Source of the DNA: Selenomonas sp. TAMA-11512
Lineage (GTDB): Bacteria > Bacillota > Negativicutes > Selenomonadales > Selenomonadaceae
Assembly: GCF_037076525.1 (NCBI RefSeq)
Contig: NZ_AP029018.1
Location: 2,497,001-2,561,000 of the forward strand
Direction of reading: 5' to 3'
Length of the DNA stretch: 64,000 nt
Below are positions 1 through 64,000 of this stretch, in pieces. The first letter of the stretch is position 1, and every line of letters starts with the position of its first letter. The notes under the pieces are model-generated. The model was given only the letters and a program-made list of their open reading frames with translations. It was not told the DNA's origin and ran no database searches. Made by a program: the position numbers and the translations under genes.

Positions 1-243
1 ATCACCCGGGCGAAAATCCTTTACTTGCTCCCCGACTGCCTCAACCACTCCTGAGATTTCGTGTCCGAGCGGTACAGGAAGACGCAGCAGACGAGAGCCG
101 CTCTTGCCCTCATACTTATACAGATCGGTGCCGCAGAGTCCGCAGTAGGCGACTGCAATTTTGACTGCGTTCGCAGCCAGCGGCGGCTCAGGAAAAGCTC
201 CGACATGAACCTCGTGCTTGCCGGTCAAAACAAGCGCATTCAT
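1..243 (-). CDS. Zinc-dependent MDR dehydrogenase, N-terminal part (cut by window edge)
   Basis: The reading frame runs off the left edge, so only about 81 N-terminal residues are visible. It starts at ATG 241-243 after a strong ribosome site (gagggagggtgagc). The protein begins MNALVLTGKHEVHVGAF and shows the catalytic-zinc cysteine in YCGLCGTDLYKYEG and the GHEISGVVEAVG segment of medium-chain alcohol/polyol dehydrogenases (sorbitol or threonine dehydrogenase type). It is the last visible gene of the minus-strand PTS operon, 65 bp after the EIIB stop, which suggests it oxidises the sugar or polyol taken up by that PTS. The substrate cannot be read from the sequence. Confidence 0.85.
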   Translation of the reverse strand, partial: MNALVLTGKHEVHVGAFPEPPLAANAVKIAVAYCGLCGTDLYKYEGKSGSRLLRLPVPLGHEISGVVEAVGEQVKDFRPGD

Positions 244-308
244 ATGCTCACCCTCCCTCAAAGGCAGTGTTGTCCTCATTTGTCTGCATGACATCCCTCC
301 CATGCTCC

Positions 309-779
309 CTAGAGAGCATCTTTCATGTCCACGGCGTTGTTCGCAGGGATAATCTGGATCTTGACATCAATCCCCTTGTCCAAAAATTCCCGGAACATGT
401 CACGCTCCGCGTCTGAGGCAGCGATGTTCTTATAGAGCGTCCGCCGCTCCGCGTTCACCCCCATGCCGCCGACATTGATAGCGTGGAGCACAATGCCCGC
501 GTCGAGAAGCCTCTTGTATGTCTTTGGTGTCTTCGCGAGGAGGATCGTCGGAACAGAGAGCCCCTTCTGCAGTGTCGCCGCGGCATCGTCGCACGTATGG
601 ACGGTAACTTTAACGCCGGTCGGCGCGGCGAGTCGAATCACATCGATCATGAACTCATCCTTTGCGACCTTGTCGTCGATGACCATGATCTGCTTTGCAG
701 GCTTGACCTTCATCCAGGCAGTCATAACCTGTCCGTGGATGAGACGGTCGTCAATTCTTGCCAAAAGTAAGTTTTCCAT
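309..779 (-). CDS. PTS mannose/fructose/sorbose family EIIB
   Basis: 156 aa, normal length for a Man-family EIIB domain. The N-terminus contains IDDRLIHGQV, where His15 is the family's phosphorylated histidine. It takes phosphate from EIIA and passes it to the sugar entering through EIIC/EIID, and is a cytoplasmic protein at the inner membrane face. It sits downstream of the EIIA gene with an 18-bp gap in a C-D-A-B operon. Substrate is unknown. Family assignment is firm. Confidence 0.93.
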   Translation of the reverse strand: MENLLLARIDDRLIHGQVMTAWMKVKPAKQIMVIDDKVAKDEFMIDVIRLAAPTGVKVTVHTCDDAAATLQKGLSVPTILLAKTPKTYKRLLDAGIVLHAINVGGMGVNAERRTLYKNIAASDAERDMFREFLDKGIDVKIQIIPANNAVDMKDAL

Positions 780-797
780 GTCAGTCTCCTTTCTTTG

Positions 798-1199
798 TCA
801 GCGCGGATCAATCAGGCGAATACCGTCCTTCGCCGCGTCATGCGCGGCGGCGGCAAGTTCTCCTGCGGTTTCGTAATTGGGTCGTTCCATACTACAAAAC
901 AGCGTCATCGGCAGGCTGAGTCCGGTGATCACCGGAACGTTATATAGGTGGCTGTAGAGTCCCGCCGTATTGTACGGCGTGCCGCCCAGGAGATCGACGA
1001 CGGCGAGCACGCTCGTGATCTGCTCCTCTATCTGCAGCGACTCGACGGCTTCCTTGAAGCGCTGCTCATAGCTCTGCGGCGCTTCCCCGGGACGGAGAGG
1101 AACCGTGCGGGCATGGTCTATTATTCCAGCGATCATCTCCGCTGATTTCACCATCTCCACACACATATCTCCGTGGCTGGCAAATACAAGTCCGATCAT
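798..1199 (-). CDS. PTS mannose family EIIA
   Basis: 133 aa. It starts MIGLVFASHGD, with His9 as the expected phosphorylation site, followed by the LLGGTPYN loop typical of EIIA-Man domains. It receives phosphate from HPr and hands it to the separate EIIB protein encoded just downstream. The gene lies 48 bp after EIID. EIIA and EIIB are separate polypeptides here, not fused as in E. coli ManX. The LevR-type activator at 5212-7728 has its own EIIA-like domain, so the phosphorylation state of this system is likely sensed there (inference). Confidence 0.93.
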   Translation of the reverse strand: MIGLVFASHGDMCVEMVKSAEMIAGIIDHARTVPLRPGEAPQSYEQRFKEAVESLQIEEQITSVLAVVDLLGGTPYNTAGLYSHLYNVPVITGLSLPMTLFCSMERPNYETAGELAAAAHDAAKDGIRLIDPR

Positions 1200-1247
1200 A
1201 CGGTCTTCCTTTTCATTCCGTTAAAATTCCTCGGCTTTTGTCGTGAC

Positions 1248-2093
1248 TCATCCGGCAGCCGGCACGGCGAGCAGACCCGCCAGCGAGCACAGGATTCCGA
1301 CGATGAAGAGCACGGCGATAATGTAGGTCGGACTCTTGCCCCGTTCGAGCAGCTTCCATACGGCGAGCACGGCTGCGAGCGGCAGCATGGCGGGCAGGAG
1401 CGAGTCGAGGACGTTTTGCAGTGTGACGCTGACCTCGCCGATGGTGAACGCGATCGGGGTCATGATGGACACACGAGTCGCCGCCATCGAGCCGATGACC
1501 ATGAGACCAATGATGCTGAAGATCTCCGTCACACGGTTGAGTTCACCGGAGCGCAGGAGGCTCAGGACGGCGGTCTTTCCCTTCGTATAGCCGAGCATAT
1601 AGCACGAGTATCCGCAGGTCAGCATGATCGCCTTATAGCATACCTCGAAGAGGATGGGGCCGAAGATGTTTCCTGCGAGCGCCATGGAACACGCAATGCC
1701 GGCGAGAATCGGGTAGACAATGCCCTGCGATACCGTGTCGCCGATGCCCGCCATCGGTCCCATGAGACCGGTGCGCAGGGAGTTGATATCCTCCTCCGTG
1801 ACCTCCTCACCGTTCGCCGCCTGCTCCTCCATCGAGGCGCATATACCGGGGATGACTGTTCCGATGTACGAGGGTTCCGTATTGAAGAAGATCATGTATT
1901 TTTTCAGTGCGGCGGCGCGCTCCTCCTTGCTCTTATACAGGCGCTTGATCACGGGGATGATCGCCTGCGTCGAGCCCAGCGCCTGAAGACGCTCGTAGTT
2001 GTAGCATGTCTCCTGCGAGTATCCGCCGAGCCAGTGCTTGATGAGATCGCTTTTCCGGAGCCGTACCGGCTCTTTGTTTTCTGCTGACATCAT
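1248..2093 (-). CDS. PTS mannose family EIID, membrane component
   Basis: 281 aa, standard EIID length. Recognisable family blocks are HWLGGYSQETCYNYERLQ near the N-terminus, the FFNTEPSYIGTVIPGI region, and LRTGLMGPMAGIGDTVSQG in the middle. The C-terminus has hydrophobic membrane segments. With EIIC it forms the sugar-conducting part of the Man-type permease. It overlaps the EIIC stop by one base, indicating translational coupling. Confidence 0.94.
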   Translation of the reverse strand: MMSAENKEPVRLRKSDLIKHWLGGYSQETCYNYERLQALGSTQAIIPVIKRLYKSKEERAAALKKYMIFFNTEPSYIGTVIPGICASMEEQAANGEEVTEEDINSLRTGLMGPMAGIGDTVSQGIVYPILAGIACSMALAGNIFGPILFEVCYKAIMLTCGYSCYMLGYTKGKTAVLSLLRSGELNRVTEIFSIIGLMVIGSMAATRVSIMTPIAFTIGEVSVTLQNVLDSLLPAMLPLAAVLAVWKLLERGKSPTYIIAVLFIVGILCSLAGLLAVPAAG

Positions 2094-2839
2094 TACGCCT
2101 CCTCTTCCGTCTGGTTATTCCTGGTGAAAAAGTATACGAGAGCGCCTGCGATTGCGGCAAAAATGGTGATTGCCATCGTATCGAGATGCAGATACACCGT
2201 CATAAAGTAGCCGGCAAAGAAGAATGCAAGGATCTTTTTCTTGCCGATATACATGAGCAGCATTGCGATGCCCAATGCCGGCATGAGAGCGCCGACAGTC
2301 GAAAAGGCATCGATGAGGTGCTGTGGGATGGCGGCGAGTGCCTGTGTCGCATATTCGCTGCCGTAGCGGACGAGCAGGAACGCGGGAACGCCATTCAGAA
2401 TGAAGGACAGAATGCCCGACGGCACCCAGTTCATCAGGCGGACGCCGATAAGATCACCCTTGGCGACGTATTCATCCGCCTTGTGCACCCAGATACTGTT
2501 CAGCGTCATATAAGCCTGCCATGTCAATATGCCCAGGAGACTGAACGGCACGGCAAACGTCGGAGCTAGGATGGGATCTGCACCCGAGATGATCGTGAGC
2601 GCCGTTCCGAAGACGCCAGCGACCATGAGGTTACCCGGCATTGTGCCTCCGGCCGTGATCCATCCGAGGTAGGTGAGCTGGATATACGCCGCCGCCTTCA
2701 TCCCGACGATCGGCTCACCAAGCGCAAGTGCGACCAGAAAGCCTGACCAGAGCGGGTACAGCCACGTTCTGGTGATGACGTGGCTGACCCACCATGTGCT
2801 TACCGTCGCGATGATAGCGACTAAAATTGCTGAAATCAT
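2093..2839 (-). CDS. PTS mannose family EIIC, membrane component
   Basis: 248 aa, largely hydrophobic with several predicted membrane spans. Family features include WVSHVITRTWLYPLWSG and the GALVALALGEPI-like segment, here LVALALGEPIVGMKAAAY. It is the channel subunit of the Man-family PTS. It follows the SIS gene by 27 bp and overlaps EIID by one base. Man-family EIIC proteins are about 250-265 aa, so it appears intact. Confidence 0.93.
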   Translation of the reverse strand: MISAILVAIIATVSTWWVSHVITRTWLYPLWSGFLVALALGEPIVGMKAAAYIQLTYLGWITAGGTMPGNLMVAGVFGTALTIISGADPILAPTFAVPFSLLGILTWQAYMTLNSIWVHKADEYVAKGDLIGVRLMNWVPSGILSFILNGVPAFLLVRYGSEYATQALAAIPQHLIDAFSTVGALMPALGIAMLLMYIGKKKILAFFFAGYFMTVYLHLDTMAITIFAAIAGALVYFFTRNNQTEEEA

Positions 2840-2866
2840 TCGGTATACCTCCTTTAAGGTGTTGGT

Positions 2867-3472
2867 TTATTCCAAATTTGCATGATACCTCCACAGCGTA
2901 TGAAGGTCGCGGATACCCTTCTTTTCGGCAACCATCATGGCGACCGCGTCGAGGAACAGCAGCAGGCTCTGCTCGAACAGGCTGCTCATGATCTGCTGCG
3001 ATGCGACCTCGTTTGGCAGGGACAGCTTTGTCGCACACGGAATACGAATGAATACATTCTCGTATTCCGTCATCGTGCTCCGCGGATTTGCCCCGATGTG
3101 GATGACCTTCGCCTCGTATCGCTGTGCGATCTTTGCGATGGCGACCGGCACGGCGGTCTCGCCCGATCCGGAGCCGACGAGGAGCACATCGCCCTCCGTG
3201 ATGGCGGGCTCATCGATCGCCCCCACATAGTTTGCTGGAATGCCGAGATGGTTCATCCTCTTTGCGAACGCCTGCAGCATCAGCATCACGCGTCCGACAC
3301 CGATGACGAAGACCTTGCCTCCGCCGCAGAGCGCCTCGGCCAAGAACTCCGCATCGTCCGCGTTAATGCCGCTGAGCGCCGTATCCAGCTCGGATAGGAT
3401 AATCTGTTTCTTTTCCGCGTATGAAATCCTCCTCTCCTCCTTTTTGTACAGTAGAATCAAAGAATTCGGCAT
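2867..3472 (-). CDS. SIS-domain sugar-phosphate isomerase (6-phospho-3-hexuloisomerase-like), operon leader
   Basis: 201 aa from the first ATG. A single SIS domain shows FVIGVGRVMLMLQAFAKRMNHLG and the phosphate-binding LLVGSGSGET loop, as in hexulose-phosphate isomerases (HxlB type). It probably isomerises the phosphorylated product of the PTS. The start is uncertain: ATG 3472 lies only about 14 nt after the predicted sigma-54 start point and has a poor ribosome site, whereas a strong aaaggaggag sits inside codons 10-14 and is placed for an ATT start at 3427, giving about 186 aa, the usual HxlB length. First gene of the PTS operon. Confidence 0.82.
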   Translation of the reverse strand: MPNSLILLYKKEERRISYAEKKQIILSELDTALSGINADDAEFLAEALCGGGKVFVIGVGRVMLMLQAFAKRMNHLGIPANYVGAIDEPAITEGDVLLVGSGSGETAVPVAIAKIAQRYEAKVIHIGANPRSTMTEYENVFIRIPCATKLSLPNEVASQQIMSSLFEQSLLLFLDAVAMMVAEKKGIRDLHTLWRYHANLE

Positions 3473-3763
3473 AAGACGTCTCTGCCCGTATTAATACGCA
3501 AGAAGCATGCCAAAAATCTGTGTCATCTGTGTTGAATCGTGTATCCTTCTTTTATTATGCGGAAGAATACGGATAAATATTTTTTAAATTTAATGCAGTC
3601 AACACAGAAAATTTATTTGTATCCACATCTGTGTTATAATGAATCTGCAAAGAACATGAAATGTGTCGATTGTGTGATGCTTTTCTATACTATCCCTGCG
3701 ACAGACAATGTGTGCGGCGTCCGATGACTGCGTCCGCGTCGAGGAGGCAAATATGTCCAAGCA
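3457..3763. repeat. Duplicated LevR/PTS control region, copy 1
   Basis: Nearly identical to 4910-5222. It contains the minus-strand sigma-54 promoter, the CTGTGTTGA/TCAACACAG inverted repeats, a plus-strand extended -10 (TGTTATAAT, -10 at 3635-3640), a ribosome site and the first codons (ATGTCCAAGCA) of the activator gene. After those codons the similarity stops and a frame of only 19 codons remains (3753-3812, MSKQFSALLHTAPLLSLLQ). This copy is a scar of a duplication that placed a dehydrogenase gene between the operon and its regulator. Confidence 0.88.
3498..3512 (-). promoter_or_regulatory. Sigma-54 (-24/-12) promoter, copy 1, for the SIS-PTS operon
   Basis: Read on the minus strand: TGGCATGCTTCTTGC, matching the sigma-54 pattern TGGCAY-N5-TTGC with correct GG/GC spacing. 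It points to the SIS gene; the expected start point is about position 3486. The LevR-type AAA+ activator and rpoN are encoded nearby, which makes the assignment coherent. CTGTGT-containing repeats (CTGTGTTGA and its inverse TCAACACAG) lie upstream and could be the activator sites (inference). Confidence 0.8.
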
Positions 3764-3825
3764 ATTTTCCGCTTTGCTGCATACCGCCCCATTACTTTCC
3801 CTCCTGCAATAGAAAACGGCAGTCC

Positions 3826-4863
3826 CTAGAACGTGACGACGACGCGGTACTTATCTCCTGCAACAGCCGCCTCGAAAGCCTCCTTGATTTGTTCCTTTGG
3901 ATAAACCGCACTCACGAAAGGCTTTGTCGAGAGTGTACCGTTCGAGAGCAAGCGTGCGGCGCGGATAAAATCGCTGTCGTTGGAGTTTGCCGTGCCGAGC
4001 AGCTGAATGGACTTGCTGTGCACCCAATTGGGGTCGAACGGTACTGTCTCCGTCGGGTGAATCGAGGAATAGAAAAGGACTTTGCCGAGCGGCCTGACGC
4101 AGCGCATAGCTTCCTGCACCAAGGCGGGCGCGGCCGTCACATCAAAAACAATGTCCGCCATGTTGCCCTCCATGATTTCCTTGACGCGTGTTACGAGATC
4201 TTCCTTTTGAGGATTGACTGTGAAATCCGCGCCCAAGTCCTTTGCCAAGGCAAGCCTCCTTTCATCGGGATCAGAGATGATCACCCGTGCTCCACGTAAG
4301 CCGGCAAGCATCATGTGGAGCTGACCCATGATCCCGGCACCAATGACGACCACCGTATCCCCCAGTGCAATATTCGCTGTTTCGACACTGTGCACGACAC
4401 AGGTGACAGGCTCCGTCAGCGCAGCCTCGACTGCGGGCACGCCATCGTAGTGAAACAAGCTCTCCGGGCGAACTGCCATATACTCGCTGAGACCTCCCAT
4501 GCCGTGATACCCCGGCATCCAATCGATCGGCGCGCGATGGTCGAAATGCTCACATGTTTCGGGGTGACCGCTCTTGCAGGTCGTGCAGCTGCGGCAGGCG
4601 AGCGGCTCACCGATGACGACCTTATCACCGATGTGCCACTCCTCCTTGTTCACGCCCTCCCCCAGTGCCTCGATGCGCCCTGCAACCTCGTGCCCGCCGA
4701 CAAAAGGATATGGAATCTTGTTCACTCCTGTGTAAGCGCGCTGCTCCCAAGTACAAATTGCCGAGGCTTCCACTTTGACGAGTAGACGACCCGGCATGAG
4801 CATTGGCTTCGGCAAATCCTGAAGCTCGATTTTGTGGAGTCCGGTAAAGACCGCCACCTTCAT
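3826..4863 (-). CDS. Zinc-dependent MDR alcohol/polyol dehydrogenase (threonine/sorbitol dehydrogenase-like)
   Basis: About 345 aa from MKVAVFTG. Visible features are the catalytic-zinc region ASAICTWEQRAYTG and GGHEVAGRIEALG, four structural-zinc cysteines in CRSCTTCKSGHPETC, and the Rossmann loop VIGAGIMGQLH. It should oxidise a polyol or sugar-phosphate with NAD(P). The start is ambiguous: ATG 4863 matches the family, a TTG at 4872 is better spaced from gggagagg, and an in-frame ATG exists at 4893. The gene lies between the two copies of the control region, so copy 2 supplies its own sigma-54 promoter. It appears to be an insertion into the original regulator-operon arrangement. Confidence 0.88.
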   Translation of the reverse strand: MKVAVFTGLHKIELQDLPKPMLMPGRLLVKVEASAICTWEQRAYTGVNKIPYPFVGGHEVAGRIEALGEGVNKEEWHIGDKVVIGEPLACRSCTTCKSGHPETCEHFDHRAPIDWMPGYHGMGGLSEYMAVRPESLFHYDGVPAVEAALTEPVTCVVHSVETANIALGDTVVVIGAGIMGQLHMMLAGLRGARVIISDPDERRLALAKDLGADFTVNPQKEDLVTRVKEIMEGNMADIVFDVTAAPALVQEAMRCVRPLGKVLFYSSIHPTETVPFDPNWVHSKSIQLLGTANSNDSDFIRAARLLSNGTLSTKPFVSAVYPKEQIKEAFEAAVAGDKYRVVVTF

Positions 4864-4909
4864 ATTTTCCAAGAGAGCACCTCTCCCTTCCATCCATAGG
4901 AATAGTGGT

Positions 4910-5222
4910 TCAAAGAATTCGGCATAAGACGTCTCTGCCCGTATTAATACGCAAGAAGCATGCCAAAAATCTGTGTCATCTGTGTTGAATCGTGTGCTCT
5001 TCTTTTATTATGCGGAAGAATACGGATAAATATTTTTTAATTTAATGCAGTCAACACAGAAAATTTATTTGTGTCAGCATCTGTGTTATAATGAATCTAC
5101 AAAGAACATGAAATGTGTCGATTGTATGATGCTTTTCTATACTATCCCTGCGGCAAACAAATAATGTGCGCGGCATCCGATGACTGCGTCCGCGCAGAGG
5201 AGGAGGCGAATATGTCCAAGCA
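4910..5222. repeat. Duplicated LevR/PTS control region, copy 2
   Basis: Nearly identical to 3457-3763, with a few substitutions and small indels. It serves the divergent pair: minus strand toward the dehydrogenase (sigma-54 promoter 4951-4965) and plus strand toward the activator (extended -10 TGTTATAAT, TATAAT at 5087-5092). It ends inside the first codons of the activator gene, and is the copy with the full-length gene attached. Confidence 0.88.
4951..4965 (-). promoter_or_regulatory. Sigma-54 (-24/-12) promoter, copy 2, for the dehydrogenase
   Basis: The same TGGCATGCTTCTTGC sequence as copy 1 on the minus strand. It is about 90 bp upstream of the dehydrogenase start. Perfect conservation of the core while surrounding bases vary supports function. 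Confidence 0.78.
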
Positions 5223-7728
5223 GACAGATCGGCGGCAACGTATTCTGTCGTTCATAGAGACCCATATGCCCCCGGACGGCTATGATGCCTCCTATATTGC
5301 GGAGTTCCTCGGGCTGGATCGCGCCAATACGAGTCGAGAGCTGAATGCGCTGAGCCGCGACGGTCTCCTCGTGCGGATTGCGGGACGACCTGTTCGCTTC
5401 CGCATCGAGACGCACCCTGCAGCTGCGCTCAATACTCTGTCCGCAGAAGAACCGCCAGATGCGGAGCCTGGAACAGATCCCGAAGAGCAGGCGCTCCCTG
5501 CGGCAGAGAGCATGCTGGAAGCGTCCGAGGCACCGCTGTCAATCTTTTCCCGCATGATCGGCTATGACCAGAGTTTGAAGATGCCCATACAGCAGGCAAA
5601 AGCTGCCGTCCTCTATCCGCCGCACGGCCTCCACACGCTGATCGTAGGTGCAACAGGCGGCGGTAAAACCACGCTTGCCAAGGTGATGTATCTCTACGCA
5701 AAAGAAATGCATCGCCTGGACAGCGATGCACCCTACGTCATATTCAACTGCGCCGATTACGCAAAAAACCCGCAGCTGCTCCTGTCACATCTCTTCGGAC
5801 ATAAGAAGGGCGCCTTTACCGGCGCGAACGAAGAACGGGAGGGCATTGTCGAGAAGGCGGACGGCGGCATCCTCTTTCTCGATGAGATCCATCGCCTCCC
5901 GCCCGAGGGGCAGGAGATGCTCTTCTCTCTCATCGACCGAGGCGAGTACTATCGGCTCGGGGATACGGAACACATCCGCAGTGCGGACATCCTAATCCTT
6001 GCCGCCACGACGGAACAGCCGAATACGGCGATCCTGAAGACACTTTTGCGGCGCATTCCCAACGTCATTAAGATGCCGGATCTGAAGGAGCGCTCACTCG
6101 AGGAGCGCTACTATCTGATCAAATCGTTCTTCCAAAAGGAAGCGAAGAATATGGCGCTGTCCTTTTCTGTCTCGGCTGAAATCATCAAATTCTTCATGAG
6201 CTACGACTGCCCCGGCAACATCGGCCAGCTTGAGAACGACATCAAACTCGTCTGTGCAAATGCCTTCGTTAATTATATTGTAGGCAACGAGAGAGATCTC
6301 TTCATCGGTCTCTCGCACCTCCCTCCGCCGTACCTTGCCGATTTCGACATGCTGACCGAAGGCCGCGGGCTGCTGGACTCCTTTTTCTACGACGGTCGGG
6401 CGGAGGATCTGTTTTTCTCCCCCGATCAGCCGCTCTCTCCACCGCTGAACGAGTCGGAAGATCTCAATATATATCAGCTCATGGAGAATCATTCGAAAAA
6501 ATACTTTGCGGACGGGCTCTCACAGAAGACGATCAAGAAAATCTTCAACAACCAGATTGTCGAACAGTTCCAATACGTCTCGTCGAAATCGGGAAAACGT
6601 CCGGTCGGCGCGGATGAGTCCGCATTTTTAAAAATTATCTCGGCGGATATCTATGAGCCCATGAAGGCGGCAATTAGTACCCTGAAAGAAGATTTCGACG
6701 TCACACTGCCGCCGCAGGTGTTCCACGGGCTCGTGCTCCACGTCGAGACGATGGTCGAGCGCGTGCGGCGCGGGCGGGCTATCCCTGTACCGGAGAGCAG
6801 CGATGCCGAACTGTTCGACAACAAATACTATCAGGCGGCACAGTACCTCGTCCGTGTTCTTGAGGATCATCTGAATCTCACGCTTCCGGTTCAGGAGGCG
6901 ATCTTTATCTCACTCTACCTCCAGACGCTCGATCTCACCGTCAACGACAAGCACGTCGGTATCCTCCTGCTGTCGCACGGGTATCACGCAGCGGTCGACA
7001 TGGCTGTGGTCGCAAACCGGCTGCTCGACGTCGACCACGCGCACGGCCTGTGCATGCCGCTCGAGGAAAAGGTGAGTCAAGCGCTTGCGCGTGCGACACA
7101 GTTCGTTCAAAAGATCGATGAGGGCAAGGGTGTCCTTATCCTTGCGGATATGGGTTCCCTGCATACGTTTGGCGGTCTCATCACGAAGGCGACAGGGATC
7201 AAGACACATACCATACGCATGGTCAACCTCCCCCTCGCTATCGAGGCGACGCGCAAGGCGCTTCTTCCGGCGATGACGCTTGAAAATCTGGTCGAGGAAC
7301 TGGATAAGGAGACGTGCATCGCTGCATCACACGAAGAAATCACACAGAAGAAAGACCTCCTCTACTCGTCCAAACGCATCTTTCGGCTTGTAGAGGGAAC
7401 GTTGATCTTCCTGGATTCGAAAAAGGCGATTCCTCTGCTCGAAAAAATCTTTCTGGGGATTCTGTCAGACCTCGGAATCGAGCAGACGCCAAACCTCTAT
7501 ATCAAGTTCATCTTTCACACGGCCTGTATGCTCGAGCGAGCCATACGGAACGATCCGCTGGTGTACGAAAATCTGCAGGAACTTCAGATGACGCATCGAT
7601 CTCTCTATCAGACCATTGCCTCCGCCTTCGATGTCGCGGAGCGAACGTACGGCATCGAGATTTCAGAGGGTGAGCTCTGTTATATCACAGAGATTTTTGC
7701 CTACGAAATGGCAAGGGCCTCTCAATGA
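5212..7728 (+). CDS. levR: LevR-type sigma-54 activator with PRD and PTS EIIA-like domains
   Basis: 838 aa from ATG 5212, chosen because of the strong gaggaggaggcg ribosome site. Order: an N-terminal HTH (QTDRRQRILSFIETH, residues 1-65); an AAA+ ATPase with Walker A GATGGGKTT near residue 146 and the sigma-54 contact loop GAFTGA near 200; a PRD region; an EIIA-Man-like domain with LLLSHGYHAA near 585; and a second PRD at the C-terminus. LevR proteins activate sigma-54 promoters of Man-family PTS operons and are controlled by PTS phosphorylation of PRD and EIIA histidines. Transcribed divergently from the dehydrogenase and followed by rpoN. The name is by family; the substrate need not be levan. 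Confidence 0.9.
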   Translation: MSKQTDRRQRILSFIETHMPPDGYDASYIAEFLGLDRANTSRELNALSRDGLLVRIAGRPVRFRIETHPAAALNTLSAEEPPDAEPGTDPEEQALPAAESMLEASEAPLSIFSRMIGYDQSLKMPIQQAKAAVLYPPHGLHTLIVGATGGGKTTLAKVMYLYAKEMHRLDSDAPYVIFNCADYAKNPQLLLSHLFGHKKGAFTGANEEREGIVEKADGGILFLDEIHRLPPEGQEMLFSLIDRGEYYRLGDTEHIRSADILILAATTEQPNTAILKTLLRRIPNVIKMPDLKERSLEERYYLIKSFFQKEAKNMALSFSVSAEIIKFFMSYDCPGNIGQLENDIKLVCANAFVNYIVGNERDLFIGLSHLPPPYLADFDMLTEGRGLLDSFFYDGRAEDLFFSPDQPLSPPLNESEDLNIYQLMENHSKKYFADGLSQKTIKKIFNNQIVEQFQYVSSKSGKRPVGADESAFLKIISADIYEPMKAAISTLKEDFDVTLPPQVFHGLVLHVETMVERVRRGRAIPVPESSDAELFDNKYYQAAQYLVRVLEDHLNLTLPVQEAIFISLYLQTLDLTVNDKHVGILLLSHGYHAAVDMAVVANRLLDVDHAHGLCMPLEEKVSQALARATQFVQKIDEGKGVLILADMGSLHTFGGLITKATGIKTHTIRMVNLPLAIEATRKALLPAMTLENLVEELDKETCIAASHEEITQKKDLLYSSKRIFRLVEGTLIFLDSKKAIPLLEKIFLGILSDLGIEQTPNLYIKFIFHTACMLERAIRNDPLVYENLQELQMTHRSLYQTIASAFDVAERTYGIEISEGELCYITEIFAYEMARASQ

Positions 7729-7788
7729 AGTGCCGAGTACGGAACGAACATGAGCACTACAATGCATGACAAGAAAGGAGGGATACCG

Positions 7789-9144
7789 ATGCAGCTGACG
7801 CAGCAAACGAAAATCACACAGAGCCTCGTCATGACGGCGCAGCTGCAGCAGGCGATCCGCATTCTGCAGCTGTCTGTCCCGGAGCTCGAGGCGGAAATCG
7901 AGTGCGCCTTTTTGGAGAATCCCCTGCTTGAGATGGAGGACGGCTCTTCCGCGCAGGACTTTCCGGCGCAGGATGAGGGGCGCGTCCGCGCGGAGGATGC
8001 CTTTGCCGCGGCCTATGACGCCGACGATCCGTACGAGGCGGAGACGCGATCGGATCGCGGACGTATGGAATTTGCGGCTCCCGTTGCACTCTCGCTGGAG
8101 GAGGAGCTGCTGCGCGAGGCGGATGTCCGCTTCGCCGATCTCACCGAAAAGGCGATTGCCGTCTTTCTGATCGGCTCTCTCGATGCGCGCGGCTATCTCG
8201 TCGTGCCGCTCGCCGAGGCGGCACGCGCTCTGGATACGGATACGGCGGCTGTCGAGCGGGTGCTCCGCGTCCTGCAGGGATTCGATCCGGCGGGCATTGG
8301 GGCGCGCGACCTGGCGGAGTGCATGCGCCTACAGGCGGAGCGGGCAGGGCTCTATGAGGGGATCCTGCGCGCCGTGATCGATCGCCATCTGCGCGCGGTC
8401 GCGGAGAGGCGCTATCGAGAGATTGCGCGGACGGAGGGCGCTTCGCTTGCCGAGGTGCAGATGGCGGTGGATATCCTGCGCTCGTTCTCGCCGAAGCCCG
8501 GCATCGCCTACGGAGCGGAGCCGCCGGCCTACATTCGTGCGGACGTGCGGCTCATACGTGTTGACGGACGCATGGAAATTGTCGTCTGCGATGAGCAGCT
8601 GCCGCGCCTGCGCGTCTCTCGTCTCTATCAGCGTGCGGCGGAGATGGACGCCGAAACGCGCGACTACATCGCACAGCGCATCTACGCGGCGCGGGCGCTC
8701 ATCCGCAGCATCGAGCAGCGGAGCGAGACCCTGCGTCGCGTTGCGGAGGAGCTTGTGCGGCGGCAGGCGGACTTCGTCGCGCACGGTGCGGGATCGCTCC
8801 ATCCGCTCACGATGGCGGCTGTGGCGGAGGCGCTCGGGATGCACGAGTCGACTGTCAGCCGCGCCGTCGCGAATAAATACATCGACCTGCCGCGCGGACT
8901 CGTTCCGCTCAAAGCATTCTTTTCCGCCTCCGTCGGCTCGGAGGCGGGCGGTGCGCACAGCGCGGGCGCGGTACGCGCGGCAATCGGCGCCATCATCGCG
9001 GCGGAGGATGCGGCAAATCCTCTCTCGGACGCGCGCATCGCGGAGATGCTCGCAGCGCGCGGCATTCCGGCGGCGCGCCGCACGGTCGTGAAGTACCGCG
9101 AACAGCTCGGCATCCCCTCCTCGGCGAAACGGCGGCGATACTAG
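7789..9144 (+). CDS. rpoN: RNA polymerase sigma-54 factor
   Basis: 451 aa from ATG 7789 (ribosome site aaaggagg). The N-terminal region I is glutamine/leucine rich (MQLTQQTKITQSLVMTAQLQ) and interacts with activators. The core-binding domain follows, and the C-terminus carries an RpoN box (ARRTVVKYREQ near residue 428) that binds the -24 element. It directs transcription from -24/-12 promoters such as those at 3498 and 4951. Located 60 bp after the LevR-type gene, probably co-transcribed, so activator, sigma factor and target promoters are in one locus. Confidence 0.96.
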   Translation: MQLTQQTKITQSLVMTAQLQQAIRILQLSVPELEAEIECAFLENPLLEMEDGSSAQDFPAQDEGRVRAEDAFAAAYDADDPYEAETRSDRGRMEFAAPVALSLEEELLREADVRFADLTEKAIAVFLIGSLDARGYLVVPLAEAARALDTDTAAVERVLRVLQGFDPAGIGARDLAECMRLQAERAGLYEGILRAVIDRHLRAVAERRYREIARTEGASLAEVQMAVDILRSFSPKPGIAYGAEPPAYIRADVRLIRVDGRMEIVVCDEQLPRLRVSRLYQRAAEMDAETRDYIAQRIYAARALIRSIEQRSETLRRVAEELVRRQADFVAHGAGSLHPLTMAAVAEALGMHESTVSRAVANKYIDLPRGLVPLKAFFSASVGSEAGGAHSAGAVRAAIGAIIAAEDAANPLSDARIAEMLAARGIPAARRTVVKYREQLGIPSSAKRRRY

Positions 9145-9279
9145 CGGCAGGGTTCTCCCAAACCGATGCCCGGCATTATCCTGACGGAGCGGGACAAGCT
9201 ATGTCTCTTGTCCCGATGCTGCGGCAAAACGAGAATCATCCTACGAGGCACAATCACTGCCTCCCTTCACGTCTTTGCT

Positions 9280-10227
9280 TTATCTGTGCTCGCGCAGAAT
9301 CCGATGAGCGACGACGGTCAGTGCCGGCAGTTCGATCAGAGGCCCGATGATGAGCGCGAGGGCGATGAGCGGACGGTCAGGAAACGCGGCGGCGGCAATT
9401 GCAAGCGCGAGCGGCGAGTTGCGCGCGAGGGTCGTGAAGCTGAGCGCGGTGAGGTCCGCGCCCGCAAAGCCGAGCCGTCTGCCGAGTCGTCGGACGAGGA
9501 TATAGTTGACGGCAAAGAAGATCAGCATCACGAAAAGCATGTCCGCAAAGAGCATCGGATGCGCGAAGAACGCCGCGCTCTCGGCGGCGAACATGGCACC
9601 GACGGCGATGAGGAGCAGGATAAGCTGCGCCGTGTCGCCGTGCGCACGCAACTGCCTGACACAGCGCGCGCCGAGCCGGTCGTGCTCCGCCGTTTTCGTG
9701 AGGAACGCAAGTCCGAGCGGCAGCGCGAGCAGGAGCACGATGCCGAGAATGAGAGACGACCCCGCGGCAGGCATTGCGTCGCCGTAAAACAGCCCCAGAT
9801 AGAGGGGAAGAAGCAGGATTTGCAGGGTGAGATTGAGCGGCAGGATCGACGCGCCGAGTATTACATTGCCGCGCGCGAGCGCCGTAAAGACGAGGTACCA
9901 GTCCGTGCAGGGCGTCACGAGCAGCATCATCAGCCCGATCCGCATGTCGATGCTCTCGCGGAAGAAAAGCATCCCCAGCGCGTATGCAAAGAGGGGCGTC
10001 CACACGAAATTGGCGGCAGCGGCGGTCATCGTAAAGCGGACATTGCGGAAGGCCGCACGCAGCTGACCGCCGTCCGCGGATAGGAACACGAAGTAGAGCA
10101 GCGCCGTCAGCGCAGGCTCCACCAGATGTACGGCAATTTCATCGATCCCCGGCACGCGTCCGAGTCCGATCCCCGCCAGCGCCGCCGCGATGATGAACAG
10201 CGGCTGATATCTTGCGGAAAAGTTCAT
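9280..10227 (-). CDS. SBF/ACR3-family transporter (arsenite-resistance-like permease)
   Basis: 315 aa from ATG 10227 (ribosome site ggaggggagggaaggg); the longer upstream frame is not convincing. About ten hydrophobic spans. The TPCTDWYLVFTALARGN segment with its membrane cysteine and the ARNSPLALAIA segment resemble ACR3/bile-acid-sodium-symporter family members often annotated as arsenic resistance proteins. No ars regulator or reductase gene is nearby, so the arsenite role is unproven; an organic anion is possible. It appears monocistronic. Confidence 0.8.
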   Translation of the reverse strand: MNFSARYQPLFIIAAALAGIGLGRVPGIDEIAVHLVEPALTALLYFVFLSADGGQLRAAFRNVRFTMTAAAANFVWTPLFAYALGMLFFRESIDMRIGLMMLLVTPCTDWYLVFTALARGNVILGASILPLNLTLQILLLPLYLGLFYGDAMPAAGSSLILGIVLLLALPLGLAFLTKTAEHDRLGARCVRQLRAHGDTAQLILLLIAVGAMFAAESAAFFAHPMLFADMLFVMLIFFAVNYILVRRLGRRLGFAGADLTALSFTTLARNSPLALAIAAAAFPDRPLIALALIIGPLIELPALTVVAHRILREHR

Positions 10228-10404
10228 CCCTTCCCTCCCCTCCGGCCATAACAGCCTTATATAGCACAGCTTTGCACGCAAAGAGGGACTGCCCCACGAT
10301 TTTTCGTGCAGCAGCCCCCGTCGCCGCAGAGCATGACGTCCACAGCCACAGCCGCTTCTTTTCCCTTTGCTCTGCCCTTCTCTTCCCGCAGGCACCGCCG
10401 CCGG

Positions 10405-10881
10405 TTACGGCTTCGGCCTGGCCTTTGCCGTGTACGCGGGAATGACGACCCGAATCACCTCTACGCCGGACACCATTTTGTCGTCTATCTCGAAGTGCCG
10501 GCCTGTCTGATTCTCCATCAGCAGGTTCAGCCCTCTGATCTTTTCCGACGCATCAGAAACAATCTCGGCTTTACCTCGCCCGATCACCGACGCGAACGCC
10601 GCCCCGTAGCGGCATGGGATCTCCCCTCCGGATACCGGCTCTACATCGCATTCCAGTTCAATACAGACATGGGAATTCTCTTTGATCAAGTCCAGCTTGT
10701 GCCCCTCTTTGGCACTGTGCATAAAGAATACGAGATTGCCGTCTATAAATTCATAACCGTAGTGAAGCGGCACAATATATGGATACACGCCGTCAAAAAG
10801 CCCGAGATGAAGTATCTTCGCCTTCTTCACGATGCTTAGAATATCCTCGATACCTTTGACTTCACGATCTTTTCTTCGCAT
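10405..10881 (-). CDS. Pyridoxamine 5'-phosphate oxidase-family flavoprotein (Nim-like)
   Basis: 158 aa, a single split-barrel flavin-binding domain. It starts MRRKDREVKGIEDILSIVKKAK and contains YPYIVPLHYGYE and FFMHSAKEGHKLDLI, characteristic of the NimA/nitroimidazole-resistance-like group of the PNPOx clan. Such proteins bind FMN or haem; most members are of unknown physiological role, and resistance cannot be inferred. It stands alone with short flanks. Confidence 0.85.
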   Translation of the reverse strand: MRRKDREVKGIEDILSIVKKAKILHLGLFDGVYPYIVPLHYGYEFIDGNLVFFMHSAKEGHKLDLIKENSHVCIELECDVEPVSGGEIPCRYGAAFASVIGRGKAEIVSDASEKIRGLNLLMENQTGRHFEIDDKMVSGVEVIRVVIPAYTAKARPKP

Positions 10882-10928
10882 GATCCGACACCTCTGTCCT
10901 CTGACACAATATAAATATAGGCTTTATC

Positions 10929-11909
10929 CTATTCCTCTTCGGGATACTTCATCCCCCACGATCGGCGGATGTTCGTCATGAGCTCCATGACGTCTGTGGT
11001 GTAGTCGAGGTGCATGTCGTCGCGCTCGCCCGCGACGGCTGCCTCCATGTCCAGCACCTCGTACATGAGAGCGTCCGACGCGGAGCCCGCCGCGATCTCC
11101 TCCGTGCGCCCGTCCGCCGTCCATGTGATGACCGCCTTCTCCCCGCGCGGGTACTCGAACATTTCGACGTATCCGTTCTCAAACGCGATCGTGCCGCGCT
11201 TCGGCTGCTTTGCGTGGAGGGAGAGCGTGACCGTCGCCATCTCCTCCTCCGCGTTCTTGAGGAGGATGGACGCCTGCTCATCGACGCCCGTCGGCGCGTA
11301 TTTCACCTGTGAGAGCACCTCGGTCGGCTGTGACGAGAGAAAATATCGGACGAAGGACAGCGCATAGACGCCGATGTCAAGCATCGCGCCGCCCGCGAGC
11401 TCACGGCTGAAAAAGCGGTTCTTCATATCGTATTCTTTGAAGCTGCCGAAGTTCATCTGGATCATGCGCAGCGCGCCCAAAGAGCCGCCCGCGATGATCT
11501 CCTTCAGTCGTCGATAGATGGGCATGTGGTAGATCGTCATCGCCTCCGCGAGCACGACATTGTGCGCCCTCGCACAGTCGACTGCGCGCATAAGCTCCTC
11601 GCTGTTCAGCGTGATCGACTTCTCGCATAGGACGTGCTTGCCTGCCGAAAGCGCGGGAAGCAGGTAGCGGATGTGCGTGTTGTGCGGCGTCGAGATGTAG
11701 ATGATGTCGACGTTCGGGTCGTCGAACGCATCCTCCATCCGCTCGTACACCTTCGGGATGCCGTACTGCCCGGCGAACGTCTCCGCCTTGCTCCGCGTGC
11801 GGTTGCCGACCGCGTACAGCCCGCCCCCGAGCGATTGAAGCGCCTCGGCGAGCTGATGCCCGATAACGCCGCAGCCGAGCGTCGCCCAGCGATATCGCAC
11901 CTTTGACAT
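10929..11909 (-). CDS. Gfo/Idh/MocA-family NAD(P)-dependent oxidoreductase
   Basis: 326 aa from MSKVRYRWATLGCGVIG at 11909, which follows a good ribosome site (acaaggagggg). The N-terminal Rossmann fold has GCGVIGHQLAEAL; then DIIYISTPHNTHIRYLLPAL and KHVLCEKSITLN, where EK is the family's conserved pair. The C-terminal alpha/beta domain is complete. Acts on a sugar or related cyclic alcohol/aldehyde; substrate not predictable. No clear operon partner. Confidence 0.9.
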   Translation of the reverse strand: MSKVRYRWATLGCGVIGHQLAEALQSLGGGLYAVGNRTRSKAETFAGQYGIPKVYERMEDAFDDPNVDIIYISTPHNTHIRYLLPALSAGKHVLCEKSITLNSEELMRAVDCARAHNVVLAEAMTIYHMPIYRRLKEIIAGGSLGALRMIQMNFGSFKEYDMKNRFFSRELAGGAMLDIGVYALSFVRYFLSSQPTEVLSQVKYAPTGVDEQASILLKNAEEEMATVTLSLHAKQPKRGTIAFENGYVEMFEYPRGEKAVITWTADGRTEEIAAGSASDALMYEVLDMEAAVAGERDDMHLDYTTDVMELMTNIRRSWGMKYPEEE

Positions 11910-12163
11910 GAAAATCCCCTCCTTGTCCCTTGCATTCGACAAAGAGGGGATTTATCCTGTAAAACCTGCGGATAATGTGCTGCAAATCTGAAAAGCGTGT
12001 GGCGGACACAATCGCGTTTATGATATACTGGACACAACAAATACATCCGCTCTCACCTGAAGAAGCTCGCGCTGTCGGGTCGCTTCAGCGATGCCGCTCC
12101 GGCGTATGACAAGTTCGTCATACATGGCCGCGGAGAACTCCCGGGATAAAGGAGGTCATCACG

Positions 12164-13228
12164 ATGAAACTTCCCGGCAAAAAGATCCTGCGCCGATGGC
12201 TGTTCGCCGCCGCACCCTTTATTTTTTTCTCGCTCGGCTGCTCCCCGCACCATCAGGCGGCTCCCCTCGAACAGTACGATGAGGATATGCCCGGCGGTCA
12301 TACATCGCGCACAAGAACCGATGTGCCGCATACGGTAGCGTCCACGGAGCTTGCCTCATTTTCCTTTTCTTTCGATTTCAATGACCCCTATACATTGGAT
12401 CGGACCGGCTCCCATTTCTATACCCTCAAGAAGGAAGACGGCGTGTGGAAGCTGACCGCCGACCGGGAAACCATCGGCGTGACGCGGGAACAGGTCGACG
12501 CCATCGAGCGGATGATCCGCCGCTATGACCTCGCCGTCCTCAACGGACTCAACGAGTACACATCCGGTCTGCCGCCCCTGGGGAATGCGTTTTCCTTCAG
12601 CATCTCCTATGCCTCGGGTGAAAGCATCAGCGCCGGCAGCAACACAGACCGCCCCGAGCCTTGGGAGCTTTTTCGGCTGCCGTTCAAGCGGTATGTGGAC
12701 GAGCTCTTCGTCGCCGCCGGTCACACGGAATTTGCCTATCCGCCCGAAGTGTTCCGCATCGACAGCTTCTCCATGGACATCCGTCAGCCCGTGGAAAACG
12801 GCATTCAGATCCGATCCATTCATCGGATGGAAAAGCAGCTCGCAGGCAATTATACGGTGCGGGATATTGCGGAAGAGCGGTTCGACGACGACGACTTCGC
12901 GCCCTATCTTTTCGACGAGGTCACCCTGCTGCGCGAGGACGGCACCTACGAGAACGTGTATAGCCGTTCCATCCCTTGGACCGAGGAGCTCACCGCAGAT
13001 CTGCAGAAGGTTATCGCGGCGCAGGGCATGGACATTTACACCGATCCCCGCGCCACGAGGGGCAACGCTTACCACTTCGTGGTTCAATACGAGAGCGGAC
13101 GCAGCATCTACCGAGCGGCAAAAGGAACGCTCCCCACGCCGCAGGAAGCCGATGTGGAAAACGTGTTCATCGATTGGACAGACCGCACCTTCGATGCGCA
13201 TCGCGACGAAATAGAAACAGACGAATAA
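12164..13228 (+). CDS. Lipoprotein of unknown function
   Basis: 354 aa with a lipoprotein signal: basic N-terminus, hydrophobic stretch and the lipobox FSLGC at residues 23-27, so it is predicted to be membrane-anchored outside the cytoplasm. The start has a good ribosome site (aaaggaggtcatcacg). The mature part contains FSFDFND and repeated tyrosine-rich strands; I do not recognise a family. A stand-alone gene with its own upstream region. Confidence 0.8.
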   Translation: MKLPGKKILRRWLFAAAPFIFFSLGCSPHHQAAPLEQYDEDMPGGHTSRTRTDVPHTVASTELASFSFSFDFNDPYTLDRTGSHFYTLKKEDGVWKLTADRETIGVTREQVDAIERMIRRYDLAVLNGLNEYTSGLPPLGNAFSFSISYASGESISAGSNTDRPEPWELFRLPFKRYVDELFVAAGHTEFAYPPEVFRIDSFSMDIRQPVENGIQIRSIHRMEKQLAGNYTVRDIAEERFDDDDFAPYLFDEVTLLREDGTYENVYSRSIPWTEELTADLQKVIAAQGMDIYTDPRATRGNAYHFVVQYESGRSIYRAAKGTLPTPQEADVENVFIDWTDRTFDAHRDEIETDE

Positions 13229-13697
13229 GAGACCCCTCTTCCAATTTCTTCTCCCTAAATCTTTCCATCAGCTCGCACATGGTATGTACCCTCAATCAGG
13301 CAAACTTATGGAAACACGAATAAATGCAGCCCGATCATCCGGGCACATCTTTTCCGCCGGAACATCCTTCCTGCTCATTCTCACCGCGTCGAAACTCTCT
13401 CCTTAGGAGCAGCTGCTCCTTCCTATATTTCTAAAATCAAATTTTTTATCCCATGCGCACGAACGATATTTCCGAAAGCAATCATCTGCTCTCTCGTGTA
13501 CATCTGCGGTTTTTCCTCTTTAAAGCAGTATCCTTCTCAAACCTCGGGAAGTATTGTAAAATAAGAGTAAGCAACCCCGTTTTGCATGAGGGATGTACAT
13601 CGAGACTGCCTTCCATCGCTGTCTCCCTGAAATGCTGCGCATAGGATTTTCCACGGTTTTCAGTAACGATATATTTACATAAAAAGGAGGAATTGTC
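13229..13697. other. Intergenic region with repeat and gene fragments
   Basis: 469 bp without a confident gene. Positions 13316-13358 resemble the left end of the MITE-like elements described below (ataaatgcagcccgatca). On the minus strand 13423-13536 encodes a 37-residue fragment ending MIAFGNIVRAHGIKNLILEI with a stop but no start, possibly a decayed gene tail. A good ribosome site (aaaaaggagg) precedes the next gene. Confidence 0.4.
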
Positions 13698-14294
13698 ATG
13701 CTTCATCGAATTGCCGCGTGTGTCCTCGGATGGGTGCTCCTGCTCGCACTCTCCTCGCCTGTGCAGGCCTTTGGACTCGACTCCATAGTCGAGGAGGTCT
13801 CGTCGGTTCCGAATCTGGTGTACGGGCTGTATCTCGGACAGCCGTATAAGGAACATATCAAGCAGTGCCACAATCTCACGCAGGGATCATGGGAGACTTT
13901 GGCAAACGGCTTTTCCGGGAAGGGCGACATCCTTCACCCGACCGCGTTTTATTGGTGCGAACGCGGCCCCAAGGTGCGGGAGAAGCTGCAGCTTATTCAA
14001 GACGGCGAGACGAATACCCTGCGGCAGATTGCTGTCATCTTCACCTCCGACGACAGCTCCACGACCAGATACATTGCCGATTCGCTGTACCGCAACGTGT
14101 CCGATCTCCGCATGGAGCTCGTGGAGGATCACTATATGATGGACGGGGAATCCTCCTATATTGAATGGAAGATGCCCTCCTGGCGCGTCGAGTATCGCGC
14201 GCGTGTCGAGTATCACCCGGCGGATGAAAAGGGTCCGGCGCGTGCGATTGTCGTGCGCTATGTCAACGATGAAGAGGGCGCTCTCAAGTATTGA
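13698..14294 (+). CDS. Exported protein of unknown function
   Basis: 198 aa with a Sec signal peptide (MLHRIAACVLGWVLLLALSS, cleavage likely after VQA). The start follows aaaaaggagg. The mature protein has no cysteine-rich, repeat or enzyme motif that I recognise. A stem-loop follows at 14303-14333 before the msrAB gene, and the two are on the same strand. Probably periplasmic. Confidence 0.78.
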   Translation: MLHRIAACVLGWVLLLALSSPVQAFGLDSIVEEVSSVPNLVYGLYLGQPYKEHIKQCHNLTQGSWETLANGFSGKGDILHPTAFYWCERGPKVREKLQLIQDGETNTLRQIAVIFTSDDSSTTRYIADSLYRNVSDLRMELVEDHYMMDGESSYIEWKMPSWRVEYRARVEYHPADEKGPARAIVVRYVNDEEGALKY

Positions 14295-14302
14295 AAGGGA
14301 TG

Positions 14303-14333
14303 CCGCAGTACCTGCCGCGGGCAGGTACTGCGG
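14303..14333 (+). terminator. Stem-loop between exported protein and msrAB
   Basis: CCGCAGTACCTGC and GCAGGTACTGCGG form a 13-bp perfect stem with a tight loop. There is no T-run after it, so it may be a weak or Rho-assisted terminator, or an RNA-stabilising hairpin. Confidence 0.5.
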
Positions 14334-14375
14334 TCTGCGTCCGGTTTGCGCTTCCCTGCGAAAGGAGTGACTGCA

Positions 14376-15497
14376 ATGAAGATATTTTCCCTCATGGCGC
14401 TGCTCGGCGCCGCAGGATTATCGCTGTGTCTTTCCGGATGTCAGTCGGCCGCGCCGCCGAAGGACATGCCGCATGAGATCGTACAGCAAAATCACGCGGA
14501 GGCGGGTCAGTCGGAAATCTACCTCGCCGGCGGCTGCTTTTGGGGAACGGAGCTGTACATGAGCCTCGCGAAGGGCGTCATCTCGGTGGAAAGCGGCTAC
14601 GCGAACGGAAATACGCCCAATCCGTCATATAAAGAGGTATGCGCAGGAAGCGGTCATGCGGAGGCCGTCCACATCATCTACGATCCGACGGTGCTCCCCT
14701 TGGAGAAATTGCTCCGGCTGTACTATGATTCCATCGATCCGCTGACGAAGGATCGGCAGGGCAATGACGCCGGTCATCAATACCGCACGGGCATATACTA
14801 CGCCGGAGGCGAGGAGAGCCCCGACGCGGCGGTCGTCAAGGAATCGCTCGCCGCGCTGGAGAAACAGCTCGGGCAGACCGTCGCCATTGAGGCGGGGCCG
14901 ATTGTGAATTTCTATCGCGCGGAGGAGGAGCATCAGGCGTACCTGACGAAGCACCCGAACGGCTATTGCCACATCCCGCGCGACCTCATCGAGGACATGC
15001 GGCGAAAGAGCAAGGAGGACGCGATGCCGCGCATGGAGCACTCGCCCGATACCGTCTATGAAAAGCCGTCCGAGGCGGCTCTGCGCGATCGGCTGACGAA
15101 TCTTCAATACGCCGTGACGCAGGAAAAGGCGACGGAGCCGCCGTTCAACAACGCCTACGACGATGAGTTCCGCGCGGGGATCTACTGCGACGTGACGACG
15201 GGGCAGCCGCTTTTCGTATCGACGGACAAGTACGACTCCGGGTGCGGATGGCCGGCATTCACGCGGCCGATTGATCCGGCGCTCGTCGATGAGCAGGTCG
15301 ATCGCTCCTATGGCATGGTGCGCACGGAGGTCACATCTGCGGCAAGCGGCGCACATCTGGGGCACGTTTTCAACGACGGGCCGACAGACAGAGGCGGACT
15401 GCGCTACTGCATCAACAGCGCATCCCTTCGCTTCATCCCGAAGGACAAGATGGAGGAGGCCGGCTACGGCGCATATTTGAAGCTGCTCGATTCGTAA
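14376..15497 (+). CDS. msrAB: Bifunctional peptide-methionine sulfoxide reductase MsrA-MsrB, lipoprotein
   Basis: 373 aa from ATG 14376 (ribosome site gaaaggagtg). A lipoprotein signal with lipobox LSGC is followed by MsrA with catalytic GGCFWG near residue 60 and then MsrB with CGWPAF and the catalytic cysteine in RYCIN. MsrA reduces S-, MsrB R-methionine sulfoxide in proteins. The signal places the enzyme outside the cytoplasm, where it would repair envelope proteins. The MsrB half lacks the CxxC zinc pairs of some family members. The electron donor is not encoded next to it. Confidence 0.94.
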
Positions 15498-15590
15498 GGC
15501 GGCAAATGTCCGTAGCCCCATCTGCAGACAAAAGGCGTGCAAAAGCAATATGTCTTTACGAAAATATCCATATCCCCACCCGCAGGCTGC

Positions 15591-15640
15591 AAAGAGGCTG
15601 TCATCCCGCCGGTTTCGCGAGATGACAGCCTCTTCTTTGC
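15591..15640. terminator. Bidirectional terminator between msrAB and the GGDEF gene
   Basis: AAGAGGCTGTCATC and GATGACAGCCTCTT make a 14-bp stem, followed by T-rich sequence on the plus strand. It lies between convergent genes and can serve both. Confidence 0.75.
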
Positions 15641-15646
15641 TTCACT

Positions 15647-16537
15647 TTATTTCTTTCCGTTTGCGATGGAGAGCTTCATTCGTTCCATCGCCACTACGAG
15701 CAGTTCGCCCGCATCCTTGCCGTCTTCCGAATAGTAAGCGGCCCCCACCTGCGGATGAATCCCGTACGAGCCGTAGACCATATTGTCCGCACGGAAGAGG
15801 TGCCGGATGGCATTGATCTTCGCATCAATGACCTCCGCGCGCCCGAGATCCTTGGCAAAGACGACAAAGACCCCTTCGCCGAGATGCGCCATCACGTCCC
15901 CGTCGCGGAAAAGTCCTCCGACCGACTTGCAGATGCGCGCGAGCAGCTGGTCTCCCCAGCGCTTTCCGTGCTCCTTGGCAAGGCGCGGGAAATTCTCCAG
16001 CATGATGCAGAGCAATACGCTGTCGTCGTCTCTGCCCTGCCCTTCGATGTAGAGATTGACCGCCTTTGACAGACCGATCTCATTGTAGATGCCCGTCACA
16101 CTGTCGCGTTCGGATCGGAAGCGAGCAAACGCCTGATCCGATTGGCCCGTACTCGACTCAATATCCCAGATGATCCCCTGCGTGCCCGTTACGCGTCCGG
16201 CCTCATCGCGGATGAGCTTGATCGCAACCTGATACCATCTGTAGCGGCCCTTCGGCTCCAGGGAGGGGTCGATGAGCATCTCCTGGCTCTCCGTTGTCTG
16301 TCCCGTGATGAGCAGCGAAAGAGGTTCCACGAAGTCCGGATGCACGGAGCCGAACTGAATCTTGCGCAGGCCCTGCAGATAGCCCTCCAGGATTCGTTCC
16401 GTCGTGTCGCCCATTGCACGATGAATGCGGAGCAAATCTTCTTGAATATCGTACGTGAATATATACGCGTCAAGCTTTTCGAGGAGCAGCTCGACACAAT
16501 GACTCTCATAGGGAGCAACCTCTGTTCGATTCATCAT
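15647..16537 (-). CDS. PAS plus degenerate GGDEF domain protein
   Basis: 296 aa. Residues about 15-135 look like a PAS/PAC sensor (YRWYQVAIKLIRDEAGRVTGTQGIIWDI). The rest is a GGDEF fold (DSVTGIYNEIGL, GKRWGDQLLARI), but the signature that should read GGDEF is LGEGV in MAHLGEGVFVVFAKD. It should therefore not synthesise cyclic-di-GMP; it may bind a nucleotide or act as a receptor. No membrane segment. Start is ATG 16537 or the adjacent ATG 16534. Confidence 0.82.
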   Translation of the reverse strand: MMNRTEVAPYESHCVELLLEKLDAYIFTYDIQEDLLRIHRAMGDTTERILEGYLQGLRKIQFGSVHPDFVEPLSLLITGQTTESQEMLIDPSLEPKGRYRWYQVAIKLIRDEAGRVTGTQGIIWDIESSTGQSDQAFARFRSERDSVTGIYNEIGLSKAVNLYIEGQGRDDDSVLLCIMLENFPRLAKEHGKRWGDQLLARICKSVGGLFRDGDVMAHLGEGVFVVFAKDLGRAEVIDAKINAIRHLFRADNMVYGSYGIHPQVGAAYYSEDGKDAGELLVVAMERMKLSIANGKK

Positions 16538-16779
16538 AGCAACCCCGCCTTTCTCACTCGGATGGATGGCGACATCTCCTAACGCACCACGTGCTCGTCA
16601 CCATAGCCCTGACCGCATCCGTTCACGATTTGCACCCCGATCCGTTTATACCGTTATTATACAACGAAGAGGACTTTTTATCCAGTCGGTTTTATCTAAT
16701 TTTCAAAAAATTATATATGTGGGAAAATTGTATTCGGCAGCCCTGACGCTGTAGTAATCTTCTTTCGGTAACAGGATTT

Positions 16780-18053
16780 TCAGATATTCGATTTTCTTCG
16801 GTTACAATCAGCACAAAGCATTTGACAATTTTCTACAATCGTTTTTCCACCCTTGCTCCATGGAGTGATATGATCAGCCTGCATTTCTTCTATTTCATAG
16901 TACTTGCCACATCTCGGACAAATACCCTTTTGACGCTCGTATGCTGTACGCGCCATCTTAGAAGAAAACGCCCGAATGCTCAGGTGGCGTTCTTCACCGT
17001 CAAGCAGGTATTCATATATACCTTTCTGATGAGATACGTCCTCATCTTCCAGCAACTCCACAATACGGGTTTCAAGCTTTTTCGGATCATACTTACCCTT
17101 ACCGAACTTGTTGTGATAAATACCCCAATCCAGTCCTTTCATTAGTTTGCCACGGTAATTCGGGAACGTCGCCTGTATCCAGTTTATGACGGCCTGAAAA
17201 TACAGCCACAATTCAGTGCAATTTGTATCATGCTGATGCTGTGACATATAATCCTCAATTTCAATACCTTCTCCCTTGACACGAATATATTTCGTACCAT
17301 TTTTGTCAACTCTATATCCTGCAGCCTGTAGGGGATAACTGTCTGGCACCCGAAACTCTCTGTCTCCGCTATGAATTGATGCACCTAGCCACACTTTATT
17401 TTGCATAATCAATGGGAATACCTCTTTGTAGGTAATAGCGTTTATATTTCCGATGATCAGAAAATCTTTTTTATAAGCGATAAGCTGTGCTACAAATTCT
17501 CTAAAAAGTGAGAATGGTGGATTCGTAACAACAACATCTGCTTCTTTCAATAACTCGATACATTCATCGCTTCGAAAATCTCCATTTCCTTCAAGCAACG
17601 TCAGTATATTTTTCTTATTCTTAAGCAAATACTCTACATCGGCAAGGTCGACACGTCCATCTTTATTTTCATCTGTCACTTCTGTAATTTCTACTTTATA
17701 CGGATTTTTCACATTTTCGTCTAGGGTATTGTCTAATACAGGCATAAAGGATAACTGACCATTTTCTCAACATAATATTTTAGCTCCGTGCCGGAAGCAG
17801 CCGATGAAACATAACACGTTGCAATTAACTTTTTCAGGCCTAATGAATTAAAGTTCATTGCAAAATATTTGAAAAAGTTACTCTCAAACGGATCATCACA
17901 ATTACAAAAAACAACTTTTCCCTTGAAATAATCCCTGTAATAACGCATTTCTTTTTCTATATCGGTTAGCTCTGTATAAAATTCATCCTTCTTCGCCTTA
18001 GCAGCTTTATTTAAGGAATCACTGATAAATTCAGCCCGATCATCTCGGCACAT
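16780..18053 (-). pseudogene. EcoRI-type adenine methyltransferase fused to HNH domain, frameshifted
   Basis: Two overlapping frames together make one protein. The upstream part encodes KAKKDEFYTELTDIEKEMRYYR and the start of the methyltransferase; after YYVEK the frame is lost. Adding one A to the A4 run at 17762-17765 restores VEKNGQLSFMPVLDN and the rest: NPPFS methyltransferase motif IV and a C-terminal HNH nuclease (CPRCG, DHITPWSKGG, CADCNRRKS). Family members modify adenine. The natural 5' end is missing: a MITE-like element at 18011-18180 overlaps it, and the only start codons lie in the element (ATG 18053). A sequencing error in the A-run is possible, but the 5' replacement is independent. 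Confidence 0.8.
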
Positions 18054-18180
18054 CTTTTTTGCCCGCACTTCGGCGGCAAATCCTCCACAGAGCACCACTC
18101 TGCGTCCGGTTTGCCACCTTGTTCGGACGAAAAAATCTGTACCAATCTGACAGACTTCATTTTATCAGCGATTCCTTAAG
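18011..18180. mobile_element. MITE-like element, full copy 1
   Basis: About 170 bp bounded by inverted ends TTAAGGAATCACTGATAAA and TTTATCAGCGATTCCTTAA. The interior (cacagagcaccactctgcgtccggtttgcc) is shared with the copies at 46012 and 52718. No coding capacity, so it would need a transposase from elsewhere. Its left end forms the first codons of the methyltransferase pseudogene. Confidence 0.8.
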
Positions 18181-18242
18181 TCTGTATTTTTCGGCATTCT
18201 TTTCCTTCGCCTTTCTTCGCTCCACTTGTGATGATCATAATA

Positions 18243-19253
<1,011 letters not shown>

Positions 19254-19455
19254 CGTTATCTCTCCTGCTGTTGCATCAATAAACAGTTCCCCTGTGAGCA
19301 ATACACGCATATGCAGAAAAACAAGTCGTACAATAAAGTCTAGGATCTTCGCCAAGCATATAGTCGAAACGTTAGTGCTATCAGTGAACGATTTAACAAA
19401 ATCGGCGTACCGTACTTCAACGGAAATCCATATTACAGGGGTCACCATGGCAGAC

Positions 19456-19491
19456 GATAAAAGAGGCTCCGATGCAGGAACCTCTTTTATC
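19456..19491 (-). terminator. Terminator after the coiled-coil exported protein
   Basis: GATAAAAGAGG and CCTCTTTTATC form a stem just past the stop of the 19524-20507 gene and upstream of the SEC-C gene. Confidence 0.6.
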
Positions 19492-19523
19492 AATATCATG
19501 TCAGAATACGCGGACGCGTATTT

Positions 19524-20507
19524 TTACAGCGAGATGCGCAGGTACTCCTCGACCATATCGCGCAGCGACGGCAGGCTCCCTCGCCCGCCGAACATCGTCG
19601 CTTCGCGCATCTTCGCTACGACGCCCCGATAGATGGTCTCTTCCGAGGAGCCCGGGATGAGCCGCTCCCACTGATCCACACGGTAGGCCCGATCGCGGAC
19701 GGCATTCTGCGGACGGCCGGCCACCTCGAGCTCGGAGAGGAACTGAATTGCCTTTCTCTGCGAGCTGACATAGTAGTGCTCCAGATAGTAGTGCTCCGTC
19801 AGCTCATCGGGATTCGCCATCGCGGGTACGGGCTGCTCGACGAGCTTGACCCAAACATCGATGACGCGCTCACTCGTGGATCTCGCGGGCTGGACGTAGC
19901 GCGCCGTCTTCATATCCATATAGTAGACATAGTCTTTATCGCGTCCGATCTCCTGAAACCGGGCTTTGCTGACAGCTCTCTTCTGCTCCTGCTCGACTTT
20001 TCGGTTCGCGCTTTCGCGCGCCTCCATGTTTTTTTTCTCGCTCGCCTTGCTCTCCCGCTCCGCCTTCAAAAGAGCATCCTGCCGCTCTCTCTCCGCACGC
20101 TCTTCCTCGCGCTTCTGCCGAGCCTCCAGATAGCGGGCTTCCGCTTCCAAATAAGCGGCATTCGCCTTCGCCTCTTCGGCGGCTTCAAACGCACGCTGTG
20201 CCGCCGCCTCATCCGCACGGATCTGCAGCTCCAGCGTGCGCGGATCGGCTGACCGCGCCATATCGGCAGCGCCCTTTCCGGAGGCATCCGCGCTGCCCTC
20301 ACCTGCGGCCGTTCTCGCCGTCTGCTCCGGGGTCTTTGCCGCCATGTCTTTTCCCGCGGCGCTCGTCCCCGCTTCTCCCTCGTGTCCCGTGACGATGCCG
20401 TCATCGACATAGACTGTGTCGATAGCCGCCGCCGGACGCATCAAGAAGAGGCTTCCCGCTGCCAGCGCCATCACCAGCAGGAGGCGATATTGTCTTCCCA
20501 GTTTCAT
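19524..20507 (-). CDS. Exported coiled-coil protein, possible surface-adhesin-E-like C-terminus
   Basis: 327 aa with an N-terminal signal peptide (hydrophobic LLLVMALAAGSLFLM, cleavage after AAA). Residues 85-185 are rich in Ala, Glu, Arg and Lys and should form a long coiled coil. The C-terminal 130 residues have YVYYMDMKTARYVQ and VIDVWVKLVEQP, resembling the repeat-like strands of adhesin-E-type domains in Negativicutes (tentative). Lies downstream of the dynamin gene on the same strand, with 355 bp between. Confidence 0.75.
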   Translation of the reverse strand: MKLGRQYRLLLVMALAAGSLFLMRPAAAIDTVYVDDGIVTGHEGEAGTSAAGKDMAAKTPEQTARTAAGEGSADASGKGAADMARSADPRTLELQIRADEAAAQRAFEAAEEAKANAAYLEAEARYLEARQKREEERAERERQDALLKAERESKASEKKNMEARESANRKVEQEQKRAVSKARFQEIGRDKDYVYYMDMKTARYVQPARSTSERVIDVWVKLVEQPVPAMANPDELTEHYYLEHYYVSSQRKAIQFLSELEVAGRPQNAVRDRAYRVDQWERLIPGSSEETIYRGVVAKMREATMFGGRGSLPSLRDMVEEYLRISL

Positions 20508-20862
20508 CTTTGTGCCGCCTTTCCGCTTTTATCATATACCTTGCCGTCTCATCTCTGTAAATTACGGCGAAGATAGAAGTCTGTTCATCTATATCGTCAT
20601 TTCACGGCAATCCGTTCACAGGAAATTTATCTCACGTCCGCCCCGGATGCATGTCGGAAGGTGCCCCGCCCTGCCGAAACGAGGGATGCGGCGCGAGTCT
20701 TCCTGCCGCGATGAAAGAACGACGTATCCGTAACCATAGTATACCATAGTCATGAATACATCGAAAAGAGGCAAAGATATTTGTTCGTGAAAAACGCATG
20801 CCTTCCGCGAGCGGCGCTGCACGCTGTCGTTTGTGCAGTCGTGCGTGCCCCCTTCCCGTAAG
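20508..20862. other. Intergenic region, no gene seen
   Basis: 355 bp between the dynamin stop and the coiled-coil gene start. AT-rich patches (atagtataccatagtcatg) could hold a promoter for the downstream gene, but no clear -35/-10 pair or repeat is evident. Confidence 0.4.
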
Positions 20863-23800
20863 TCAAGGGTTTATCCCATTGTCCGTGCTCTGCAGTCCCG
20901 CGCGAATCTCTTTGAGCTTCTCGGACGAGACCCTTCCCTCGAGGACCTCCCGATGCGAGATGAAGTGATCGGCGAGAAGCGCGCACAGCGATCCGAGGGT
21001 CTCCGCAAACAGCGTTCGGGCCCCCTTTTCAATGTATGCGCCTGTCCGCTCGCCCTCGCGCGCTAGATAGTCCCGCGCATCTTCCCTCATATGCTTGTGG
21101 AGGGCGTCTAAGAGGATCCGGCTGCCGCCGCCCTCGAAGAACTGCTTCGGACTCTTGAAGAGAGCCAACTCCCTGTCATAGTCCTTTGCGCTCTTTCCCG
21201 CATAGGCGGGCGCATAGCTCACCTCGCCTTCCATCGCGCGCTTCGTCTCGATGACGTGAAAATCCCGTGCGATCTCGCGCACCTCGCGCTCCACATCGTG
21301 CGAGAAATCGCGCAGACGATCGACGGCAAACTGCTCCAAGCGCAGCGTCAGCGCGCGCATCTCCTCGGCAAGCGTGAATCCGACTTCTGTCAACAGCTCT
21401 TCCATCGCGGTCAGGAGTTCCCTGCGCCCGGCTCCCTGCCCGAGGGTCGCCGCATTGAACGCGTGGCGATACATATCCTCAAAGCGCAGGAATACGCGCT
21501 CCTCAATGTAGTAGACAAGCTCCTTTCGGCGTGCGGCGAGCTGCCCTAAGAGCACATCTTCCGTCTTTTGGAGTACGATTGCCTCGACGGCCTTCTCATC
21601 TGCATCGACGGCGGCAAGCCTGGCCGCCTTTTCACTCTCACCCGTCTCGCTCTCCGCAATGAGGTGGTCGAGGAAGGCCTTCGCCTCCTCGAAATCATCC
21701 TCCACGCGGCGCAGCACGATTCCCGTGAGTTCACGGAAGATGAAGTCATAAAACGCCGTCTCAAACGGATCCGGATCGGTATCACCCGACTGCTTCCTCT
21801 GCAGGAGCTCCTGACTGGAGAGCCCGTAGAGACGAGGCTTGGCGACCCCGAAGCGCAGCAGGTTCTGCCGCACATAGCCGATGACGTCTTCCGCCTCCGC
21901 CGCGTCTTCCGCAAGATCAATGGCATTGACGATGAAGAACATCTTATCCATGGAAAACGCGTCCTTGACGCGTCCGAGCTGTCGGAGGAAATCACTGTCC
22001 GCCTGGCTGAACGCGTGGTTGTAATACGTCACGAACAGGATGGCATCCGACTCCTTGATGAAGCGGAATGCCGCCTCCGTGTGCCGCGCGTTGACCGAGT
22101 CCGCGCCCGGCGTATCGACGAGCACGATGCCGCGGCGGGAGAGCGGCGTATCGACATAGATATCGATCTCCTCGACGAAGCAGGACTTCGCCTCTTCCGA
22201 CGCGTAGGCGGGGAACTCCGTCTGCGTGAGCGTGAGGGTCGTTCCGAGCTTTTCTCGAAACGTATCCTTGCCCTTGAGATACGCACGGAGGAAGGAAGCA
22301 TGCGCCGACGCGCTGTCACCCGCCGTCAGTTTTTCCGCGAGCGCTTCCACCTCGTCGAGCGCCTTCGCCTCCTCGTCAAAGGCCGCAAGCGCGCGATTGA
22401 GATCGGCGAGCAGCATCGCCTCGCTCTTGAGGCGCACCCGAGCCGTGCCCGCGGGATGCGCCTCGTCGACGGGAAGGATCTTATTGATCGCCGCCGTCGT
22501 CGGATTGGGTGAGACCGGGAGCATCGCGTCGCCGAGCAGCGCGTTCGCGAACGACGACTTGCCCGCGGAAAAAGCCCCGAAGAGCGCCACCATATAGCGG
22601 CGCTTGTCAATGCGATCCGCGCGCCGCATGAGCGTATCGGCTAGGTTTCGCAGCGGAGAGATGCCCTCCATCGATGCCGCCGCACGGCGAAGGCGCGGTG
22701 CCCAAGCGTGCAGGATCTCATCGGCGTCTCGTCCCTCCTGCTCGTCAGAAGCCGAGGAGCTCCCTTGAGCCGTGACATCCCCATTCACATCGGTATCACG
22801 CCCGGCATTCATCGATGATACCGATATATCGTCTGTGCCGCCATTTTCCGCCCTGTCGTCTTCATCTATGCCGCCTTGTATGATTTCGACATCGAATTTT
22901 GGCAGGACAAAGATATCATCCCCCGTGACGGGCTCCTGATCGCCGCGCTGCGTCTCAAGCTCGGCGAGCAGTGCACGGCGACGCTTCCTACGCTCCCTCT
23001 CCGCCTGCGCGATGGCACGGATCGCATCCATTTGATCGGAGAGTCCCGCCATTTCCTCCCGGATGGCGGCGAGACGCTGCTCGCGCTTCTCCTCGATGGC
23101 GGCGCGCAGCTTCTCGAAGACGGGCGCAATCCGCCGCCGCCCCTCCTTTTTCGTCTCCGTCTCTAAGGATGCCGAATACGATTGGATGTACTCGCTGTTG
23201 TTGATGTCGGCGCCCTCCTTGAGGCACGCCTTTGCCGCAGCGGGCTCGAGCATGGCCGTAAAGGCGTCCGCCTCTGCCTGAATGAGCGCTATATCGACGC
23301 CGTGCGTGCGGGCAAATTCCTTGACAAACGTCGCGACGTGCCAGTCGATCTGCGCCTGTACCTTCGTGCCGAACGCCTCCCAGAGTGCGGCGCGGCGGCG
23401 CTCCATCTCCGCCTCGGTCTTCTTGCCCCGACCGAAGAATCCGACCTTGAATGATGGGTCCGCCGCCTCGATGTAGCTTTTCGCTAGCTCGCGCTCCTCG
23501 TATGTCATCATATACGCGTGCGCGAGTATATTTTCAAACCGCTGCGTGAACTCCTCTTTGAGATCACTGCGGAGGCTGTCCTCCTCCGCCATAAGCGCCG
23601 AGAAGTCGGTGATGAGATCCTCTCTCTCCGAGGGAGACAGATGCGCGATGACGCTTTCCTCCTCGGCGAGACGCTCCCGGTCTTCCTTCTCTTCCTCCGC
23701 CTCCACATCGTCGATGATGCCCGTCAGCGAAGCGACCAGCGATGCGGCGAAGCGATCCTCGCGCCCCGCCATTGCGTCCTTTAAGTAGGCTTCAAGCTCC

Positions 23801-24534
23801 CTGTACTCGTTGTGCGGATGATCGCTCTCCCGCATCGACGTACAGAACATCGCCGCAGGCTTTACGCCCCAGCTCTGAAACGCCGTCTCGAGCCCCGCGC
23901 GAAACTCGTCAAAGGAAAGCTCCGCGTCCCTGTGCTTGTCCACCTGATTGATGACGAGCACGACCTCGCGGCCCGCGTCCGTCAGCGACTTTGTAAAGCG
24001 AAAGCTCTCCTCCGCCTGTACGTGATTGTAGTCCATGACGTAGCAGACAAGGTCGGCGAGGTGGATGGCGTCCTCCGTCGCCTTACGGTGCATCGGGTCC
24101 GAGGAGTCAATGCCCGGCGTGTCAAAGAGCACGACCCCTTCGGGAAGATCAATGCCCGCCGAGGAGAGCGTGATGCCGAGTATCGCGTCCCCGTCCTTTG
24201 CATACGACTTGATCATGTCGTAGTCGTACGGGGCGAGGTAGCGACGCCTCTTGCCCTCGCGGAAGCGCACCTCCGCGTAGTCCTCGCCTTTTTGGATGCG
24301 GACGAGATTCGCGCTCGTCGGGATCGGCGATGACGGCAGCAGCAGCGCGCCTATGATCGTATTGATCATGCGGGACTTGCCCGCCGAGAAGTGACCGCAG
24401 AAAGCGATGCCGTACTCGCCTCGCGCCGACTTCTGCGCAAGGTCGATCACCTTCTTCGCTTCCGTCTCCTTGTGCGCGCTCTTGAGCGCGTCGTAGAGAC
24501 GCCGGATCTTATGCTGTACGGAAGCCTTATTCAT
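20863..24534 (-). CDS. Two-module bacterial dynamin-like GTPase (DynA-type)
   Basis: 1,223 aa, close to the length of Bacillus DynA. Module 1 has G1 GHFSAGKSRMINTIIG near residue 47, G3 DTPGIDSSDP and G4 NQVDK. Module 2 has G1 GAFSAGKSSFANALLG near residue 655, G3 DTPGADSVN and NAIDLAED. Each GTPase is followed by long charged helices forming the stalk. Dynamin-like proteins tubulate, tether or fuse membranes; DynA helps cells withstand membrane damage and phage. An internal linker (residues about 540-600) is acidic and low complexity. The ribosome site before ATG 24534 (aaggagg) is good. Apparently monocistronic. Confidence 0.92.
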   Translation of the reverse strand: MNKASVQHKIRRLYDALKSAHKETEAKKVIDLAQKSARGEYGIAFCGHFSAGKSRMINTIIGALLLPSSPIPTSANLVRIQKGEDYAEVRFREGKRRRYLAPYDYDMIKSYAKDGDAILGITLSSAGIDLPEGVVLFDTPGIDSSDPMHRKATEDAIHLADLVCYVMDYNHVQAEESFRFTKSLTDAGREVVLVINQVDKHRDAELSFDEFRAGLETAFQSWGVKPAAMFCTSMRESDHPHNEYRELEAYLKDAMAGREDRFAASLVASLTGIIDDVEAEEEKEDRERLAEEESVIAHLSPSEREDLITDFSALMAEEDSLRSDLKEEFTQRFENILAHAYMMTYEERELAKSYIEAADPSFKVGFFGRGKKTEAEMERRRAALWEAFGTKVQAQIDWHVATFVKEFARTHGVDIALIQAEADAFTAMLEPAAAKACLKEGADINNSEYIQSYSASLETETKKEGRRRIAPVFEKLRAAIEEKREQRLAAIREEMAGLSDQMDAIRAIAQAERERRKRRRALLAELETQRGDQEPVTGDDIFVLPKFDVEIIQGGIDEDDRAENGGTDDISVSSMNAGRDTDVNGDVTAQGSSSASDEQEGRDADEILHAWAPRLRRAAASMEGISPLRNLADTLMRRADRIDKRRYMVALFGAFSAGKSSFANALLGDAMLPVSPNPTTAAINKILPVDEAHPAGTARVRLKSEAMLLADLNRALAAFDEEAKALDEVEALAEKLTAGDSASAHASFLRAYLKGKDTFREKLGTTLTLTQTEFPAYASEEAKSCFVEEIDIYVDTPLSRRGIVLVDTPGADSVNARHTEAAFRFIKESDAILFVTYYNHAFSQADSDFLRQLGRVKDAFSMDKMFFIVNAIDLAEDAAEAEDVIGYVRQNLLRFGVAKPRLYGLSSQELLQRKQSGDTDPDPFETAFYDFIFRELTGIVLRRVEDDFEEAKAFLDHLIAESETGESEKAARLAAVDADEKAVEAIVLQKTEDVLLGQLAARRKELVYYIEERVFLRFEDMYRHAFNAATLGQGAGRRELLTAMEELLTEVGFTLAEEMRALTLRLEQFAVDRLRDFSHDVEREVREIARDFHVIETKRAMEGEVSYAPAYAGKSAKDYDRELALFKSPKQFFEGGGSRILLDALHKHMREDARDYLAREGERTGAYIEKGARTLFAETLGSLCALLADHFISHREVLEGRVSSEKLKEIRAGLQSTDNGINP

Positions 24535-24746
24535 ACGAGTCCTCCTTATGTGTTCGCCCCGCTCTCCCGGCCTTGCCGGAGCGTGTCGCTACACGGCGAA
24601 TGTCTTTCCGTTGACTTAGGCGGTTATCGCTTGTCTTTGGGAGCAAAAATCGATTTCAATATCGTTCTGTGCACATTATATTATAATGCCGTATTCTTAT
24701 GAATACAAGATGCGCGAAAGGCGGGATGCTTCCCTGGCGAGAGGAA

Positions 24747-24790
24747 GCGCAAAAGAGGCACCGCCATTGCTGACGATGCCTCTTTTGCGC
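24747..24790 (-). terminator. Terminator of the small exported protein gene
   Basis: GCGCAAAAGAGGCA and TGCCTCTTTTGCGC form a 14-bp stem just past the stop at 24816 and before the dynamin start. Confidence 0.65.
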
Positions 24791-24815
24791 ATTGGGAAAA
24801 TCGCTCAATGATCAC

Positions 24816-25199
24816 TCAATAATACCAAAAATCCTTGATGCGATAGCTCCAACCCAGAGCGTTCATGCAGAACTCAAATATTTCGTCTCGAGGAATGACC
24901 ACGGTGGTATGCGTGCCTTTCATGGCGCTCGTCTCATACCGCCACATATCCGTTTTGTACTTGCTGAACGTCCAGTCAATCCTTCGTATCAGCTCGCCGT
25001 TTCGCACCTCTTTCGTCGATACTTTGAAGTGCTTGACGGTATCCGACGCGCCGCTTGCGATCGTATCGTCCATTACATAGATATCGACATCCTCGGCATT
25101 CCAATGAGCCACCCATACGTCTTTCGCCTCACAGGCGCCTGTCGGGATGAGCACGGCGGCCGTTACGATCAAAGTCACCATGAGAATAAGTTTTTTCAT
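24816..25199 (-). CDS. Small exported protein of unknown function
   Basis: 127 aa from MKKLILMVTLIVTAAVLIP at 25199, after ribosome site cggagga. It has a signal peptide with a hydrophobic core; the cysteine in PTGAC could be a lipid-attachment site, though not a perfect lipobox. The mature part is rich in aromatic residues (WVAHWNAEDVDIYVMDD, DMWRYETSAMKGTH, SYRIKDFWYY), typical of compact extracytoplasmic domains in Negativicutes. Flanked by a terminator. Confidence 0.72.
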   Translation of the reverse strand: MKKLILMVTLIVTAAVLIPTGACEAKDVWVAHWNAEDVDIYVMDDTIASGASDTVKHFKVSTKEVRNGELIRRIDWTFSKYKTDMWRYETSAMKGTHTTVVIPRDEIFEFCMNALGWSYRIKDFWYY

Positions 25200-25432
25200 T
25201 CTGTCTTCCTCCGCTTGCAGGATCCGCACAGATGCGTTCCATGCGGGCATAAAAAGATGTTCCGATGAAAAGTATAGCACAGAAAATTCCGTGCCGGCAA
25301 GACATTCGCCGCAAAGAAACGGAGCAAATCAGCGTTATCTCAGAGCTCTTTTTAGAGACGTGTTTGACAGAAGATACGCGCACAGATGATGTCCGGTTTC
25401 ATTTTACAATGCGCCGACAAATCTGAGCAGTG

Positions 25433-26401
25433 CTACGGTCTCGCGTCTCTGCTGTAGCGAGGCTGTTTCGGTCGGGATGGAGCATTCTCCTCTGCCGGCA
25501 TATCAAACATGGCCATCATTTTTTTAAATGTATCCTGCCCGTCAAGGCAGGTGTCCGTCAGATATCCCTTTTCTTTTTCCCATTCGGACAGGCCTCTGTA
25601 ATAGAACATCTTTTTGGAGTCCTCAATGATGAAGGGAACAATGGCGTGCCGCAAGCATTCTTTGAGCGCGGCCAGTCTTCCCACCCTGCCGTTCCCGTCT
25701 TGGAAGGGATGGATGCGTTCAAACTCGTAATGAAAGCGGATGATGTCATCGATCGTGACTGCACTCTGAGATTCGTATGCGGAAAGGAGCTCTCTCATCC
25801 GCGCGGGGACCTCCCTCGGCTTTGCTGTTTCACGGCCGCCGACCACATTTACCCGTTTCTTGTAATCGCCGACAGCGAACCATCCGAGAGCGGCATCCTT
25901 TGTGCCTTGTTTCAAAATGCGGTGCAGCTCCTTCACTATATCCTCTGTAAGCGGCTCTTCCACCTTGTCAATCACATAGTCGACGGCACGAAAGTGGTTG
26001 ACCGTTTCGATGATGTCATCGACCGGAATGCCCCCGGCGGCATCTACGGTATTCGTTTCAAAGATCATCCTCGTCTGCTCTTCGCTCAGCTTGCTGCCCT
26101 CCATATGGTTGGAGTGATACGTCATCCGTATTTGAAGCTCGTGGTACAGACCTCCCGACATGCGGATGCTTTTCTCATCACGAAGCGCTTGGAGCAAAGG
26201 GTTGTCCGAAACTGTCCGACAAAGAGCGTCTGCAGGACAGTTCAAAAACACGGCAATCCTGTCAAGTACATGCTTTGAAAGCTTCTCGCCCCGTCCGATT
26301 TTGGCAACGGTTCGGGAAGAGATGCCAAGCTGCTTTGTGAGCGCCGTCTTCGTCAGGTTCTTGTCCTTTAGTTTTTGTAAGAGTCCTGCATAGGAAATCA
26401 T
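25433..26401 (-). CDS. Fic-family protein with N-terminal HTH
   Basis: 322 aa from ATG 26401. An N-terminal XRE-type helix-turn-helix (KTALTKQLGISSRTVAKIGRG) is fused to a Fic core with the complete catalytic motif HPFQDGNGRVGR. The inhibitory motif SNHMEG (S/TxxxE-G/N) lies N-terminal to the core, so it belongs to the self-inhibited class II Fic proteins. Fic enzymes usually transfer AMP to a protein target; the HTH suggests DNA binding or autoregulation. No separate antitoxin gene is seen. Confidence 0.9.
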   Translation of the reverse strand: MISYAGLLQKLKDKNLTKTALTKQLGISSRTVAKIGRGEKLSKHVLDRIAVFLNCPADALCRTVSDNPLLQALRDEKSIRMSGGLYHELQIRMTYHSNHMEGSKLSEEQTRMIFETNTVDAAGGIPVDDIIETVNHFRAVDYVIDKVEEPLTEDIVKELHRILKQGTKDAALGWFAVGDYKKRVNVVGGRETAKPREVPARMRELLSAYESQSAVTIDDIIRFHYEFERIHPFQDGNGRVGRLAALKECLRHAIVPFIIEDSKKMFYYRGLSEWEKEKGYLTDTCLDGQDTFKKMMAMFDMPAEENAPSRPKQPRYSRDARP

Positions 26402-26488
26402 GCGTTTCACCACCCTTTACTTATTATGGCACAGAAGTGAAAAAAGTAAAGGTTTTTCTGTGAAATCATGCGCCGGCATTTACGAGCA

Positions 26489-26989
26489 TCAGAGGACAAA
26501 GAGACGCGCCATATCGACGCCTTCAAGCTCCAAGAGCCTTATCTTCTTATCGATGCCGCCCGCATATCCCGTGAGACTGCCGCTCGCGCCGACGACGCGG
26601 TGACAGGGGATGATGAGGGAGACGGGATTGCGGCTGACGGCGCCGCCGACGGCATGGGAGGCCTTCTTCCTGCCGATGCGGGCGGCGATTTCGCCATAGG
26701 TCATCGTCCGGCCGTAGGGAATCGAGAGCAGGACGTCCCAGACGCTTTTTTGAAACGGCGTGGCTTTCGGCGCGAGCGGCGGCAGGAAGTCCGGCTCTTT
26801 GCCGCTGAAGTAGAGATCGAGCCAGCGGCGAACCTCCTCGAATATGGGGAGGCTTTTTTTCTCATGCGTCTCGTCGAGCGTGTCGGCAAAGTATTTCTGC
26901 CCGTCGAACCAAAGCCCGGTGAGCGCCGTTCCGTCGGCGGCGAGCGTGATGGGACCGAGCGGTGATGTATAATGTGCTGTGTACTGCAT
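26489..26989 (-). CDS. ogt: Methylated-DNA--protein-cysteine methyltransferase
   Basis: 166 aa with the active-site motif IIPCHRVVGASG and the DNA-binding helix GRTMTYGEIAARIG of AGT/Ogt proteins. It removes O6-alkyl groups from guanine by transfer to its own cysteine. ATG 26989 has a good ribosome site (ggaaaggaag). No Ada domain is fused, so it is the constitutive Ogt type. Confidence 0.94.
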   Translation of the reverse strand: MQYTAHYTSPLGPITLAADGTALTGLWFDGQKYFADTLDETHEKKSLPIFEEVRRWLDLYFSGKEPDFLPPLAPKATPFQKSVWDVLLSIPYGRTMTYGEIAARIGRKKASHAVGGAVSRNPVSLIIPCHRVVGASGSLTGYAGGIDKKIRLLELEGVDMARLFVL

Positions 26990-27401
26990 ATGGCTGCACT
27001 TCCTTTCCGTTCCGGCAGGGAATCGACTGACCGGGAGTCTGCTTCTTTGGCGCGCTGCTCATTTCCTTTCATCTTATTGAGGATGAAAATATCGTCACAG
27101 TCCCTTGAGCGCGCGTTCTGATCACCGCGGGAAATTACCGTTCTTCAAAGCAGCACCTCCGAATAGGTTCATCCCTTTTGTTCGACACCGATAAAGGCTT
27201 TCCCATAAACATTCTTGCTCGTATTATATAGATAGACAAGCAAGAACGTCAATCGCTTTGCAAAAATCATTAGTCAGCACGACGTCTCTTATGCTATAAT
27301 TTTTTTGTATGTGAAGCGTGGGATTAGACCGCGGAGGACGTCTTCGCATGGCTTGCGTGCGCGGCAGGCACGGCCTCCTGCTTTTTGTGAGGGGATAGAG
27401 G
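26990..27401. other. Intergenic region with a repeated promoter-leader
   Basis: 412 bp. Near 27292 a TATAAT is followed by tttttttgtatgtgaagcg, which closely matches sequences at 41093 and 52972. Next comes a GC-rich stem-loop region (ggcaggcacggcctcctgctttttg, about 27359-27385) that could attenuate transcription of the 27402 gene. No coding sequence is convincing in the rest. Confidence 0.5.
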
Positions 27402-27902
27402 ATGAAGAGAGCTCTTTTCACGATGACGCTCGCACTGTTCTTTGTGATTTCGTTTTGCGGTTTTATGCAGAATCATAGCGGAGGTATCACGAATATGAAC
27501 ATTCCTGCGGAAGATATTACGGATTTTTACTATAAGGAGGAGAGCATCGACCCGCCTGCGTTCTGTCAAAAATACCGGCTCTATGCGGACAACGGGAAAT
27601 ACATGTTCTTCCATGAGACGAGCGAGCGGCCGGATGCTTACGGACCGACGACGGATGACGATATCACGAGCGACGGAACCATGGAGCTCACGGCGGAAGA
27701 ATGGAAGCACGCGTTTGCCCTGCTGAAGGATGGAACGGTCGGCATCATGCCGGAGGACCTTCCCATCAGCCCTGCCGCACCGTGGGCATACATATATTGG
27801 AAAAATGACAGAGACAAGTATCGGGCGTATGTTTTTTCATCCCACGAGGCAAAGCAGGCGTTTGAAGATTACTGCCGCGCGCTGGCGCAGGCGGAGCGAT
27901 AG
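27402..27902 (+). CDS. Small exported protein of unknown function
   Basis: 166 aa, start supported by gaggggatagagg. The N-terminal MKRALFTMTLALFFVISFCG is a signal or anchor; no canonical lipobox. The mature part is acidic with motifs such as DFYYKEESIDPP and MELTAEEWKHAFALLKDG. No known family recognised. Followed by two stem-loops. Confidence 0.72.
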   Translation: MKRALFTMTLALFFVISFCGFMQNHSGGITNMNIPAEDITDFYYKEESIDPPAFCQKYRLYADNGKYMFFHETSERPDAYGPTTDDDITSDGTMELTAEEWKHAFALLKDGTVGIMPEDLPISPAAPWAYIYWKNDRDKYRAYVFSSHEAKQAFEDYCRALAQAER

Positions 27903-27915
27903 CATTTCATAATAA

Positions 27916-27991
27916 AAGAGATTCCATTCGCCATATACGGCGTTTGGAATCTCTTTTTTGTACGGCGGCTTGTCAAGGCAAGTGCCGCCGT
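27916..27991 (+). terminator. Tandem terminators after the 27402 gene
   Basis: First stem AGAGATTCCA/TTGGAATCTCT with a T6 tail (27916-27959), whose loop carries CGCCATATACGGCG; second stem CGGCGGCTTG/CAAGTGCCGCCG with TTTT. The first stem, including its loop, recurs at 36611 and 41011. Confidence 0.8.
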
Positions 27992-28089
27992 TTTATGCTC
28001 CGTCGGTGCTCCGGAGGCGGTCAAAAAACGCTGCAGAGCGCCGCTTTACGACAGACTCTTTCCCTGGCGGGAGAAAATGCCGCCCCATC

Positions 28090-28120
28090 TGAGGCGCTTC
28101 ACTTTATCAGTGATTCCCTA
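28090..28120. repeat. Partial MITE-like end next to the fraR stop
   Basis: TTCACTTTATCAGTGATTCCCTA matches the right inverted end of the MITE-like elements and abuts the stop codon of the GntR gene. No intact left end is recognisable nearby, so this is a decayed or truncated copy. Confidence 0.6.
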
Positions 28121-28834
28121 GATCATCAGGCGAAAGCGATCGCCCAGAATGTACTGCCGATTAAAGCAGATATTTGTATTTGTCTCGAGTGAGACGAGAT
28201 CGCTGCAAATCAAAAGCAGCGGATATCCTCTCGAGACGTTGAGATATTTGGACAGCTCGTAGGTGGCAAAAACAATTTCGATGGTTTTTCTGCTGCAGTC
28301 AAATGCGATCTGATACTTCGTGCGGATGAGATCATACATGGATTTATTTGTCAAATCTTCATTCAGCAGGAAAGAAAACTCCTCTTTGAAATGAGAAATC
28401 TCGACCGACACGGGAACATTATCGGCCGTGCGAACGCGTTCAATGGAAATGATTCGGTCACTCGCGTTGAGTCCCAATATTTGCTTGTCCATATCATCGG
28501 GAGGTTCGATGACCGACTTGATCGTCTTGGCTCCCGGCTCTAATCCCATCGCATGGCAAATATCCGTAAAGCTGGTCGCGCCGGTTATGGGACGCTGAAT
28601 CTTGTCGCTGTTGATAAATGTCCCCTTGCCGCTGCGCCGCACGATATAGCCCTCCCTTACGAGGGTATCCAACGCCTTTCGAACGGTGATGCGGCTCACC
28701 TGATATGTCTGACTGAGGTCCAGCTCCGTAGGGATTTTATCGCCTTTCTGCCACTCTCCGGCTTCTATTTTTCTTTTCAGTTTATCCTTCAGCTGTTGGT
28801 ATAGAGGCTCTGCACTGCTTTCGTTCAGACACAT
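28118..28834 (-). CDS. fraR: GntR-family regulator with UTRA domain, probable FraR
   Basis: About 238 aa from ATG 28834 (ribosome site aaagg, spacing 8). The N-terminal winged helix has DLSQTYQVSRITVRKALDTLVREG; the C-terminal UTRA effector domain contains ERVRTADNVPVSVEISHF. Such regulators repress sugar-phosphate or amino-sugar operons and are released by a pathway intermediate. Divergent from the transporter-deglycase-kinase-asparaginase operon, so it is the likely local repressor. The fra name rests on the neighbourhood. Confidence 0.85.
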   Translation of the reverse strand: MCLNESSAEPLYQQLKDKLKRKIEAGEWQKGDKIPTELDLSQTYQVSRITVRKALDTLVREGYIVRRSGKGTFINSDKIQRPITGATSFTDICHAMGLEPGAKTIKSVIEPPDDMDKQILGLNASDRIISIERVRTADNVPVSVEISHFKEEFSFLLNEDLTNKSMYDLIRTKYQIAFDCSRKTIEIVFATYELSKYLNVSRGYPLLLICSDLVSLETNTNICFNRQYILGDRFRLMI

Positions 28835-28996
28835 GACAAACATCCTTTCAATTCATTATCATTTGTATTATAACATTTTTCGCTGAAATATGCACATGAC
28901 AGCTCTTGCATATTTCAGGAAAGGCGTTGCGAAAGCGCGAATGCATTCGCCGCTGCTGTCTTGGCGCGCCTTTGCCGCCCTCTCTGCGCAATAGGG

Positions 28997-29046
28997 AAGC
29001 GCGGATACACGTACCCATCGGACGGGCTTCCTTTTATCCGCGCTTT
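28997..29046. terminator. Stem-loop in the fraR-fraA intergenic region
   Basis: AAGCGCGGATA and TATCCGCGCTT form an 11-bp stem around a 27-nt loop, followed by TCT. It lies upstream of the fraA promoter and may insulate the operon. Confidence 0.5.
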
Positions 29047-29079
29047 CTAAAATTTATAAAATAAATTACAATGTATGTA

Positions 29080-29108
29080 TTGACTTAAATGTTATATAAT
29101 GTTATTAT
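29080..29108 (+). promoter_or_regulatory. Promoter of the fra operon
   Basis: TTGACT (29080-29085), 17-bp spacer, TATTAT (29103-29108). The spacer and flanks hold AT-rich repeats (atgttatataatgttattatg), possible operator half-sites for the GntR protein. The transcript would have a leader of about 70 nt before fraA. Confidence 0.65.
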
Positions 29109-29185
29109 GACAATAGATTATAAACCGGTTGTAATCTTCGATGTTTGAACAAATGAAATTGCTCCAAAAGGAGGGATTCACCGTC

Positions 29186-30520
29186 ATGTTTTGGATTGAA
29201 CTGCTGTTGGTTCTGGTCATTCTATTTTATGGCGCAAGGATCGGAGATGCGTTCTTAGGACTTGCCGGCGGACTCGGTGTAGCGATTCTGGTGTTTATTT
29301 TTCAGATTCCGCCGACATCGCCGCCAATTGACGTCATGCTGATCATTTTGGCCGTCGTCTTATCCGCTTCGGCTCTGCAAATCTCGGGAGGGCTTGACTT
29401 TCTTGTATCCGTTGCGGAGAGTATCCTGCGGAAATATCCGCAGCACATTACCGTTCTCGCTCCCCTGGTCACCTATTTGTTCACGTTTTTAGCCGGTACC
29501 GGCCATGTGATTTACAGTCTGCTTCCCGTGATTCAGGAGGTGGCAAAATCCTACAAGGTTCGGCCTGAACGCCCGATCTCGATTGCCGTTATCGCGTCGC
29601 AGCAGGCTATTACCGCATCGCCCATCTCCGCGGCGATGGCTGCCATGGTCGGATTCATGGCGCCGCTCGGCATCAGTATGGGCACATTGATCCTGATCTG
29701 CGTTCCGGCGACGCTGATTGGTGTTGTCCTCGGCGCGATTTCGGTCTATCGGAAGGGCGTGGAGCTCGAAAACGATCCCGAATACCAAAAGCGCGTAGAA
29801 GCGGGTCTCGTAAAAAAGGTCGAGGAGATACAGCCGGCATCTGTGCAGGAAAAGCAGTTTGCAGGAACAGCCAAGCTCTCCGTCGCTCTATTCCTGCTCG
29901 GCACCGTTCTGGTCGTGCTGATGGGCACCTTCCCTGAGCTGCGCCCGGCATTTCCGGACAGCAAGGGCGTTGTGAAAGCCATCTCGATGTCGCAGACGAT
30001 CCAGATTGTCATGCTGGCGCTGTCCGCAATCATTGTCGTTGCATGCAAGCCGAAGGTGGGAAGCCTTCTCCGCTGCTCCGTATTTCACTCCGGCATTTTG
30101 GCGGTTGTCTGCGCCTTCGGTCTCTGCTGGATGAGTGACACCTTTGTAAACGGGCAGATGAGCTTTATCAAAGACAATGTCTCGGCCTACATGAATGAAA
30201 ATGTGTTCATTCTGCCGATCATGATGTTCATTGTGTCGGCGCTCATCACCAGCCAGGCAGCGACGACCCTGATCCTCATCCCGCTCGCGATCGCATTCGG
30301 GATGCCGCCCTACTTGCTGATCGGCGCATGGCCGGCAGTCAACGGCTATTTCTTCTTCCCTGTCGCCGGGCAGTGCATCGCGGGTCTCTCATTTGACGAT
30401 ACCGGGACAACGCGCATCGGAAAGTTCGTGCTGAATCACAGCTATATGCGCCCGGGGCTAATTAATGTTGTCGTATCCGTAATTATGGCTACCGTAATTG
30501 GCAAAATGTTGCTTTCTTGA
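29186..30520 (+). CDS. fraA: Dcu-family transporter, probable fructose-aspartate importer FraA
   Basis: 444 aa from ATG 29186 (ribosome site aaaaggagg), a polytopic membrane protein with 10 or more spans. It shows the DcuA/DcuB signature region: TGHVIYSLLPVIQEVAK and SQQAITASPISAAMAAM. Dcu carriers move C4-dicarboxylates including aspartate and fumarate. In the Salmonella fra locus a carrier of this type imports the fructose-aspartate made by FraE. Here it is first in an operon with deglycase, kinase and asparaginase, so that role is favoured over simple fumarate exchange. Confidence 0.85.
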   Translation: MFWIELLLVLVILFYGARIGDAFLGLAGGLGVAILVFIFQIPPTSPPIDVMLIILAVVLSASALQISGGLDFLVSVAESILRKYPQHITVLAPLVTYLFTFLAGTGHVIYSLLPVIQEVAKSYKVRPERPISIAVIASQQAITASPISAAMAAMVGFMAPLGISMGTLILICVPATLIGVVLGAISVYRKGVELENDPEYQKRVEAGLVKKVEEIQPASVQEKQFAGTAKLSVALFLLGTVLVVLMGTFPELRPAFPDSKGVVKAISMSQTIQIVMLALSAIIVVACKPKVGSLLRCSVFHSGILAVVCAFGLCWMSDTFVNGQMSFIKDNVSAYMNENVFILPIMMFIVSALITSQAATTLILIPLAIAFGMPPYLLIGAWPAVNGYFFFPVAGQCIAGLSFDDTGTTRIGKFVLNHSYMRPGLINVVVSVIMATVIGKMLLS

Positions 30521-30540
30521 CCATGTATCAATGTATTTAA

Positions 30541-31536
30541 ATGATAGGAGAATGTCTCATGTTAAACGCAAAAGAAGCCGTGGCAAAGATCATCCGTGAA
30601 AAAGAAGAAGTCGGCGGCGTCAAGCAGGTCTATTACGTCGGATGCGGCGGCTCGTATGCGGCCTTTTATCCGGCTAAGACGTTTATGGAAAAGGAAGCAA
30701 AGGAGCTCAAGAGCGCCCTTTACAGCAGCAATGAATTCGTGCACAATGCGCCGAAGGCTTTGGGTGCGAACAGCGTTGTCGTCGTCGTCTCGCATAAGGG
30801 CAATACGCCGGAAACGATCGAGGCGGCAAGAATCTCACGGGAGGCTGGCGCTGCCGTCATCGGTCTGACATGGCTGCTCGATTCGCCGCTCGTACAGCAC
30901 TGCGACTATGTCCTGTCGTACACCTTCGGTGATGACAAGGACATTGCCGGAGAGAAGACCATCGTCGGCCTCCTGACCGCCGTCGAGCTGCTGCAGCAAA
31001 CCGAGGGCTATGAGCACTACGAGGCGTTTATGGATGGCATCGGAAGGATCGACCGTATTGTCAAGAATGCCTGCGAGCAGGTAAAACATCGTGCGCAGGC
31101 ATTCGCGGACAGCTACAAGGACGACAAGGTAATCTATACCATGGGAAGCGGCGCCGCATGGGGTGCCGCCTATCTGGAAAGCATCTGCATCTTCATGGAA
31201 ATGCAGTGGATTCATTCCGCCTGCATCCATACGGGAGAGTTCTTCCACGGGCCGTTTGAAATCACGGACAAGGAGACGCCGTTCGTCATTCAGCTTTCAG
31301 AGGGATCGACCCGTGCACTCGATGAGCGCGCACTCAAGTTCCTCAACACCTACGGGAAGCGCATCGAAGTGCTCGACGCAAAGGAGATGGGGCTCTCTAC
31401 GATCGATGCTTCCGTGGTGGATTACTTCAACCACTCGCTGTTCAACAACGTCTACCCCGTTTACAATAAAGCGTTGGCCGAAATTCGCCAGCATCCGCTT
31501 ACGACGCGCCGCTATATGTGGAAAGTCGAATATTAA
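30541..31536 (+). CDS. fraB: SIS-domain Amadori deglycase, probable 6-phosphofructose-aspartate deglycase FraB
   Basis: 331 aa from the first ATG (an internal ATG at 30559 is equally plausible). It has two SIS domains: YYVGCGGSYAAFYPAKTF at the start and MGSGAAWGAAYLESICIFMEM in the second. HTGEFFHGPFEI holds the Glu and His typical of FrlB/FraB deglycases. The reaction would split 6-phosphofructose-aspartate to glucose-6-phosphate and aspartate. FrlB (fructoselysine) is the main alternative; the adjacent asparaginase argues for FraB. Confidence 0.85.
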   Translation: MIGECLMLNAKEAVAKIIREKEEVGGVKQVYYVGCGGSYAAFYPAKTFMEKEAKELKSALYSSNEFVHNAPKALGANSVVVVVSHKGNTPETIEAARISREAGAAVIGLTWLLDSPLVQHCDYVLSYTFGDDKDIAGEKTIVGLLTAVELLQQTEGYEHYEAFMDGIGRIDRIVKNACEQVKHRAQAFADSYKDDKVIYTMGSGAAWGAAYLESICIFMEMQWIHSACIHTGEFFHGPFEITDKETPFVIQLSEGSTRALDERALKFLNTYGKRIEVLDAKEMGLSTIDASVVDYFNHSLFNNVYPVYNKALAEIRQHPLTTRRYMWKVEY

Positions 31537-31551
31537 AAAGCGTATACGGCC

Positions 31552-32421
31552 ATGAAAACGATCAAGATACTGGCAATCGGCGACAATGTGGCGGATAAGT
31601 ACCTGTCCCGTTCTATGATGTATCCCGGCGGACAAAGCTTCAACACAGCCGTCTACACAAAGATGAATCGAATGGACAGCGCCTATCTCGGCAAATTCGG
31701 TTCCGATGTGATCGCCGAACACAACTGTGATGTGCTGAAAACCTTTGGCGTCGACTACAGTCGTTCGCGCTTTTTCGAAGGTGAAAACGGCTATGCAAGA
31801 GTTACGCTCCAAGATAATGACCGCGTATTTCTGGGCTCGAATAAAGGAGGTGTCGCAAAAGAGCATCCCTACGCCTTCACCGAGCAAGATCTTGCCTATA
31901 TGAAAGAGTTTTCGCTGATCTATACGAATCTCAACAGCTACATAGAGGAGGATCTTCCGTTCCTGCAGCAGTCCGGGGTCCCGATCGTATATGATTTTTC
32001 CACGCGCTGGGACGATGCCTATCTCCGAAAAGTGGTGCCGTTCATCACCTTGGGAGTGCTGTCCTGTGCGCATCTGAGCGCGTCGGAGCGCGAACGTGAA
32101 ATGCGAAAGGTCATTGAGCTCGGAGCATCTATGGTCGTGGGAACCGTCGGAGAAGCCGGCTCTTACATCCTGTATCGAGGCGCATTTCTGCATCAGCCCG
32201 CAGTTCCCGCCGAGGCGGTAAAGGATACGATGGGCGCAGGCGATTCGTATCTGTCCGCTTTCCTCGTATCCCTTCTGCAGAGTACAAAGGGGCGCTTTCT
32301 TGCGAAGCCGGATGCAGAAATCGAGACACATATCCAAGACGCGATGCGCGCGGGAGCCGTATTTGCCGCGAAGGTCTGCGGCATGGAGGGGGCTTTCGGC
32401 CACGGAATCCCTCTCGTATGA
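31552..32421 (+). CDS. fraD: PfkB-family kinase, probable fructose-aspartate 6-kinase FraD
   Basis: 289 aa. The N-terminus ILAIGDNVADKYLSRSMMYPGGQSFN is like FrlD/FraD kinases, and the C-terminal PfkB signature is DTMGAGDSYLSAF. It would phosphorylate the sugar carbon 6 of imported fructose-aspartate before deglycation. Located 15 bp after fraB and upstream of the asparaginase. Confidence 0.86.
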   Translation: MKTIKILAIGDNVADKYLSRSMMYPGGQSFNTAVYTKMNRMDSAYLGKFGSDVIAEHNCDVLKTFGVDYSRSRFFEGENGYARVTLQDNDRVFLGSNKGGVAKEHPYAFTEQDLAYMKEFSLIYTNLNSYIEEDLPFLQQSGVPIVYDFSTRWDDAYLRKVVPFITLGVLSCAHLSASEREREMRKVIELGASMVVGTVGEAGSYILYRGAFLHQPAVPAEAVKDTMGAGDSYLSAFLVSLLQSTKGRFLAKPDAEIETHIQDAMRAGAVFAAKVCGMEGAFGHGIPLV

Positions 32422-32446
32422 ATAAAAGGTGTTGTGGAGGTTTGTG

Positions 32447-33514
32447 ATGAAAAAGAGAAAAGCAATTCCATTTGTCACTGCGGCAATTCTGTCCCTTTCC
32501 CTGTGCACGTCCGCTTTCGCGGCAGATTTGCCGGAGGTCAAAATATTGGCGACGGGCGGGACCATTGCGGGAACAGCGCCATCCGACACGCAGATGACCG
32601 GCTACAAAGCGGGCGCGCTCGGCATTGACACGTTGCTCCGTGCCGTCCCGGCGATCAACGATATTGCCGTTGTCAGCGGTGAGCAGATCGCAAATACCGG
32701 CAGTGAAAGCATGACGACAGATATATGGCTAAAGCTTGCGGACCGCTGCAACACACTGCTGTCCGATCCCAAGGTAAAGGGAATCGTCATCACACACGGC
32801 ACGGATACATTGGAGGAAACCGCATATTTCCTGAATCTAGTGGTAAGAAGCGACAAGCCCGTCGTTATGGTCGGCGCAATGCGTCCGGCAACGGCCATCA
32901 GCGCAGACGGCCCGGTCAATCTGCTCAATGCCGTGAAGCTGGCCTCCTCCCCCAAGGCGGTCGGCAAGGGCGTTCTCATTGCCATGAACGATGAAATCAA
33001 CGGGGCGCGCGACGCGACAAAGACCACGACGATGAACGTCGCGACCTTCAAGTCGCCGGAGCTTGGTCTTCTCGGTTATTTCGCAAACGGCGAGCCGTTC
33101 TTTTACAAAGAGACGACGCGCAGGCACACAAAGCGCAGCGAGTTCGATGTATCGGGTCTGAAGGACCTTCCCCGCGTCGACATCATCTACACACACGTCA
33201 GTGATGACCGTCACCTGATTGACGCCGCGGTAAAGCAGGGAGCAAAGGGGATCATCTACGCGGGAAGCGGCATGGGCAGCATCCATAAAGACGCCGAGCC
33301 AGGTCTGGTCGATGCCCAGAAATCCGGCGTCGTGATCGTCCGCAGCGCCCGCGTCGGAAACGGCATGGTCGTGGCAGCCTCCAAGGAATGGACGGCAGCG
33401 CACTTCCTGGACGGCGATACGCTGAATCCGCAAAAGGCACGCATTCTGCTCCAGCTGGCATTGACGAAAACAAACGACCCCGCCAAGATTCAGCGCATGT
33501 TTGATGAGTATTGA
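32447..33514 (+). CDS. fraE: Periplasmic type II L-asparaginase, probable FraE
   Basis: 355 aa from ATG 32447 (ribosome site gtggagg). A signal peptide (PFVTAAILSLSLCTSAFA) directs it to the periplasm. Catalytic motifs are ILATGGTIAGTA and GIVITHGTDTLEET, the two threonine-containing signatures of asparaginases. In the fra pathway it converts fructose-asparagine to fructose-aspartate outside the cytoplasm; ordinary asparagine hydrolysis is the alternative. Last gene of the operon, followed by a strong terminator. Confidence 0.93.
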   Translation: MKKRKAIPFVTAAILSLSLCTSAFAADLPEVKILATGGTIAGTAPSDTQMTGYKAGALGIDTLLRAVPAINDIAVVSGEQIANTGSESMTTDIWLKLADRCNTLLSDPKVKGIVITHGTDTLEETAYFLNLVVRSDKPVVMVGAMRPATAISADGPVNLLNAVKLASSPKAVGKGVLIAMNDEINGARDATKTTTMNVATFKSPELGLLGYFANGEPFFYKETTRRHTKRSEFDVSGLKDLPRVDIIYTHVSDDRHLIDAAVKQGAKGIIYAGSGMGSIHKDAEPGLVDAQKSGVVIVRSARVGNGMVVAASKEWTAAHFLDGDTLNPQKARILLQLALTKTNDPAKIQRMFDEY

Positions 33515-33563
33515 TCTCTATAATTGATCTTTTATAGGCGTACAAAACGCCCTTCGAGATTAT

Positions 33564-33611
33564 TGCCCTGCCCCCATAGAAAATCTAATTTTTTGGGGCA
33601 GGGCATTTTTA
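33564..33611 (+). terminator. Rho-independent terminator of the fra operon
   Basis: TGCCCTGCCCC and GGGGCAGGGCA form a stem followed by TTTTT, 50 bp after the fraE stop. Confidence 0.85.
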
Positions 33612-33765
33612 TGTTGTTTTCTCTTCTTCGCTATGAAATTTAATAGTGACTAATAAATTTACTTATATATTCTCATTGAAAAGCAGCCCTGCTATACTTA
33701 CATCATAGTGAGAAGATGCTGCAAGGCGGACGTCTGACGGCGTTCGTTTGAAATGGGGAGATTCT

Positions 33766-34659
33766 ATGGGAAGCGCGGTCATTTACAAAACCACCGGCGA
33801 TTATGCGTCTGAGATAAAACGATTATATGCGGCTTATAAGCGTGCGGACGCCATTCTCGTCGGCGCGGGCTCCGGTCTCTCCACCTCTGCGGGGCTTGAC
33901 TTCGCCGGCGAGCGTCTTCAGAAATACTTCGGCGACTTCGTGGAAAAGTACGGCATGAAGGATATGTATACCGGCTGCTTTTCGCCGTTTGACAGCCGCG
34001 AGGAACGCTGGTCTTACTGGTCGCGCTGGGCATGGATCAACCGCTATGAGGATATTCCGAAGGATACGCTGAAGCATCTGCTTTCCCTGCTTGACGGGCG
34101 GGATTATTTTGTGCTGACCACGAACATCGACCATACCTTCCTGCGGAGCGGCTGTCCGAAAGACCGCCTCTGCTACACGCAGGGGGATTTCGGGCTGTTT
34201 CAATGCTCGAAGCCGTGCCATCAGGACACGTATGACAATGAGGAAATGCTGCGGGCAATGCGTGCTTCCGAGCGCGGGATGCGCATCGACGGCAGCACCA
34301 TTCCCCATTGTCCGAAATGCGGACGCGAAATGGATTTCAGCCTGTATTGGGACCATACCTTCGTCCGCGACAAGGGCTGGCATATCGCCCATGACCGCTA
34401 TGAGGAATATATAGCGCATCATTCCTCCGGGAAAATCCTGTATCTGGAGCTTGGCGTAGACTATAACTCTCCGGGCGTTATCAAGATCCCGTTCTGGAAT
34501 ATGGTGTATTCCAATCCCGATGCCGTCTTTGCCAGCGTCAACCTCACCAACCCGAGCTACCACTCCGCGATTGCGGATCAATCGATCGTCATCAGCGAGG
34601 ATATTGACACGGTGATACGTGATCTTTGCAGGATGGCGTCGGAGGATCAAAATGCATGA
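33766..34659 (+). CDS. Sirtuin-family protein (SirTM-like)
   Basis: 297 aa from ATG 33766 (ribosome site ggggag). The NAD-binding start reads ILVGAGSGLSTSAGLDF, then TTNIDHTFLRSG, and zinc-ligand cysteines CSKPCH and CPKCG. This resembles the macrodomain-linked class M sirtuins, which ADP-ribosylate a lipoylated carrier protein rather than deacetylate. The usual macrodomain, GcvH-like and LplA partners are not in this window, so it is an orphan copy. The exact reaction is uncertain. Confidence 0.82.
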   Translation: MGSAVIYKTTGDYASEIKRLYAAYKRADAILVGAGSGLSTSAGLDFAGERLQKYFGDFVEKYGMKDMYTGCFSPFDSREERWSYWSRWAWINRYEDIPKDTLKHLLSLLDGRDYFVLTTNIDHTFLRSGCPKDRLCYTQGDFGLFQCSKPCHQDTYDNEEMLRAMRASERGMRIDGSTIPHCPKCGREMDFSLYWDHTFVRDKGWHIAHDRYEEYIAHHSSGKILYLELGVDYNSPGVIKIPFWNMVYSNPDAVFASVNLTNPSYHSAIADQSIVISEDIDTVIRDLCRMASEDQNA

Positions 34660-34710
34660 ACGGAATAAATGAAGAGTGCATGGACTGCGTAGAGCGATTC
34701 TGTTCGTCAG

Positions 34711-35622
34711 TTACCATACAATGCGATTCTTTCCCGTTTTTTGCAGCCAATCCAACAGGAATTGACGGAATGTCCGTGCCGCTTCGGTGAGGATGACTGT
34801 CTTGTCCTGTATGAGGCAGACCTCCTGTCCCGTATCTTTGCCGTCGCCGAGTTCCCGCATGACAATATCCGGCTGCCTGTTCATAACGGCTGCATAGTCG
34901 TAGCCGAGATTGATCGCAGGATTATGACGCAGCAGATCAACAATGAGGGCTTCATCGGCGGTTTCAGCCAGAATCTCGATTTCGAGACCGGGCAGGAGGA
35001 TGTGTTTGTCGATATTGTGACGGAAACAGTGATAAGCACGTCCTTTACTGATGATCATTTGCCCGTCGAGATCTGTGTAGGTGATACGGCTCTTTTCCGC
35101 CAAGGGATGATGCGCAGAGAGGCGGGCACAGTAGCGGGAGAAAAAGAGTGCATCCCCTTGAAAGCGTGTCTGATCAAAAGGGGCAGTGACAATGGAAAAA
35201 TGACATCGCTTTTTCAGAAGTCCCTCCATTGCGTCGTCGTCCGTTGTATCGACAATGCTCAGAATAATGCTCGGATGAGCGGCATGAAAATCCTGTAGAA
35301 ATTGCGCTCCGAGATAAGAAAAGACGTGATCCAGCGCAAAAACGGCAACGACGCTTTTCGAGTGAGTGGCGAGAGAACGCATACTTTCGATGGATTGATA
35401 TTCATCCAGCAGACGTTGAACATGGGGCAGCAGCGCTGCCGCATAATCGGTCGGAATGATTCCGCGCGGGGTACGGATGAAAAGCGGCTGTCCAAGCTCC
35501 TCCTCCAAGGATTTCATCGCTCTGCTGAGACCTTGCCTTGCAACATAAAGATGATCCGCTGCCGTCTGGATATTGCCGCAGCGATAGACCTCAATGAAAT
35601 ACTCCATCTGTTTTCGATTCAT
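34711..35622 (-). CDS. LysR-family transcriptional regulator
   Basis: 303 aa from MNRKQMEYFIEVYRCGN at 35622 (ribosome site gggagggg). The N-terminal winged HTH (NIQTAADHLYVARQGLSRAMKSLEEELG) and the C-terminal periplasmic-binding-like effector domain are complete. Divergent from the metallo-hydrolase at 35768, with a 145-bp shared region containing the near-palindrome ACAATATTGTTG, a candidate operator. It likely controls that gene and itself. Confidence 0.92.
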   Translation of the reverse strand: MNRKQMEYFIEVYRCGNIQTAADHLYVARQGLSRAMKSLEEELGQPLFIRTPRGIIPTDYAAALLPHVQRLLDEYQSIESMRSLATHSKSVVAVFALDHVFSYLGAQFLQDFHAAHPSIILSIVDTTDDDAMEGLLKKRCHFSIVTAPFDQTRFQGDALFFSRYCARLSAHHPLAEKSRITYTDLDGQMIISKGRAYHCFRHNIDKHILLPGLEIEILAETADEALIVDLLRHNPAINLGYDYAAVMNRQPDIVMRELGDGKDTGQEVCLIQDKTVILTEAARTFRQFLLDWLQKTGKNRIVW

Positions 35623-35767
35623 CTTCACCCCTCCCGCCTGTTTCATCGGTATCTATTTTAACGCAACAATATTGTTGCGGCAAGTCCCGTTGTTTTTCTT
35701 GTCGCCATTTGGGAAGTCCGATATACTATGAAGCGGAGCAACCAAAGGATGAACAGGAGAAACACTT

Positions 35768-36580
35768 ATGAAACTTACACAGATTCGCAATGCAACGAAC
35801 CGTTTGGACTATGCAGGGAAAGTCTTTCTGATTGACCCGTGGCTTGCACCGAAACATCAGCTGTCGTTCGTCGATATTCCAGGCATGCCGTTCCATGTCC
35901 CTGATCCGATGAAGGAGCATCTTCCAATGCCGTTCTATGATTTGCCAATGGATACGGAGCGGATTTTGAGCGGTGTTGACTACTATATTGTCACGCATCT
36001 GCATCCGGATCATATTGATATGGCGCCGGACGGGACGGTCGGTACGCTTCTTGATAAGGCGGTTCCGGTCATTTGTCAGTCGGAGGAGGATGCAGCGGTT
36101 CTGCACCGTTCCGGTTTTTCGGAGGTGATCGTCCTGCCGGAAAGCGGTATGGAGTTCGGTGTAGCGAGACTGAACCGCGTCCCTGCTCTGCACGGTACAG
36201 TTGTTCCGTGTGGCGATGCGATGGGGATTGTATTTGAGGCACCGGAGGAGAAAACCCTCTATTTGGCGGGAGACACAGTCTGGTATTCAGGTGTGGCTGA
36301 GACACTGCGGAAATATCAGCCCGATGTGATTGCCCTGAACTGTTGTGCTGCGGAGACCGTGGAAAACGGACGCCTAATCATGAACGATGAGGATGTTCAC
36401 TGTGTGGCGATGACTGCGCCCAACGCCCGTCTTTATCTGACGCATCTGGACAACGTTGCGCATGCTGCACTTACGCGGCACACACTGCGGGGTTGTTTGG
36501 CACGTCGCGGCGTAGTAAATTATGACATGCCGCCCGATGGGGCATCGGTTGAATATAAAGCGGCAACAGGCAGAGCGTAA
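35768..36580 (+). CDS. Metallo-beta-lactamase-fold hydrolase
   Basis: 270 aa. The metal-binding motif is THLHPDHID near residue 80, with further ligands in LAGDTVW and a late histidine in YLTHLDN. Substrate not predictable; this subgroup includes UlaG-like and other small-molecule hydrolases. Single gene under the probable control of the divergent LysR protein, followed by a terminator. Confidence 0.88.
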   Translation: MKLTQIRNATNRLDYAGKVFLIDPWLAPKHQLSFVDIPGMPFHVPDPMKEHLPMPFYDLPMDTERILSGVDYYIVTHLHPDHIDMAPDGTVGTLLDKAVPVICQSEEDAAVLHRSGFSEVIVLPESGMEFGVARLNRVPALHGTVVPCGDAMGIVFEAPEEKTLYLAGDTVWYSGVAETLRKYQPDVIALNCCAAETVENGRLIMNDEDVHCVAMTAPNARLYLTHLDNVAHAALTRHTLRGCLARRGVVNYDMPPDGASVEYKAATGRA

Positions 36581-36610
36581 TTTCTGCAGCACGATAATTT
36601 TTTCACAATG

Positions 36611-36652
36611 AGAGATTCCATTCGTCACATTCGACGTTTGGAGTCTCTTTTT
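36611..36652 (+). terminator. Terminator of the metallo-hydrolase gene
   Basis: AGAGATTCCA...TTGGAGTCTCTTTTT, a copy of the terminator-like repeat also found at 27916 and 41011, with loop ttcgtcacattcgacg. Confidence 0.75.
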
Positions 36653-36764
36653 ATCCGGAGGATTAAGAATGGACGCTTCCGTCGATATATCAGCCATATT
36701 GACATGTTCTTCTGATGGACCGATGCAGATCTACATGATGGGATGTTTTCTATGAGTAACAGCC

Positions 36765-36835
36765 TTAAGGAACCTCTGATAAATTCAGCTCGATCATCTT
36801 GGCACATCTTTCCTGCCCGCGCTTCGGCGGGAAAC
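36765..36835. repeat. Left end of a MITE-like element
   Basis: TTAAGGAACCTCTGATAAATTCAGC and the following cgatcatcttggcacatctt match the left part of the element at 18011. The matching right end is not adjacent; one occurs at 37670-37694 beyond the ProX gene. Confidence 0.6.
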
Positions 36836-37017
36836 TGCTTCGACGAGCGTTGATTTTTACTCCGTCAGAGGATTTTCGAAAGGCACTGAAAAAGTAAATG
36901 CTTCGGCATATAAAGCGCAGCATGGCGAAATCCAACGGACTTTGACAGCCGTCCTGCGGCACTGCCTTGACGTATACTCTTCGTATTTCCCGAAAGCCTT
37001 GTAAACTCGCCGACGTG

Positions 37018-37491
37018 CTACATGAGCATGAGACAGGAATGATCGACATATCGGATAAACTGCAGCAGATCGGCAAACGCCAGGGAAACGGTCGCCGTAT
37101 TGGTATTCGGGTGCAGGAGCAGACGGCCTCCTTCCAAGCTTCCGTCCAAAATCAATGTGACCTTTTTCTCCGTATCGTTCACGAGGGAAAGCGGTGTCAC
37201 GCTTCCCGGATGAAGCGACAGTATATCGAGGAGCTCCTGCTCCGAAGCGAACGACAGCCGAGGCAGCCCGAGGGATGCTGCCACCTGCTTGAGGTCGGCG
37301 CGTTTTTCGGCAGGCAAGACCAGCAGGAAGAATTCTCCCTTCTTGCTCTTCAAAAAAAGATTCTTGCAGGGGCTCCCCTCAAGCGTATCTGCAATGTGAA
37401 GTTCCCGTGATTCCGCCACGGTATAGACTGGCTCGTGCTCCGTTTTTTCGTACGGTATGTGAAGCTCATCCAGAAGTTTCAATATATCCAA
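37018..37491 (-). CDS. YbaK/ProX-type aminoacyl-tRNA deacylase
   Basis: About 157 aa if it starts at TTG 37491, which follows the strong gggaggtg; in-frame ATGs farther upstream (37533, 37566) lack a ribosome site. The fold is shown by HEPVYTVAESRELH, GSPCKNLFLKSKKGEFFLLVLP with the conserved lysine, and SVTPLSLVNDTEKKVTLILD. Such proteins hydrolyse mischarged tRNA (Ala- or Cys-tRNA-Pro). Flanked by fragments of MITE-like ends on both sides. Confidence 0.87.
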   Translation of the reverse strand: MDILKLLDELHIPYEKTEHEPVYTVAESRELHIADTLEGSPCKNLFLKSKKGEFFLLVLPAEKRADLKQVAASLGLPRLSFASEQELLDILSLHPGSVTPLSLVNDTEKKVTLILDGSLEGGRLLLHPNTNTATVSLAFADLLQFIRYVDHSCLMLM

Positions 37492-37664
37492 TTCTATCAG
37501 CACCTCCCGCTTATTCGGAAAATATATGCGCATCCTTGACGAACGTCTCGAACTGCTCCAGCACATCGGCTTGCCGGGGCATGGAGCATTCTCCTCTCTT
37601 TATCACGATACAATTCCTATTCCAATTATAATGAAAAACCCTCCTTTTTCAAGCGTTGTAGAAA

Positions 37665-37695
37665 AACGGCTTCATTTTATCAGCGCTGCCTTAAC
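37665..37695. repeat. Right end of a MITE-like element
   Basis: GGCTTCATTTTATCAGCGCTGCCTTAA resembles the right inverted end of the 170-bp elements, in the orientation expected if it pairs with 36765. Confidence 0.5.
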
Positions 37696-37699
37696 AAAA

Positions 37700-37745
37700 A
37701 ATAAATGTTGCATTCCCCCATGGCCGGGCGAATGCAACATTTATT
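37700..37745 (-). terminator. Terminator of the chemoreceptor gene
   Basis: AATAAATGTTGCATTC and GAATGCAACATTTATT form a 16-bp stem just past the stop at 37765; a T-rich stretch follows on the minus strand. Confidence 0.8.
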
Positions 37746-37764
37746 ATAGAGCCGAAAATCAGCC

Positions 37765-39498
37765 TCAGCCGGAAAATGCCGCCACGAGGTTTTTCAGCCG
37801 CTCCGTGCTCTCCTTGAAGCTCTGCACCTTGTCGAGGATATCGGCGTACTTCTCCGCCATGCCGACAATATTCTCGGCAATGCGCGTGTTTCCGTCGGCG
37901 CTCTCGTGCGTCGCCCGGCCGATTTCCTCCATCGAGCGGTTCATGTTCTCCACGGACCGCAGAAGCTCCTCCGAAGTCTTGGTGCTTTCCCTCGCAGCCT
38001 TGAGGAAGTATTCCGCATCCTCCTTGTACCGGACAGCCGTATCGTCCATCTGCGCGTAATCCTTGCGAACATCCCCGCCGAGGAGCGCCAGAAGGTCGAA
38101 GGCCCCTTTGGAGAGCGCCTGCATTGCCTCCGTGACCTGCCCCGTGAGGCTCTTGATCTTCTCCGCCGTGCCCTGTGACTGCTCCGCGAGCTTCGCGACC
38201 TCGCCCGCAACGACAGAGAACCCGCGGCCCTGCTCGCCGGCGCGCGCCGCCTCGATGGAAGCATTGAGCGCGAGAAGGTTTGTCTGCTCCGCGATATCCG
38301 TGATCGCCTGCGTGAGCTGTGAAATCTGCTCGACGACCTTCGCCGACTCGATGGCCGCTTCCACCGACCCCTTGGATGACGCGTATACGCGCTCCGAAGC
38401 CTCCTGCGCCTGCTCCATCTTTATCTTGAGCTCCGTCGCACGCGCGCTGATTTCCTGCGTATACGCCTCGCTCTTCTTCATTTCGTCAACCGTGCCCCGG
38501 ATCTCATCGCTCAGATGACCGCTGACCTGCTGCATGGTTGCCGTCGAGGCCGCCGTTTCTTCCATGCCCGCCGACATCTCTTCCGTCACCGCCGACATGT
38601 CCTGCGTCTCGTTGCTCATGGCCTCGATCATGCCCTCCAGCTCGCCGACGACGGCATTCGTCTTTTCCGCTTCCTCATGCACCTGCTTCATAAAGCCCTG
38701 CATCTTCATCAAAGCCTTGACAACGACGCCGATCTCATCCTCGCGGTGCGACAGGGAGTCCGGTATAGCGCGGGAAAGATCCCCTGCCGCCACGGCGTTC
38801 AGATGCTCGATCGAAGTGTTGAGCGGCGCCGAGATATTGTTCGCGATGATCCGCGACATGAGGATGCCGAGGATCAGGCTGATGAGGATGATCGCGCCGA
38901 AAATCTTCAAGGTGCGCGCGTACTGGATGTTGTTCTCTTCAAAAAGCTGCTTGCCCTGGAAAACATTGTCCGGCGTCAGCACCTGCATATTGGCGCCGAT
39001 CGCCGTCAAAGCCGACAGCCGGTTGTACGCCTCCGCCTTGTCCTCGGGCGCCGTGCCCAGGGCGCCGACCGCCTTGACAGCAGTATCCGCCGTATCGAGA
39101 TCTTTGTCGAGCGTCGCAAGCGCCTCCATCGCGCGCTCGCTCAGTCCCATATTCTTGAGTTCGTCGACATCGTGGCGAATGCCCGCGAGATTGCCTGCGA
39201 TATCATCCAAAAGAATCTGGCGGTTCTCCTGCGTGAAATTCTGCTGGATGATATAGGAAACATTGACATTGATGCTGCGCAGTCGGTTGTTCGCATCGTT
39301 AAGATACTGCGTCGTCATCAAATTGTGGTGATACATATCGTCGAGCGCCTGCTTCGCCGAATGGCTCGAATAGACGCCCACCGCCGCGACGAGGACGATC
39401 GTAAAGAGCAGGAAGACGGAAAGTATCGCCACTTTCGTCTTGACGCTGTAATCCTTCAAGGTATCGTTGCCCAAAGTGAAATTCCCCTTACTCAACAT
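37765..39498 (-). CDS. Methyl-accepting chemotaxis protein
   Basis: 577 aa. Membrane span 1 (residues about 22-45), a four-helix-bundle periplasmic domain ([16 protein letters not shown] region), membrane span 2 near 200-220, HAMP ([22 protein letters not shown]), then a cytoplasmic signalling domain with the tip sequence [23 protein letters not shown] (abbreviated family hallmark). It controls CheA. The gene starts 14 bp after the stop of an orphan sugar-binding lipoprotein, suggesting the lipoprotein presents ligand to this receptor. Confidence 0.95.
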
Positions 39499-39512
39499 TC
39501 TTCATCCACCCC

Positions 39513-40445
39513 CTACTTCGAAAACTGCGCAATATTTTCTTGCGTGATGGAGGTGAACGGGATATCGAGGCTTTCCGTCGGCGGCTTTCCATCGAGGAAG
39601 GCCTTGACCAGCGTGACGGCTCCTGCCGCCTGACCCTCGGCATCCTGCCGGATCGTCTGCGAAAGCTCGCCCGCACGCACGGCGGCAAGCCCCGCCGGCG
39701 TCGCATCGACGCCCGTCACAAGGCAGCCCTCGAGCCGGTTCGCCGCCTTCAGCGCCTGAATCGCTCCCAAGGCCATCTCATCGTTGCCTGCGACGACACC
39801 GTTGATTTCCGGGAAGAAGCTCAGCCAGAGCGTCATGGCCTTCATGCCCTCCGCCTTGCTCCAGCTGCCGTCGACAGATGCGAGAAGCTGGATATCGGGA
39901 CGCTTGTCGAGGCACGTCTCCTTGAAGCCTTCCCAGCGCTTGATGGCGGCGCCCAAAGAACTTTCTCCCATGAGATAGACAATCTTGGCGTTCGGCGGCA
40001 GGTTCTTCGCCATGAACTCACCCTGCATCCTGCCCGCCTCACGGTCGTCGGAAAGCGCTCCGATCACCTTGGGGTCGTTCACATCGCGGTTCATGATGAC
40101 GATCGGAATGCCCGCCTCCCTGGCCTTTTCCACCGACGGTACGATGCTCGTCCCGTCCATCGCCAGGAGCACGATGGCCGCTGCCTTATCGTCGATCGCC
40201 TCGTTCAGCTGATCGATCTGCAGGTTGCTGTCGCCTTTGGCGTCAAGAAACTCCACATCAATCCCGGCCGCCTTCGCTTTTTCCTCAAACATATTCTTGA
40301 GCTGCATGGCAAAGGTGTCATCACCGTTGTGGTTCGCATAGATCACCTTGCCCGAGCTCCCGACATCCGCCAGGCCGCAGCCCAGCAGACAAAAACACCC
40401 CAGAAGGCTCAAGAGGGAAAGCAGCAGCTTCCTCGATAAGCGCAT
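39513..40445 (-). CDS. Sugar-type periplasmic binding lipoprotein without a transporter
   Basis: 310 aa from ATG 40445 (ribosome site aaaggaag). A lipoprotein signal ends at the lipobox LLGC. The mature protein is a ribose/galactose-type binding protein: VIYANHNGDDTFAMQL, IPIVIMNRDVNDPKVIGAL, GVVAGNDEMALGAIQAL, VTGVDATPAG. No ABC ATPase or permease is encoded nearby; the next gene is a chemoreceptor. A role in chemotaxis sensing is likely (inference). The ligand is probably a sugar or autoinducer-like molecule. Confidence 0.9.
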   Translation of the reverse strand: MRLSRKLLLSLLSLLGCFCLLGCGLADVGSSGKVIYANHNGDDTFAMQLKNMFEEKAKAAGIDVEFLDAKGDSNLQIDQLNEAIDDKAAAIVLLAMDGTSIVPSVEKAREAGIPIVIMNRDVNDPKVIGALSDDREAGRMQGEFMAKNLPPNAKIVYLMGESSLGAAIKRWEGFKETCLDKRPDIQLLASVDGSWSKAEGMKAMTLWLSFFPEINGVVAGNDEMALGAIQALKAANRLEGCLVTGVDATPAGLAAVRAGELSQTIRQDAEGQAAGAVTLVKAFLDGKPPTESLDIPFTSITQENIAQFSK

Positions 40446-40816
40446 TACGGACACTTCCTTTCTTGGCGGGCAAAAGAACCCCTTGCCCCAAAACGTAACT
40501 AGTACTTTATATTATTCTATTTCCCGCCTGCATAATCCTCTTTTTCCCAGATCTTTCTTATGTTTTCGGTATGAAAACATAAGCTGCAGCTATGGAATTG
40601 CCGTGAAAACAACAAGGAGAATCTTTTTTATGACTAGGGCATCACGGAAAAATGATAAAACCCGTCCGTATCTGCAGGAAGGATGCTTTCATCCCATCGC
40701 AGACGCGGACGGGTTCATTTGTTCATTGCAAGGATTGCGCAACCGGCACAGATAAATCACGCGCCAATCCCGAATTTTTCACGGCTAGCCCAGCATATTT
40801 TGATGTGCGGCTTGCG
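40446..40816. other. Intergenic region with a palindrome and a long hairpin
   Basis: 371 bp. A perfect palindrome (40557-40583) lies about 110 bp upstream of the binding-protein gene. Positions 40658-40717 contain AACCCGTCCG and CGGACGGGTT as arms of a long hairpin, with short direct elements between. A 41-codon frame at 40630-40755 with a plausible ribosome site overlaps the hairpin and is probably not a gene. Confidence 0.5.
40557..40583. promoter_or_regulatory. Perfect 11-bp palindrome, candidate operator
   Basis: CTTATGTTTTC-ggtat-GAAAACATAAG. Located upstream of the binding-protein/chemoreceptor operon. It may be an operator or a small hairpin. Confidence 0.45.
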
Positions 40817-40945
40817 TTACTCATAAATTCTGCTTCTATGGCCTACATCGATAAAAACCAACACAAGCTCGTTTTCTCTTATATCCGCTAAAATACGATA
40901 ATTTCCTATGCGATATCGCCATTGACCGCTTCTGTTTGCCGCGCA
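40817..40945 (-). pseudogene. RelE/ParE-type toxin, C-terminal fragment
   Basis: On the minus strand one frame reads GQWRYRIGNYRILADIRENE and then LVLVFIDVGHRSRIYE with a stop at 40817-40819, the typical C-terminal half of RelE-family mRNA interferases. Upstream the frame degenerates and no start or antitoxin gene is present. A decayed toxin-antitoxin remnant. Confidence 0.75.
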
Positions 40946-41010
40946 ACCGCATTTTCCGGAAATACATCATAAGCGAATTTCTGCTTAACAGGCCGGAGTG
41001 GCTTCACACA

Positions 41011-41055
41011 AGAGAGATTCCGTTCGTCATATACGGCGGGTGGAATCTCTTTTTC
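41011..41055 (+). terminator. Terminator-like repeat
   Basis: AGAGATTCC...GGAATCTCTTTTT with the loop gttcgtcatatacggcg, matching those at 27916 and 36611. No intact plus-strand gene lies immediately upstream, so it may be left over from a lost gene. Confidence 0.6.
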
Positions 41056-41305
41056 GTTGTGAAAAATCATTGGAAGCCCGTTGCGTTCCATGTTATAATT
41101 TTCTTGTATTTGAAGCGCGGAAGAGATCGTCATACTTGCAAATGCCTATGGTGCGACGATCGACCCTTGAGATGGACGGACGGTTATCGATGTTGCGGCG
41201 GATGTGTCCTCGGGTCTGTCGCGATGATTTGCGCTTGCATGGCGTTCCGATACGGTGGCGAAGGCGCCGGCGCATTGCAGTTGCGTATAATAAAGAGGAG
41301 GTGTC

Positions 41306-41610
41306 ATGATGCAGGAGCCTGTGTTTACAATGGAACATATTGCTTCGATTGTAAAACCGCTTGCCGATAAATACCGTGTGAAAAAAATTTATTTGTTCGG
41401 TTCCTATACGAGAGGCGAAGCAGACGAAAATAGTGATTTGGATTTTTTAGTGGAAAGCAGTTTAAGAAAACGATGATTTTTGCTTTGGCAGAGGATTTGC
41501 GAGTGGCACTGAAGAAAAAAGTGGATGTTTTTGAAATAGGCGAAGTCAACACGGACAGTAATTTCTATAAAACGATGATGCATGAGAGAAAATTGCTGAT
41601 CACCATATGA
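41306..41610 (+). pseudogene. MNT-type nucleotidyltransferase antitoxin, frameshifted
   Basis: The first frame (ribosome site gaggaggtg) encodes KIYLFGSYTRGEADENSDLD, the GSxxxG...SDxD signature of minimal nucleotidyltransferases, then stops at LRKR. Shifting frame near 41457 gives FKKTMIFALAEDLRVALKKK and VDVFEIGEV to a stop at 41610. A one-base change broke the gene. MNT proteins pair with HEPN toxins; a HEPN gene is not recognisable downstream. Confidence 0.78.
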
Positions 41611-41840
41611 AACAACCCGACGGAAAGGCTGCTCTATTGCAATGTTTTTCAAGGAAATATATTACTCCCGCAGGGAGTATGGCGGAGACAGGACATTATT
41701 TCCCCGGGGAGACAGCGTTTTACCTTGCCTATCGCATGAAGTTTTATGGCGGGCGGCAGTGGTACTATCCCCCCGATGGAAAATTTAAAGATCCGAATTT
41801 TGCGGATCGGATTTATGCGTTGATTGATGAAGCTCGTTGA
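41607..41840 (+). CDS. Short hypothetical ORF, possibly a gene remnant
   Basis: 77 codons. Its ATG overlaps the stop of the MNT pseudogene (ATGA), the position where a partner toxin would start. The sequence (AFYLAYRMKFYGGRQWYYPP, DPNFADRIYALIDEAR) does not look like a HEPN toxin, and I recognise no family. It may be a fragment of a larger lost gene. Confidence 0.3.
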   Translation: MKQPDGKAALLQCFSRKYITPAGSMAETGHYFPGETAFYLAYRMKFYGGRQWYYPPDGKFKDPNFADRIYALIDEAR

Positions 41841-41857
41841 TATGGAGGGATTGGATT

Positions 41858-42442
41858 ATGTTTGGAAGGCACTTTTGGAAGACACTCTGTTTTGTTTCTT
41901 TTCTCTGCTTATTTCTCGGACATATATGCAGCGCCCAGCGTCCGGTGGAATACACAAGAAATCTCGGAGCTATGCCGATAAGCTGTTCCATATACCGAGA
42001 GCAGGCATCCATCAACGGCATCTCTACGGGAGATTCTCTGCAAAAGGTGGTCTCCGTCTTTGGACAGCCGTCTCATGTATCACAAGCAGGCAACAGTATG
42101 ACGTATTCTTACCATGGAATGGAAATTCTGCTGACAGCATGGGGTCCGAGTCAGGATTATACGGTGACCACGATCAGTGTAAGTGGAAACAGCGAGCCCA
42201 AAACCGCGGATGGCGTAGGTGTGGGGATGCCTGAGACGGTATTGTCCCGGATATACGGTACAGCGGATAGTGTATCTACGGAAAGACATAAGGTGCCAAA
42301 GCTCTCAGAGAAGGATAATGAGGAGTATCGGAACCGCCTGGACAAAACGGTATATGCGTATAATGCGGACGAGTGTGTAACAATGACATTTATTGTAAAG
42401 GAAGGAATTATAAAAACGATTCATATTCATGCCGGTGAATAG
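41858..42442 (+). CDS. Exported protein with two SmpA-like repeats, unknown function
   Basis: 194 aa from ATG 41858 (ribosome site ggaggg). It has a signal peptide (TLCFVSFLCLFLGHICSA). The mature part has two related units: GISTGDSLQKVVSVFGQPSH...TYSYHGMEI and GVGMPETVLSRIYGTADS...VYAYNADECVTMTFIV, each with a G-x(n)-yG-p-Y pattern. A similar unit is found in the protein at 42965-43537. Family unknown; periplasmic or surface location likely. Confidence 0.72.
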   Translation: MFGRHFWKTLCFVSFLCLFLGHICSAQRPVEYTRNLGAMPISCSIYREQASINGISTGDSLQKVVSVFGQPSHVSQAGNSMTYSYHGMEILLTAWGPSQDYTVTTISVSGNSEPKTADGVGVGMPETVLSRIYGTADSVSTERHKVPKLSEKDNEEYRNRLDKTVYAYNADECVTMTFIVKEGIIKTIHIHAGE

Positions 42443-42535
42443 AGCTCGACTGCTTGGGATAGAGGGCAAGGAGCATACAATGTGCTCTTTGTTCTCATAT
42501 GATATCCTTAAAGAAAGACTTCGAAAGGAGGCGGC

Positions 42536-42740
42536 ATGATGGAAACAACGGAGATGACGGATGATATGATTGTGCAGGGAGCGCGCGGCGGTGCGCATCG
42601 TTCTCGAGAAAAACAAGGCAAGAGGCGTGTCGAGCATCGTTTATGACCGCAAGACGAAGACCATCTACGAGCTCAAGAGCGATGGGCAGCGTGTGCCTAT
42701 ACGGGTAAGATGTGATGAAAAACGCACAGAAGAAGCCTGA
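42536..42740 (+). pseudogene. Small zeta-toxin-associated antitoxin-like gene, frameshifted
   Basis: A ribosome site (aaaggagg) precedes METTEMTDDMIVQGAR; the frame then slips and the other frame continues AVRIVLEKNKARGVSSIVYD and RKTKTIYELKSDGQRVPIRV. The frameshift is near 42590. It overlaps the start of the zeta-toxin fragment, the usual order of such pairs. Confidence 0.6.
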
Positions 42741-42942
42741 AATCATCGTTTTTGCCGGCCCGAACGACTCCGGCAAAAGTACGTTTAGAGAAATACTGAT
42801 TCCGCCGCAGATAGCATATATCAATGCCGACGAGATTAAGAAAAGCATCAAATGCGATGATCTTGAAGCAGCGCAAAGACCTCAATCAACGAGAATAATC
42901 CTCAGGAATCAAACAAAGAAACGGACTGCTGCACGAAAGTGA
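42715..42942 (+). pseudogene. Zeta-toxin N-terminal fragment
   Basis: Starts MKNAQKKPEIIVFAGPNDSG with a Walker A (GPNDSGKST; usually GPNGSGKST) and YINADEIKKS, the N-terminal 55 residues of zeta-type UDP-sugar kinases. The rest of the roughly 200-residue protein is missing and the frame ends in unrelated sequence. Inactive remnant. Confidence 0.78.
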
Positions 42943-42956
42943 AGCAGTCCGTTTTT
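42919..42956. terminator. Bidirectional terminator
   Basis: AAACGGACTGCT...AGCAGTCCGTTTTT stem with T-run. It ends the minus-strand operon whose last stop is at 42965. Confidence 0.8.
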
Positions 42957-42964
42957 GTATGTCG

Positions 42965-43537
42965 TCAGATCTCGCTGCGGAAGTGAATTGCCTGAATGAT
43001 GCCCGCCTCGTCGATGTCGAAGGTGAGCGTAGCGGCTTTGTCATCAAATGCGTAGGTGCAGGCGGTGAGTCCGTCCTCGTTTGTCTCGGAGAAGGAGGGT
43101 TCGCCGTACATTTCCTCGATGTCCTCGTAGCTCTTTCCGACACGGAGTCCGCCGAGGGTGCGGACGCTCTGCCCCATGACATCATAGCTCGTTATGATGA
43201 GGTCGCCCGCATCGCGCGTGTCCTTCGCTCCTGTGACGGCGCGGAAGACGAAGGGTTCGGCACCGTTGAAGGTAAAGGTGACGAAGCGCATGCCGTCGCC
43301 TGAGGAGTCTTTCTTCTGGTAGTCGTCCGCAAGTCCTGCGCGGACGATGGCCTTGCGGACATCAGAGAGTGTGGCTTTGCGCGGTTCCAATTGGTTCTGC
43401 CCGCCCGTAGTCGTATCATCCAGCACAAGTGTCGCTTCCCAATAGGTCATGCCGTGGGCAGATGCTGTCGCCGCGCCGAGGAGGATGCCTGCGGCAAAGA
43501 GGGCGGTGCAGAGAAGACTGAGGAATCGTGTTTTCAT
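42965..43537 (-). CDS. Exported protein, last gene of the zinc-ribbon/TPM operon
   Basis: 190 aa from MKTRFLSLLCTALFAAGILLG at 43537 (ribosome site aaaggagcg). Signal peptide cleaved after ASA. The C-terminal part GLRVGKSYEDIEEMYGEPSF...CTYAFDDKAATLTFDIDEAG resembles the repeat units of the 41858-42442 protein. It begins 13 bp after the TPM gene, so it is co-transcribed. Function unknown; probably a periplasmic partner of the TPM proteins. Confidence 0.78.
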   Translation of the reverse strand: MKTRFLSLLCTALFAAGILLGAATASAHGMTYWEATLVLDDTTTGGQNQLEPRKATLSDVRKAIVRAGLADDYQKKDSSGDGMRFVTFTFNGAEPFVFRAVTGAKDTRDAGDLIITSYDVMGQSVRTLGGLRVGKSYEDIEEMYGEPSFSETNEDGLTACTYAFDDKAATLTFDIDEAGIIQAIHFRSEI

Positions 43538-43550
43538 GATAATCGCTCCT

Positions 43551-44876
43551 TTAGTATTTCCCACCGCCGCCGCCGTGACTGCTGTCACTGCTGGAAGAGG
43601 TGATGTGAGAACCGGAGGACGAGGTTTTTTTCTCGTATTTCGCCCGTCGGGATTCTGAGGTGCGGATATGGATGTCCTTGCTGTGTGTGATGCGGACGCT
43701 GGTGTATGAGAGGTAGTCATCCGCCTCGGCGGCGTGTGCGGTGGTATCCATTCCCTCCTCGAGGTGAGAGGAGATGGCACCGTAGACGATCTCTGCGAGG
43801 AGAAGAGCCGTGCCGAGAATCCCGACGATCGCCCACGGATCGAGAGGGATGTACGGTTTGCCCTCCTTCTCGTAGTAGGTCAGCATCTCGTCCACGGTGG
43901 CGGCAAATGCGGTGTATGCCTTGCCGTATTCATTGTCCTTGAGATCGGGGACGAAGCTGTCTGCGAGGTACTCGATGCCGTACTCATCGGTGATGCGCTG
44001 GCGCATCTTGTTGTCGGTGGAGACGTAGAAATCACGGTCTTTCGGCGCGAGGAGAAAGACGATCGTTCCGTTTGCGCCGCCATCCATGATCCGATCGACG
44101 GCCGCATTTGCGATCTCGCCGAGCACTTGTTCGTGCGTGTCCTTGACGTTGCCGACGAGGATGCGTACGCCGTGTGCTTTCTCAAGCGCGGCGATGCTCG
44201 CATCGAGTGACTGCTCCTCGGCATCCGTGAGGAGATCCGCCTCGTCCATGACGTGCACCGCTCCGATGGGGGCGGCATCCTTCGCCTGTGCCCCCCCGCG
44301 TGCGACGGCATCGGCGACTGCGCTGAGGACTCCCGCCCCGGTGAAGGGGCGCTGTTCCCGCTCGTAGTAGGTCAGCATCTCATCGACGGTCGCAGCGTAT
44401 GCATTGAATGCGTCTGCATATCGGATTTCTTTGAGGGCGGGCAGGAATTTCTCCGTGAGGTGCGCGAGCCCCTCGTCGGTGATGCGTGTGCGCATCGTCC
44501 CATCGGCGATGAGGTAGTAGTCCCTGTTCTCCGGTGCGAGGAGGAGGAGAATGGCACCGTTATCGCCGCCGGCGGCAAGATCGCTGGCGATCATCTGCCG
44601 CGCGAGCGGTTCGAGCGGCTTGTCCTTCCAGTCCTTGACCGTTGCCGCGAGGATGCGGATGTGGTGTGCGTCCTCAATCTTCTTGAGGTTCGCGTCGAGC
44701 CGCATCATCTCTGCATTCGTGAGGATGTGGATCTCGTCGATGACGCAGGACGATCTGAGCCCCGACACCTCCGCCGTCGCGGTCGCCTTTTGCGGCAGGG
44801 TGAGGATGAAAAGGCTGAGGCAGAGGAGGAGCAGTGCGAGAAGTGCACTACGTCCGTGTTTCATTTCGTTCATCAT
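43551..44876 (-). CDS. TPM-domain membrane protein, copy A (two TPM domains)
   Basis: 441 aa, exactly the length of copy B. A signal/anchor segment is followed by two TPM (TLP18.3/Psb32/MOLO-1) domains: VIDEIHILTNAEMMRLDANL at about residue 50 and VHVMDEADLLTDAEEQSLDA at about 220, each with an LLAPxxRDxY block. A membrane segment (IVGILGTALLLAEIVYGAI) near 345 and a Ser/Gly-rich tail ending HGGGGGKY complete it. TPM domains act on the extracytoplasmic face in membrane-protein maintenance in other systems; the role here is unknown. Starts 12 bp after the zinc-ribbon gene. Confidence 0.88.
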   Translation of the reverse strand: MMNEMKHGRSALLALLLLCLSLFILTLPQKATATAEVSGLRSSCVIDEIHILTNAEMMRLDANLKKIEDAHHIRILAATVKDWKDKPLEPLARQMIASDLAAGGDNGAILLLLAPENRDYYLIADGTMRTRITDEGLAHLTEKFLPALKEIRYADAFNAYAATVDEMLTYYEREQRPFTGAGVLSAVADAVARGGAQAKDAAPIGAVHVMDEADLLTDAEEQSLDASIAALEKAHGVRILVGNVKDTHEQVLGEIANAAVDRIMDGGANGTIVFLLAPKDRDFYVSTDNKMRQRITDEYGIEYLADSFVPDLKDNEYGKAYTAFAATVDEMLTYYEKEGKPYIPLDPWAIVGILGTALLLAEIVYGAISSHLEEGMDTTAHAAEADDYLSYTSVRITHSKDIHIRTSESRRAKYEKKTSSSGSHITSSSSDSSHGGGGGKY

Positions 44877-44888
44877 GTGCCGCACCTC

Positions 44889-46001
44889 CTACCAGTCCAA
44901 GATCAGCCAGCCGATCCAGCAGGTGATGAGAAAGACGAGGACGGCGGGCACGAGGGGGCCGTAGCGCTCCTTGAACTTGTCCCGCGGCAGCGAGGAGCTG
45001 ACGACTTTGCCGGTCTGTCCGTTCATCATGAATGTGTAGGGCTTGCCTTTGTAATTCGTGGTGAGGATCCAGACGGGCAGCATCGCGTAGCGGACGTTCC
45101 CCTCTTCCTTATGGATCAGCGGCGCGCCTTCGGGGGTGACGTTGGTGTAGTTCTTGACGCTGGTGGAGAGCACCCAGGAGGCGCTCTGTGCGAGACGGCT
45201 GTCGGCACGCGGCAGGGATTCCTTCACGTCGACATCGTACTTGTCCGCGAGGTGTCCTGTGAAATATGCGGCGGAGAAGGGAACGAGATCCTTGTAGTCG
45301 AACGGCTCGATGCTGTCCATGAAGGAATCGTCCATGCGCTTGCTGGCATCGACGGGGATTCCGTCGAATGTCATCTCGCCGCTGCGCTCGCAGCGGTAGT
45401 GGGATATTTCGGTGACGGTCTCATTCGTTGTTTCGCGGGTATTCCTGCGCTCCGCATTGAAATTTGCATCGACGTTCACATGTGCGTCGAACAGCCAGAA
45501 GGGGACGTACATGGACTGGATCTCTTTGATGCGGTTCTCGGAGGTGAACTCCTTCGGGAGCAGGCGTTTCCCCTTGTAGAACTCCGTGAGTGCGGCGACT
45601 GCCTCCTCCTTCGTCTTCTTGAACGGGATGATGAAGTCGGGGCGCAGCATGCCGTCGAACCGGCGCGGGATCATGTTCGGGCTGCCGCAGTAGGCGCACT
45701 CGGTCGCCATGGTGTTGCCGTCGGAGACGAGCTCCGCACCGCAGGAGGAGCAGGTCTGGATCATCATGTGCGCCGTCTCGGCATCATCCCATGTGTCGGA
45801 GACGTTCTCGGTGTTCCACTGTGCCTCTTTTTTCTCCGCCGCATCCACTGCCTTTTCCTGCTTCTGTGCAAAGAGAGCATCCATCTCTGCGATGCTGATC
45901 TTGGCATCGCAGAATTCGCAGGTGACGTGGTTGTGTCCGGGGAGGAAGGTGAGCGGCGCACCGCATTTGGGACATTTGTAGCTGACGCTGGTATCGGGCA
46001 T
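44889..46001 (-). CDS. Zinc-ribbon membrane protein, copy A
   Basis: 370 aa, the same length as copy B. It starts MPDTSVSYKCPKCGAPL (ATG 46001; ribosome site ggaggtg). Two zinc ribbons: CPKCG...CEFC and CSSCG...CAYCG. Then an alpha/beta domain with IQSMYVPFWLFDAHVNVDA and DGIPVDASKRMDD, and a C-terminal membrane anchor (LVPAVLVFLITCWIGWLI). Proteins of this kind are often misnamed as helicase or TFIIB-like; a cytoplasmic, membrane-tethered scaffold is more likely. Partner of the TPM gene. Confidence 0.87.
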   Translation of the reverse strand: MPDTSVSYKCPKCGAPLTFLPGHNHVTCEFCDAKISIAEMDALFAQKQEKAVDAAEKKEAQWNTENVSDTWDDAETAHMMIQTCSSCGAELVSDGNTMATECAYCGSPNMIPRRFDGMLRPDFIIPFKKTKEEAVAALTEFYKGKRLLPKEFTSENRIKEIQSMYVPFWLFDAHVNVDANFNAERRNTRETTNETVTEISHYRCERSGEMTFDGIPVDASKRMDDSFMDSIEPFDYKDLVPFSAAYFTGHLADKYDVDVKESLPRADSRLAQSASWVLSTSVKNYTNVTPEGAPLIHKEEGNVRYAMLPVWILTTNYKGKPYTFMMNGQTGKVVSSSLPRDKFKERYGPLVPAVLVFLITCWIGWLILDW

Positions 46002-46011
46002 AGGCACCTCC

Positions 46012-46180
46012 AGGGAATCGCTGATAATAATGAAGTCCGTCAGGTTGGCGTAGATTTTTTCGTCCGAACAAGGAGGCAGACCGGACGCATAGCAAAAGCT
46101 ATGTGGAGGATTTGCAGGCCTTGTTCGGACAAAAAAGATGCGCTAAGATGGCGCGGCTGAATTTATCAGTGCTTCCCTAG
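46012..46180. mobile_element. MITE-like element, full copy 2, between duplicated gene pairs
   Basis: About 169 bp with inverted ends AGGGAATCGCTGATAA and TTTATCAGTGCTTCCCT. The interior is the same as the 18011 and 52718 copies but inverted (gaggcagaccggacgca...). It sits exactly between the TPM-B stop codon and the ZnR-A ribosome site, touching the TAG stop. Confidence 0.82.
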
Positions 46181-47502
46181 TATTTCCCTCCTCCGCCGCC
46201 GTGACTGCTGTCGCTGCTGGAGGTGGAAATGTAGGAATCCGAGGAAGAGGAGGACGAGGATTTCTCCTTGTACTTCGTCTCACGGGACTCTGTGGTGCGG
46301 AGGAAGATGTCCGCGCGGTGCGTGAGGCGGAAGCTGCCGCGCTCGACGTAGTCGTCCGCCTCGTGTGCACTTCGGACACTGAACATGCTGTCCGAGAGAT
46401 GGGCAAGGATGAACCAGTAAACGATGAGGGCAGGGATCAGTGCGCCGACGAGGGTGACGATGGTGAACAGGAAGGCATCCGGGTTGAAAGGCTTTCCTTC
46501 CTTCTCGTAGTAGGTCACCATCTCATCCACGGCGGCGGCAAATGCTGTGAAGCCCTCGGCGTATTTGTCCTCCTTCAGGGAGGGAACGAACTGGTCGGCG
46601 AGGTGTTCGATGCCGCTGTCGTCGGTGATGCGCATGCGCATCTTGTTGTCGGTGGAGATGTAGAAGTCGCGCTCCTTCGGCGCGAGGAGGAGGACGATGG
46701 TGCCGTTTGCGCCGCCGTCCGCGATGCGGTCAACGACGGCGTTTGCGACCTTGCCGAGCACCTGTTTGTGCGTGTTCTTGACGGTGCCGACGAGGATGCG
46801 GATGCCGTGCGCCTGTTCATACGCGGCGAGCTTTGCGTCGAGTGCCTGCTCCTCGGCATCGGTGATGAGGTCGGACTCGTCGATGATACGCACTGCGCCA
46901 AGTCCCGAACCATCCGAGGCGGGGGTTCCATCTGCGACCGCACGCGCAACGGCACTGAGCGCGGCACCCGTGGTAAACGGCTTTCCTTCCCGCTGGTAGT
47001 AGGTCAGCACTTCGTCCACAGCGGCACCAAATGCGGTGAATCCTTCTGCGTACTGCCGCTTCTTCACGGAGGGGATGGACTGGTCTATGAGGTAGTCAAT
47101 GCCGTCTCCGTCGGTGATGCGCGTACTGAGCTTCGCATCGGTGGCGACGTAGTAGGCGTAGTTGCTCTCATCTACCGAGAGGAGGAGCAGAACCGCACCG
47201 TTTTCACCATCGGGGGCGATCGTCTTGATGATGTTCTCCGCAAGCGGCTTCAGCGGCTTGTCCTTCCAATCGCCGGCGATTGCCGCGAGGATGCGGACGT
47301 GATGCTTCCGTTCCACTGCTGCGAGCTGCGCATCGAGTTTTTGTACCTCGGTATCGGAGAGAATATCCATCTCGTCGATAACGCGCGCGTTTCCGATGCC
47401 TGAGGCATCCGCCGTGCGCGGCAGGACGAGGGTAATGACTGTGAGACAAAGGAAGAGCAGGCCGATGAGTGCACTGCGTCCGTGTTTTATTTCGTTCATC
47501 AT
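46177..47502 (-). CDS. TPM-domain membrane protein, copy B (two TPM domains)
   Basis: 441 aa, a paralogue of copy A with the same layout: signal segment, TPM1 (VIDEMDILSDTEVQKLDAQL), TPM2 (RIIDESDLITDAEEQALDAK), membrane segment (IVTLVGALIPALIVYWFIL) and the Ser-rich, HGGGGGKY tail. The stop codon TAG is contributed at the border of the MITE-like element. Starts 12 bp after zinc-ribbon copy B. Function as for copy A, unknown. Confidence 0.88.
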   Translation of the reverse strand: MMNEIKHGRSALIGLLFLCLTVITLVLPRTADASGIGNARVIDEMDILSDTEVQKLDAQLAAVERKHHVRILAAIAGDWKDKPLKPLAENIIKTIAPDGENGAVLLLLSVDESNYAYYVATDAKLSTRITDGDGIDYLIDQSIPSVKKRQYAEGFTAFGAAVDEVLTYYQREGKPFTTGAALSAVARAVADGTPASDGSGLGAVRIIDESDLITDAEEQALDAKLAAYEQAHGIRILVGTVKNTHKQVLGKVANAVVDRIADGGANGTIVLLLAPKERDFYISTDNKMRMRITDDSGIEHLADQFVPSLKEDKYAEGFTAFAAAVDEMVTYYEKEGKPFNPDAFLFTIVTLVGALIPALIVYWFILAHLSDSMFSVRSAHEADDYVERGSFRLTHRADIFLRTTESRETKYKEKSSSSSSSDSYISTSSSDSSHGGGGGKY

Positions 47503-47514
47503 GTGCCGCACCTC

Positions 47515-48627
47515 CTACAGATCAAACATGAGCCAGCCGAGCCAGAAGAGGACGGCGAATACGATCGTGGACGGGATGAGCGGGTAGACGTACTCCTTGA
47601 ATGTGTCCTTGGGCAGATCCGCACCGACGAATTTGCCGGTCTGTCCGTTCATCATGAAGGTGTAGGGCTTGCCCTGGTAGTTCGTGGTGAGGATCCAGAC
47701 GGGCATCATGGCGTAGCGGACATCGCCCGACTGCTTTCGGATCTTCGAGCTGCCGCTCGGGGCGGTGCTGGTATAGCCGCTGACGGTTTTGCTCAGCGCG
47801 TGGATGACGCTCGCCGTGAGGCGCGTGTCGGCGCGCGGCAGGGATTCCTTGACATCGACATCGAATTTGTCGGCGAGGTGTCCCGTGAAATACGCAGCGG
47901 AGAAGGGGCGGAGCTCGCTATAGTCGAACGGCTCGATGCTGTCCATGTACTTGTCGTCCATGCGTTTGCTCGCGTCAACGGGGATGCCGCGGAACGTCAT
48001 CTCGCCGCTGCGCTCGCAGCGGTAGTGGCTGGTCTCGGTGATGATCTCGTCCGCCGTCTCGCGCCGACTCCTCGTTTCTGCGCTGAAGTCCATGGCGGCG
48101 CTTACCTGCGCGTCGAAGAGCCAGAAGGGGACGTACATGGACTGGATCTCCTTGATGCGGTTCTCGTCGCGGAACGCCTTCGGGAGCAGTTTTTTCCCCT
48201 GGTAGAACTCCTTGAGTGCGGCGATGGCGTCCTCCTTCGTCTTCTGGAACGGAATGACATAGTCGGGGCGCAGCATGCCGTCGAAGCGGCGCGGGATCAT
48301 GTTCGGATTGCCGCAGTAGGCGCACTCGGTCGCCATCGTATTGCCGTCGGAGACGAGCTCCGCACCGCAGGAGGAGCAGGTCTGGATCATCATGTTTTCC
48401 GCTTCGGCAGCGTCCCATGTGCCGCCCGCATGCTCGATATTCCAGCGCGCCTCCTTTTCCTCCGCTGCCTGTGCCGCTTTCTCCTGCTTCTTTTCGAAGA
48501 GGGCATCCATCTCGGCGATGCTGATGTTCGAATTGCAGAACTCACAGGTGACGCTGCGATGCCCCGGGAGGAAGGTGAGCGGCGCGCCGCATTTGGGGCA
48601 TGTGTAGCTGACGCTTGTATCTGGCAT
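47515..48627 (-). CDS. Zinc-ribbon membrane protein, copy B, first gene of the operon
   Basis: 370 aa, a paralogue of copy A. Zinc ribbons CPKCGAPL...CEFC and CSSCG...CAYCGNPN, the SMYVPFWLFDAQVSAAMD block, and a C-terminal anchor (IPSTIVFAVLFWLGWLM). First gene of ZnR-B, TPM-B, ZnR-A, TPM-A, exported protein. The ribosome site (aatgaggtaacgtat) is moderate. Starts MPDTSVSYTCPKCG. Confidence 0.87.
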   Translation of the reverse strand: MPDTSVSYTCPKCGAPLTFLPGHRSVTCEFCNSNISIAEMDALFEKKQEKAAQAAEEKEARWNIEHAGGTWDAAEAENMMIQTCSSCGAELVSDGNTMATECAYCGNPNMIPRRFDGMLRPDYVIPFQKTKEDAIAALKEFYQGKKLLPKAFRDENRIKEIQSMYVPFWLFDAQVSAAMDFSAETRSRRETADEIITETSHYRCERSGEMTFRGIPVDASKRMDDKYMDSIEPFDYSELRPFSAAYFTGHLADKFDVDVKESLPRADTRLTASVIHALSKTVSGYTSTAPSGSSKIRKQSGDVRYAMMPVWILTTNYQGKPYTFMMNGQTGKFVGADLPKDTFKEYVYPLIPSTIVFAVLFWLGWLMFDL

Positions 48628-48840
48628 ATACGTTACCTCATTTTCTTATGATAGGGTTCTTTAATCGCGAATTTCTCTGACGCCTGTCCCGAAAACATTG
48701 TATCTTTGACAATCGGTCGTACCGTCTGCATCCTCCTCTCTCGTATAGAGATATTCGTTTGCACTAATAACTTTCCTGCAAATATCCGTGAAGGATTTCA
48801 AAACGTGCCCTCTTGTCCTATGATACTAAGCTCAGCTAAA

Positions 48841-48870
48841 TTGATTCATCCATATCTATTGTGATATAAT
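48841..48870 (+). promoter_or_regulatory. Promoter of the vWA-thioredoxin operon
   Basis: TTGATT (48841-48846), 18-bp spacer, TATAAT (48865-48870). It points to the vWA gene, leaving a leader of about 135 nt. Confidence 0.65.
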
Positions 48871-49010
48871 GCTGAAAGCGAAATCGACGCTGCACGGCAG
48901 TCCTCAAAATGATGGAAAGCGTAGGAAGGAGATTGCCTGCGCTTTTGTTGTGCGTGCCGCGTTTATCGGCGCTTCACCGATGTGCTGCCCGTTGTAGGAG
49001 GACAAGTAAC

Positions 49011-50546
49011 ATGAGAAGAAAATCGTTTGCGTTCATCATCAGTTTGACCCTCATCGCAGGCGTCTTTGCGGGATGCAGCCTGTGGGGCGAGGAGGAGAGC
49101 GGAGGAACGGGCATCCTCAGCGCCCTGACCGAAGAGGAAAGCCAGATAGGAAAAGGAGTCAATGGAGATGTTCCGGCGCCGGATTACAGTTATGAGGGGA
49201 TTGTAGACGGTGCGGCAGGACTCTATCCGTCTCCTCATCAAGACCGTCATTATTCCGTGACACAATGGACGGCTGTCAAAGATGAATGGAAAAAGAATAT
49301 GCAGGCGGAGGTGGATAAGATAGAAAAGCCTCTGGGCGCGGATGCAAGCGATGCGGACATTGACCGTTTCTTCAATCAGCTGCTTTATATCGCGGCGTCC
49401 GATTACGCGCCGATCGAGGAGATCAATCGCTTCGGTTATGCGATTTTCAAAAAGGATATGGCAGATCCCTTTACGAAGGAAGCCGTTGCGGAAAATCGGC
49501 CGATCCACGTGGAAATTGTGCTGGATGCGTCAGGGTCTATGGCAAAAGAGATTGGCGGTCAGAGCATGATGGATATTGCGAAAGCCTCGATCGCCGAGGT
49601 TCTGAATCACCTCCCGAAAAATGCCAAGGTGGGGGTGCGCGTGTTCGGCCACCTGGGAAACAACACGGATGCCGGAAGGAAGGAGTCCTGCGCCGCGAAT
49701 GAGCTGATCTATCCCATCGAGACCCTGAATGCGGATGGGATCATCAAAGCCTTGGCTCCGATTGAGCCGACCGGATGGACGTCGATCGCGGACTCCATTA
49801 AAAACGGGGTGGACGATCTGAGCCGGTTCAAGGATGAAAATGCACTGCATGTTTTATACATCATCACCGACGGGATTGAAACCTGCGGGGGCGACCCGGT
49901 GGAAGCGGCGCGTGCGCTGCAGAACAACGGAACAGATATCGTTCTGGGGATCATCGGGTTTAACGTAAACGCCACGCAGGATGCCCTGCTGAAAAAAATT
50001 GCGGAGGCAGGGCATGGGTATTACGCCAATGCCGGCGATGCGGGGACGCTGACGGCAGAGCTATACACCATCAACGACCGCGTCAACAATCTCTACCAGT
50101 GGGAGCCGTTGACACAAACCGTGTATCTGAATATCGTGAAAAGCCACAAGTCCGGCCTTTTGTATAATAAATTTGCCGTTTCCGGAACGTACGGTGATGA
50201 ATATTCGGGGCTGAATGCGGCGATTACGTATGCACACAGCAAGGGCATGGTTTCGGATGAGAACGGCGTCTACAAAAAGCTGAAAGAGAAGGCTGCCGAC
50301 CGAAGGGATACGATTAAGAGGGTTTTGGAGGAGGAGTATAAGAAACGCGAGAGAGAGTCGGAACAATATTTGGCTGCTCTGAAGGCCCGGATGGGAGAAG
50401 AGGTGGCGGTTGTAAAAACGACCAGCCGCGTCGACCCGTTCAGTGATTATTATGTAAGCACCGTCGGCGCAGGAGGCAGCATAGAGGACGCGCGGAAGGA
50501 CGGAGAAGCATTGAACGCCGGGCAGGAAGAACGCATGAAAAAATGA
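49011..50546 (+). CDS. von Willebrand factor A-domain lipoprotein
   Basis: 511 aa from ATG 49011 (ribosome site gtaggagga); the longer upstream frame lacks support. Lipoprotein signal with lipobox FAGC. A vWA domain with a full MIDAS: VLDASGSMAKEIGG near residue 175, a Thr in PTGWTSIADS, and IITDGIETCGGDP. The C-terminus is a long charged helix (KRVLEEEYKKRERESEQYLA). vWA domains bind protein partners or metal. Its stop overlaps the start of the thioredoxin gene (ATGA), so the two are coupled. Confidence 0.88.
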   Translation: MRRKSFAFIISLTLIAGVFAGCSLWGEEESGGTGILSALTEEESQIGKGVNGDVPAPDYSYEGIVDGAAGLYPSPHQDRHYSVTQWTAVKDEWKKNMQAEVDKIEKPLGADASDADIDRFFNQLLYIAASDYAPIEEINRFGYAIFKKDMADPFTKEAVAENRPIHVEIVLDASGSMAKEIGGQSMMDIAKASIAEVLNHLPKNAKVGVRVFGHLGNNTDAGRKESCAANELIYPIETLNADGIIKALAPIEPTGWTSIADSIKNGVDDLSRFKDENALHVLYIITDGIETCGGDPVEAARALQNNGTDIVLGIIGFNVNATQDALLKKIAEAGHGYYANAGDAGTLTAELYTINDRVNNLYQWEPLTQTVYLNIVKSHKSGLLYNKFAVSGTYGDEYSGLNAAITYAHSKGMVSDENGVYKKLKEKAADRRDTIKRVLEEEYKKRERESEQYLAALKARMGEEVAVVKTTSRVDPFSDYYVSTVGAGGSIEDARKDGEALNAGQEERMKK

Positions 50547-51109
50547 GGAAAAAGAGAGCCTTTGCGGCGTTTCTTCTTGCAGGCATTCTGCTGATCGCAT
50601 CGGCAGACTGCACCGGCAGGCATCCGGGGCAGAAAGAATCGGGTGAAGCAGAAGCGACCCGCGGGGCGTCTGCGGATACAGCGGGCGCATTTGCCGCAGA
50701 CTTTACCCTGCGGGATCAATACGGCACATACCATCGTCTTTCCGACAAGCGCGGGAAGCCCGTACTGCTCGTGTTTTGGGCGACATGGTGCCCGGATTGC
50801 ATGGAGGAGCTTCCGGACATCGAAGAGCTTTACCGCACCTATCAGCGGACCGGAGAGGATATGATTATTTTGGGCGTGAACACGCCGCATCGGGAGCCGG
50901 AGACGGATGTCGACGGCATTACCGCCTTTATGGAGAAAAATAATTATACGTTTCCAACGCTGATGGATGAAGACGGACGGGTTTTTGACGCCTATCAAAT
51001 CCGAACGTATCCGACGGCGTATTTCATCGACTCGGACGGCAGAATAAAAGACCGTGTCAAGGACGTCATACACCTTGAGGAGATGAAGAGACGTATGCAG
51101 CACGGATAA
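50543..51109 (+). CDS. TlpA/ResA-like thioredoxin-fold exported protein
   Basis: 188 aa. An N-terminal signal (AFAAFLLAGILLIASADC) with a cysteine that could be lipidated, although the lipobox is imperfect. The redox domain has VFWATWCPDCMEELPDIE with a WCPDC active site, and the cis-proline region RTYPTAYFID. Extracytoplasmic thiol-disulfide reductase or oxidase. Translationally coupled to the vWA lipoprotein, which may be its substrate or scaffold (inference). Confidence 0.87.
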   Translation: MRKKRAFAAFLLAGILLIASADCTGRHPGQKESGEAEATRGASADTAGAFAADFTLRDQYGTYHRLSDKRGKPVLLVFWATWCPDCMEELPDIEELYRTYQRTGEDMIILGVNTPHREPETDVDGITAFMEKNNYTFPTLMDEDGRVFDAYQIRTYPTAYFIDSDGRIKDRVKDVIHLEEMKRRMQHG

Positions 51110-51151
51110 ATGCTCTTCTTTTTTTGCGTTTCTATTTCTTGTGCCGATCGA

Positions 51152-51733
51152 TCAGAGATAGGTGATTGTCTCCGCCGCGGATTTTTTTGGTACATAGTAG
51201 TCTCTATGTTCATCTACATAGTAGCTGAGGCTGTCGTCCGTCCCTGCTTCCACAATGGTGCTCTTGTGATCGGGATAACCGAGAGCCAAGACGATCTGCA
51301 CATCAAAGCCTGCGGGGATTTTTACGGCTTCGCTCAAAATTTTCCTGTTCACCGATCCCAGAATACAGCTTCCGACGCCATGCGACCAAGCCGTGATTGC
51401 CATAGCGTCAAGGGCAATGCCTGCATCGATATCCGCGAATGCATGAGCCTTTTCCGGTTTTAACAAAACGATATAGGCTGTGGGCCGCTGTGCTTCCGTT
51501 GGAGTGCCGATTTCCTTGGGGAGCTTCGCCGCCCAACGAAAGCAGGGATGCAGTTTCTTTACCATATCAGGAGAGCTTATCACCAGATATCGCAGCGCCT
51601 GCCTGTTCAAGGCGCATGAGCGCATACGAGCAGTGTCCGCAATTTCCTGCAAAACCTCCTGCGGGACAGATTCCTGCCTAAAGCGTCGATAGGAGCGGCA
51701 GCCGATGTACAGTTTATGCAAGTCCGGCTTCAT
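51152..51733 (-). CDS. Nitroreductase-family flavoprotein
   Basis: 193 aa from ATG 51733 (ribosome site aggaagtg). Starts KLYIGCRSYRRFRQESVPQE, the FMN-binding RSxRxF motif, and contains ALDAMAITAWSHGVGSCILG and LALGYPD. Reduces nitro compounds, quinones or enones with NAD(P)H; natural substrate unknown. A single gene, convergent with the thioredoxin gene with 42 bp between. Confidence 0.88.
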   Translation of the reverse strand: MKPDLHKLYIGCRSYRRFRQESVPQEVLQEIADTARMRSCALNRQALRYLVISSPDMVKKLHPCFRWAAKLPKEIGTPTEAQRPTAYIVLLKPEKAHAFADIDAGIALDAMAITAWSHGVGSCILGSVNRKILSEAVKIPAGFDVQIVLALGYPDHKSTIVEAGTDDSLSYYVDEHRDYYVPKKSAAETITYL

Positions 51734-51892
51734 TATCTGCACTTCCTTCCTATAGAAACGACCTCGTTTATTTTTCTCCGCGGCATTTGTGTTTTGCTGC
51801 TGATTTCAGCACTTATAGGATATATTTTGTAAAGAATACGCTTATGCGCAGCATTGTTGTCGATGCCTTCGTGTATCACGGCAAGCCCTCCG

Positions 51893-52651
51893 TTATTTCA
51901 AAAATAAATCAAAGAGCTGCTTGCCGATGAGCACAGCCGTCACGATGATGAAGAGCGGCCGCACATAAGAGGCTCCCTTCTTGATGGCGAGGCGCGTGCC
52001 GCACCAGGCGCCGGCGATCATGGAGATGCCCATGGGAATGGCGTATGTGAAGTCGATCAGACCGAAGTACGCGAAAAGCAGGACGGCGGCGAGATTGCTT
52101 GCGAAGTTCAGGGCACGCGCGTTTGCCGCCGCGCCGAGGAAGTCGAAGCCGACGATGAGGAAGGCGAAGAGCAGGAACGAGCCTGTGCCCGGGCCGAAGA
52201 ATCCGTCGTAGAAGCCGAAGGTGAAGGCGACGGCGGCGGATAGGAAGAGCATGCGCCGCGTCATGCCATGGTACTTGCTCACGCGTCCCCAGTCGCGGCG
52301 AAAGACGCTGTAGAGGAGCACGAGCAGGAGCATGACGACGACAAGCGGGCGCAAAAAGTCGGGCGGTACCTGCCGTACGACGAGGACGCCGACGACGGAC
52401 CCGACGAGTGTGAATGGAAAGAGTAGGCGGATGAGCTTCAAGTCCACCTTGCCGCTTCGGATGAAGGAGATGAAGCTCGTACACGCGCCCATGACGGCGG
52501 CCGCCTTGTTCGTGCCGAGCACATGGAGGAGCGGCATCCCCGTCATCATCAGCGCGGGAATCGAGATCAGCCCTCCGCCGCCAACGACAGCGTCGATGAA
52601 CGACGCGAAGAATCCCATGACGCAGATGAAGATCAGCATTTCCATTCCCAT
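51893..52651 (-). CDS. TSUP (TauE/SafE) family permease
   Basis: 252 aa from ATG 52651 (ribosome site ccggagg). About eight membrane spans. Family motifs: VVGGGGLISIPALMMTGMP near the N-terminus and FYDGFFGPGTGSF in the middle. TSUP proteins export sulfite or organosulfur anions, or take up related acids; substrate unknown. Stand-alone. A MITE-like element lies 67 bp upstream. Confidence 0.9.
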   Translation of the reverse strand: MGMEMLIFICVMGFFASFIDAVVGGGGLISIPALMMTGMPLLHVLGTNKAAAVMGACTSFISFIRSGKVDLKLIRLLFPFTLVGSVVGVLVVRQVPPDFLRPLVVVMLLLVLLYSVFRRDWGRVSKYHGMTRRMLFLSAAVAFTFGFYDGFFGPGTGSFLLFAFLIVGFDFLGAAANARALNFASNLAAVLLFAYFGLIDFTYAIPMGISMIAGAWCGTRLAIKKGASYVRPLFIIVTAVLIGKQLFDLFLK

Positions 52652-52717
52652 GATCGTCGCCTCCGGAAAGACGGGAAGCTCCTGTACACAAAGAGCGTTC
52701 CCCCGCAATATTGTATG

Positions 52718-52885
52718 TTTAGGAAGCACTGATACATGCAGCACAGCCATCTTGGCGTATCTTTTCCGCCCTCGCTTTGTCGGCAAACCTCCACAGAGCA
52801 CCACTCTGCGTCCGGTTTGCCTCCTTGACAGAACGAAAAATCTACACCAATCTGACAGACTTCATTTTATCAGTGATTCCTTTAG
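52718..52885. mobile_element. MITE-like element, full copy 3
   Basis: About 168 bp with ends TTTAGGAAGCACTGATA and TTTATCAGTGATTCCTTTAG; interior ccacagagcaccactctgcgtccggtttgcc identical to the 18011 copy over long stretches. Non-coding. Lies between the TSUP gene and the NIF3-like gene. Confidence 0.82.
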
Positions 52886-52971
52886 TTTACCACGAAAATC
52901 CGAGAGGTCAAGCCCGCAGGGAAAAGAGCGATTGGATTTTTTATCTTTGTTTGGGAATATCATTTTGTGCT

Positions 52972-53073
52972 ATAATTTTCTTATCTTTGAAACGCGAGAG
53001 AGCGCGCCATGCCTGCAAAGACCTATGGTGCGGCGACCCTTGGAATCGACGGACGAATGTGAGGTCAAATCTT
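52972..53073 (+). promoter_or_regulatory. Promoter and conserved leader of the NIF3-like gene
   Basis: TTGTTT (52948-52953) with an 18-bp spacer and TATAAT (52972-52977), then ttcttatctttgaaacgcgagagag and gcaaagacctatggtgcg. The segment downstream of -10 matches 41093-41180 over about 80 bp, and its first 25 bp also match 27292. It may be a structured leader shared by several genes. Confidence 0.5.
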
Positions 53074-53403
53074 ATGGAAGCAGCACAAACAAAGTATGCA
53101 AAGCTTGAAATCTTCATTCCGGAGACACATTTCCCGCAGCTCCGTCAGGCTCTGCAGTCGGTGGACGCGGGCCATATCGGGAACTATGACAGCTGCCTCG
53201 CCTATTCCCGTGTGACGGGCTCATGGCGACCGCTTGCGGGCGCTTCGCCATACGACGGAACCGTGGGTGAAGTATCCGAGGCGGAGGAACTGAAGGTCGA
53301 GCTGCGCGTGAAAGCTGAGAGCGTGGAGGAGACGCTTGCCGCGATCCGAGCCGTTCATCCCTATGAGACGCCGGAGATTTTCGTCCTCCCCCTTTGGCGA
53401 TGA
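53074..53403 (+). CDS. NIF3/YqfO-type small protein
   Basis: 109 aa, start ATG 53074 with a weak ribosome site (gaggt). The sequence AKLEIFIPETHFPQLRQALQ, AGHIGNYDSCLAYSRVTGSW, GTVGEVSEAEELKVELRV and AIRAVHPYETPEIFVLPL is the PII/CutA-like domain inserted in YqfO-type NIF3 proteins, here free-standing. Function unknown; may bind metal or a small ligand. Followed by a bidirectional terminator. Confidence 0.85.
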   Translation: MEAAQTKYAKLEIFIPETHFPQLRQALQSVDAGHIGNYDSCLAYSRVTGSWRPLAGASPYDGTVGEVSEAEELKVELRVKAESVEETLAAIRAVHPYETPEIFVLPLWR

Positions 53404-53446
53404 ATGTACGTGCAATCGGCTCACGCATGGGCGCTTCAAAAGGAAA

Positions 53447-53504
53447 AGAGACCTGCACCCTATCGTATCTGCATCGGCAGCATACGGCAGGGTGCAGGTC
53501 TCTT
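53447..53504. terminator. Bidirectional terminator
   Basis: AGAGACCTGCACCCT and AGGGTGCAGGTCTCT form a 15-bp stem, between convergent NIF3-like and ykoC genes. Confidence 0.8.
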
Positions 53505-53536
53505 ATGTCAGAACAACTCTCATGCAATGCGCGGAT

Positions 53537-54286
53537 TCACAATGCGTACAAAAGCACGCCGCACACATAGCAGGCGATCACGCAGATATAGACGATATCG
53601 ATTGCTGCGATACATGGCGTTATCTTTTGCAGCCGCCGCTTTGAGAATCCTCTCGCCTCCATGGCTGTCGCCGTGTACTCGGATTGGCGAATCAGCCGTA
53701 TCAACATCGTCAGCAGCGCCTGAAGGTATACGGACGCCCCGGAAAATCCTCGGAGCCGGAGCGCCAATTTTGCCTGCTCATATTCCCCTCGGATGAGCCC
53801 TAAAAAGTTGATTGCGACCAAAATGCTGTACGCGATCGGAACCGGAACCTTGCACTGCCGAATCAGACTTGCGATAAAATAATTCTTTTCAATGGAGGTA
53901 CAAAGGCTGATCCCGACGGACCCCAACGCGAAGATTCGACTTCCCATTTCAAGCGCGACGGAAAAGGCCGTATGTCCCGCCGATTCCACGATCCTGCTCT
54001 GATTCGGATGCAGATACGTCGTCAGAAAATAGACGCCTGTCATAAAAACCAGTCCCAATAATAACTGTCCTACGTGCCGCCACGGCTGCCGCCGAAAGAG
54101 GAGAATCATGGCGAGCGAAGCGAGGGCGAGCGCAAGGTTCAGCTTCCACGAGTGCGTCACGAGCACGACGAGCGACAGCAGAAAGGACACCGTCAGCTGT
54201 ACCGCGGGATTCAGCGTCCTACGCATAGCGGATGACCCGCGTCTGCCCTCATCTCGCGCAACTATAACGTTCAGAGTCCTACGCAT
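53537..54286 (-). CDS. ykoC: ECF transporter T component, YkoC (EcfT-like)
   Basis: 249 aa from ATG 54286, where GGAGGT is well spaced and the overlap with ykoD is 8 bp, as at the other junctions of this operon. A second ATG 60 bp later (54226) repeats the same MRRTLN start, the result of a short tandem duplication. About five membrane spans; the family region is RLRGFSGASVYLQALLTML and MEARGFSKR, which contacts the ATPases. It couples ATP hydrolysis to the S component YkoE for uptake of a thiamine precursor. Confidence 0.86.
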   Translation of the reverse strand: MRRTLNVIVARDEGRRGSSAMRRTLNPAVQLTVSFLLSLVVLVTHSWKLNLALALASLAMILLFRRQPWRHVGQLLLGLVFMTGVYFLTTYLHPNQSRIVESAGHTAFSVALEMGSRIFALGSVGISLCTSIEKNYFIASLIRQCKVPVPIAYSILVAINFLGLIRGEYEQAKLALRLRGFSGASVYLQALLTMLIRLIRQSEYTATAMEARGFSKRRLQKITPCIAAIDIVYICVIACYVCGVLLYAL

Positions 54287-55691
54287 CACGGATGACCTCC
54301 ATCCTCCCGTCTTGAATCCGCAGCACCTGATGCGCGAACTGCTTAACAAACCGCAGATCGTGACTTGTAAAGATACAGGCCGTCCCCTTCCGGCACAGGT
54401 CCGCAAGCGACTCCATGATCGCAAGTGCGCTTTGGAAATCCTGCCCGTACGTCGGCTCGTCCACGAGGAGAATCGCTTTATCGCCACCCGTCATCAGCAA
54501 AGACGCCAACCGGCGCTGCTGCCCCTGACTGATCAGCCACGGAGAAACGTGCCTGACCGTGTCGAAATGAAATGCGGCGAGCAATTCTTCCATCGCGGAC
54601 TCGGATAAATCCGGGAAACTTGTTCTGAGTTCATCGATGACTTTCGCGCTCATAAACTGCAGTGACGGATCTTGAAAGACAAGCCCAACGTTCGAATACA
54701 GGTCCTTCGTTTTCATTCTCGCCAAAGATTGCCCCATCAGCTCAATACCTCCGCGAAACCGGCACTGCTTCAATATCGCCTTGAAGAGGCTCGTCTTTCC
54801 GGCGCCGCTCCGACCGATAAGCGCCGTCATCTCCCCAGCATGCAGATCAAATCCGATATCCTGCACGAGCGGCTCCTCGCCCGAAACGAAAATCGAGACA
54901 TCCTGAAACTGGAGCACCGTTTCCTGCGGATGATAGGGGCTTTTTGACGGAAACTCCCCTATCAATCCGTTCTCCCGCAGGATCTCGGACTGCTTCTCTG
55001 TCAAGGGCAAGGATATCACCTGCAGCGACCCGCTTTCCTCCAAAAGATACCATCGATCCGCCCAATCCCAGAAGTCCAGCCGATGATCGATGACGCAAAC
55101 CGTTTTTCCCTGCCTCGCCCACGCCTTGATCCGCTCCATAAAATACGGGATACCGGCTTCATCTATATTAGCAAAAGGCTCGTCCAGCAAGTAAAGCGGA
55201 GCATCCGTCAAATCGGCACAGGCAAAGGCGACCTTTTGCAGCTCGCCTCCCGATAGAGTGGCAAATTCACGATGCAAAAGAGGCGTGATACCGTATCGCT
55301 CCGCCTGCGCGGCGACCTTTTCCTCCATTTGCCCGATCGGAAAGCACGCATTCTCCAAGCAGAAAATCATCTCTTCATACGGCGTCGTCATCGCAAATGA
55401 TAAGCGGGCGTTCTGAAAAACAGACCGCACATACGCCGTCCGCTCACATAGACTTTTCCCGCGCAAATCATGCCCCGTCACCTCCAGCCGATCGCATGTG
55501 ACCGCGGCATCCTCGTTGGGATAGCAGCCGTTGATGACGTGCATGAGACTGCTTTTCCCCACGCCGCTCTTTCCCGCCAGCAGCACGATTTCACCGGCCT
55601 TCAGCTCCATGGAAAGATGGGAAAACAGGGTCGATCCGTCCACCTGCAGGCAGGCATTTTCAAGAAGCAGTACCGTATCCCAATCATCCAC
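54279..55691 (-). CDS. ykoD: ECF transporter ATPase with two ABC domains, YkoD
   Basis: 470 aa. Two ABC modules: Walker A LLAGKSGVGKSS near residue 37 with signature LSGGELQK and Walker B YLLDEP; then GRSGAGKTS near residue 295 with signature ISQGQQRR (degenerate) and LLVDEPTYG. In B. subtilis YkoD is a fused dual ATPase as here. Drives uptake of hydroxymethylpyrimidine or thiamine. Overlaps ykoE and ykoC by 8 bp each. Confidence 0.92.
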   Translation of the reverse strand: MDDWDTVLLLENACLQVDGSTLFSHLSMELKAGEIVLLAGKSGVGKSSLMHVINGCYPNEDAAVTCDRLEVTGHDLRGKSLCERTAYVRSVFQNARLSFAMTTPYEEMIFCLENACFPIGQMEEKVAAQAERYGITPLLHREFATLSGGELQKVAFACADLTDAPLYLLDEPFANIDEAGIPYFMERIKAWARQGKTVCVIDHRLDFWDWADRWYLLEESGSLQVISLPLTEKQSEILRENGLIGEFPSKSPYHPQETVLQFQDVSIFVSGEEPLVQDIGFDLHAGEMTALIGRSGAGKTSLFKAILKQCRFRGGIELMGQSLARMKTKDLYSNVGLVFQDPSLQFMSAKVIDELRTSFPDLSESAMEELLAAFHFDTVRHVSPWLISQGQQRRLASLLMTGGDKAILLVDEPTYGQDFQSALAIMESLADLCRKGTACIFTSHDLRFVKQFAHQVLRIQDGRMEVIRDA

Positions 55692-56250
55692 GAGCTTTTA
55701 CCACGCCTGTCGACAGTAGCCGGTCGCATAAGAGCTTGCTCAGGTATCCCGTGAAGAAGAGCGCCGACAGCAGTCGAATCACAAAGATGGCGCCTACGAT
55801 CTGCAGATCGAGCGCCAGGTAGTTGCTGCGAAATCCCGTCCAGATAAACGTAAAAACAGTTGTGATGACAGCACCGAGCATCGTCGTTCCGTACGTGATA
55901 TTCGTATACTTCCTGCTCAGGAACGCAAGCTCGATTCCCAGTCCCTGAATAAATCCGCTCACGAGGACAATCACGCCGAACATGTTTCCTAAAACGACTT
56001 CGATCAGGGCCGCGATGATTTCCGTAAGAATCCCGATCCCGGGCTTTCGAATGAGATACAGCGTAAAGACGGGCGCCATAAACCAAATGCCGTAGAACGG
56101 CTCATAGCCAAGGATGCCCAGCCCCATAGGCGTCAAAACCCCTGTAAGAATCCCGCCCGCATACACGGCGAGCAGATAGAACACGCCGAACAGCACGCAG
56201 ATCAGACTGATCAGCAGGTAATCTTTGAGCTCCAGCGGCTTCCTATTCAT
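55684..56250 (-). CDS. ykoE: ECF transporter S component, YkoE
   Basis: 188 aa from ATG 56250 (ribosome site ggaggg). About six membrane spans, with LTPMGLGILGYEPFYGIWFM and GNMFGVIVLVSGFIQGLGIE, typical of the YkoE substrate-binding subunit for hydroxymethylpyrimidine/thiamine. Overlaps ykoF by 8 bp and ykoD by 8 bp. The TPP riboswitch upstream supports the substrate assignment. Confidence 0.92.
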   Translation of the reverse strand: MNRKPLELKDYLLISLICVLFGVFYLLAVYAGGILTGVLTPMGLGILGYEPFYGIWFMAPVFTLYLIRKPGIGILTEIIAALIEVVLGNMFGVIVLVSGFIQGLGIELAFLSRKYTNITYGTTMLGAVITTVFTFIWTGFRSNYLALDLQIVGAIFVIRLLSALFFTGYLSKLLCDRLLSTGVVKARG

Positions 56251-56872
56251 CGGCTTCTCCCTCCGGTACATTGCACAGCAGCGTCACTTGAATGACAAAA
56301 TGACTCACTTCTTCATCTAAAATGTGAAAGACCTCTTCCAAATAGCTGAAAACGTCGTGCACATCTCCACCCAGAAATGTCACATAGTGACCGGTTCCGC
56401 TGACAATCCCCCGATCTATGCCTCGATTGACCAACGTTTCAATCAAGTGCATATACTCCCCCGAGCCCATCGGATAGACGGAGAATTTCCCGATGACGGG
56501 AAATTGCACTGCTTGACCGGCCGATTCGTTGACACGCATGCCTTCAAAGGACAGAACGGTATCATCGTCGACATCCCCCGGGCAGCCCTTTGAGATCGTA
56601 GCCTCCAATGCGCTGTGTATGCCGGGCCGATAGCTGAAGAGAAAGCATGCCTTCAGCGCGTCAAAGACCTCTGCGCTCCCCCCGCGGTAAACGGTTGACG
56701 TGTGGTCCGTCTTCGCCCAGACGTTCGACAGATCCACCTTCTTGATCGCGCCTAAAATGATGTTGATAAAATCATCCGACATGGGCGTCAGACTGAAACG
56801 AGCCCCCGTGATCTTGAGGTGAGCTCCCGATACCCCGACACGGCAGCCGCCGTAAGAAACATGCTGCATCAT
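56243..56872 (-). CDS. ykoF: YkoF-family thiamine/HMP-binding protein
   Basis: About 209 aa from ATG 56872 (or 56869). Two repeats of the YkoF fold: GARFSLTPMSDDFINIILGA with KTDHTSTVYRGG, and VIGKFSVYPMGSGEYMHLIE with SGTGHYVTFLGG. B. subtilis YkoF binds thiamine and hydroxymethylpyrimidine. An upstream extension of the frame to 56956 runs through the terminator and is not the real start. The ribosome site aagggga is the 3' arm of the terminator stem. Confidence 0.9.
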   Translation of the reverse strand: MMQHVSYGGCRVGVSGAHLKITGARFSLTPMSDDFINIILGAIKKVDLSNVWAKTDHTSTVYRGGSAEVFDALKACFLFSYRPGIHSALEATISKGCPGDVDDDTVLSFEGMRVNESAGQAVQFPVIGKFSVYPMGSGEYMHLIETLVNRGIDRGIVSGTGHYVTFLGGDVHDVFSYLEEVFHILDEEVSHFVIQVTLLCNVPEGEADE

Positions 56873-56913
56873 AAAAAAATCCCCTTTCAAGATCTTCGTC
56901 ATCTTGAAAGGGG
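56873..56913 (-). terminator. Rho-independent terminator of the TPP riboswitch
   Basis: On the minus strand CCCCTTTCAAGAT, loop, ATCTTGAAAGGGG, then ATTTTTTT, immediately before the ykoF start. It is the probable expression platform of the riboswitch. The 3' arm contains aaagggg, the likely ribosome site, so folding also hides it. Confidence 0.88.
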
Positions 56914-57037
56914 CCACCATTTCGTGTGTAAACTGCGCGCCGAACATCCGCTTCACGGGCTTGCGCGCCGCCCTTGCTTGAGCATGCCTTCCGCCTGCCC
57001 TCTCGGGTCTTCACTGCATAAGCTTCCGGAGTTGTTT

Positions 57038-57128
57038 AAGATGCTCTCTACGCAACCATGAAGTTGATCAGATGATATTGGTCTGTTTCACACACTCTCA
57101 GCCTCCCTGACGAGACTCCCAAGATCTT
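57038..57128 (-). ncRNA. TPP riboswitch (THI element)
   Basis: On the minus strand the conserved TPP aptamer pieces appear in order: P1 arm AAGAT...GTCTC, the GGCTGAGAG pyrimidine-sensing element, CAGACC, ATCTGATCAACTTCATGG, GCGTAGAGAG and the closing ATCTT. It precedes ykoFEDC as in Bacillus. Binding of thiamine pyrophosphate would favour the downstream terminator and shut uptake off. Confidence 0.88.
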
Positions 57129-57147
57129 AATTATTCAATTTGCACCC

Positions 57148-57176
57148 ATTGTATCAAACAACCCTATGAAAATCAA
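57148..57176 (-). promoter_or_regulatory. Promoter of the riboswitch/ykoFEDC operon
   Basis: On the minus strand TTGATT (57171-57176), 17-bp spacer, TACAAT (57148-57153). The start point would be about 12 bp before the aptamer. Confidence 0.7.
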
Positions 57177-57315
57177 TACTTCCTCGCTATTTTGCCGGGA
57201 TTGCTTCCTGAGATTATTTGATGTATTTTTGTATCCATTCAGGGAGGAGATATTATGTTGGAGCCGGCAAAGCCGCGGCCATCATGCAAAATCTTATCCG
57301 CGCTTCCTTACTATT

Positions 57316-57429
57316 ATTTCCGTTTCTTGCAAGAATCGGAAATGAAATATACTTCTCTCGGATAGAAAACTCCGTTTCTCTTGAAAAACGGAAATATAAA
57401 GGCTATAATAAGCATAGAAATTTCCGTTT
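57316..57429 (+). promoter_or_regulatory. Fic promoter with three TTTCCGTTT operator-like sites
   Basis: Promoter TTGAAA (57381-57386), 17 bp, TATAAT (57404-57409). Inverted repeat 1 (57316-57343): ATTTCCGTTTC and GAATCGGAAAT. Inverted repeat 2 (57369-57394): TCCGTTTC and AAACGGAAAT, overlapping the -35. A half-site TTTCCGTTT (57420-57428) lies just after the -10. The layout implies a repressor, perhaps the Fic protein through its C-terminal wHTH. Confidence 0.7.
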
Positions 57430-57453
57430 GTATAGTAGTAGGTGGGAATGCAC

Positions 57454-58602
57454 ATGGAAGCACGTGCAGGATATTTGCGACAGAATCTGACAGGTGCGCT
57501 TGCCTATTCCTCCTTTGTTCCTAAGTCTCTGCCGCCCGACCCGCCTGTCGCACTTGACACAGAGGGCATGACCCTCCTCGTTGCGGCGCATCGTCAGCTC
57601 GCTCTGCTGGAGGGGCTTGCTGCGCGCATCCCGAATATGGATCTGTTCATCTCCATGTACGTCCGCAAAGAAGCGCTTCTCTCCTCCCAGATCGAGGGAA
57701 CACAGGCAACGCTGGACGATGTGCTTGACCCGCTCGCGGATGTGAATGCCAATCGGGACGTGGCGGATGTTGTGAACTATATCCGCGCGACGGAGTTCGC
57801 CCTGCACCGCCGCACGGAGCTGCCCCTCTGCAATCGGCTGATTCGTGAGATTCACGGCGTTCTGATGGAAGGTGTGCGCGGACAGGAGAGGTATCCGGGT
57901 GAGTTTCGACGTACGCAGAACTGGATCGGCGGCACCGGCAGCACGCTGAAAAATGCGCGCTATATTCCTCCGAATGTAGAGGATATGCACGCAGCACTGT
58001 CTGCACTTGAATCCTATATGCATGAGGCGGATACCCTCGATCCTCTCATCCGCGCGGCACTCATCCACTATCAGTTCGAGACAATTCATCCGTTCCTCGA
58101 CGGCAACGGACGCGTCGGACGACTCCTGATTACGCTTTTCCTGATGGAAGAAAACCTTCTAAGTGCGCCCGCACTCTATATCTCCTATTTCCTCAAGCAG
58201 AACCGCATCGAATATTACGACCGCATGACGGAGGTCCGACGCACGGGAAACTACGAGCAGTGGATCCTGTTCTTCCTGCGCGCCTTGGCGGACTCCGCCG
58301 AGGATGCCATCCGTACGATTGACCGGCTTTCCGCCCTGCACGAAAAAAACGAAGCGATTTTAAAGCAAAATGTGAGTAAAAAACAGATGGGAACTCTGAG
58401 CAAACTCTACTCCTACCTCGAAGCTCATCCGATCCTCGAAGTGAAGAAGACGGCGGAATCCATCGGCATCTCTTATAACGCTGCGGCACGTGCCGTCGCC
58501 GTGCTCGTCGAAAAGGACATACTGAAGCAGCAAAAACAGGTCGGGAAAACGCGAATTTATTCCTATACCGCATATTTGGAGATCCTGCGGGGCGATATGT
58601 AA
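57454..58602 (+). CDS. Fic-family protein with C-terminal winged HTH
   Basis: About 382 aa from ATG 57454 (ribosome site aggtggg). The inhibitory motif SSQIEG lies upstream of the Fic core, with the complete catalytic HPFLDGNGRVGR near residue 212. The C-terminal 80 residues form a winged helix (KKTAESIGISYNAAARAVAVL). Fic enzymes transfer AMP or a similar moiety; self-inhibition is of class II. Its promoter has three related inverted repeats. The last 190 codons recur almost identically at 59885-60466. Confidence 0.92.
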   Translation: MEARAGYLRQNLTGALAYSSFVPKSLPPDPPVALDTEGMTLLVAAHRQLALLEGLAARIPNMDLFISMYVRKEALLSSQIEGTQATLDDVLDPLADVNANRDVADVVNYIRATEFALHRRTELPLCNRLIREIHGVLMEGVRGQERYPGEFRRTQNWIGGTGSTLKNARYIPPNVEDMHAALSALESYMHEADTLDPLIRAALIHYQFETIHPFLDGNGRVGRLLITLFLMEENLLSAPALYISYFLKQNRIEYYDRMTEVRRTGNYEQWILFFLRALADSAEDAIRTIDRLSALHEKNEAILKQNVSKKQMGTLSKLYSYLEAHPILEVKKTAESIGISYNAAARAVAVLVEKDILKQQKQVGKTRIYSYTAYLEILRGDM

Positions 58603-58740
58603 CGGTGTCCTCCCTATCTGCTATACACGTCAGACACATTAGAGAAGGAAAACCGATCGGACAGCCGTTTTCATCTGCGCTTGTTTAAAAGCACAGCCGC
58701 TCCGAAGCGACTTGGCAGCGAGCCCCTTTTCAATATCACA

Positions 58741-58789
58741 AAAAGTGCAGCTGTCGGAGACGCATCATCTCCGACAGCTGCACTTTTTT
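58741..58789. terminator. Terminator after the Fic gene
   Basis: AAAAGTGCAGCTGTCGGAGA and TCTCCGACAGCTGCACTTTT, 20-bp stem with a T tail. A near-identical stem is at 60515. Confidence 0.85.
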
Positions 58790-58864
58790 CGTATGCTCTC
58801 CCATACTTGCAATAAGGGGGCTATTTTCCATCCGGTCTCCATGCAGCCGGCCGATAAGCATGAT

Positions 58865-58910
58865 GACCCCGAAGCGTCAGATTCCGAGTCGAGTCTGACG
58901 CTTCGGGGTC
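58865..58910. terminator. Stem-loop after the DUF4198-like gene
   Basis: GACCCCGAAGCGTCAGA and TCTGACGCTTCGGGGTC form a 17-bp perfect stem 42 bp past the stop at 58952. It has no long T-run but is a likely terminator for the minus-strand gene. Confidence 0.6.
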
Positions 58911-58951
58911 ATGTCAAAACAGCTTCGCAGGGCTGTTTTTCAGAGCACGGC

Positions 58952-59674
58952 TTACTCTGCCGGAAGGATGAACGAGAGAGAGCTGAAGATCTTCTTTGTC
59001 ACCTTCGGGTTGTCCGTCGGGAACCCGACCTCGACGCCGATCACATTAAGGCCGTTGTTCGCCACACGCACGGTGATATATCCGTTGCCGTCCGCCTCCG
59101 TCTCGGTGGTGAGATCGCCGAGCACGTCCGCGATTACGGGCGCATTCGCATATGGCGCGCCGTCCTTGTAGATGCGCAGCTTCAGCGTATCGCCGCGGCG
59201 CAGCGTCAGCGGATTCACTTCCGGCACAATCTGAATCGCCACATCAGAAATTTTGCTCGGCTTCACGAGTGCATTCCAATAATGCACATTGTACTTGTAC
59301 GCGTAGGTGACCGACTTAAGATTCTTGATCTTCGAGAAGTCGCGCGTCGGAATGACCTTTCCGTCCGTCGTCTTCGCAAAGTAGCCGTAGTCGAAGAACG
59401 TCGCCGTCACGCCGAGATTCTCCCCGGGCACGATCGTGATATTCTTATCGCCGTTCACGCGCTTCACCGACGTCGGCCGGAAGTTCACATCGTAAGCGTC
59501 GATGCGCTTCACGCACGCGGGATCGTAGGCATTGTCCAGGGGGCCCTCACCGAGCACGAGCGCCGTCTGATCGACGCGGTTCGCGTAGTAGACACCGTGC
59601 GCATCCGCAGGCGCCGCGTACATGCCGAGTCCCAGCGCCGCGCCGAGCGCCGCCGCCAAAAATCTTTTCTTCAT
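58952..59674 (-). CDS. DUF4198-type periplasmic protein
   Basis: 240 aa from ATG 59674 (ribosome site gggagg; an adjacent ATG is at 59677). A signal peptide (KRFLAAALGAALGLGMYAAP, cleaved before HGVYYANR) gives a mature N-terminal His, then PGENLGVTATFFDYGYFA and LKLRIYKDGAPYANAPVIAD, the beta-sandwich of DUF4198 proteins, some linked to nickel or cobalt uptake. No metal transporter is adjacent. It lies between the complete Fic gene and its partial copy. Confidence 0.82.
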   Translation of the reverse strand: MKKRFLAAALGAALGLGMYAAPADAHGVYYANRVDQTALVLGEGPLDNAYDPACVKRIDAYDVNFRPTSVKRVNGDKNITIVPGENLGVTATFFDYGYFAKTTDGKVIPTRDFSKIKNLKSVTYAYKYNVHYWNALVKPSKISDVAIQIVPEVNPLTLRRGDTLKLRIYKDGAPYANAPVIADVLGDLTTETEADGNGYITVRVANNGLNVIGVEVGFPTDNPKVTKKIFSSLSFILPAE

Positions 59675-59884
59675 CATATATCCTCCCATCGAAAACAATA
59701 TTGCGCGGATCCTTCCGCCATACTTCTGTCATTATAGTACAAATAATCATCGTTTGCAATAAAGAAGGACATGTTTCTCTCCTCATTCTGCCGTGATATG
59801 GAAATGTCCCTCTCCGCTGGCAGCACAGGGAGCGGATCAAGGTTGCTGGAATTGCATGCTCCGCAGCATCGCGACATGTAGGGG

Positions 59885-60466
59885 CATGAGGCGGATACCC
59901 TCGATCCTCTCATCCGCGCGGCACTCATCCACTATCAGTTCGAGACAATTCATCCGTTCCTCGACGGCAACGGACGCGTCGGACGACTCCTGATTACGCT
60001 TTTCCTGATGGAAGAAAACCTTCTAAGTGCGCCCGCACTCTATATCTCCTATTTCCTCAAGCAGAACCGCATCGAATATTACGACCGCATGACGGAGGTC
60101 CGACGCACGGGAAACTACGAGCAGTGGATCCTGTTCTTCCTGCGCGCCTTGGCGGACTCCGCCGAGGATGCCATCCGTACGATTGACCGGCTTTCCGCCC
60201 TGCACGAAAAAAACGAAGCGATTTTAAAGCAAAATGTGAGTAAAAAACAGATGGGAACTCTGAGCAAACTCTACTCCTACCTCGAAGCTCATCCGATCCT
60301 CGAAGTGAAGAAGACGGCGGAATCCATCGGCATCTCTTATAACGCTGCGGCACGTGCCGTCGCCGTGCTCGTCGAAAAGGACATACTGAAGCAGCAAAAA
60401 CAGGTCGGGAAAACGCGAATTTATTCCTATGCCGCATATTTGGAGATCCTGCGGGGCGATATGTGA
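59885..60466 (+). pseudogene. Partial duplicate of the Fic gene (3' half)
   Basis: From catgaggcggataccctcga onward it is almost identical to 58021-58602, keeping the catalytic HPFLDGNGRVGR and the winged helix; one late codon differs (Thr to Ala). The N-terminal half with the inhibitory helix is missing, and the upstream sequence is unrelated. A small ORF from ATG 60008 starts after the catalytic motif. A recent local duplication. Confidence 0.88.
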
Positions 60467-60514
60467 CGGTGTCCTCCCTGCCTGCTATATAATCCGATGA
60501 CGATTTCCCCCTAT

Positions 60515-60566
60515 CAAAAAAAGTGTAGCTGTCGGAGACGCATCATCTCCGACAGCTGCACTTTTT
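60515..60566. terminator. Bidirectional terminator
   Basis: AAGTGTAGCTGTCGGAGA and TCTCCGACAGCTGCACTTTTT stem, the duplicate of the one at 58741. It also ends the minus-strand aldolase operon. Confidence 0.85.
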
Positions 60567-60572
60567 GTTGAA

Positions 60573-61229
60573 TTATCCTCCCTTTGCAGGTTTGTGCCGA
60601 TTTCGCACACTTGCCGCATGTTCGTTACACATGCGCTCCCATGCCTCCTCCGGAATATCACTGACCTCGCCGATCGTTTTCGCCAGAGTATAGATCTTCA
60701 TAACCTCTTCCCCCGCCTCAAGAATCGCAACCGCCGCTTCCAGCGTCGGCCCCACCGTGAGGCACCCGTGATTTGCCAAGAGCACGAGATCTCGGTTCGC
60801 CATCGCGTCTTCGATTCCGTCTGCGATCGCAGCTGTTCCCGGCTGTCCGTACGGCAGACAGGGGATGTCCTCGAACAGGAGTCCGAACGTCGTCGAACAA
60901 TGCATGCGAACGGTTTGATTGCAAAAAGCGAACGCTGTGAGATGCGGCGCATGTGTATGCACGGCGGCATTACAATCAGGACGAGCACAGAGCGCCGCCT
61001 GATGCAGGAGATACTCACTGGAATACTTACAGTTCCCGCCGATTTGTCGATCGCCTTCCATCACGGCAATCATCTCCGGCGTGAGCAGGGATTTCCTCTT
61101 GCCCGAAGGCGTGATGTAGAGTTTTCCCGTCTCCCGGTCAAGTATGGAGATATTGCCCTCCAGAGAATTGACCAGCCCTTTCTCCTCCAGAAGCTTTGCG
61201 TAAAATACAACCTCTTCTTCTTTTGTCAT
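60573..61229 (-). CDS. Class II aldolase/adducin-family protein
   Basis: 218 aa. Zinc-binding HTHAPHLTAFAF and the late LLANHGCLTVG are the fuculose-phosphate aldolase/ribulose-phosphate epimerase hallmarks; NSLEGNISILD binds the phosphate. It probably cleaves a phosphorylated ketose from the PTS encoded upstream. Ribosome site gaggtgatctg. Last gene of the operon. Confidence 0.9.
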   Translation of the reverse strand: MTKEEEVVFYAKLLEEKGLVNSLEGNISILDRETGKLYITPSGKRKSLLTPEMIAVMEGDRQIGGNCKYSSEYLLHQAALCARPDCNAAVHTHAPHLTAFAFCNQTVRMHCSTTFGLLFEDIPCLPYGQPGTAAIADGIEDAMANRDLVLLANHGCLTVGPTLEAAVAILEAGEEVMKIYTLAKTIGEVSDIPEEAWERMCNEHAASVRNRHKPAKGG

Positions 61230-61344
61230 CAGATCACCTCATAATATTCACTTTAACAAATATACCATGATACATCCCCATATTCTGCTGAAACGCACAC
61301 TTTCACGTAAATGCATGGGATGCTTTCCGCTTTTTGTGTGAGGG

Positions 61345-61788
61345 TTATTTTATTTCCCTTTCCAAATAAGCCGGTATTTCTTTAATTGTCAAATCCACAC
61401 ATCTTTTGAGATGCTTCTCATCCATCACAAAGCCAATCAGTTTCTGCAAAAAATCCAAATGTGCATCATTGCCTTTGATCGCAAGATTAAAAATCAACTT
61501 CACATCCACAGATGCAGAAGGTTCATCCATTCGCTGAAACCGAATGGGCTCATCTAATTTCATCACGCAGACAGCTGTCCTGAACACCTTATCCGAAGCG
61601 GCATGCGGGATGGCCACCGGAATGCTCGTGGGCAGCCCGGTGGGAAATTTTTTCTCTCTGTCAATGCAGGCGGTTAAAAAATCCTTCCCCACATAAGCAT
61701 TTCTGATCAGCTCATTGCCACAGGAGCGAATCGCTTCTTCCCAATCCCGCGCATGGCCTTCTATGGCAATATACGATCTTTCACTCAT
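61345..61788 (-). CDS. PTS EIIA, fructose/galactitol type (GatA-like)
   Basis: 147 aa. The active-site region is PTSIPVAIPHAASDK, where His is phosphorylated. The domain matches the PTS_EIIA_2/GatA family. It sits 21 bp after the EIIC stop. Together with EIIB and EIIC it forms a three-protein galactitol-type PTS; the sugar is not known. Confidence 0.9.
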   Translation of the reverse strand: MSERSYIAIEGHARDWEEAIRSCGNELIRNAYVGKDFLTACIDREKKFPTGLPTSIPVAIPHAASDKVFRTAVCVMKLDEPIRFQRMDEPSASVDVKLIFNLAIKGNDAHLDFLQKLIGFVMDEKHLKRCVDLTIKEIPAYLEREIK

Positions 61789-61809
61789 AGCATTACCTCA
61801 GCTCTCCGA

Positions 61810-63066
61810 TCATCCAAGAATTCTTGAAAGGATGCAGACGACGATAACGGGAAGATTGAATCCAAAGAATCCATCCGTAATCAATCCATCCACTTTGAGC
61901 TGTGTAGCATTGATCATTGCCGTCGCCTCATTGGCAAAAAGATTTGCCCCCCATGTAATCAAGAGCATACTGACCATGCAGCAAATCAAGGAGCGTACAA
62001 TATTTCCCTTGCTCGCCATGACATTCATGACGGAGACATAGCAAACAACGGTCAGCAATCCGATCGGAAAGTAACTCATATTCGGAATGATAAACGCCAG
62101 CAGGATCGTGAACGGAATGCAAAGCGCCGTGCATACAATACATGCCGGATGTCCGAGCCCAAGGCAAACATCCATACCAATCCAAATATTCGTATCCTTA
62201 TTGACATGTTTTTGCATAAACTCGTTGGCGGCCGTTCCAATGGGAGACAATCCCTCCATCATGACTGCCACCATACGCGGAATCAGAAGCAGCACACTTG
62301 CAAGCCCCATACCGATCATGGTAATGGTCGTAAATGGCTGCTGCGTAATAACGCCCAATAGGATGCCGACGAGCAATCCGATAAATGCAGGATTGCCAAA
62401 GAAGCCTATCTTTGCCTGTAAGTTATTCAGATCAAGGTCCATTTTGTTCAGCCCCGGAATATGATCAATGATCTTATTGACAACGACAGCGACCGGCCAC
62501 ATATACGTAATGAATGAAAGGCATGTGCACGTCGTCCCCTCCAGACCGAATACTTTTTCCCAATACGGAGCAACCTTTTCTGAGACAATCAATGTAAGCA
62601 CAGATAGTCCGACCGTCACCACAATACCTAGAAGAACACTGTCAAACAGGACATAGGCGAGAGAGCCGGGAATCAGGAAGTGAATAAAGTTCCACATATC
62701 CACATTCATGACTTTCGTCAGCCCCGCTTTTAACAGAACAATATTCGCCAATATAATGAGAGGGACAACGATCGGCGCGAACGGTACCGTCCAAGAGGCG
62801 GCCCCCAAAGCGGCCCAGCCAATATCTACAGTTGTAAACCCGCTCCCCATGCCCTGATAGTATTCCACAACGGGTTTGATACAACGCATAAGCAAATCAA
62901 TGACAAGCAGCAATCCCTGAAAGCCGATACCGATCATAAGCCCTGCTTGAAGTGCAGCTCCCACCTGCATGCGGAAGATAATGCCCAGCAAAAAGATCAT
63001 AATCGGAAGAATAACAACGGCTCCCATGCCGAGGATTGTCTGTACGATGTTCATCAAAGCATCCAT
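61810..63066 (-). CDS. PTS EIIC, galactitol type (GatC-like)
   Basis: 418 aa, a polytopic membrane protein. It contains VVEYYQGMGSGFTTVDIGWA, AASWTVPFAPIVVPLIIL and IGMDVCLGLGHPACIV, typical of the SgcC/GatC family. Six bases separate it from EIIB. It is the sugar channel of the galactitol-type system. Confidence 0.93.
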   Translation of the reverse strand: MDALMNIVQTILGMGAVVILPIMIFLLGIIFRMQVGAALQAGLMIGIGFQGLLLVIDLLMRCIKPVVEYYQGMGSGFTTVDIGWAALGAASWTVPFAPIVVPLIILANIVLLKAGLTKVMNVDMWNFIHFLIPGSLAYVLFDSVLLGIVVTVGLSVLTLIVSEKVAPYWEKVFGLEGTTCTCLSFITYMWPVAVVVNKIIDHIPGLNKMDLDLNNLQAKIGFFGNPAFIGLLVGILLGVITQQPFTTITMIGMGLASVLLLIPRMVAVMMEGLSPIGTAANEFMQKHVNKDTNIWIGMDVCLGLGHPACIVCTALCIPFTILLAFIIPNMSYFPIGLLTVVCYVSVMNVMASKGNIVRSLICCMVSMLLITWGANLFANEATAMINATQLKVDGLITDGFFGFNLPVIVVCILSRILG

Positions 63067-63072
63067 AGCAAA

Positions 63073-63375
63073 TCACTCCCCTGTTTTCGCCAACTCGATT
63101 TTTTTACAAGTCTCAATAATTTGCTTTTTTATAGCCTCCTTGTTGATTCCGGAAATCAGGCCAAAAACTTTAATGATTGGTTTTGTCGTTGGCTGATCAT
63201 AATTTGATGTTACAAAAATCACATCAACACCATTTTGTTTCATTGGAATTTCTGTCAAATTCGCTTTTGAAAGCTCTGCAGGAATCCCGGCCTCCTCCAA
63301 AATTTTCTTTACAGCTCCTTGCGCAACTGTCGATGTGGCAATTCCGCTGCCGCACGCAATCAACCCTTTAATCAT
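63073..63375 (-). CDS. PTS EIIB, galactitol type (GatB-like)
   Basis: 100 aa. The phosphocysteine loop is IACGSGIATSTVAQ, with Cys8 as the phosphorylated residue. Accepts phosphate from the EIIA domain and passes it to the sugar. Start at ATG 63375 with ribosome site gagaggaagg. Follows the dehydrogenase gene by 59 bp. Confidence 0.92.
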   Translation of the reverse strand: MIKGLIACGSGIATSTVAQGAVKKILEEAGIPAELSKANLTEIPMKQNGVDVIFVTSNYDQPTTKPIIKVFGLISGINKEAIKKQIIETCKKIELAKTGE

Positions 63376-63434
63376 GACGTATTCCTTCCTCTCAACATAT
63401 AATACAGAACAGTGATATATTCGGAGCTACCTTC

Positions 63435-64000
63435 TCATGTGTTGGGATGAAGCACTACTTTGATCGCCTCACCGCTCCGGTTTAAATCAATCCCCTTTTG
63501 TATCTCCCTGAGGGGAAGTCTATGCGTAATGAACTTTTCCGCCGGAAAGTCTTTGGAAATCGCGAGTTCAAAAGCCCTCTGAACCTGTATGCTTGACGCG
63601 CCGAAATGACCGTAGATCCAGAGGTTATGATAATGGACATAGTTCGTATCCAATGTGCAGAGTTTTCCCTTTGCCACTCCACCGAAAAAGACAACAATGC
63701 CGCCATCTTTCGCAAGAAATATGCTCTGCGCTTGTGCTTCAACGGACGGATTTGCAGAAATCACCTTATCCGCTCCTCTTCCGTTCGTGAGCTCCTTAAC
63801 CCGAGCAATAACATCCTCCTTCGCGCTGTTGATCAGGGCATCCGCACCGAACTCTTTCGTCATTTCCAAGCGACGATCATTGATTTCCACAACAATTACC
63901 TTTGCCGCTCCGCGCATTTTTGCAAGCTGTGTATGGAAGCAGCCAATCGGACCGGCACCGATGATAACAACAGAATCGCCTAAGCGAATGTCAATATTCT
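63435..64000 (-). CDS. Zinc-dependent MDR polyol dehydrogenase, C-terminal part (cut by window edge)
   Basis: The frame is open to the right edge, so the N-terminus is outside. Visible are the Rossmann loop VVIIGAGPIGCFHTQLAKMRG, the acidic VVEINDRRLE cofactor strand, and the C-terminal HRLPLREIQKGIDL. Resembles galactitol-1-phosphate or sorbitol dehydrogenase; in the same operon as the galactitol-type PTS and aldolase, which fits oxidation of a phosphorylated polyol followed by aldol cleavage (inference). Confidence 0.88.
   Translation of the reverse strand, partial: NIDIRLGDSVVIIGAGPIGCFHTQLAKMRGAAKVIVVEINDRRLEMTKEFGADALINSAKEDVIARVKELTNGRGADKVISANPSVEAQAQSIFLAKDGGIVVFFGGVAKGKLCTLDTNYVHYHNLWIYGHFGASSIQVQRAFELAISKDFPAEKFITHRLPLREIQKGIDLNRSGEAIKVVLHPNT

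Follow-up and report, generated by a model that had tools for sequence, protein, structure and literature searches.

Probable self-repression of a class II fic gene through the winged helix of its product and an array of promoter half-sites

The Fic protein encoded at 57454-58602 on the plus strand of the window, by which we mean the whole 64-kb stretch of DNA that was analysed, very probably represses its own gene by docking its C-terminal winged helix on an array of half-sites at its own promoter. On the strength of sequence comparison we put the probability of this reading at about 0.87. Self-repression by a Fic winged helix had been suggested in a first-pass annotation of this DNA, and comparison now strongly supports it: the spelling of the operator tracks the recognition helix, within the genome the fic promoter is the one place that has the palindrome, and the -35 hexamer is overlapped, and the -10 flanked, by the sites. 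We infer physical binding, repression rather than activation, the pairing of dimers on the sites, and toxicity; a coupling of AMPylation to transcription is a plausible hypothesis.

Results

The fic gene encodes a class II SoFic-like Fic protein of 382 residues, with Fic_N, Fic and winged helix domains. That the open reading frame is real is borne out by Pfam, where Fic_N and Fic both score above their cut-offs (78.6 bits against 24 for Fic). The ORF tool began the frame at GTG 57442; we rejected that start and take ATG 57454 as the likely one, because the starts of close homologues align there. An inhibitory-helix motif of the form (S/T)xxxE(G/N), as defined in the available text of PMC9755527, is found as SSQIEG at residues 77-82 (57682-57699, plus strand), and in an alignment of 57 proteins every one of its positions is either invariant or conserved at 90% or more. 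The catalytic motif of class II Fic proteins, HxFx(D/E)GNGRxxR, is present as HPFLDGNGRVGR at residues 212-223 (58087-58122, plus strand). Downstream of the gene lies a strong, terminator-like hairpin at 58743-58785, which the scan listed on the minus strand and whose plus-strand T tail was read from the sequence.

The C-terminal winged helix that the annotation had proposed is upheld by an AlphaFold2 model, with pLDDT of 85-94 over residues 301-380, and by the structural match to SoFic. In the model, whose mean pLDDT is 86.3, the domain spans residues 309-370 (58378-58563, plus strand), with helices at 309-324, 330-337 and 341-353 and strands at 358-363 and 366-370; the Pfam HTH_24 match is, on its own, below the cut-off (13.4 versus 21.9 bits). 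The recognition helix comprises residues 341-353 (58474-58512, plus strand) and includes N342 (codon 58477-58479) and R346 (codon 58489-58491). Residues are counted here from ATG 57454, so that N342 is N344 when counted from ATG 57448. SoFic is the best PADLOC model (384 bits, 2.3e-115, residues 17-379), and the best solved fold is SoFic 3zcn, with Z 37.5 over 356 residues (model residues 7-382), in agreement with Foldseek. The NCBIfam SoFic equivalog cut-off is missed, at 180.3 versus 550 bits. By that cut-off the protein is a relative, not an equivalog, and its anti-phage role and AMP transfer are predicted.

A second, truncated copy of the 3' part of fic lies about 2 kb away on the plus strand (59884-60489), with 606 bp that are 99.3% identical to 58020-58625, and it too is followed by a copy of the terminator-like hairpin. 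Within it, the ORF at 60008-60466 keeps the winged helix and has no catalytic motif. The copy could be a decaying remnant, or it could supply a DNA-binding domain on its own, which would act at the fic operators too. On the other side of fic, a TPP riboswitch on the minus strand (57027-57132, 54.7 bits against a gathering cut-off of 54.3) is the sole Rfam match over 56500-61000, and heads the divergent YkoF-like and ABC transporter genes that adjoin fic.

Upstream of fic, five half-sites of the AATTTCCGT type alternate in orientation, with starts at 57315, 57336, 57367, 57388 and 57419 and gaps of 12, 22, 12 and 22, and bracket the -35 and -10. Half-site 1 (O1L, TATTTCCGT, 57315-57323, plus strand) matches AATTTCCGT at 8/9 positions, and with half-site 2 (O1R, 57336-57344, minus strand, 7/9) it forms a 28-nt palindrome that repeat finding placed at 57316-57343 (93%). 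Half-sites 3 (O2L, AAACTCCGT, 57367-57375, plus strand, 7/9) and 4 (O2R, ACGGAAATA, 57388-57396, minus strand, 8/9) stand on either side of the -35 hexamer TTGAAA (57381-57386, plus strand). The -10 hexamer TATAAT (57404-57409, plus strand) lies between half-sites 4 and 5, the latter (O3, AATTTCCGT, 57419-57427, plus strand, 9/9) being just 3' of it. The hexamers make up a strong sigma-70-like promoter, TTGAAA-17-TATAAT at 57381-57409 (score 11/12), interleaved with the repeats. Repeat finding also reported arms at 57371-57380 and 57383-57392 and direct repeats 52 nt apart, and this 52-bp period of the array amounts to about five helical turns.

The annotation had described three inverted repeats lying upstream of, across and downstream of the -35 and -10. 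Their placement holds, as the promoter lies inside the half-sites spanning 57315-57427, and the repeats are real by repeat finding and by shuffles, but the third, at 57419-57427, is a single half-site. The sequence TTTCCGTTT occurs four times in the window, three of them at the fic promoter; in 100 shuffles the mean was 0.56, and none contained four. The five-half-site array scores 39/45, which none of 2000 mononucleotide shuffles of the 148-nt region equalled, and the best non-overlapping place in the 64 kb scores 33, in a scan that was not blind, its gaps having come from the homologue geometry test described below. A reading of the repeats as RNA structure was set aside because O1, O2 and the -35 are upstream of the expected transcript.

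How specific is the palindrome to fic? Allowing up to two mismatches, the organism's own 2.59-Mb genome contains two copies, both at the fic promoter, and one match to a control pattern; with up to three mismatches there are three sites, versus five for the control. The search also took in five genomes from a single other genus of the family. Two of these, G086 and G087, have the palindrome at their fic promoters. In a third, G079, the palindrome is intact (locus L121, 1418-1540) at the promoter of a broken fic copy, whose reading stops 14 codons after the start codon and whose remainder matches residues 177-385. The genus mates that have no such fic, G008 and G036, have no palindromes at up to two mismatches. 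G086 has an extra fic-type palindrome (L207, 4818-4843), 2.6 kb away and some 100 nt ahead of an IrrE-like (Peptidase_M78) gene, which with the DUF4411 gene that follows it forms a toxin-antitoxin-like pair (L207, 4945-6604). In L117 and L121, fic and the IrrE-like gene diverge, and in G087 and G079 the latter lies just upstream of fic, so that the extra palindrome of G086 may be the displaced half of a shared intergenic region.

Homologues were collected from genomes, from GTDB species contigs (the best 80 of at least 584 loci) and from viral contigs. The records include Clostridiales, a Selenomonadaceae bacterium, Gastranaerophilales, Spirochaetales, Synergistaceae, Olsenella, Sutterella and others, in many cases as metagenome bins, and homologues from several phyla keep the operator layout with half-sites spelled differently. 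In the 110 nt upstream of the gene, a best inverted repeat with at least 9/10 arm pairs was found in 77 of 98 rows; flanking windows had one in 21 of 419 cases, and of 1960 shuffles about 12% did. The 98 upstream regions include the window and retain near-identical rows; the count left out matches beginning after residue 12, loci with less than 170 nt of upstream DNA, and own-genome duplicates.

Most of 93 aligned rows share one layout, in which an outer half-site is followed by the O2 pair around the -35, the -10, and then O3, and in which the spelling varies. Among 70 non-redundant rows, the O2L-O2R gap is 12 in 55/68, the O1R-O2L gap is 21-22 in 50/54, and the O2R-O3 gap is 21-22 in 58/59. 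O3 is present at 7/9 or better in 59 of the 70 rows, versus 17% with shuffled half-sites, and O1R in 54, versus 23%. The match rates of O2 and O3 are partly circular because each row's half-site was derived from O2L, O2R and O3, and the O2 search was aided by a -10 term. O1R lies outside the core promoter and had no part in deriving the half-site, and the 21-22 spacing is still seen there. The closest relatives, L117 and L118, have a degenerate O1. Seven of the 93 rows (L041, L061, L093, L107, L108, L114 and L115), whose half-sites disagree in the aligned register, were left out of the mutual-information, tree, Mantel and geometry tests. By eye, L061, L107, L114 and L115 have repeats of other spelling at other positions, L041 is mixed, L093 has a wrong start, and L108 has nothing clear.

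The operator covaries with the recognition helix. Half-sites are spelled TTTCCG in the window and its close kin, and TTTCA most commonly; other spellings include TTTTGA, TTTTAC and AAACTCA. Operator distance (positions 4-9) was compared with the distance of each protein segment by one-sided partial Mantel tests on the 70 rows, with the rest of the protein controlled. The operator correlated with the winged helix (r 0.213, p 0.002) and with the recognition helix (r 0.270, p 0.001), and in the same 70 rows no covariation was found for Fic_N (p 0.39), Fic (r -0.273, p 1.0) or the linker (p 0.28). Of the 332 variable columns, N342 correlates best (r 0.545); it stands second in the recognition helix. 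Enrichment by column is modest, with the winged helix holding four of the top 10 (p 0.11) and eight of the top 20 (p 0.025). An earlier mutual-information scan had its three top columns all in the winged helix; we prefer the partial Mantel test because the permutation null of that scan ignores the tree. An alignment-free version used rows without the register filter whose protein was long enough, 124 in all and 103 after removal of near-duplicates and short ones. It gave r -0.247 (p 0.003) for the winged helix and p 0.20 for the rest of the protein, and since it holds one far pair with similar helices, it hardly tests convergence between far lineages.

Three residue rules were first noticed by looking and were then counted on the rows. 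Where residue 342 is other than Asn, operator bases 6-7 are other than CA, CC or CT in 11/11 rows, versus 0/72 with Asn (83 rows), or in 8/8 versus 0/62 of the 70 non-redundant rows. R346 goes with TTTCC in 5/6 versus 1/77 of the 83 rows, the exceptions being L098 and L101, and Y347 together with F351 goes with ACTC in 7/7 versus 0/76. Some further homologues had their upstream DNA looked at for the first time after the rule was noted, and what they have agrees with it. L154, which has R346, has TTTCC; L155, L156 and L157 (the last two near-identical), which lack R346, have TTTCA; and L160, with a PT helix, has TATTAAAA. Among other additional homologues, L158 repeats L119, and the upstream DNA of L009 (40% identity) has no clear array. 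On a tree built without the winged helix, Ser342 with TTTTGA or TTTCGA forms two starred clades of 7 and 2 rows with weak branches between them, and ACTC sites occur in two places. With two to three well-supported independent operator changes on the tree, a phylogenetic sign test cannot reach 0.05.

The signal is weaker among farther homologues. In 32 far homologues, a set without L009, a two-way repeated motif was found at p ≤ 0.05 in nine, comprising 8/14 plasmid copies and 1/18 others. By eye, PT-type helices go with ATTAAAG-like sites in L107, L166, L168 and L197, as does a related PS helix in L135; L137 and L140, two viral copies that are nearly identical and whose helix is of this PT type, have TTTAATAA instead and failed the two-way motif test at p ≤ 0.05. 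Four alphaproteobacterial copies with SAPTVNAAL (L167, L199, L200 and L201) have TTAAATAA-like sites by eye, L201 alone passing at p ≤ 0.05. We regard the pairings of PT with ATTAAAG and of SAPTVNAAL with TTAAATAA purely as leads. Five more SoFic-like genes (L010, L011, L013, L015 and L016; about 35% identity) have SRKTA-type helices and, by eye, TTACCCA or TTACTCA repeats around a promoter like TTGATA/TATAAT. These are a possible second family with the same layout, from which no member passed p ≤ 0.05 in the two-way motif test. In the viral contigs L127, L128, L129 and L133, fic sits between an upstream gene for the terminase large subunit and a downstream portal gene, as a moron-type insertion among the phage head genes. 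PHROGs identified the terminase in L127, L128 and L133 and the portal in L127, and the remaining assignments are from BLASTP clustering alone.

Discussion

How might the array work? We envisage fic as a stand-alone cassette whose product would repress its own promoter. The alternating half-sites, spaced 12 and 21-22 bp, would be bound by the pair of winged helices in one Fic dimer, or by several adjacent dimers. Because the period is close to five helical turns, the sites would face the same side of the DNA. Protein bound at O2L/O2R would cover the -35, and protein at O2R/O3 the surroundings of the -10; RNA polymerase would thus be excluded from an occupied array and a potentially toxic enzyme would be kept scarce.

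Might a different, host-encoded regulator bind the repeats and control fic? The repeats do look like typical operators, multi-site operators are common for host repressors, and binding by the Fic protein is something we infer. Against this, the spelling of the operator follows the Fic protein's own recognition helix, and in the window's genome the palindrome is seen at the fic promoter alone, while two genus mates that lack this fic have none. BLASTP clustering of the flanking ORFs of 93 loci also reveals no regulator gene conserved beside fic. These flanks, which extend up to 3-6 kb and in many cases are ended by contig ends, yielded no conserved partner gene, the largest clusters being of ABC-type proteins (8 loci) and, in viral contigs, of terminase (7) and portal (5) proteins. 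We therefore consider a host regulator improbable. It is extremely improbable that the repeats have no regulatory role and were left by a mobile element or arose by chance as an A+T-rich palindrome. The gene is indeed patchy, being found in 11 of 189 genomes of the family (E ≤ 1e-40) and 12 of 380 of the class (E ≤ 1e-90), it occurs on plasmids and phage-type contigs as well, and here it has the truncated second copy about 2 kb away. Yet the spacing of the repeats to the -35 and -10 is near-constant across homologues, and such repeats are rare in flanking windows and shuffles.

A closer variant accepts that Fic binds the array, and holds that it mainly activates the gene, or that the DNA serves chiefly to switch the enzyme's activity allosterically, without repression. 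The toxicity of EcSofic is controlled by its C-terminal domain, in the available account (PMC12249575), which lends this some appeal. The sites lie over the -35 and around the -10, however, where a bound protein usually blocks polymerase, and CccR of Yersinia pseudotuberculosis is described as repressing from similarly placed sites (PMC9755527), so that we think activation or allostery without repression quite improbable.

CccR is the experimental precedent for self-repression by a Fic protein. According to the portions of the report available (PMC9755527), it is a proven autorepressor, by lacZ fusion, gel shift, footprint and ITC; promoter activity is 3.3-fold higher in a deletion mutant, and the footprint covers AGATAATCAT-N26-ATGATAATCT. 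The likeness to the present protein is one of architecture: both are class II, with an N-terminal inhibitory helix and a C-terminal HTH, and both genes have inverted half-sites near the -35 and -10 of their own promoters. The two inverted 10-bp boxes of CccR across N26 are comparable to the N21-22 pairs here, but there CccR has one box pair, whereas here there is an alternating array with gaps of 12 and 21-22. CccR is, in the same source, a T6SS effector, and its authors state that the HTH sets it apart from all other functionally characterised Fic proteins (PMC9755527), whereas here the architecture recurs in a large family.

SoFic (PDB 3zcn, 3eqx), an anti-phage system made up of a single protein, shares the domain order and inhibitory-helix class of this Fic protein, and the fold match includes the C-terminal domain, at about 26% identity to 3zcn. 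SoFic DNA binding had not been shown, according to the available text of PMC10628234. That source describes CbFic2 of Coxiella burnetii, to which the fold match has Z 23.8, as a class II Fic protein whose winged HTH binds DNA at nanomolar affinity; the DNA was random, the binding is discussed as possibly nonspecific, the target is histone H3, and the available text mentions no operator. EcSofic, in the accessible portions of PMC12249575, is a dimer with a 47-residue antitoxin, AS1, encoded downstream; its C-terminal domain is needed for toxicity and, in the apo form, is turned outward relative to that of ATP-bound SoFic. According to the same portions, wild-type EcSofic proved impossible to clone with a single lac operator controlling it, an indication that tight repression matters.

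In toxin-antitoxin systems of the Phd-Doc type, a Fic-fold toxin helps control its own promoter. There the DNA-binding domain is in a separate antitoxin, whereas here it is part of the Fic protein itself. Within the open PubMed Central literature, as far as its available text goes, CccR is the only Fic protein for which we found an account of self-repression by way of the protein's own DNA-binding domain. In that literature, which is without subscription papers and preprints, we found neither a conserved operator array nor a helix-operator code reported for SoFic-type genes. What appears to be new here is a multi-site array conserved across a wide family, together with a readable helix-to-operator code.

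Class II makes up 80% of Fic proteins, and their functions and modulation are nearly unknown, in the words available from PMC9755527. The sequence comparison suggests that a widespread, horizontally moving part of this class controls itself through its own winged helix. Residues 342, 346, 347 and 351 and the operator bases are named here as the expected determinants of specificity, which makes the claim of self-control directly testable, and the family provides naturally occurring repressor-operator pairs that differ in specificity.

A bolder scheme, which we rate as rather unlikely, is that in class II SoFic-like proteins a single gene makes up a toxin/repressor switch, with the DNA-binding repressor built into the toxin where other toxin-antitoxin systems assign it to an antitoxin of its own. 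The dimer would read the 12 and the 21-22 bp spacings through different placements of its two winged helices relative to each other, and different phyla would have the recognition helix-operator code in common. Because apo EcSofic and ATP-bound SoFic are reported to differ in the placement of the C-terminal domain, the catalytic state could set the choice of operator, so that activation, for example by phage infection, would also release the protein's own promoter. By this analogy, a nucleotide-dependent choice of half-site spacing is conceivable.

The genome that contains the window has another Fic protein, L006 (C1:59536-62769), with an HTH-like C-terminus and 28% identity to the first. By eye, a different palindrome, with perfect 18-bp arms, AATATGAAATATAAAAAA and TTTTTTATATTTCATATT, lies about 77 to 36 nt before the first possible start of its gene, which may thus be a second self-regulated Fic gene.
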